From a virus: 25,949 bases of DNA. Each line of letters opens with the position of its first letter. The first letter of the stretch is position 1. Positions 1 to 25,949 of this stretch are shown in pieces. A program made the position numbers and the translations under genes. The stretch lies in the IMG/VR virus record IMGVR_UViG_3300005882_000019, positions 1 through 25,949 of that record. One strand, given 5' to 3'. The notes under the pieces are model-generated. The model ran no database searches. It saw nothing but the letters and a program-made list of their open reading frames with translations, and had not been told where the DNA came from.

Positions 1-2
1 GT

Positions 3-389
3 AAAAGCGTCGTGAGTGCCATTTCTACGGACTCTTTATATAAAGTATATGATTTTGTAAGAAATGATTTCGGTGCTTCACTAATAAGCGGATATGTGAT
101 TAGACGCATAGAAAGCAAGGATCCCAAGGATATCCTCGACTTAAAAAGCATACCATTTTGGAGAGAACAAGTAACAAATTTACAGAGATTTTTAAAAGAA
201 GCAGAGGACTTAGAAATAACATCAGACCCAGATGTAGATTGGAATTTTACGGTATACGATGATGGGCATATTGTTTTAGGATATCTTATGGCCAATATTT
301 GGAACCAGAAAGAGGAATACTTAGAGTTTATAGATAAAGTATTAGATAGTAGCTCGCTAGAGAAACTCATTATTGATTTAGGTGAATAA
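3..389 (+). CDS. Hypothetical early protein, possibly 5'-partial
   Basis: The frame is open to the left edge of the window. A GTG at 12 could start a 125-residue protein, but no ribosome binding site is visible before it (the preceding bases are AAAAGCGTC), so the true start may lie outside the window. The protein is acidic and soluble-looking. Its C-terminal half is rich in D/E with aromatic residues (for example DPDVDWNFTVYDDGH), and it shows no membrane segment or catalytic motif. I do not recognise a family. Lying left of the RNA polymerase gene, it occupies the place of the T7 early genes that often modify the host, but nothing in the sequence shows such a role. Confidence 0.6.
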   Translation, partial: KSVVSAISTDSLYKVYDFVRNDFGASLISGYVIRRIESKDPKDILDLKSIPFWREQVTNLQRFLKEAEDLEITSDPDVDWNFTVYDDGHIVLGYLMANIWNQKEEYLEFIDKVLDSSSLEKLIIDLGE

Positions 390-507
390 CAGAAGGGGGC
401 GCTAAGCTCCCGTTTCTCTAGGTATAAGGTGGGCAACACAAGGACACTTGAGAAAAGGGGTTGAGAAATGTGATAGTTACAACATACCTTAAGAGAGGAG
501 GAATAAA
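390..507 (+). promoter_or_regulatory. Intergenic control region before the 183-codon gene
   Basis: This 118-base gap has no convincing gene. From left to right it holds a weak terminator-like hairpin (395-411), a TATAAGGTGGG string (423-433) that resembles other candidate phage-promoter sites in the window, a TTGAGA (461-466) that could act as a host -35 box but has only a poor -10 (around 483-489), the string TACAACAT (478-485) shared with 1067-1074, and a strong ribosome binding site (GAGAGGAGG) just before the ATG at 508. A promoter here is plausible; which element acts is not settled. Confidence 0.35.
395..420 (+). terminator. Weak terminator-like hairpin
   Basis: Arms GGGGGC (395-400) and GCTCCC (406-411) pair over 6 bp with one G-U wobble around a 5-base loop. 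The tail that follows is GTTTCTCTA, a poor U-tract. It lies just after the stop codon at 389, where a terminator would be expected, but the tail makes it doubtful. Confidence 0.3.
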
Positions 508-1059
508 ATGGAAAAAGTATATTTAACAGCTAAAACAATGGATAAATGGTTGAAAGAGGTCCAGAAGGCGTATTTAGATGGCAAGTTTACATTCGATGAG
601 GTTTTCTTACAAGACGGTTTGCCTGAGATTACTTTTGAAGATGTCGGTAAGTCAATGTACGCAGATAATTCGAAAACTGGTGTAGAGGAATACATTGGTG
701 TTGTTACACCAGAATCGTACTTTATGGCTTGGGGTCTTTTCTTACTTGCGGCATTAGACTGGGAAAAATACAGTATTCCACTATATGCTGTAGCTGCAAC
801 TATAACCTTTATGCAGGTGAAACTTGCAGAAACATATGAAGATGAACCAGACAAAATGCGTCCGATTATAGCAATAGCTTCTGTAGTGTCGGCTGCGTTA
901 GGTTTACAAGATTTAGTATCTGAAACTTTTGAAGATACAGACACAACACATTTGGGCGTATTAGTAAGAACAGTTGTTTCTATTTTGATGGGTAAAGACC
1001 AAGACAAGCAACTAGTGTTAAACTTGGAGGGTGTTACAAATGAAAGTACAGGTGATTAA
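508..1059 (+). CDS. Hypothetical protein, 183 aa
   Basis: It starts at ATG 508 behind a strong ribosome binding site (GAGAGGAGGAATAAA). No family is recognised. The N-terminal 75 residues are charged. The middle (about residues 70-105, with WGLFLLAALDWEKYSIPLYA) and a later stretch (about 120-135, IIAIASVVSAALGL) are hydrophobic, so the protein may be membrane-associated or simply helical with buried cores. The last 20 codons overlap the next small gene, which starts at 1040. The opposite strand also has a long open frame here, but only the + frame has a ribosome binding site and fits the operon. Confidence 0.75.
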   Translation: MEKVYLTAKTMDKWLKEVQKAYLDGKFTFDEVFLQDGLPEITFEDVGKSMYADNSKTGVEEYIGVVTPESYFMAWGLFLLAALDWEKYSIPLYAVAATITFMQVKLAETYEDEPDKMRPIIAIASVVSAALGLQDLVSETFEDTDTTHLGVLVRTVVSILMGKDQDKQLVLNLEGVTNESTGD

Positions 1060-1180
1060 TGTAAATACAACATCCTATAAGATAGGGGAGTTAGCCGCCA
1101 TATCTCATGGGGAGCAATTGAAGCGCTCTCCTGTTTCTCTTACAAAAGATTTGTGGGAATTAGGGGGTGAAGGTGAATGA
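1040..1180 (+). CDS. Small overlapping protein, 46 aa
   Basis: ATG at 1040 lies behind GGAGGGTG (1026-1033). The frame is open for 46 codons to a TGA at 1178-1180. It overlaps the preceding gene by 20 bases and the next one by the ATGA arrangement at 1177-1180, so this frame fills exactly the apparent gap between two genes. The product begins MKVQVINVNTTSYKIGELAA and ends in an acidic GGEGE tail. No family is recognised. The ribosome binding site and the tight linkage at both ends support a real gene. Confidence 0.65.
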   Translation: MKVQVINVNTTSYKIGELAAISHGEQLKRSPVSLTKDLWELGGEGE

Positions 1181-1377
1181 TAAAAAGGGAAATTGTGTTA
1201 GAGGTTAATGGTGTGTTATACATAGTAAAAGATTATGAAGCTAAGTACTTAGGAGATAAATGGTATTTGATACTTTACTATGAAGGGCTTAACCAACCTT
1301 TAAAACTTTTCGCAAAAGAGTTTGAACAAAAAACTGTGCTTTACCTAGTTGAGAAGGTGAATCATGCTGATGATTGA
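1177..1377 (+). CDS. Hypothetical small protein, 66 aa
   Basis: It starts at ATG 1177 behind GGGGGTGAAGGTGA and overlaps the upstream 46-codon gene by 4 bases. The sequence alternates hydrophobic and charged residues (for example REIVLEVNGVLYIVKDYE), which suggests a small beta-rich soluble protein. It has no recognisable motif. Its end overlaps the start of the next tiny gene (1364), so the four small genes before the polymerase appear to be one translationally coupled unit. Confidence 0.75.
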   Translation: MIKREIVLEVNGVLYIVKDYEAKYLGDKWYLILYYEGLNQPLKLFAKEFEQKTVLYLVEKVNHADD

Positions 1378-1450
1378 TGTAGTCCCTATAGTTATAGTAG
1401 GGGTGTTGTGTGCAGTGCTGAGCTATGTTTTTACAGCTAAGGGGCGGTGA
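1364..1450 (+). CDS. 28-residue single-span membrane peptide
   Basis: ATG 1364 lies behind GAGAAGGTGA and opens 28 codons to TGA 1448-1450, which falls just before the TTG start of the RNA polymerase gene. The peptide is a short polar start, a hydrophobic run of about 20 residues (IDVVPIVIVGVLCAVLSYVF), and a basic end (TAKGR). That is typical of a small membrane peptide with a cytoplasmic basic tail. The function is unknown; phages use such peptides for lysis, exclusion or host membrane effects, and nothing here chooses between these. Confidence 0.6.
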   Translation: MLMIDVVPIVIVGVLCAVLSYVFTAKGR

Positions 1451-1454
1451 GACA

Positions 1455-3731
1455 TTGAGCTTAGTGGAAAAAGAGTTAGAGCTTGAAGGGACTATGTGGG
1501 CTTATGGAGAGGCCAGGCAACAAAGGCCTCTCCTTGAACGTAAAGAAGGGTATTTATTGTCTAGAGTCATTGAGCCGTTAACAACGGCCTTCATGCAGTG
1601 GATTCGTGAAGGCCGTTCGGCAATGGCTCTAGGCCAAGTGAGAAGTTTTTTCAAGGATGTAACAAAAAATGAAGTATTGACTTTAGTTTACACAGCATTG
1701 AAGGTGATAATCACAAAAAACACAGGCAGCCGCACAGGTATTGTGCGAGAAATAGGAAACCACGTTATGTACCAGTTAGCTTTACTACGTATGCCACCGC
1801 ATCATTACAACTTGGTATGGGAATACGCAAAAGCGTTCAAACCACACATTACCAAAAGGATTCTCATGGAGAATGCTAAGCAGTACATGGACGCAATTAA
1901 AGACAATAATCTAGTATATCAAGTAGGTTTAAGATTTTATGTATTGTTACTAGAAGCTGGTTTAATTGAAGAATACACGGAATATTACCGCAACAAAAAA
2001 AGCACACACGTCCGTATACATCCTAAAGTAATATCTATTTTACAAGAGCACGATTATATTAGGCCCTTACTAAAGCCTATGGTGGTTGAGCCTGTAGATT
2101 GGCGTCTAGAAGGTACTCGAACTGTACAAGGCGGTTACTTTACATTACCTTTAAAGCTAATACATGGCGTTAGTAAAAGCACACCGCAACCTGGGCTTTG
2201 GTTAGACGCTCTTAATAAGTTACAGCGGGTACCTTATAGAATTAACAAGCATGCGTTGGAGTTTTTTGAATGGGTTTTAGAACATCCTGAAACAGGTTTA
2301 GTTTTTCCGCAACCGCACTGGTTTAAGAAGCCACAGAAACCTGAAGTATTAAGCCCAGACCGCAAAAAAGAGTTTAAATATAAGATGCGGGAATATTATT
2401 CGAATGTGAATCGTGCGGCGGGGTTGTGGACAGCATACGTGTTCACTAAAAGCATTGCTAAGGATTATGCAGACTATGACGAAATATATTTCCCTATGTT
2501 TGCGGATTTTAGAGGCAGGCTTTATTATGCACCTGCATATTTACAGCCACAGGGTGCAGATTATGCAAAAGCTTTAATTGAGCTAGCTCCGCAACATCAT
2601 GAGCCTCTAACTGAGGATGGTCTAACAGCATTGAAAATTTATATTGCAAACCTATATGGTTTAGATAAAAAGACTTATAGTGAGAGACTGCAATGGGTAG
2701 ACGAGCATTTAGAACAACTCCGTGGTGTTGGGGCAGACCCACAACGTCATGTGCATTTTATAGCACAGGCAGATAAACCATTTATGTTTGTCCATGCTTG
2801 TCGAGCCTTACATTATGGCCTATTAGGGGAACCCGTAGGAGTTATTGCACAGATTGATGGCTCAAACAATGGAACACAGCATTTGTCTGCATTGAGCGGA
2901 CATAACAATAAGTATGTGAACATGACGTCTGAAGACTTTGTTTTTGATTTGTATGGAGTAGTGGCGAATCGAGTAAACGAATTGGTGCGTGAAGATACAT
3001 CAATTGAGAACCAAGAGTTACGAGCATTTTGGCTAAGAAAGCCAGTAGACCGAAGTTTTGTTAAGCGGAACGTAATGACATTTCCGTACTCAGTAACTTT
3101 TCCAGGCATGGTTGAGCAAAATATGGAATATATTATGAAAGAATACGGTTTATCGTTTTTTGAAGGACAATCTGTGTTTCCATTACTACAATATATAACA
3201 CAGCATATATACACTGCTTTAAAAGAGATAGTACCTTTAGATGTTTTACATTGGCTACAGCAATGCACATCCATTATCAATCAACCTATGGAGTGGGAAA
3301 CACCGTCTGGTTTTAGAGTCCAACAAGCGTATTGGAAGACGGTACGTAAAAGATTGCGTACAGTTTGGGGTACTCGGGCTTTAGAAATAAAGATCCGCAA
3401 TTACACCGATGAAGTATTTTTACAAAAAATGCGTCTAGCGATTTCACCGAATTTTGTGCACTCATACGATGCAGCACATTTAGCATTAGTAGCTACTAGG
3501 TTTGATAAACCTTTGCTAGTCCAACATGATTCTTTTGGTACACACCCAAACTATATCAAGGAATTACATAAGATTATTCGTGAAACGTTCGTTGAGATTT
3601 ACAGTGAGCCTGTGTTGTTAAAACAGAAAGAATATTGGGAACGCAAGTATAGGGTACAGTTACCCGACCCACCTGTAGTAGGGGTTATTGATTCCGAGGA
3701 GTTGTTGAATGCTCCGTATTTTTTCCATTAA
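1455..3731 (+). CDS. Single-subunit phage RNA polymerase (T7 gene 1-like)
   Basis: DNA-directed RNA polymerase of the T7/mitochondrial family, which transcribes the later phage genes from phage-specific promoters. With TTG 1455 as residue 1 (758 aa; ribosome binding site GGGGCGGTGA), the catalytic elements are all visible: AQIDGSNNGTQH with metal-binding D468 (T7 D537), RSFVKRNVMTFPYS with K537 and Y545 (T7 K631 and Y639, same spacing of 8), and FVHSYDAAH with the second metal-binding D672 (T7 D812). HDSFGTHP lies near the C-terminus. An in-frame ATG at 1425 has no ribosome binding site and overlaps the membrane peptide gene, so TTG is preferred. The N-terminal match to T7 begins at ELELEGTMWAYGEAR. 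The protein is about 125 residues shorter than T7 RNAP (883). Two strong hairpins lie in its first 165 bases of coding sequence. Confidence 0.95.
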   Translation: MSLVEKELELEGTMWAYGEARQQRPLLERKEGYLLSRVIEPLTTAFMQWIREGRSAMALGQVRSFFKDVTKNEVLTLVYTALKVIITKNTGSRTGIVREIGNHVMYQLALLRMPPHHYNLVWEYAKAFKPHITKRILMENAKQYMDAIKDNNLVYQVGLRFYVLLLEAGLIEEYTEYYRNKKSTHVRIHPKVISILQEHDYIRPLLKPMVVEPVDWRLEGTRTVQGGYFTLPLKLIHGVSKSTPQPGLWLDALNKLQRVPYRINKHALEFFEWVLEHPETGLVFPQPHWFKKPQKPEVLSPDRKKEFKYKMREYYSNVNRAAGLWTAYVFTKSIAKDYADYDEIYFPMFADFRGRLYYAPAYLQPQGADYAKALIELAPQHHEPLTEDGLTALKIYIANLYGLDKKTYSERLQWVDEHLEQLRGVGADPQRHVHFIAQADKPFMFVHACRALHYGLLGEPVGVIAQIDGSNNGTQHLSALSGHNNKYVNMTSEDFVFDLYGVVANRVNELVREDTSIENQELRAFWLRKPVDRSFVKRNVMTFPYSVTFPGMVEQNMEYIMKEYGLSFFEGQSVFPLLQYITQHIYTALKEIVPLDVLHWLQQCTSIINQPMEWETPSGFRVQQAYWKTVRKRLRTVWGTRALEIKIRNYTDEVFLQKMRLAISPNFVHSYDAAHLALVATRFDKPLLVQHDSFGTHPNYIKELHKIIRETFVEIYSEPVLLKQKEYWERKYRVQLPDPPVVGVIDSEELLNAPYFFH
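1506..1533 (+). repeat. Perfect inverted repeat in the 5' end of the RNA polymerase gene
   Basis: GGAGAGGCC (1506-1514) and GGCCTCTCC (1525-1533) are exact reverse complements with a 10-base spacer. The stem would form about 50 bases after the start codon. No U-tract follows, so it is not a classical terminator. Confidence 0.7.
1583..1617 (+). repeat. Second perfect inverted repeat in the RNA polymerase gene
   Basis: AACGGCCTTCA (1583-1593) and TGAAGGCCGTT (1607-1617) are exact 11-base reverse complements with a 13-base spacer, only 50 bases after the previous repeat. An exact 11-bp hairpin is unlikely by chance in a window of this size. No U-tract follows. Confidence 0.7.
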
Positions 3732-3745
3732 GGAGGAGGTATATT

Positions 3746-4015
3746 ATGACGGATGAAGCGATATACTTTGACAAACCCTTCTTACAAAATTTAGCTTTGG
3801 AGGTTTTTAAGAAGGTGTGGGCTGCACCGACATTTATCAAAAGTTTACATGTGGAGTATAAACCGATGACGGACGTCATGGCTTATGAGGTTACTCTACT
3901 CACAGCCAACGGTGTCGAAGAAAAACATTTTTTCGGCGTGACTCCTGATAGAGGAGTCGAAATTATACACATGTATTCTAAATTACAACCAGAAGGAGGT
4001 AGTGATAATGCCTAA
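3746..4015 (+). CDS. Hypothetical protein, 89 aa, between RNA polymerase and SSB
   Basis: ATG 3746 lies behind AAGGAGGAGGT. The product is a small soluble protein with mixed charge (MTDEAIYFDKPFLQNLALEV at its start) and no recognised motif. Its last codons overlap the ribosome binding site and start of the SSB gene (stop at 4013-4015, SSB ATG at 4008), so the two are probably translationally coupled. T7 has several small genes (1.1-2) in this interval, among them the host RNA polymerase inhibitor gene 2; no similarity to gp2 is evident. Confidence 0.75.
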   Translation: MTDEAIYFDKPFLQNLALEVFKKVWAAPTFIKSLHVEYKPMTDVMAYEVTLLTANGVEEKHFFGVTPDRGVEIIHMYSKLQPEGGSDNA

Positions 4016-4613
4016 AAAAGAGGTATTACAGTTGGAAGTTATCACGCCAAAATCTGAGATTCGATTTCATAATTTATTGAAGCCTTCATCATATAAAGAA
4101 GGCTCAGTACCTAAGTATGATGTTACAATCTTACTGGACCCAGATAATCAAGAACATGCTAAGTTTATTGAGATGTTACAAGAGTTTGAAGAAAAGGCTA
4201 AACAAGCCATTTTATCTCAAAAAACACCTGCAAAAAGAAAAATGATGAATTTTAGACCAATATTGAAACTGGACTTAGATCCAGATGGAAATGAAACAGG
4301 GTATATGTTATTTACTGCGAGGTCCCAGTATCCACCAGTAGTAGTCGACTCTAGAAAAATCAAAATTGAAGTGCCTGAAAATTTAGGACGTGGGTCTGTG
4401 GTAAGAGTTGGTGCGATTGTGAAGCCTTATGAAAGCGGTGTTAACTATGGAGTAACTGCATATCTCCAAGCAGTCCAAATAATCGAATTAGTTGAGTATA
4501 ACACAGCCTTTGGGTTTATTGATAAGTTTGGTGTTGAAGACGGATTTACTGTTGAGATGTCTACAGAGGATTTTGTAACAGGAGGCGACGATTCAGACGA
4601 GGTACCATTCTGA
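4008..4613 (+). CDS. Single-stranded DNA-binding protein (T7 gp2.5-like)
   Basis: Coats single-stranded DNA at the replication fork and contacts the polymerase and helicase. Support: the position directly before endonuclease I, as in T7; a 201-residue OB-fold-sized protein with a beta-rich core (PKYDVTILLDPDN; VVRVGAIVKPYESG); and a hallmark C-terminus, an acidic tail ending in an aromatic residue (GGDDSDEVPF), the arrangement by which gp2.5-type proteins bind their replication partners. The ATG at 4008 is chosen over the GTG at 4002 because AGGAGGT (3994-4000) is properly spaced only for the ATG. An inverted repeat AGCCTTC/GAAGGCT (4081-4104) lies inside the 5' part of the gene. Confidence 0.88.
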   Translation: MPKKEVLQLEVITPKSEIRFHNLLKPSSYKEGSVPKYDVTILLDPDNQEHAKFIEMLQEFEEKAKQAILSQKTPAKRKMMNFRPILKLDLDPDGNETGYMLFTARSQYPPVVVDSRKIKIEVPENLGRGSVVRVGAIVKPYESGVNYGVTAYLQAVQIIELVEYNTAFGFIDKFGVEDGFTVEMSTEDFVTGGDDSDEVPF

Positions 4614-4625
4614 TGAGGTGAGAAA

Positions 4626-5072
4626 ATGTATAAAAAATGGCATAAGAAGAAAAGCAATTATAAGTCTCAAGAACGTTATAAATTGAAATCTTCTTTTGAG
4701 GAGACCGTGGCTGCTCAGTTGGAGCAGCTTGGTTTCTCTGTTTTATATGAAACGAAATATATTCGTTACATACAACCCGCAAAACAACGTAAATACCTGA
4801 TTGATTTTGACTTAGGAGCTTTTTATGTAGAAGTTAAAGGTTACTTAGAGCCTGAAGACCGCAAGAAATTAATATGGGTGAAACAATATGCCGACAAAGA
4901 AATTAGGATACTGTTTCAAAATGCTAGTTTACCTATTTACAAAGGCGGTAAAACAACTTATGGGGAGTGGGCTGATAAAAATGGTTTTAAATGGGCAGAG
5001 GGGGCTATACCTCAAGACTGGATAGACGAGGCCCGCCGTTACTTCGAGGAGCGGGGTGGTAATAGTGGGTGA
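4626..5072 (+). CDS. Endonuclease I, Holliday junction resolvase (T7 gp3-like)
   Basis: Resolves branched DNA; in T7 the same enzyme also degrades host DNA. The 148-residue length matches T7 gp3 (149). The catalytic set aligns: E25 (KSSFEETV), D60 (YLIDFDL), E69 and K71 (FYVEVKGYLEPEDRKK), corresponding to T7 E20, D55, E65 and K67. The downstream YKGGKTTYGEWADKNGFKWA and IPQDWI also match the T7 pattern. The N-terminus is very basic (KKWHKKK), suited to DNA binding. The start ATG follows GATGAGGTGAG, and the end overlaps the primase-helicase gene by 17 bases. Confidence 0.93.
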   Translation: MYKKWHKKKSNYKSQERYKLKSSFEETVAAQLEQLGFSVLYETKYIRYIQPAKQRKYLIDFDLGAFYVEVKGYLEPEDRKKLIWVKQYADKEIRILFQNASLPIYKGGKTTYGEWADKNGFKWAEGAIPQDWIDEARRYFEERGGNSG

Positions 5073-6663
5073 ATTCCTTTTTCATACAAGTTGTCCCAAA
5101 TGCGGGTCTAAAGATAATGTTGGAGTATGGAGAGAGCCTGATGGTTCTCTCGTACTCCATTGTTTTACACCTTCTTGTGATTACCATGAAGTACGTAAGT
5201 CTGATGACGGGGTGAAGCCTGTAAAAACAACTACAAGGCCAACAGATTTAGTACCTTATGAATTTCGAGATTTACCAGCCCGTGGTATTCGGCAGGATAT
5301 AGCTAAGGCATACGTGTACGGCGTAGCAAAATACAAAGGTAAATGGGTACATGTAGCGAACTATGTGGATAGGGCACTAAACATAGCAGCTCAAAAAATT
5401 AGGACCGAAAACAAAGAATTCTTTTGGCTTGGCAACAAGGACAATCTATTGTTGTTTGGACAACACTTGTGGCTTAAGTCTGGAGGAAAAATGCTAGTAA
5501 TTACGGAGGGTGAAATTGATGCTTTATCAGTGGCTCAGGCGTTCGACTTATCGGTTCCTGTGGTTTCTATACCGAATGGTGCGGGTGGTGCTGTTAAAGC
5601 CATTTCACAACATATTGATTGGATTGAATCGTTCGATAAAATCATTTTGGCATTCGATAATGATAAACCAGGCAAAGAGGCGATTCAAAAGAGTGCTGAA
5701 ATATTAACGCCTGGTAAAGTTTTTGTACCGAATTTTGGTAAATATAAAGATGCTAATGACGTTTTATTTACTGAAGGCCCACATGCATTAAGAACAATTA
5801 TTAAGGATGCTACTCCGTATGCTCCTGTAGGCGTAGTATTAGGTCAGGAGATAGATTATGATTTTTTAGTGAGTGAGCCTGAAGTTACATCGTACGAAAT
5901 ACCCTATCCTATTTTAAACGATAAGCTACGAGGACTACATAAAAAAGAGCTTACTCTAGTAACTGCTGGGTCTGGTGTTGGGAAAACCACGTTTGTTAGA
6001 GAGCTAGCATATCACTTGCTTGTAACTTACCCTGAAATGAAGATAGGTTTTATTGCACTTGAGCAAAGTTTACGACAGGCAGCTTTAGGGTTTTTGGCAC
6101 TAGACCATAATATACCTTATGGGGATTTAAATCTGAATGCTGCGCAAATTACACCTGAAATGTATCAAAAAACAAAACCGTTACTTGAACGTATAATATT
6201 TTATCAGCATTTTGGGTCTTTGAAAAGTGAACAACTGATACATTCAATTAAGTATATGGCTCAGGGATTGGGTTGTGACTTTGTGTTTTTAGACCATATT
6301 AGTATAGTTGTGTCAGGGTTAGATACTCACGATGAGCGAAAGATTATTGATATTTTGATGACACGTTTACGTAGTTTGGTAGAACAAACTAAAGTCGGTA
6401 TGGTAGTTATAGCGCATATTAGGAAAACCCAAAACGGACGTTCTGTTGAAGAAGGTCGTCAAATCCACATTGACGATTTAAGAGGGTCTGGGTCACTTAA
6501 GCAATTAGCGGATAATGTAATAGCTATTGAAGCAGTAGACCATGACGTACGACAAATACGAGTTTTAAAAAACAGGTTATTTGGTGATATTGGTGAAGCT
6601 GATACTTTATTATATGATAGAGATACGGGACGTTTAATAACTATGGGAGAAAACATGTTTTAA
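5056..6663 (+). CDS. Primase-helicase (T7 gene 4-like)
   Basis: Bifunctional replisome protein: an N-terminal primase and a C-terminal hexameric 5'-3' helicase. Visible domains: a zinc-binding primase module (C13-x2-C16 and C36-x4-C41); a TOPRIM RNA-polymerase domain (EGEIDAL with E151; LAFDNDKPG with D201 and D203); and a RecA-like helicase with Walker A GSGVGKTT (305-312), catalytic E336 (ALEQS), Walker B FLDHIS (D413), IAHIRKTQ (452-459) and LRGSGSLKQLADN (475-487). All modules needed for both activities are present; the length is 535 against 566 in T7. The start is GTG 5056 (GAGGAG four bases upstream); GTG 5065, with GGGGTGG before it, is an alternative that removes three residues. A long hairpin (5121-5159) lies in the zinc-module coding sequence. 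Confidence 0.93.
   Translation: MVIVGEFLFHTSCPKCGSKDNVGVWREPDGSLVLHCFTPSCDYHEVRKSDDGVKPVKTTTRPTDLVPYEFRDLPARGIRQDIAKAYVYGVAKYKGKWVHVANYVDRALNIAAQKIRTENKEFFWLGNKDNLLLFGQHLWLKSGGKMLVITEGEIDALSVAQAFDLSVPVVSIPNGAGGAVKAISQHIDWIESFDKIILAFDNDKPGKEAIQKSAEILTPGKVFVPNFGKYKDANDVLFTEGPHALRTIIKDATPYAPVGVVLGQEIDYDFLVSEPEVTSYEIPYPILNDKLRGLHKKELTLVTAGSGVGKTTFVRELAYHLLVTYPEMKIGFIALEQSLRQAALGFLALDHNIPYGDLNLNAAQITPEMYQKTKPLLERIIFYQHFGSLKSEQLIHSIKYMAQGLGCDFVFLDHISIVVSGLDTHDERKIIDILMTRLRSLVEQTKVGMVVIAHIRKTQNGRSVEEGRQIHIDDLRGSGSLKQLADNVIAIEAVDHDVRQIRVLKNRLFGDIGEADTLLYDRDTGRLITMGENMF
5121..5159 (+). repeat. Long two-part hairpin in the primase 5' coding region
   Basis: The outer stem TGGAGTA (5121-5127) pairs with TACTCCA (5153-5159). 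After a small internal loop, the inner stem GAGAGAGCC (5130-5138) pairs with GGTTCTCTC (5143-5151) with a single G-U wobble around the tetraloop TGAT. This gives about 16 bp in all. It sits roughly 60 bases after the gene start and has no U-tract. Confidence 0.65.
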
Positions 6664-6676
6664 GGAGGGATTGTAC

Positions 6677-7054
6677 GTGAAAAAGGTAGTAGTTATGTTG
6701 CTTATTTTAAGCGTAGTATTCTTTGGTGTTGAAGTACAGTTTGGGTGGTTTGAGTATCCTTCTGGGGCTAGAGAATTTTTCAAAATCTATGAAGAGGCAT
6801 CCATCGGCCCGTTTACGTTTTCATTAACACATTGGTTGTTTATTCGTATCTATAACGTAGGTATACCAAATCCCTATAGCTTTATCCCTATAAGTCTTGA
6901 AACTTCTGCTGGTTGGTGGGATGTCAAGGTACAGTTAAATATAAATGAAAATGTGTATTTGTTTGGTCTTCACAGGTCTGTACACAATTTCGATGGTTTA
7001 CATTACTTATATGATAGGTGGCACAACTTTTATGGTATAGGGATTTCTTGGTAG
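6677..7054 (+). CDS. Small exported or membrane-anchored protein, 125 aa
   Basis: GTG 6677 lies behind AAGGAGGGA with normal spacing; the in-frame TTG at 6671 is too close to it. The N-terminus is a clear signal sequence or membrane anchor: MKK followed by about 16 hydrophobic residues (VVVMLLILSVVFFGVE). No lipobox cysteine is seen. The remainder is strikingly aromatic (many W, F and Y, for example SAGWWDVKV and YDRWHNFYGIGISW), as in surface or periplasmic proteins. No family is recognised. It lies between primase-helicase and the nucleotide kinase, among cytoplasmic replication genes, where an exported protein is unexpected. Superinfection exclusion or an envelope-acting role is possible but unproven. 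Confidence 0.72.
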   Translation: MKKVVVMLLILSVVFFGVEVQFGWFEYPSGAREFFKIYEEASIGPFTFSLTHWLFIRIYNVGIPNPYSFIPISLETSAGWWDVKVQLNINENVYLFGLHRSVHNFDGLHYLYDRWHNFYGIGISW

Positions 7055-7065
7055 GAGGTGGCAAT

Positions 7066-7563
7066 ATGCTGTTGTTCTTAACAGGCCAACAGCGTGCTGG
7101 GAAAGATACAGTTGCTGATTGGTTACAAGAAAAACATGGGTTTAAAAAGATTTCTTTAGCTGCTCCTGTGTATTGGATAGCACGTAATGTTTTTGGCATG
7201 GAAGGAAAAGATAGAGGTTTGTTGATTGCAATAGGGCAAAAATTACGTGAAATAGATGATGCGGTATTTGTAAAATGGGTCTTAAGACAAGCAAAGAATT
7301 ATGCAAATGTAGTGGTTCCAGATGTTAGATTTCCTGTAGAATGGGAATATTTAAAGAATGCTGGGGGTATTGCAGTTAGAGTTGCAGCGCCTAAAGAAAT
7401 TAGAGCACAACGTCCTGGGTATAACCCAGAATTTGAAGACCACCCAACTGAGCATATGTTAGATGGTTATGAGTGTGATTACGTTATTCAGAACACACTA
7501 GATTTTATGAACTTGTATGTAACGGTAGATGCCTTAGTTTCACACCTTAAAGGTGGTGAATAA
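7066..7563 (+). CDS. P-loop nucleotide kinase, probable dNMP kinase
   Basis: Probably phosphorylates deoxynucleoside monophosphates for phage DNA synthesis. The protein (165 aa from ATG 7066, ribosome binding site GTAGGAGGTGG) begins with a P-loop TGQQRAGKDT (K13). It has DVRFPVEWE in the middle, a motif typical of the phage deoxynucleotide monophosphate kinase family (T4 gp1-like) and related adenylate-kinase-like proteins. The place between helicase and DNA polymerase, and the nearby ribonucleotide reductase, fit a nucleotide-supply role. Substrate specificity cannot be read from the sequence. Confidence 0.78.
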   Translation: MLLFLTGQQRAGKDTVADWLQEKHGFKKISLAAPVYWIARNVFGMEGKDRGLLIAIGQKLREIDDAVFVKWVLRQAKNYANVVVPDVRFPVEWEYLKNAGGIAVRVAAPKEIRAQRPGYNPEFEDHPTEHMLDGYECDYVIQNTLDFMNLYVTVDALVSHLKGGE

Positions 7564-7564
7564 G

Positions 7565-9277
7565 GTGTATGTTGTTGATATTGAAACCAATGGTGTGTAT
7601 GATGTTTCTAAAATTTGGGTGATTGTTGCGCTAGATACTGATACTGGACAAATGTATACATTTATAGATAAAGATATACCCAAAGCAATAGAGCTATTGC
7701 AAGACCAAATATTAATTGGGCATAATATAGTTAAATTTGATTACCCTGTATTGCAAAAGTTTTTTCCTGGGTTTAAAGCTAAGAAGATATATGACACAAT
7801 GTTGTTATCAAATTTAATTTGGAACGACTTAATGACCATTGATGAGAAATTGGCCTATACAGGTCGTTTGCCTAAGAAATTTGTCAACAAGGTATCATTA
7901 GAAGCTTGGGGTTATAGATTAGGTGTATACAAAGACGAGTACGGCAAACGTGAAAATGCATGGGACCATTTTGATCCTGCTATGGTCCCGTATTGTCAAC
8001 AGGACGTACGCGTCGCTCATGCTTTATGGGAAAAGATTTTACAGTACAAGAAACAACTAAAACCTGAGGTAGTAGAGCTAGAGCACAAAGTAGCTGCTAT
8101 TATAGCACGTCAAGAATGGTATGGCGTTGGATTCGATAAGAAAAAGGCATTGCTACTCCAACAAGAGTTATTAGATAGAAAACAGGAATTGCTTGTTGAA
8201 TTACAAAAAGCTTTCCCACCTGAAATAGAAGAAGTTAATGGAAGACAAAAATTAATCCCATTTAATCCGAACTCCAATAAGATGGTTGCAAAACGTTTAC
8301 AAGAATTAGGATGTAAACCTAAAGTCTTTACAGCCACAGGGCAACCACGTATTACGTATGGAGTTTTAGAATCAATCGATCTACCAGAAGCGAAATTATT
8401 GCTTGAATATATCGTTGTCAATAAGCGTTTAGCCCAATTAGCAACAGGCAACCAGGCACTTTTAAAATTCGTAGGCCCTGATGATAGAATTCACGGGGGT
8501 GTTTTAACAGCAGGGGCTGTTTCTCACAGAATGCGACATTTTAATCCCAACTTAGCTCAAGTCCCTGCTGTAGGAGCATCTTGGGGTAAAGAGTTTAGGG
8601 AGTTGTTTATTGCAGGCCCTGGTAAAAAATTAGTAGGTGTTGATGCGTCGTCTCTAGAATTGCGCTTGTTAGCCCACTATCTTGCACCGTTTGATAAAGG
8701 TGAATATGCTCGCAGAGTTGTTTCGGACGATATGCATCAATACCACGCTGATATATTAGGTATTACAAGGAAACAAGCGAAAAGATTTATTTATGCGTTT
8801 ATGTACGGAGCGTCTGCTAATCTGTTAGCAGAAATTGTAGGTGTTTCTGCAAAAGAAGGGCAAGAGCTTAAGAAACGTTTCATTGAAGCAATTCCAGGAT
8901 TTAAAAATCTTATGCGTACGTTATATAACGTTGCTAAAACAGGGTTTGTTAAAGGTTTGGACGAACGCTTATTACGTATAAGAAAAGAACATGCAGCACT
9001 GAATTTGTTAATACAATCTGCAGGGGCTATAATAATGAAACAAGGCCTCGTGATGTTGGACGAACGTCTACAACAGCACGGACTTGTTCCTGGGCGTGAT
9101 TATGAATTTGTTTTGAACATTCATGATGAATGGCAGATCGAGTGCGCTGAAGAACATGCAGAATTTATTGGTAAGGAAGCTGTACAAGCTATTAAAGATG
9201 CGGGGAAAGCACTAGGTTGTAAGGTTGAAATGGATGGAGAATATAAAATCGGGGATAATTGGGCTGAAACACATTAA
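7565..9277 (+). CDS. Family A DNA polymerase with 3'-5' exonuclease (T7 gene 5-like)
   Basis: Replicative polymerase. Exonuclease motifs: VVDIETNG (D5, E7), LIGHNIVKFDYP (D59) and YCQQDVRVAHAL (D147). Polymerase motif A is GVDASSLELR (D360). Motif B is TRKQAKRFIYAFMYGA (R402, K406, Y410). Motif C is NIHDEW (D521, E522). All catalytic residues are present. GTG 7565 is chosen because it gives the T7-like beginning MYVVDIE and is spaced properly from AAAGGTGGT; GTG 7553 and 7556 lie in frame upstream. The protein is 570 aa against 704 in T7. In the thumb, where T7 carries its roughly 76-residue thioredoxin-binding insertion, only about 15 residues separate ELQKAF from PFNPNSNKMVAKRL, so that insertion is missing. 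Confidence 0.95.
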   Translation: MYVVDIETNGVYDVSKIWVIVALDTDTGQMYTFIDKDIPKAIELLQDQILIGHNIVKFDYPVLQKFFPGFKAKKIYDTMLLSNLIWNDLMTIDEKLAYTGRLPKKFVNKVSLEAWGYRLGVYKDEYGKRENAWDHFDPAMVPYCQQDVRVAHALWEKILQYKKQLKPEVVELEHKVAAIIARQEWYGVGFDKKKALLLQQELLDRKQELLVELQKAFPPEIEEVNGRQKLIPFNPNSNKMVAKRLQELGCKPKVFTATGQPRITYGVLESIDLPEAKLLLEYIVVNKRLAQLATGNQALLKFVGPDDRIHGGVLTAGAVSHRMRHFNPNLAQVPAVGASWGKEFRELFIAGPGKKLVGVDASSLELRLLAHYLAPFDKGEYARRVVSDDMHQYHADILGITRKQAKRFIYAFMYGASANLLAEIVGVSAKEGQELKKRFIEAIPGFKNLMRTLYNVAKTGFVKGLDERLLRIRKEHAALNLLIQSAGAIIMKQGLVMLDERLQQHGLVPGRDYEFVLNIHDEWQIECAEEHAEFIGKEAVQAIKDAGKALGCKVEMDGEYKIGDNWAETH

Positions 9278-9294
9278 ACTAAGGAGGGGTTTAT

Positions 9295-9501
9295 ATGGAG
9301 CTTTTTGAATGCGGATTGAATTTAGGCGTAGAAATATTAAAAGAAGTTAGTGACGCTAACAAAGAACAGGCGTATATAGCATATACAATGTTACAAGAAG
9401 CAGCAGAAGCACAGGATGCGATTAAATTCTTGCATTACATAGAGTATTTAGCGTCGTTAGCTAAACAAGATTTAATTGTCCGTAACAGGCAGGAGGGATA
9501 A
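9295..9501 (+). CDS. Hypothetical small helical protein, 68 aa
   Basis: ATG 9295 lies behind AAGGAGGGG. The product is acidic and probably all-helical (ELFECGLNLGVEILKEVSDA, then LQEAAEAQDAIKFLHYIEYLASL). No motif or family is recognised. The next gene product is of similar size and composition (helical, with a hydrophobic aromatic pattern near the end), so the two may be a divergent pair, though the similarity is weak by eye. Confidence 0.72.
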   Translation: MELFECGLNLGVEILKEVSDANKEQAYIAYTMLQEAAEAQDAIKFLHYIEYLASLAKQDLIVRNRQEG

Positions 9502-9502
9502 T

Positions 9503-9724
9503 ATGGGCGATAACGTTTCTTCTGTAGAAATAGATGTGGTGCAAAAGATGTTTGCTTACTTGTTAGTGATATCTTCTTTACCAGATGATGTTGTAACAGA
9601 TGAAGTACGACAACAAATACATGTGTTTACAGACCAATTATTAGATGCAATGGAGGATAAAGACGAAGCAAAATTTTATAGGACGTACGACGGCTTTCTT
9701 AATTGGGTTAAACAATTCTTTTAG
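9503..9724 (+). CDS. Hypothetical small helical protein, 73 aa
   Basis: ATG 9503 follows GGAGGGATAAT directly after the stop of the previous gene; an upstream in-frame start at 9476 lies inside that gene and lacks a ribosome binding site. The protein is acidic and helical (DVVQKMFAYLLVISSLPDD; LLDAMEDKDEAKFYRTYDGF) and ends in WVKQFF. The function is unknown. It belongs to the cluster of three small genes between DNA polymerase and exonuclease, the region where T7 has genes 5.3-5.9. Confidence 0.72.
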   Translation: MGDNVSSVEIDVVQKMFAYLLVISSLPDDVVTDEVRQQIHVFTDQLLDAMEDKDEAKFYRTYDGFLNWVKQFF

Positions 9725-9744
9725 GGGTGTCAGGGGGGGATAGG

Positions 9745-9939
9745 ATGTTTCTCGAAAGAGATTTACGATATGTGCACCATGTTGATTTATATGTTCAAAC
9801 GTTTAACGAAACCTTTAGTGAGGCTATAGAGGATGCTATAAACAAGCTTATAGACGAATTACGAAAACGTCATCTTGAGAACGAGAATGTCAAATTAACA
9901 ATTGTTGTTAACATACAAAAGGAGGCAGAGTATGACTAA
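9745..9939 (+). CDS. Hypothetical protein, 64 aa
   Basis: ATG 9745 lies behind AGGGGGGATAGG; a GTG at 9727 is in frame but lacks a ribosome binding site. The short protein has a charged central helix (EAIEDAINKLIDELRKRHLE) and a hydrophobic strand near the end (KLTIVVNIQ). That beta-alpha-beta pattern and size recall small dimeric regulators or ribosome hibernation-like folds, but this is too weak to name a family. Its end overlaps the start of the exonuclease gene by 8 bases, which suggests coupling. Confidence 0.68.
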   Translation: MFLERDLRYVHHVDLYVQTFNETFSEAIEDAINKLIDELRKRHLENENVKLTIVVNIQKEAEYD

Positions 9940-10690
9940 GTTATTGATAGACGGAGATTTGTTAATATATCGAGCTGCAGCACAAGGAACCGTCACAGCT
10001 TTCGGGGTTGAATACGTTAACCAAGATTTTATTGCTGGGTATATATCTGATTTAGTGGAGTATGTAAAAGATAGGTTGTTTACTAAAAATGCTGTTATTG
10101 TCTTAAGTGGGCGGCACAATTTCCGTAAAACGCTAGTACCTACATATAAATCAAATCGTAAAGACAGAAAGCCCCCCGCTGGGCTTCCTTTTGCTTATGA
10201 ATACGTGATGAATCATGATAGCTGGGAGGTATTGCAAATTGACCGTCTTGAAGCGGATGATGTGTTAGGGTTGTTACAAACAGATGATACTATTTTATGT
10301 AGTACGGATAAAGACCTTGATCAAATTCCAGGGCACCATTATAATTGGCGCTCTGAGTCTTTTTATAAAGTAGATGAAGAAACCGCCTATTACAATTTTT
10401 GGCGTCAAGTCTTATCGGGGGACCCAACAGATGGGTATTATGGGATCCCTAGAGTTGGAAAAAAGACGGCTGTAAAACTTTTACGCCATTTAAAAGACCA
10501 ACACAACAAATCGTTTACAGATATTGATTTTTGGAAAACTGTGGTTAAGAATTTGTACGAGGAACATGGGTTAACTGAAAAAGACTTTTATGATAATGCT
10601 GTGTGTGCGTATATTTTAAGAGGAGACGAATACGATTTTGATACAGGCACAATACATACTTGGTTATATTCAGAGGAGGTGTCTGAATGA
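9932..10690 (+). CDS. 5'-3' exonuclease of the FEN/T7 gene 6 type
   Basis: Flap/5' exonuclease for RNA primer removal and, in T7-like phages, host DNA degradation and recombination. ATG 9932 follows AAAAGGAGGCAGAGT and gives 252 residues. Family motifs: LLIDGDLLIYRAA at the N-terminus (D7, D9); YKSNRKDRKPPAG in the clamp region; RLEADDVLGLL and CSTDKDLDQIPG with clustered metal-binding aspartates; and a helix-three-turn-helix GIPRVGKKTAVKLL. This is the complete core. It ends with an ATGA overlap onto the ribonucleotide reductase gene. The gene order (polymerase, small genes, exonuclease) is that of T7. Confidence 0.9.
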   Translation: MTKLLIDGDLLIYRAAAQGTVTAFGVEYVNQDFIAGYISDLVEYVKDRLFTKNAVIVLSGRHNFRKTLVPTYKSNRKDRKPPAGLPFAYEYVMNHDSWEVLQIDRLEADDVLGLLQTDDTILCSTDKDLDQIPGHHYNWRSESFYKVDEETAYYNFWRQVLSGDPTDGYYGIPRVGKKTAVKLLRHLKDQHNKSFTDIDFWKTVVKNLYEEHGLTEKDFYDNAVCAYILRGDEYDFDTGTIHTWLYSEEVSE

Positions 10691-12549
10691 GTTTGAGTCC
10701 TTATCAAGAATTTATATTTTTAAGATCCTATTCTCGCTATAGAGAAGATTTAGGTAGGCGTGAAACCTGGGATGAAGCTGTAGATAGATTAAAGGGTTTC
10801 TGGTTAAAGAGAATACCAAAAGTACTGGAGCCTGATTTACTCGATGCTATCGAAAGCTTTAGACGTCTAGAAGTTATGCCTTCAATGCGAACCGTTTGGT
10901 CAGCTGGAGAAGCTCTAGAAAAGAATAACGCAGCAGCTTATAATTGTGCATATGTCCCATTAGAAAGTCCAAAAGATTTAGCAGATATGATGTTTATTCT
11001 TATGTCTGGAGGCGGTGTTGGTTTTTCAGTTGAGCGTAAATATGTCGAACGTTGGTCACCTATTCCATATAATCTCCATGAGAATCCTAACATTGTTATT
11101 ACTATAGATGACTCCAAAGAAGGCTGGGCTGATAGTGTTGTAGAGTTGTTTAATTGGGCTTATAAGGGGATTCTTCCAGCATTTGATTATTCTAAGATTA
11201 GGCCTGCAGGTGCAATAATTAAAACTTTCGGCGGTTATGCATCAGGCCCCGAACCACTAAGACAGTTACATGAGTTTATCAAGACAACTCTAATGGAAGC
11301 TAGAGGTAGAAGACTTACATCTCTAGAATTATATGATATAGCGACGCACGTTGCAAACTGTGTTGTTAGTGGTGGTTCAAGAAGAAGTGCTACAATCTCA
11401 TTTAGTGATTTTGATGATTTAGATATGAGACATGCAAAAGATGGACCTTTCTGGGATTATGCTCCAAATAGAGCACTAAGTAATAACACTGCGGTATTGC
11501 CTGTTGGTATATCACATCAGGATTTCTTAGAAGAATATAAACACACAGTAGATAGCAAAGTTGGGGAAAGAGGATTTCTGTTTTTAGAATCTGTGTTAGA
11601 AGATATCCTAGTGTTGCACAGGGATCCAAGTTATGATTATCGCTTAAATCCATGCGGTGAAGTGATTTTAAGACCAAGACAATTTTGCAATTTGTCCGAA
11701 ATAGTTGTTAGGCCAGATGACACTCTTGAATCTTTAATTAACAAAGCTAAGAAAGCAACATTGTTTGGGGTATTGCAGGCAAGCTTGACTGATTTTGTAT
11801 ATCTAGACCCTAGATGGAAAACTAATTCAGAAGATGAACGTCTTTTAGGTGTATCAATGACTGGTACTAGAGATCATCCAATTCTCCAAAGAACTAGCAA
11901 AGAAGCGATGGAGTGGCTTTCTACTTTGAGAAAAGTAGTTTGGGACATGTCTAAATATTACTCAGGTATATTGGGTATTAATGCACCTAAATCAGTCACA
12001 AGTATTAAACCTTCTGGAACAGTTTCACAATTAACGGGTACAGCTAGTGGTATACACCCACGCTTTGCTCCGTATTATAAAAGGCGTGTAATTGTTAATA
12101 AATATGATCCAATTGCACAAGTTTTAATTGAGCAAGGCATTGAACACGAAGAGAGTATTTATAATCAAAATGCATATGTCTTTACATTTTATCAAAAATC
12201 ACCAGAGACTTCAGTTTTCGCAAAAGATGTTGATGCCCACGAGCAATTAGTGTATTGGAGTATGTATAAGAATTACTATACAACACATAACCCATCTTAT
12301 ACATTGGTCTATAAACCTGAAGAAGTAGAATCTCTAGGCGCTATGTTGTATAATTATAAACCAACAGGTTTAACTATTTTACCACAAGCCGATTCGCATT
12401 ATGAGCAACTACCTTTTGAAGAAATTACCAAAGAAGAATATTTAAAAGGTTTAGAACGCCAAAAGAAAGCAAACTTAGGTCAAATTCAATTCTTCCTTAA
12501 TTCTGATTCTGGTGAACCTGGTTGTTCTGGAGGTGCTTGTTTATACTAA
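10687..12549 (+). CDS. nrdJ: Adenosylcobalamin-dependent (class II) ribonucleotide reductase, monomeric type
   Basis: Reduces ribonucleotides, probably triphosphates, to deoxyribonucleotides using coenzyme B12. Key residues match the Lactobacillus RTPR pattern: C87 in YNCAYV and C334 in FCNLSE as the reducing pair; NPCGE with radical-bearing C323 and E325 (the 11-residue spacing C323-C334 equals C408-C419 in RTPR); and a C-terminal CSGGAC pair (C613-x4-C618, same spacing as RTPR). SIKPSGTVSQLTGTASGIHP is also typical. At 620 aa it is shorter than bacterial RTPR (about 739). ATG 10687 is behind GAGGAGGTG. No thioredoxin or glutaredoxin is seen nearby, so a host reductant must recycle the C-terminal cysteines. 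The host or its surroundings must supply cobalamin. Confidence 0.93.
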   Translation: MSLSPYQEFIFLRSYSRYREDLGRRETWDEAVDRLKGFWLKRIPKVLEPDLLDAIESFRRLEVMPSMRTVWSAGEALEKNNAAAYNCAYVPLESPKDLADMMFILMSGGGVGFSVERKYVERWSPIPYNLHENPNIVITIDDSKEGWADSVVELFNWAYKGILPAFDYSKIRPAGAIIKTFGGYASGPEPLRQLHEFIKTTLMEARGRRLTSLELYDIATHVANCVVSGGSRRSATISFSDFDDLDMRHAKDGPFWDYAPNRALSNNTAVLPVGISHQDFLEEYKHTVDSKVGERGFLFLESVLEDILVLHRDPSYDYRLNPCGEVILRPRQFCNLSEIVVRPDDTLESLINKAKKATLFGVLQASLTDFVYLDPRWKTNSEDERLLGVSMTGTRDHPILQRTSKEAMEWLSTLRKVVWDMSKYYSGILGINAPKSVTSIKPSGTVSQLTGTASGIHPRFAPYYKRRVIVNKYDPIAQVLIEQGIEHEESIYNQNAYVFTFYQKSPETSVFAKDVDAHEQLVYWSMYKNYYTTHNPSYTLVYKPEEVESLGAMLYNYKPTGLTILPQADSHYEQLPFEEITKEEYLKGLERQKKANLGQIQFFLNSDSGEPGCSGGACLY

Positions 12550-12561
12550 GGAGGTGAGCAC

Positions 12562-12789
12562 ATGGCAGAAATAACTAAAGGAATGCTCCCCCATGATGCT
12601 GAAATGTTAGTAGATACGTTATTAAAAAGCTATCCTGAAATTATTGATCCGAGAGGTATGTCGCACGAAGAGTATCTTTGGTATCAATCAAGAAGGGCAT
12701 TCTTATTAGAGATTAAAACCAAGTTATCAAAACAGGCTGAAGCATCAAGCCCTGTGATAGCTTTAGCCAAGGAGGGGTCTAATAAATGA
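12562..12789 (+). CDS. Hypothetical protein, 75 aa, upstream of portal
   Basis: ATG 12562 lies behind AAGGAGGTGAGCAC, an almost perfect match to the 16S anti-Shine-Dalgarno sequence. The product is small and mostly helical (MLPHDAEMLVDTLLKSYPEI; YLWYQSRRAFLLEIKTKL) with a flexible, Ser/Ala-rich end. No family is recognised. It occupies the place of T7 gene 7.3 (a tail assembly protein) and is coupled to the portal gene by a 4-base overlap, so a minor virion or assembly role is plausible from context only. Confidence 0.72.
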   Translation: MAEITKGMLPHDAEMLVDTLLKSYPEIIDPRGMSHEEYLWYQSRRAFLLEIKTKLSKQAEASSPVIALAKEGSNK

Positions 12790-14318
12790 TGAAACATAAA
12801 TCAATAGCTGAGCAATTTAGTGAATTAGACGGCAAAAGACAAGGTGTCTTGGAGCGGGCTAGAGAGTGCGCCCGCCTTACTATTCCTTCTGTTTTACCCC
12901 CTGTGGGGTATACGGAAGAAATGGCGTTGCCCACGCCTTACCAAAGCGTAGGGAGCAGAGGTGTTAACCAACTTGTAGCAAAATTGTTAATGGTTATAAT
13001 GCCACCAAATATCCCATTCTTTAAATTGTACGTTCCACCTACACTAGCTAAAGCAGCAGGCATAGATACGACAAAAATGAACGAGTTATTAAAAGCTATA
13101 GAAGACGCCGTAATGGATTATTTGGACGATTTAAACGTACGTCATTATATTTCAGCAGTCTTGCGGGATGCGGCAGTTACTGGAAATGGTTTATTGTATT
13201 TCGGTAAAAAAGGTCTTAAAGTATTTAGGTTAGACAATTATGTTGTGGCTAGGGATGCATCAGGAAACTTAATTAAGCTGATTACCAGAGAAAAAGTCGC
13301 TTGGCAAGGTTTACCTAAAGACATACAGAAAAGTATTTTAAACAAGAAGGAGCTTAGAATAGACGATCCTGAAGAGCATTTCAAAGAAGGAGTTACACTA
13401 TGGACAATGGCCGAGTTAAAAGACGGTAAATGGGTTGTGACGCAAGAAGTTGAAGATGTAGTAATAAACCAAGTAAAAATACCGCCTGAGAAATTTCCAT
13501 ATATTGTTGTACGTTGGAGCCACGTACCAGGCGAAAATTACGGGAGAGGCATTGTTGAGCAGTATTTAGGCGACTTAAAATCTCTAGAAGCTTTATCAGA
13601 AGCATTGGTAAGTGGGGCCATTCAGGCATCGAGAGTTATTTGGTTAGTTTCTCCAACTAGTGTGTTAACACCAAAAGATATACAGGATGCTTGGAACGGT
13701 GATGTACTTGTTGGAAATGCTGCGGACGTCCAAGCTGTTCAACTCCAAAAGTATGCGGATTTCCAATGGGTGATGAACAAAGCTGCTGAAATCGAACAAA
13801 GATTAGCTCAGGTATTTTTCTTAGTACCATCAGCTATTAGAGATGCCGAAAGAGTTACTGCAGAAGAAATTAGATTGTTATCACAAGAACTAGAGACAGC
13901 ATTAGGTGGTGTTTATACACTTTTAACTACAGAGTTACAAAGACCGTTATTACAGCTTACGTTAAACAAATTAATAAGTGAAAATAAGATTCCTGATATT
14001 GAAAAGTATAAGGACTTTATTAAGATTGGTATTATTACTGGGTTTGCTGGATTAGGTAGGGCTGAAGACTTTAATAGGTTAATACAATTCTTACAAGCTG
14101 CAGCAGTAGTACCAAATGCTGCTAGCTATCTTAAGACGGACGAAGTCTTACAACAAATGGCTACTTCTCTCGGAATTGACCCAACATTAATTATGTCTGA
14201 ACAAGAACTTATACAGAAACAAATGGAACAATTACTCTTAGCTCAAGCGCAACAGCAGGCGGCCGCTCAAGCTGTAGGGGGTGGATTAAGTGCGGAGACG
14301 GGAGAAATTACGCCTTAG
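12786..14318 (+). CDS. Portal / head-tail connector protein (T7 gp8-like)
   Basis: Forms the dodecameric portal through which DNA is packaged and ejected. Length 510 (T7 536). Recognisable family features: the N-terminal region with RARECARLTIPSVLP and YQSVGSRGVNQLVAKLLMVIMPPNIPFFKL; the central RWSHVPGENYGRGIVEQYLGDLKSLEAL; and the stem/crown region RDAERVTAEEIRLLSQELETALG followed by the Gln/Ala-rich C-terminus. Start ATG 12786 (or the adjacent ATG 12789) lies behind AAGGAGGGG. GC-rich inverted repeats lie near the 5' end (GCGGGC/GCCCGC at 12854-12875; TACCCC/GGGGTA at 12895-12910). Confidence 0.94.
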   Translation: MMKHKSIAEQFSELDGKRQGVLERARECARLTIPSVLPPVGYTEEMALPTPYQSVGSRGVNQLVAKLLMVIMPPNIPFFKLYVPPTLAKAAGIDTTKMNELLKAIEDAVMDYLDDLNVRHYISAVLRDAAVTGNGLLYFGKKGLKVFRLDNYVVARDASGNLIKLITREKVAWQGLPKDIQKSILNKKELRIDDPEEHFKEGVTLWTMAELKDGKWVVTQEVEDVVINQVKIPPEKFPYIVVRWSHVPGENYGRGIVEQYLGDLKSLEALSEALVSGAIQASRVIWLVSPTSVLTPKDIQDAWNGDVLVGNAADVQAVQLQKYADFQWVMNKAAEIEQRLAQVFFLVPSAIRDAERVTAEEIRLLSQELETALGGVYTLLTTELQRPLLQLTLNKLISENKIPDIEKYKDFIKIGIITGFAGLGRAEDFNRLIQFLQAAAVVPNAASYLKTDEVLQQMATSLGIDPTLIMSEQELIQKQMEQLLLAQAQQQAAAQAVGGGLSAETGEITP

Positions 14319-14371
14319 GCGTGAGGCTTTAAAACAAAGAATCTTAGAGTATAAAAGGAGGGCGATAGAAA

Positions 14372-15250
14372 ATGCCAGAGGCAATGAATCAGGAGAATCA
14401 AACACTAGAGACAACACAGACTCAACAACCAATACAACAAACACAAGAGTTAGATTGGACAATGCCAGACGAGCAAGTGAATCATATGGTAGAGGAAGCA
14501 CACAAACTAGAAGAACAAATAAAAAATCCAAACGCAACACAAGCACAAGAAACAACAGAAACTGAACAGCTATTAGCTGGGAAATATAAAACTCCTGAAG
14601 AGCTTGAAAAAGGTGTTATTAACTTACTGCAAAAAATGACTGGTACCGACAACCTGGAAGATCTGTATAAAGCTCTAGAGAGCCAGTTAGGGGCTCAGCA
14701 AGAATCAACAGAACAAGAAAGCGATGTTTCCGAACAAGCTCAAGATGCGATTGAATCGTACGAAGAGATTATTTCGCAGTATGTTCAAGACTATCTTAAC
14801 ACAGAAGAAGTACCTAAAGAGCTGTTAGAAAAAACAGGCTTACCTGCGGACGTAGCTAAGTTGGCTTTAGAGGCAAAAGCTGGGGAATATAGAGAATACG
14901 CAGAGCAATTAGTATCTACAGTAGGCGGGTTTGAGCAATTTGAACAATTGATGATGTGGGCTGAAAACAACTTGCCTTACGAAGTTCAAGCATCTATTGC
15001 AGCAGCTATACAGACAGGAGATATCCACTTAGCATCATTAGTCTTAGAAGCTTTGCAAAACAGGGCTGCTCAAGCCAATCCACAACTATACGAAGGAGAA
15101 GCAGCTGTTTCTGGAGGCGGTGATATCTATCACAGTATTGAAGATGTGCTAAACGATATTAACGACCCAAGATACGGTACAGATCCTAGGTATACTAAAG
15201 AAGTTGAAGCTAAAATTATCAGGTCTGGTATTGATATCTCAGAATTATAG
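14372..15250 (+). CDS. Capsid assembly scaffolding protein (T7 gp9-like)
   Basis: Directs procapsid assembly between portal and capsid, then leaves the head. The protein (292 aa, T7 307) is very acidic, with a Gln/Thr/Glu-rich, low-complexity N-terminal half (for example QTLETTQTQQPIQQTQEL) and long helices later (EYAEQLVSTVGGFEQFEQLM). The family is recognised from composition, the YKTPEELEKGVINLL segment and position directly before the capsid gene. ATG 14372 lies behind AAAAGGAGGGCG. The conserved-looking end NDPRYGTDPRYTKEVEAKI is probably the capsid-binding region, by analogy with T7 scaffold C-termini. Confidence 0.9.
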   Translation: MPEAMNQENQTLETTQTQQPIQQTQELDWTMPDEQVNHMVEEAHKLEEQIKNPNATQAQETTETEQLLAGKYKTPEELEKGVINLLQKMTGTDNLEDLYKALESQLGAQQESTEQESDVSEQAQDAIESYEEIISQYVQDYLNTEEVPKELLEKTGLPADVAKLALEAKAGEYREYAEQLVSTVGGFEQFEQLMMWAENNLPYEVQASIAAAIQTGDIHLASLVLEALQNRAAQANPQLYEGEAAVSGGGDIYHSIEDVLNDINDPRYGTDPRYTKEVEAKIIRSGIDISEL

Positions 15251-15253
15251 TGG

Positions 15254-15264
15254 TCTATAAGGGG
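15254..15264 (+). promoter_or_regulatory. Candidate phage promoter-like string
   Basis: TCTATAAGGGG directly follows the scaffold stop codon and resembles the CTATAGGG initiation core of T7-type promoters and the TATAAG strings at 423 and 1076. It lies only 11 bases upstream of a strong terminator, which argues against use as the main capsid promoter. Low confidence. Confidence 0.2.
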
Positions 15265-15274
15265 AAAGCTTTTA

Positions 15275-15313
15275 GGGGCTACTACCTATTTAGGTGGTGG
15301 CCCCTTTTATTTT
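15275..15313 (+). terminator. Strong intrinsic terminator between scaffold and capsid
   Basis: GGGGCTACTACCT (15275-15287) pairs with AGGTGGTGGCCCC (15292-15304) over 13 bp with two G-U wobbles around the 4-base loop ATTT, followed by TTTTATTTT (15305-15313). This is a textbook rho-independent terminator. It would stop most transcripts arriving from the scaffold gene, so the capsid gene likely depends on read-through or on its own promoter downstream of this point. Confidence 0.88.
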
Positions 15314-15408
15314 GCTGTTCTACCGAACGTAAGTAGTGGCCCTCTTGGCCACCCTCTGCGGAGGCAAAGCCAAGGGGACACCCACGAAAGCAAGTAGGTA
15401 TGAGCAGC
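15314..15408 (+). ncRNA. Compact structured RNA leader of the capsid gene, unknown class
   Basis: The 5' end GCTGTTCTACC (15314-15324) pairs with GGTATGAGCAGC (15397-15408) over 11 bp with one bulge and one wobble, closing a domain of about 95 bases. Inside are GTGGCC/GGCCAC (15336-15341 with 15347-15352, 5-base loop), CCTC/GAGG (15353-15356 with 15361-15364, loop TGCG) and GGG/CCC (around 15375-15383). An alternative long pairing CTTGGC (15344-15349) with GCCAAG (15369-15374) competes with the first inner hairpin. It is far more GC-rich than its surroundings and non-coding, and begins right after the terminator U-tract. I could not match it to tRNA, cobalamin, c-di-GMP, T-box or hammerhead signatures. 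It may be a regulatory leader, a processing site or a free small RNA. Confidence 0.5.
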
Positions 15409-15453
15409 ACGTCTCCCCAACTGTTCAATAAAATAAATAAGGAGGGATAATAT

Positions 15454-16572
15454 ATGAGCACTAATGTCTATACAAATCACTTTAACAGATTAGGTACTTA
15501 TACTGGTTTAGGAACTTATGGTGCTGAACTTCCTGATGGCGCTAACGTTGAATTGTTTAAAACTCTTTATGGCCCTGAAGTATTAGCTAACTTCAAGAAA
15601 AATCTTGTTTTTGGTAGAGCTACTAAAGTAAAAGCGATTACACAAGGAAAAGGGTACGAATTCAACCTTTTAGCAGAAGTAAGTGCACACTACTTCAATC
15701 CTGGTGATGAACTTACTGGTCAACAGGTAGCAAGAGGAAGAAGACAAATCTTCCTTGACGGAATGCTTACATCTGATATCATAATTGCAGACATTGATGA
15801 ACTTTTGAACCACACAGACGAAAGACAAAGATATGCAGAATACATGGGCTACGTTATGTCCGTCAAGTACGATTCAGCAATTGCTGCAGAAATTATCAGA
15901 GGATCTCTTGTTAAGCCTGTTTCTGGTATAGAAGCAGATATAGCTAAAGGCGGTACCATTATTGAAAATGATATTTCAGGAGCTACCGACCAAGCCTTAG
16001 CTCTCTTAGAAGCTATCCTTGATTTAGGTAAAGAACTCGACAAAAAGAACGTTCCTAAAACAGGTAGAGTCTTAGTACTCAAACCAGATTACTATTGGAT
16101 GTTACTCAAGAACATTGATTTAATCAATTCATTCCACCCAGGTATCGGTTCTATAGCATCTGGAGACGTCATGAAGATTGCAGGATTCTCTATTCTTGAA
16201 TCCACTAACTTCCCAACAACTGCGTCCGACGTAGAATTCCATGAAATTCCTTCTGAATACCAAGCAGACGGTGCTACCGCATCATCATACAACAACATTA
16301 ACACCAATGCGGTTATAGGTAGCAGTACTCTTGTTTACAACAAATTCAACAAAGAAACTGATGTGGCAAAAGTTGCTGGTGTTGCTTACGTACCAAATGC
16401 AATAGTAACACTCAAGAGAAAAGGTATGTCTATCGAAACACAAAGACAGCTCTCTAAACTTGGTACATTAATTGTTGCTACAATGCTTGTTGGCCATGGT
16501 TGGCTCAATCCTGCAGCATGTGCAATCATTGTAGACAATAACCCAAGCTCATCCATTATTGTAACTGCTTGA
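15454..16572 (+). CDS. Major capsid protein (T7 gp10A-like)
   Basis: HK97-fold shell protein, 372 aa (T7 gp10A 345). Family features: an N-terminal NRLGTYTGLGTYGAELPD, GYEFNLLAEVSAHYFNPGDEL, the spine-helix region around DQALALLEAILDLGKELDKKNVPKTGRVLVLKPDYYWML, and the late VAGVAYVPNAIVTLKRKGMSIETQRQ. ATG 15454 is behind AAGGAGGGATAATAT. The gene is flanked by strong terminators and preceded by a structured leader. Its codons end in C more often than those of neighbours (aac, ttc, gac), as expected for the most highly expressed phage gene. No slippery site for a gp10B-type frameshift is seen near its end. Confidence 0.95.
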   Translation: MSTNVYTNHFNRLGTYTGLGTYGAELPDGANVELFKTLYGPEVLANFKKNLVFGRATKVKAITQGKGYEFNLLAEVSAHYFNPGDELTGQQVARGRRQIFLDGMLTSDIIIADIDELLNHTDERQRYAEYMGYVMSVKYDSAIAAEIIRGSLVKPVSGIEADIAKGGTIIENDISGATDQALALLEAILDLGKELDKKNVPKTGRVLVLKPDYYWMLLKNIDLINSFHPGIGSIASGDVMKIAGFSILESTNFPTTASDVEFHEIPSEYQADGATASSYNNINTNAVIGSSTLVYNKFNKETDVAKVAGVAYVPNAIVTLKRKGMSIETQRQLSKLGTLIVATMLVGHGWLNPAACAIIVDNNPSSSIIVTA

Positions 16573-16582
16573 TCTTCTTAGA

Positions 16583-16617
16583 CCCGCTAGGTAGCAATAC
16601 CTGGCGGGTTTTTTATT
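16583..16617 (+). terminator. Strong intrinsic terminator after the capsid gene
   Basis: CCCGCTAGGT (16583-16592) pairs with ACCTGGCGGG (16599-16608) over 10 bp with a single T-G wobble around the 6-base loop AGCAAT, followed by TTTTTTATT. It occupies the position of T-phi in T7, directly behind gene 10, where partial termination lowers expression of the tail and core genes. Confidence 0.92.
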
Positions 16618-16640
16618 CATTATATAAGGAGGCGACATAT

Positions 16641-17195
16641 ATGACTAAATTGGACGCTATAAATCGTATGCTTAGGTCTATTCAAGCCTTAGAGTTGTCT
16701 ACATTGGAAGATGAAAATTTGACGTATGAACAACAAGTAGCTATAGACATTTTTGACCAAACCAATACATTTATACAAGGTCTTGGTTGGTGGTTTAACA
16801 CTTTTATTTTAAAACTTAGCCCTGATGTTAATCACAACATAGTAATTCCTGAAAACTTCATTTTTGTTGAACCGACCGACCCTACAAAAGATTATGTTGT
16901 TCTCAATAATAAGTTATACGATAAAAACAAAAATACTTATCAGTTTACAGATGATGTAGAATTAGAAGTTATTACACTCCAACCATTCGAAGATTTACCT
17001 TACCAAATGCAAGAATATATTACTCTGAAAGCCACACTAGACTTTCAAAGTACTATTATGGGCGGCGTGACAGATAATGCTTTGATGGTTAGATTACAAG
17101 AAGCTTATACGGCCGTATTAAGACAACAAAATAAAGCTGCAGATCACAATGTTTTGCGCAACCCGCAAATAGCATATGCCTTGAGAAGGTGGTGA
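16641..17195 (+). CDS. Tail tubular protein A (T7 gp11-like)
   Basis: Forms the ring that joins portal to tail. With ATG 16641 (ribosome binding site AAGGAGGCG) it is 184 aa, near T7 gp11 (196). Family marks are MTKLDAINRMLRSI at the start, a GLGWWFNT motif (in T7 an equivalent GWWFNT) about residue 50, and the C-terminal LRNPQIAYALRRW. An upstream in-frame TTG at 16569 would begin inside the capsid gene and run through the terminator hairpin, so it is rejected as a start. Confidence 0.92.
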   Translation: MTKLDAINRMLRSIQALELSTLEDENLTYEQQVAIDIFDQTNTFIQGLGWWFNTFILKLSPDVNHNIVIPENFIFVEPTDPTKDYVVLNNKLYDKNKNTYQFTDDVELEVITLQPFEDLPYQMQEYITLKATLDFQSTIMGGVTDNALMVRLQEAYTAVLRQQNKAADHNVLRNPQIAYALRRW

Positions 17196-17199
17196 AAAA

Positions 17200-20022
17200 A
17201 TGAAACAATTCCAGACGCCTTTAATCGCTTTAACCCAGGGCTTAAATGATAGACCTGTTTTAACGGCCCCTTTAGGGTCTGTGCGAGATGTGCAAAATAT
17301 GTTTGTTACTGATAGGGGCCTTATCAGACGACCAGGAATTAAACACTTGGAAGATATAGATGTATTAGGTGGAGATACAGCGTCCACCTTTTTAAATTCG
17401 CAATTAATAAATATTGAAGGCGAAGATTGTATCGCTTATTTTTATTTAGATAGTACAAATAAGACGTTAAAAGTGCGTGTAATATCTATGGAGGAGCAAG
17501 GAACCATAGATATTACACTAAATGTTTCTTTAACGATAATCGATCCTGCTAAAGATACTCCATCGTACGGTAAACTACTTTATCTAGGTAATATGCAGTT
17601 TGTAGTGCTTACAGATAAAGCATACGTTAAAGCCACATACGCTACAAAAGCTGATGCCGTAATACCACCTATGCAATGGGTTGTTTTCGAAACAAAAGAT
17701 GGAACAGCTTTTAGCAGCATAGGGTCTAAAAATGATAGCATAAGCATAGATTTTGCTTTGTTAGGTACACCGTATGTTTTAACTTACAAATACACTCTAA
17801 GTGCCTCAGAAAATGTTCAAACAGCAATTGATAACCTAAAACTATTTATAGACACTTTTCCTACACAAATTGATAAAGCTTTACATAATAATGTGTCGTT
17901 ATGGAAGTATTATGTGTTATATAACGATGCAGCTGCAGAGTACAGTTTAAGTATTAAGAACGGACGGATTGACCCTGCAGATGCTATACAACCAATTAGT
18001 ATGGGCACAATACCAGACTATAGCGCCTGGAATAATTCAAACGGACAACTTTTATTAACAGATGTTTCTGCTGATATAACGTACATTTTTGACTCAGTAA
18101 CAATGGCGTGGTATTTAGATAATACCGATCCGAACACTGTTCGATTAGTGTTTAGTCCTACGACCAATTATACAATCCAATACGCAGATGGGAGCACCGC
18201 TACAGGCACAGCAGATATATCTATTCCTAACGTAAAGGGTATTGAGTTCAAAGATGTCGATGTTGTAGATAGCAGTAGTAAAATCTTAGCGGTTCATAAG
18301 ACACTAGCTACTGAAGAAAATCTTCCAAAAGCTGTAAAAGGCTTTACTATTGAGGTTTCCAGTTTAGAAGGATATCCTAAAACACTAATTGTGATTACTT
18401 CAGGTATCTATCGTGAAGAAACGTTTTATATTGATAAGAGTTTGGCCTTGCGTATTGATACAGTAGGCACCCCTATTTGGGATATTGATATAAGCTATGG
18501 CATAAAACAATTAGAATTTTTACAGTATGTTACTCCTGTGTTAGATGGTTTGACTGGAGTCTATTATGCACAAGATGATTATGTGTTGCTAATAAGTATA
18601 GCTACTAATGTTGCAAAATACATAGTACCACCGACAATAGCTAACAACTATATAAAAGATGCAATTGTTTTCCAAGGACGTGTAGGGTTACTAGCTGCTA
18701 ATGGTATTACGTTTACTAAAGTAAATAAGCCGTACGAAGTACTCGTAGTACGCCCTGATGTTGTGCTAGATTCAGACCCTATCGATATTGGGGTTGAAGG
18801 TAACGCTATGTTTATACACCCATATGAAGATTATCTCTTAATTCTTGCAAAACATAAACAGTATTTGTTAGCTTGGGAAGGATATTTTTCACCTAAAACT
18901 GTTTCATTAACAACCATTGGTGCGTATGACATAGCTAATGTAAAACCCGTTACAATTAACAACTCAGTAATTTTCGTTGACATTAGCAACAGATTCTTGG
19001 AACTATTCATTACTAATCAGCAAACAGTCCCTAAACCTTTTTACATAACAGATTATACTATAACAGAACCTATTATTTGTTTGATTGCAGCTCCCACGAT
19101 TTCAACGTTATTTGCATGCACAGAAAACAATACGGTGTATTCGGTTTACGTACCGCCTATTGGTTCAGTAGAAAAACTCTACAGACCATTAAGTAAACAT
19201 AGCTTCGCTAAAGGTGTCATGATAGGTGAAATAAACGACAAGTTGTACTTTATTAATCCAACAACAATTAACAATGTCCGTTACATCCAACTAGGGGTTA
19301 TCGATCTTTCGCTGATTCAAAAAGCATATGCTAACCAACTTACAAATAACGTCTTCTTAGGTATTGATTGGTTCCAACAACTTAGCCCTGTTACAGCGTC
19401 CTGTACAGGTGATGGTTTTGTAGAGTATAATACATCATCACAATTATACGCCTTAGATGTAGGACAATACCAAGTTTGGATAGAGTATCCCGAAACTTTT
19501 AACATTTTAGAATTAGTAACTAGTGGACTCTATACAATAAATACAACTCAATCCCCAAAACAAACAACTGTGTGGGTTAAAGATACTAACTTTAAATGTT
19601 TGTGGGACGGTACACAATATGTTCTAGATCCTAATGTAACAGATGAGCTTGCTGTTTCATTATTTATAGGTATTCCGTTCGACAGCTTTGTACAGTTCTA
19701 CATACCTCCTGTAACTTCAAATGGTGAAATGCGAATTACAGATAAATATAACGTTGTTAGTTTATCACTTTATGCATATGGAGGCGGTTTCAAGATAGAC
19801 TATTATCGTGACATGTTAAGCACTACTCCGTATTCGACATATAAGCATTTTGGGCAAGAGCTCAACTTTGTTGAAATTAATAACGCCGTTTACGAAGCCT
19901 CTGTTATAAACGTACGCACTCCTGTACCCTATCGTGGACTCGTACAGATTTCTAACTTAACAGAAGAACCACTAATCATCTACGGATACCAAGCACGCAT
20001 CACCTACTACGAAAGGAGGTAA
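17200..20022 (+). CDS. Tail tubular protein B / nozzle (T7 gp12-like)
   Basis: Hexameric tail nozzle protein. Length 940, clearly longer than T7 gp12 (794). The N-terminus FQTPLIALTQGLNDRPVLTA, followed by VRDVQNMFVTDRGLIRRPGIKHL, is the family signature (gene 12: ISQQPD...LQKRPP). The rest is beta-rich, as expected for the propeller and nozzle domains, ending ITYYERR. ATG 17200 is behind GAGAAGGTGGTG, four bases after the gp11 stop. The extra length lies in the central and C-terminal part and may carry adaptor or surface-binding modules for the host envelope. Confidence 0.93.
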   Translation: MKQFQTPLIALTQGLNDRPVLTAPLGSVRDVQNMFVTDRGLIRRPGIKHLEDIDVLGGDTASTFLNSQLINIEGEDCIAYFYLDSTNKTLKVRVISMEEQGTIDITLNVSLTIIDPAKDTPSYGKLLYLGNMQFVVLTDKAYVKATYATKADAVIPPMQWVVFETKDGTAFSSIGSKNDSISIDFALLGTPYVLTYKYTLSASENVQTAIDNLKLFIDTFPTQIDKALHNNVSLWKYYVLYNDAAAEYSLSIKNGRIDPADAIQPISMGTIPDYSAWNNSNGQLLLTDVSADITYIFDSVTMAWYLDNTDPNTVRLVFSPTTNYTIQYADGSTATGTADISIPNVKGIEFKDVDVVDSSSKILAVHKTLATEENLPKAVKGFTIEVSSLEGYPKTLIVITSGIYREETFYIDKSLALRIDTVGTPIWDIDISYGIKQLEFLQYVTPVLDGLTGVYYAQDDYVLLISIATNVAKYIVPPTIANNYIKDAIVFQGRVGLLAANGITFTKVNKPYEVLVVRPDVVLDSDPIDIGVEGNAMFIHPYEDYLLILAKHKQYLLAWEGYFSPKTVSLTTIGAYDIANVKPVTINNSVIFVDISNRFLELFITNQQTVPKPFYITDYTITEPIICLIAAPTISTLFACTENNTVYSVYVPPIGSVEKLYRPLSKHSFAKGVMIGEINDKLYFINPTTINNVRYIQLGVIDLSLIQKAYANQLTNNVFLGIDWFQQLSPVTASCTGDGFVEYNTSSQLYALDVGQYQVWIEYPETFNILELVTSGLYTINTTQSPKQTTVWVKDTNFKCLWDGTQYVLDPNVTDELAVSLFIGIPFDSFVQFYIPPVTSNGEMRITDKYNVVSLSLYAYGGGFKIDYYRDMLSTTPYSTYKHFGQELNFVEINNAVYEASVINVRTPVPYRGLVQISNLTEEPLIIYGYQARITYYERR

Positions 20023-20026
20023 AGCC

Positions 20027-20641
20027 GTGAGCATATTATCTACAATAGCCACTGTGTTATCTATAATCAGCACAGGGACTCAGCTATATTCGCTATATCA
20101 GTCTTATGAAGAAGAGCAACAAGAAGCTGCGTATTTAGAGAATATAAGACGTTTCCAAATGGAACAAGTCGCCGCAGACACTTTAACTGCGTTAGAAAAT
20201 ACCAATTATCGTCTAATGGCCTTATCCGACCAACTCGAGTACGCTAGACAGGCTACTCTGTTGGAACAATACGAACGTCTAAAGCAAGGACTAAGAGACG
20301 TAGCTTTACATCAAGTAACCCAACAGGCAGCTGGTATTACCAGCGGAGCTACAGCGAAAGCCTTGCAAATCGAATCACAAGTAGATACTCAAAAAGATGT
20401 AAGTATTATGAAACGTAATTTCTTACATGTCGCTAAGAAACTTGGGTTAGAAAAAGAAGCGGCTTTAAAAGACTTAGATGTGACGATACAAAATGCAGCA
20501 AGACAACTTGAATATATCCAAAAAGCTCAAAGCATGGACGAACTAGCTTTAGCCTCACAATACAGAGCTTATCGTGCTCAGCTACTTAGCAGCGCTGTTA
20601 ATAGTGCTTATAACGCTTATTCTATGTGGAATAACTCATAA
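20027..20641 (+). CDS. Internal virion protein (T7 gp14-like)
   Basis: Small ejection protein: 204 aa against 196 in T7. GTG 20027 lies behind AAAGGAGGT. It has a hydrophobic N-terminal segment (LSTIATVLSIISTGTQLYSLYQ) followed by long helices rich in Q, A, E and L. In T7, gp14 is the first core protein ejected and forms a channel in the outer membrane. Assignment rests on size, the N-terminal hydrophobic helix and the position between gp12 and gp15 rather than on clear sequence identity. Confidence 0.82.
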   Translation: MSILSTIATVLSIISTGTQLYSLYQSYEEEQQEAAYLENIRRFQMEQVAADTLTALENTNYRLMALSDQLEYARQATLLEQYERLKQGLRDVALHQVTQQAAGITSGATAKALQIESQVDTQKDVSIMKRNFLHVAKKLGLEKEAALKDLDVTIQNAARQLEYIQKAQSMDELALASQYRAYRAQLLSSAVNSAYNAYSMWNNS

Positions 20642-20653
20642 GGTGGTGACAGG

Positions 20654-23548
20654 ATGGCGCAAATCAAAAGACGTATAATACCACAAGTGACTATGTCGTT
20701 CGACTATACCACTCCAGATATTAAAACGTTATCAGGAGTAACTCAAAGGCAAGTTTCCCCAGATTTCAGCGCTGATATACAAATTCTTAAAGACCAAATT
20801 CAGGCTTTACACTCAAAGATGTCTTCATCCGCAACTATTGCGGGGTCACTAGAATCTCTTTCTGAGACATTGTACCGTTTTGACACAGCCCGACGCCAAC
20901 AAGATTTAGACTATTTGCAAAGCATAAGCCCCTATGTCGTAGATTTTCGTGAAGAAGATTTTAATAAACTCAAAACTAAAAAGGGGAAAGAGCTATATTT
21001 ACAATTGGCCGCAGCTAATTACTTTAAAACACATGAAGCAGACATAATCGCCAAAATGCAAACTGATTGGGCGGATTTATCGCCCGATGAATTATCACAA
21101 GTATTGGACGATTATTTTGAAAACCTAAAAACACAAGCTCAGGTTCCTGAGCCGTATAGGGAAACGTGGGCAACACAGGCTGATTTAGTTAAGGAATATT
21201 TGAAAACTCAGGCATTAACACAAAAGACATTGGCGGATGCCGAAAAACGTAAACAATTGATGGCCTTAGAAGATGAAAATTTATTGAGAAAGAAATATAG
21301 CTTAGCATGGTCACAGTTGCTTCCAACTATTCAAGATTTCGATGCATACTTCAGAGAAATTCAAACAAAGTATTTAGCAAACGGGTATGATTTAGACTAT
21401 TCACCAGATGGTTCAGGTAAAACTTTAGCCGACTTATTAAGCGAAAAACAGTTGGAAGTTTATGAAGCTATTGATGGAACTGTTGAAGCAATGGGCATCG
21501 ATGAAGACACAAAAACATACCTAAAAAGCATGTTATATAAAGAAGTTGGGGGTTTATATTCAGGTTATTTACAAGAAGCAAGTAACACATTCATGCATTT
21601 CAACCAGTATAAATCTGCAGCAGAAGACTTACAAGCCAAAGAAGCTGTTATACAAAAACTTTCTTTAAGACACCAGATTGACGTTGATGAATCAGTAAAT
21701 ATTTTAGCACGTTTGTCTAATGCCGTCTTTGACGGACAAGTTAGTGTTGATGTCTATAACGACCAAATAGCTAAAGCCGCCGATATGTTTCGTACAAAAG
21801 TAGATTTACTATATCAAGATTTAAAAGCCTCTCCTGAATACCAAAACGTACCAGATAGAGACTTAAGACTACTCGCTGCAAAAACAATGCTATCGTTAAT
21901 TGGAGAACGTGCAGCAGACTTAGGTATGCCAGAGTTAATCGAAGCATTTATCAATGTACCCGATGCAGATGGTATTTCATTAGCAAAAGTAAAAGACGAA
22001 GAACTACAAAACATGATACAGTCTTATTATAATAGCGCATTAGATAAACGTGAAACACTCATGACTGAATACGAAAATAGTATGACACAGCTACAAGAGC
22101 AGTTAAAAGACCAATCAAAATATAGCATATACACGAACATTATTAGTCTAGCGTCATTAAAATCCTATCAAGATATTCTTAATAACCCAGAGCTTTTTGC
22201 AGACGTATTACAAGCAAAAGGCTTAACGCCTGAAGAATTTGCTAATTTACCAGTTGAACAACAAGCTAAAATTACTGCTGAAATTAGAGCTGATTGGATT
22301 ATCAAAATTAAACAAGACATAGACAACAATCCATTCTTAACGGCGGATGAAAAAATTAAGTTTTCAGACATGCTGCTAGATGAAGTAAACACTCAGTTTG
22401 CAGATAAGGATAATCCGTATGTTTATGCTCAGTTTTACCTAGACGCATACCAAGGTAGATTAGACATAACAGACTTACTCGCAAACACAAAGAATCTCAC
22501 GCAAAGCTCTGTACAAAACTTAATTAAGCTAAATATGTCTGCTCAACAAGGTTTAACCAATAAAGCAGTGCAAAACGCTATAGATATAGCAGATAACATT
22601 ATTAGCAATGTTACCAAAGGTTATTCTTCTATAGCTACATTATCTGGTACAACAGGTACAGGTAGAGAAATAAGTGCGCAATTAGAGAGCTACTTAAACA
22701 CAATGAAATATTATTGGGTTAAAACTGTAGAGCAACGAATTGCTCAAGACCCAACGTATGTTCCGTCCGAAGATGATTTTATTAATTTCGTTAAACAAAG
22801 AAGCGGTGGTCAAGTAGACTTAATGTCTTTTAATACTGACTTCTTAACCAATTTAGGAGCTTCATTAAAATCATTAACGCCACCTGCTAAAGTATTTGAT
22901 ACAGACGCAATGTTACAAACAAAGCAACAAATTGTTAACATGGACGTACGCAAACTTTCCAAACAATGGACAACATTAGCCGTCCAAGGAACTGGAACGT
23001 ACGATTTATTACTTTCAGCATTTGACCAAGTATCTGATCCAAATAGTGGACAACTACCTATATTTTATGCTGATTTCTTTAAACGTTTAGTAGCATATGA
23101 TGATAAAGTTGTTTCTTGGTTACTGCAAAGCTTTGATCCTACAAAGCACGATTTAAACACTTATATACAACAGCAACTACCTAGCGTAATTAATGATTTT
23201 GCTAAGTGGAGCTATAATGGTGATTCACAAGCACTTACACAAGTAAGCACATTTTTACAAAATCCTGTATCAGTGCAACGATTGGCAGATTTTTATAAAC
23301 CGTTAGTAGCACAGGTTTATATTACTAATAAAGTGTGGAACTATATACAACAACATCCAACGTCCGTCTACGACGTTTCAGGAACTCTTGTACCATTAAT
23401 ACGTGATGTTGCGTTAGAAATAGGTTACCCATTAGGAGACGGCGACCTTTCTTATTTAGCGGGTTATTTCATTGAAACCTATGCAGCAACAAACTCACAA
23501 TTATTTATGAACATGTTCTATGGTGCTCCAAACGGAGGTGAAGAATAG
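20654..23548 (+). CDS. Internal core / ejection protein (T7 gp15-like)
   Basis: Large helical core protein, 964 aa against 747 in T7. ATG 20654 is behind AAGGTGGTGACAGG. The N-terminus is basic and extended (MAQIKRRIIPQVTMSFDYTT); most of the remainder is charged helix (for example FNKLKTKKGKELYLQLAAANYF, resembling the SSP/K-x-a-LY region of gp15 proteins) with no enzymatic motif. In T7, gp15 with gp16 forms the periplasmic tunnel that ends at the inner membrane and helps pull DNA in. The assignment comes from size, helical character and gene order. The stop TAG overlaps the start of the next gene (TAGTG). Confidence 0.85.
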   Translation: MAQIKRRIIPQVTMSFDYTTPDIKTLSGVTQRQVSPDFSADIQILKDQIQALHSKMSSSATIAGSLESLSETLYRFDTARRQQDLDYLQSISPYVVDFREEDFNKLKTKKGKELYLQLAAANYFKTHEADIIAKMQTDWADLSPDELSQVLDDYFENLKTQAQVPEPYRETWATQADLVKEYLKTQALTQKTLADAEKRKQLMALEDENLLRKKYSLAWSQLLPTIQDFDAYFREIQTKYLANGYDLDYSPDGSGKTLADLLSEKQLEVYEAIDGTVEAMGIDEDTKTYLKSMLYKEVGGLYSGYLQEASNTFMHFNQYKSAAEDLQAKEAVIQKLSLRHQIDVDESVNILARLSNAVFDGQVSVDVYNDQIAKAADMFRTKVDLLYQDLKASPEYQNVPDRDLRLLAAKTMLSLIGERAADLGMPELIEAFINVPDADGISLAKVKDEELQNMIQSYYNSALDKRETLMTEYENSMTQLQEQLKDQSKYSIYTNIISLASLKSYQDILNNPELFADVLQAKGLTPEEFANLPVEQQAKITAEIRADWIIKIKQDIDNNPFLTADEKIKFSDMLLDEVNTQFADKDNPYVYAQFYLDAYQGRLDITDLLANTKNLTQSSVQNLIKLNMSAQQGLTNKAVQNAIDIADNIISNVTKGYSSIATLSGTTGTGREISAQLESYLNTMKYYWVKTVEQRIAQDPTYVPSEDDFINFVKQRSGGQVDLMSFNTDFLTNLGASLKSLTPPAKVFDTDAMLQTKQQIVNMDVRKLSKQWTTLAVQGTGTYDLLLSAFDQVSDPNSGQLPIFYADFFKRLVAYDDKVVSWLLQSFDPTKHDLNTYIQQQLPSVINDFAKWSYNGDSQALTQVSTFLQNPVSVQRLADFYKPLVAQVYITNKVWNYIQQHPTSVYDVSGTLVPLIRDVALEIGYPLGDGDLSYLAGYFIETYAATNSQLFMNMFYGAPNGGEE

Positions 23549-25949
23549 TGGCTTCTATGATAGATGTGTACAACTACGCGCAAACTTTAGCTGATGCGTT
23601 AGCCTCATCTAAACAGACATTTGAACAGATTACTGGTGTTGTTGAAGGTGATGCAACGTTTGATGCTACAGAATTAGCAAACTATTTGAACTCTTTGTAT
23701 TCTAGAACTTCAGGCGAACGTAAGCAATATTTTGAACGTTACTTAGATTTAATCACCAACAACCCTGAAATTTTAGCATCTATATTCTTAAATGAATCTG
23801 ATTGGGGGCTTTCGTCCCCCAATATTGGTCAAATACAGCCTAGTGTTATCAAAACACTTGTAGACTACCCACTATACTCTGAATTCTTAGCAGATGTAAT
23901 GGGAGACTTACCAATAACTCAAAAATTAACGTTAAAAGAAGCTATACAAAAATTAAACAACGCAAGATATAAAGGTGACTTTGAAACATATACAAGTCTT
24001 AAAAAACAAATAGTCCAAGTCTTATCTAAAGAAATACAACAACCAACAATTAAAGACCCTACTAAATGGGCTGCGTTGACTCTTGGAGCTTTGTTTTACA
24101 AAGCGTACGACGAGACATCACTTTTGAAAATGGATAAGGTTTATCAAGGAGACCCCGAAAACCGTGATAAATACTTAAGCCTGTTATTGACCGATATATG
24201 GCATGATGCGAGTGAACAAGAATACAAACAGTTCAAACAAGCTATTGAATCACAACAAACACTTCCTGAAGACTCTGTAAAAGAATTTGTATGGTCAAAA
24301 CTTAACTCGCAGGCTGCTGGAACAGTTAATAGAGCACCTGCTTATTTAGCACTACTTAAAGTACCTTCAGATTCCTTTTTCCAAACATACTTAACTTCCC
24401 CAGCATTCAAACAAGTATATGAATCGCACGACAATTTCAAAACTTTAATAAACAACCTATCCCCCATAGAAACAGACACAGGAGAACTCTTAGATGTAAC
24501 TAAAACAGTAACAACTCCACCACTAGACGTTAGTAACAAACAACAAAAAACAGAAGACCTTATTGTCACTGATTTATCCGATATAACTCCAGTGTTTAAC
24601 CAACCACCTGAATTTAGTTTTGCGGCACCAAAGAATCAAAACGTACAAGTTGACCAGACGCTTTATACGTTTACCCCTGAAGCAGGGAATACAACAACTG
24701 ATACAATGAATGTTCCAGCAGAAGGGCTAACTATTGGAGGGACGTCACCACAACCCGAACCAGAACCAGAGTCTGAACCAGAGCCCGCACCTAAGCCGCC
24801 AACTCCCGATGTACGAACTAGCGCATCTCAACCTATGTGGGAGAAGCGCCCTGGTGCTGATGCTTTTAATAAAGGATTCATGGAAGGTCTTACTGGTGGT
24901 TGGAAAACTATTGATGAAGTTAACGTTACACCAGACACACAAGATGCGCACGCCGTTGGCTCAACTATTGGTGCAACAATACGAAATTTAGGTTTAGCTT
25001 TCTTGGGCAGTGGCATACTTGGTACCATATTATCAGCCCCAGCTATTTCAGCGGCCTTAGGTAAACTACCAGCTGCATTAGAGTGGGCTGTTACAGGAGC
25101 AGCGCAAGGAACGACTTACATCATATTAAACAATTTGACTGCAGCAGACCCATACGATATTCCATTAAAAGATGTTCCAGCTACTTTAATAGACTTCGGT
25201 AGTGGTGAAGTATTTAGAGGGGTTGTCTCTAATTTACTTAAAAGTTTTAGCCCAATCGCACGACAGGTGCTATCTTCGTTAAGTGACCACTTGGGTGGAA
25301 CCTTAGCTGGTGCGGCATGGCAAGGAATGACTGAACAAGACTGGGATGTATTCTATAAAAACATAGGACCTGCAGCACTAGCGGGGTTTGTTGTTGAAAA
25401 CGTACTTTGGGGAGTTAAATACAATTCCCAATTTAAAGAAACATTAAACGCTTTAGGAGCTGATGTTAAACAGCTTGAGACAGTTTATAACAAATATCTC
25501 GAAGACCCAAATCCAAAGAACTTACAACAGCTACAAACAGAAATTGATAATTTCTTAGTTAAATTTACCCTTACAGTAGGACACGGGGACCCTGCTGCAG
25601 CATCTAAAACATTTAAGGCATTAGTTTCTTCTAACGGCGTTGAAATTTTAGACAAAGTTTATAAAAATTCAAATGTAGATATTCCAAAAGACGTACTTGA
25701 ATATTTAGTTAATACTCCTCCAGATAAGTTTGATAGTGCTGAGTTTCTCAAGAAACTTAACGCATCACTGAGTAAGGATAAACCACAAACTCCAGAAGAA
25801 AAACTTACAGGTCAAACTGGTATAGAACAAAAGGTCGAAGAAGCTAAAGTCGAAGAAGTCAAGCCTGAAGAAGCTAAGGTTGAAGAGGTTAAAGGTGAAG
25901 AAGTTAAACCTGAAGAAGCTAAGATTGAAGAAGCCAAAGCCGAAGAAGT
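23548..25949 (+). CDS. Large internal virion / ejection protein (T7 gp16-like), 3'-truncated by the window
   Basis: GTG 23548 (TAGTG overlap; ribosome binding site GGAGGTGAAGAA) opens a frame of 800 codons with no stop before the window ends. T7 gp16 is 1318 aa, so roughly a third is probably missing. Regions: residues 1-100 with ILASIFLNESDWG...NIGQIQ, which may be a divergent lytic transglycosylase motif with candidate catalytic E83; helices to about 370; a Pro/Glu linker (about 400-425, with EPEPESEPEPAPKPP); a hydrophobic Gly/Ala-rich section (about 470-535, ATIRNLGLAFLGSGILGTIL) that may insert in membrane; and from residue 762 a run of pentapeptide repeats of the form EEAKV/EEVKP. In T7 the N-terminal domain of gp16 hydrolyses peptidoglycan; here that is inference. 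Confidence 0.85.
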   Translation, partial: MASMIDVYNYAQTLADALASSKQTFEQITGVVEGDATFDATELANYLNSLYSRTSGERKQYFERYLDLITNNPEILASIFLNESDWGLSSPNIGQIQPSVIKTLVDYPLYSEFLADVMGDLPITQKLTLKEAIQKLNNARYKGDFETYTSLKKQIVQVLSKEIQQPTIKDPTKWAALTLGALFYKAYDETSLLKMDKVYQGDPENRDKYLSLLLTDIWHDASEQEYKQFKQAIESQQTLPEDSVKEFVWSKLNSQAAGTVNRAPAYLALLKVPSDSFFQTYLTSPAFKQVYESHDNFKTLINNLSPIETDTGELLDVTKTVTTPPLDVSNKQQKTEDLIVTDLSDITPVFNQPPEFSFAAPKNQNVQVDQTLYTFTPEAGNTTTDTMNVPAEGLTIGGTSPQPEPEPESEPEPAPKPPTPDVRTSASQPMWEKRPGADAFNKGFMEGLTGGWKTIDEVNVTPDTQDAHAVGSTIGATIRNLGLAFLGSGILGTILSAPAISAALGKLPAALEWAVTGAAQGTTYIILNNLTAADPYDIPLKDVPATLIDFGSGEVFRGVVSNLLKSFSPIARQVLSSLSDHLGGTLAGAAWQGMTEQDWDVFYKNIGPAALAGFVVENVLWGVKYNSQFKETLNALGADVKQLETVYNKYLEDPNPKNLQQLQTEIDNFLVKFTLTVGHGDPAAASKTFKALVSSNGVEILDKVYKNSNVDIPKDVLEYLVNTPPDKFDSAEFLKKLNASLSKDKPQTPEEKLTGQTGIEQKVEEAKVEEVKPEEAKVEEVKGEEVKPEEAKIEEAKAEE
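25831..25949 (+). repeat. Tandem 15-bp repeats encoding EEAKV/EEVKP pentapeptides
   Basis: In frame within the gp16-like gene, about eight copies of a 15-base unit (consensus GAAGAAGCTAAAGTC with variants) encode alternating EEAKV, EEVKP, EEVKG, EEAKI and EEAKA. The array continues past the right edge, so its full length is unknown. Copies differ at synonymous and conservative sites, which suggests an old array kept by selection for charge and helix pattern rather than a recent slippage event. Confidence 0.85.

Follow-up and report, generated by a model that had tools for sequence, protein, structure and literature searches.

In phage T7, the leader of capsid gene 10, with the phi10 promoter and a 5' stem-loop, is structured and sets high capsid expression, and in the RNA phages the coat-protein operator hairpins of the MS2 type tie a gene to its reader protein through conserved unpaired bases. 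The capsid protein is required in far greater amounts than the products of the neighbouring genes, for which the answer of T7 is a promoter of the gene's own. The polymerase of cyanophage Syn5 has no more than two promoters, one of which serves over 37 kb (PMC3950665). A survey of structured RNAs from 2010 lists phage motifs, with capsid unmentioned in its text (PMC2864571), and no published capsid-leader RNA in podoviruses was found in the open-access literature.

Context and fold of the capsid leader

The window, the whole stretch of 25,949 bases that was analysed, was a fragment of a T7-like virus with its gene content in T7 order (T7-type RNA polymerase, primase/helicase, DNA polymerase, ribonucleotide reductase, portal, scaffold, capsid, and tail tubular proteins). 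Among known phages the nearest capsid was only distant, that of Pseudomonas phage LUZ100 (30.7% identity). The scaffold ORF (14372-15250) was followed by a non-coding gap of 203 nt (15251-15453), which contained, from 5' to 3', a terminator-like hairpin with a U tract, a structured block, a ribosome site, and the ATG of the capsid gene. No repeated promoter-like word was found above chance in this leader. The features are listed below with reference to a related locus, L002 (capsid 69% identical), in which the block lay at the same place behind a terminator-like hairpin of its own, likewise in the corresponding position.

15274..15305, + strand, terminator-like hairpin of 14 pairs, then TTTTATTTT; divides the scaffold from the capsid leader
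15313..15324, + strand, P1, 5' strand; from the fold, with two compensatory changes against L002
15331..15335, + strand, AAGUA, 5' side of the P1/P2 internal loop; letters shared with L002
15336..15339, + strand, GUGG, P2, 5' strand; of its four pairs, two differ from L002 in both letters
15340, + strand, C, 5' bulge of the core; invariant among descriptor matches
15341..15349, + strand, P3, 5' strand; both letters differ from L002 in two of its pairs
15353..15364, + strand, P4 hairpin CCUC-UGCG-GAGG (strands 15353-15356 and 15361-15364, loop UGCG); from the fold, with U-A replaced by C-G in L002 as read by eye
15365..15368, + strand, CAAA, 3' side of the P3/P4 internal loop (CAC/CAAA); common to the window, L002, and a third locus, L014
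15369..15377, + strand, P3, 3' strand; the helix has 9 bp
15378..15381, + strand, ACAC, 3' bulge of the core (A-Y-A-A/C in the family); from descriptor and alignment comparisons
15382..15385, + strand, CCAC, P2, 3' strand; paired with 15336-15339
15386..15391, + strand, GAAAGC, unpaired 3' side of the P1/P2 internal loop; kept in L002
15397..15409, + strand, P1, 3' strand, with U15401 bulged; from the fold and the L002 comparison
15439..15446, + strand, Shine-Dalgarno-like AAGGAGGG of the capsid gene; read in the sequence
15454..16572, + strand, major capsid gene, 372 aa (PHROG 267, E 7.5e-53); the gene tied to the element

The block (15313-15409, 97 nt) ended 44 nt 5' of the capsid ATG and folded at -43.4 kcal/mol, compared with -29.1 +/- 3.5 for shuffles (z -4.06), and none of 200 shuffles was as good, which confirmed the structured non-coding RNA that a sequence-only reading of the window had placed before the capsid gene. 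The long-range closing stem of 11 bp proposed there was found with 11 of 11 pairs in the part at 15314-15324 (P1 has 12 bp and one bulge in all), and the proposed start after a terminator U-tract and end about 45 bases before the ATG agreed with the hairpin at 15274-15305 and the measured distance. The block formed a single stacked arm (P1, internal loop, P2, bulge, P3, loop, and P4) with pair probabilities of 0.72 to 1.0, and 0.54 for the outermost pair; the inner pairing thought to make two or three hairpins was therefore present as one arm, and not as separate hairpins. A competing pairing, also proposed, existed on paper (GUGGCC/GGCCAC, 15336-15341 with 15347-15352), but it was 4.2 kcal/mol worse with a probability of 0.002 and carried no weight as a switch. 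The free minimum of L002 was a competitor fold different from this alternative, and since the competitors differed between the two loci, a conserved switch was unsupported. In folds of the whole leader the ribosome site was partly paired, a pairing with no evidence of conservation. The AAGUA (15331-15335) and GAA(A) (15386-15389) sides of the internal loop presumably bear a likeness to the loop E or bulged-G motif.

The refuting conditions named in the sequence-only reading, a lack of covariation or a match to a known family, were both looked for and did not refute it; compensatory changes were found, and no Rfam 15 family matched. Whether gathering or relaxed thresholds were applied, the hits were at chance level (the best scored 17.8 bits where 50 were required), in agreement with the reported absence of a known RNA signature. 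In the alignment of the window with L002, 93.9% of cells were paired, compared with 36.7-46.9% when the alignment was slid, and six pairs showed compensatory changes, two each in P1, P2, and P3; those in P1, with the bulge allowed to shift, were A-U to U-A and C-G to G-C. Three pairs were broken in L002 (A.A in P1 and tandem G.A/A.G in P3), and the shuffle control on this pair gave 38/500, a weak result from two sequences only. Locus L001 was the same virus (99.99%), while L014/L015 (capsid 67%) shared the P4 and a long P3, had P2 as GCAG/CUGC and the bulges as C/ACAA, and differed in P1. A narrow window-type pattern matched only three lineages in IMG/VR, namely those of the window, L002, and L014. 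The block is almost certainly a real conserved RNA element.

Several further candidates were set aside. A wider window-type core pattern gave four IMG/VR matches beyond the window's virus and L002 that look like chance, two in coding sequence and two being one identical stretch in another phage context. Four matches of the narrow pattern in bacterial genomes were also taken, tentatively, for chance, and a portal search of bacterial genomes found no relative. A nucleotide search of known phages gave short weak matches, among which Vibrio phage VP93 was judged chance after reading.

Elsewhere in the window, the non-coding stretch at 390-507, before an ORF at 508-1059, folded better than shuffles (z -3.23) and contained GGACAC, and 15-bp tandem repeats at 25822-25949 (EEVKxEEAK-like coding repeats) extended past the contig end.

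Recurrence of the core in other autographiviruses

The same core recurred upstream of the capsid gene in distant relatives (capsid identity 22-33%), a recurrence invisible from the letters of the window alone. The core was summarised as P2, a 5' C opposite a 3' A-Y-A-A/C, and P3 (5'-GCC.../...GAYAMC-3'). A strict descriptor (P2 and P3 of 4 bp or more, P2 closing with G-C and P3 beginning with C-G, a single bulged C between them, and a 3' bulge of A-Y-A-A/C) matched 24 loci of the first set within 350 nt 5' of the capsid gene, several of these being near-identical contigs and so representing far fewer lineages. Replacing the bulged C with A, G, or T left 0, 0, and 1 matches, respectively, and eight altered 3' bulges left 0. 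Most of the 12 matches outside the 350-nt zone were capsid leaders again, with the capsid gene cut off or the locus in reverse orientation (L007). A second, prospective set comprised 80 loci picked by capsid protein only; once 2 bp were allowed for P2, matches were obtained in 40 of 75 leaders (three at odd positions), altered bulges gave 0-1 matches, and most of the unmatched leaders have visibly related forms. The core was found before the capsid gene in pelagiphages, in cyanophages Syn5 and P-SSP7, and in Roseobacter, Bordetella, and Pseudomonas LUZ100 phages, and the element was absent from T7, SP6, phiKMV, and KP34. Judged by these comparisons, the majority of the non-T7 autographiviruses examined have the core immediately 5' of the capsid gene.

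For covariation, 41 non-redundant elements with a short P3 were aligned by sequence and scored on a six-pair structure. In this set 86.9% of cells were paired, whereas shuffles reached 65.4% (0/500) and slid alignments no more than 50.6%, and the covariation score was 0.623 against 0.234 in shuffles (0/500). The elements had been picked by the C, P3, and the 3' bulge, with a bonus for the following pyrimidine, so that the P3 pairs were selected; the unselected pairs, the second of P2 and two of P1, were paired in 33, 34, and 24 of the 41, compared with 24.0, 24.1, and 15.1 expected from column make-up. The short-form consensus was P1, a UU:UY loop, P2 (2-3 bp), C:AYAM, and P3 with a tetraloop of UGAG, UGCG, or similar, and the P-SSP7 and Syn5 elements alone folded exactly so.

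A covariance model of the short-P3 form (R1, matches counted at E <=1) yielded 96 matches over roughly 1 Mb of loci, of which 95 were on the coding strand 5' of the capsid gene; the remaining one, weak and on the minus strand of L060, was spurious. With a capsid gene on the locus (92 of the 95), matches ended at a median of 55 nt before its start, the start estimate for one locus, L110, being shifted by an insertion in the capsid gene; in the other three the gene was cut off or unrecognised. Fifty-five of the 95 came from loci outside training, many of them closely related to training loci. On whole records, one significant match each was obtained in BB8, CRP-125, P-SCSP2, HTVC011P, and four metagenomic phages, and nothing significant in T7. 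E-values were 5e-9 for HTVC019P, 1.1e-5 for Syn5, and 0.059 for P-SSP7, the last being marginal with a matching fold, and the capsid leaders of phiKMV, SP6, and KP34 gave no match. A reading at the DNA level, as a promoter or repeat, was disfavoured by the one-strand orientation, the G-U pairs, and the confinement of covariation to helices.

The model missed most long-P3 forms, those of the window, L002, and L014 included; in the window no leader match was obtained, and the best hit, elsewhere, had an E of 1.6. The window's RNA was for this reason called a long-P3 variant, and it probably belongs to the wider capsid-leader element, a homology that we infer from position and core. It lies on the coding strand directly before the capsid ATG (15313-15409; ATG at 15454), with P2 closing in G-C, the bulged C, P3 beginning with C-G, and a 3' A-Y-A-A/C, while the shuffled window leader attained the full core in 3/4000. 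It is improbable that this RNA is instead a private structure of a small lineage (window, L002, and L014) that came to C/AYAM by convergence or chance. The failure of R1 on all three, the P1 and outer internal loop unlike those of the short form (the 2x2 UU:UY loop between P1 and P2 is replaced by AAGUA/GAAAGC), and the confinement of the window-type pattern to these lineages fit such a structure. Against it stand the rarity of the full core in shuffles, its retention in three diverged viruses at equal distance from the same gene while the helix letters vary, and long-P3 forms in other lineages too (L020, L025, L027, L029, and LUZ100). The UU:UY loop is missing from several contiguous forms as well.

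Other features were seen in the capsid leaders of relatives. In 18 capsid leaders, and hardly anywhere else in the loci examined, the element was preceded by a second conserved hairpin of the form [stem]-RC-ACUGN..NCGGU-[stem], which has a bulge of 2 nt on its 5' side and includes a U-G wobble. It lay 91-183 nt 5' of the capsid start (L098, the LUZ100 locus, 690-715; L101, L106, L107, L109, L111-L113, L115, L119, L121, L123, L141, L151, L164); it was absent from the window. Genes for tRNA preceded the element in the capsid leaders of L098 (Asn), L114 (Arg), L118 (Asn), L076 (Trp and Asn), and L090 (Asp). The insertion in L110 (986-1500, 515 bp) split the capsid gene between residues 55 and 56 and carried an ORF for recombination endonuclease VII (Pfam PF02945, E 6.8e-27); it is perhaps an intron, and no Rfam intron matched it.

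Proposed role in the capsid mRNA

Comparison fixed the fold (P1, P2, C opposite AYAM, and P3), the coding strand, and the place immediately before the capsid gene, with at most one significant match per genome. The fixed place and strand and the C/AYAM core within freely covarying helices point to a cis-acting RNA with a putative specific reader, and a cis-acting element of the capsid mRNA, within its 5' leader, is, as far as sequences can tell, the best explanation. Such an element probably governs the amount of capsid protein produced, by an action after transcription. Control of the capsid mRNA was likewise the best of the options offered by the sequence-only reading, whose packaging role and free small RNA were unsupported in this analysis, so that its interpretation as a whole was partly supported.

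Three readings of the action of the element were ranked, with processing or stability first, a protein operator second, and an RNase III site third. The first, that the element sets capsid output after transcription through processing or stability, is put forward tentatively, at somewhat less than an even chance. On a long late transcript, the element would mark or cap the capsid mRNA in its 5' part; an endonuclease would cleave upstream of the element, the fold would shield the newly made 5' region, and a protein or the ribosome may recognise the invariant C/AYAM core. Syn5 carries the element, and its promoter word was absent from 14-30 kb, whereas in the records of T7 and phiKMV, both without the element, a promoter is annotated immediately 5' of the capsid gene. 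The SP6 capsid leader, without the element as well, contains the SP6 promoter sequence. This contrast suggests that the element may replace the role of the promoter post-transcriptionally; where the capsid gene has a dedicated promoter directly in front of it, the element seems not to be needed. In LUZ100, the annotated 3' ends T14 and T15 were calibrated from 100-nt features on the intrinsic terminator T16. By this calibration, T14 (L098 433-532) appears to end at the base before tRNA-Asn and T15 (L098 634-733) within the second conserved hairpin, 5' of the element. Neither looks like a terminator; the two have the appearance of processing sites, as if the leader were cut before the element. 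As counter-points, the contrast between promoter and element was drawn from few phages, LUZ100 has the element plus a promoter about 550 nt upstream, R1 is without a match in the window, and an invariant core implies a specific reader, of which simple shielding of the 5' end would have no need.

The second reading is a translational operator, at which the capsid, scaffold, or another phage protein would bind C/AYAM and repress or activate capsid translation, as at the coat-protein operators of RNA phages; the single copy per genome, the constant gene, and the invariant bulge within freely changing helices are as for a protein site. The element lies, however, mostly 40-110 nt 5' of the start codon, the ribosome site is uncovered in the model fold, and no capsid of this fold is known to act as an RNA-binding repressor, so an operator is doubtful. 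A T7-type RNase III site, cut to separate the scaffold and capsid mRNAs, is unlikely: T7 sites are likewise arms with an asymmetric internal loop before genes, and the P1-P4 arm of the window is long enough, but the T7 loops are CUCA/UAUGA-like where the window has C/ACAC, the short-form helices of only a few bp each are short for RNase III, and the T7 record shows no such site before gene 10. A self-cleaving ribozyme, a riboswitch or attenuator, or a separate small RNA is very unlikely, since against the compact conserved fold and the terminator-like hairpin that immediately precedes it in the window and in L002 stand the lack of any Rfam ribozyme or riboswitch at threshold, the few invariant bases, the position of that hairpin before the fold and not after it, and the probability of 0.002 for the alternative pairing.

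Processing or stability thus remains the preferred reading, and the fuller proposal built around it falls just short of an even chance: an unrecognised RNA family in most autographiviruses outside the T7, SP6, phiKMV, and KP34 groups would replace the capsid promoter, and would raise or tune capsid synthesis from very long late mRNAs through the C/AYAM motif and a conserved factor.

Significance and comparison with known systems

The RNA family was judged to be new, and the kind of RNA to which it belongs, the cis-acting mRNA leader elements, to be known already. It offers a testable answer to the demand for capsid protein in phages with very few promoters, such as Syn5, and the phages that carry it infect SAR11, cyanobacteria, roseobacters, Bordetella, and Pseudomonas. 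Rfam gains from it a family so far absent, carried by viruses that are abundant in the ocean, and its position can serve to mark capsid genes in metagenomes.

The manA, wcaG, and PhotoRC-II motifs of Rfam (PMC2864571) are likewise structured 5' leader RNAs of phages found by comparison, but they belong to other genes, and none reached threshold in the capsid leaders tested. The T7 RNase III sites (R0.3, R1.1, R18.5, and others) share an intergenic arm with an asymmetric internal loop on a late or early transcript and differ in their conserved loop letters, their longer upper stem, and their number, many per genome against one for the element. The MS2-type operators share conserved unpaired bases in a hairpin tied to one gene; the motif differs, and the element lies in a dsDNA phage, clear of the start codon, with a putative reader. 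The T7 gene 10 leader is alike in being structured and lying close before the capsid gene, and differs in having its own promoter and a plain stem-loop without C/AYAM that R1 does not match.
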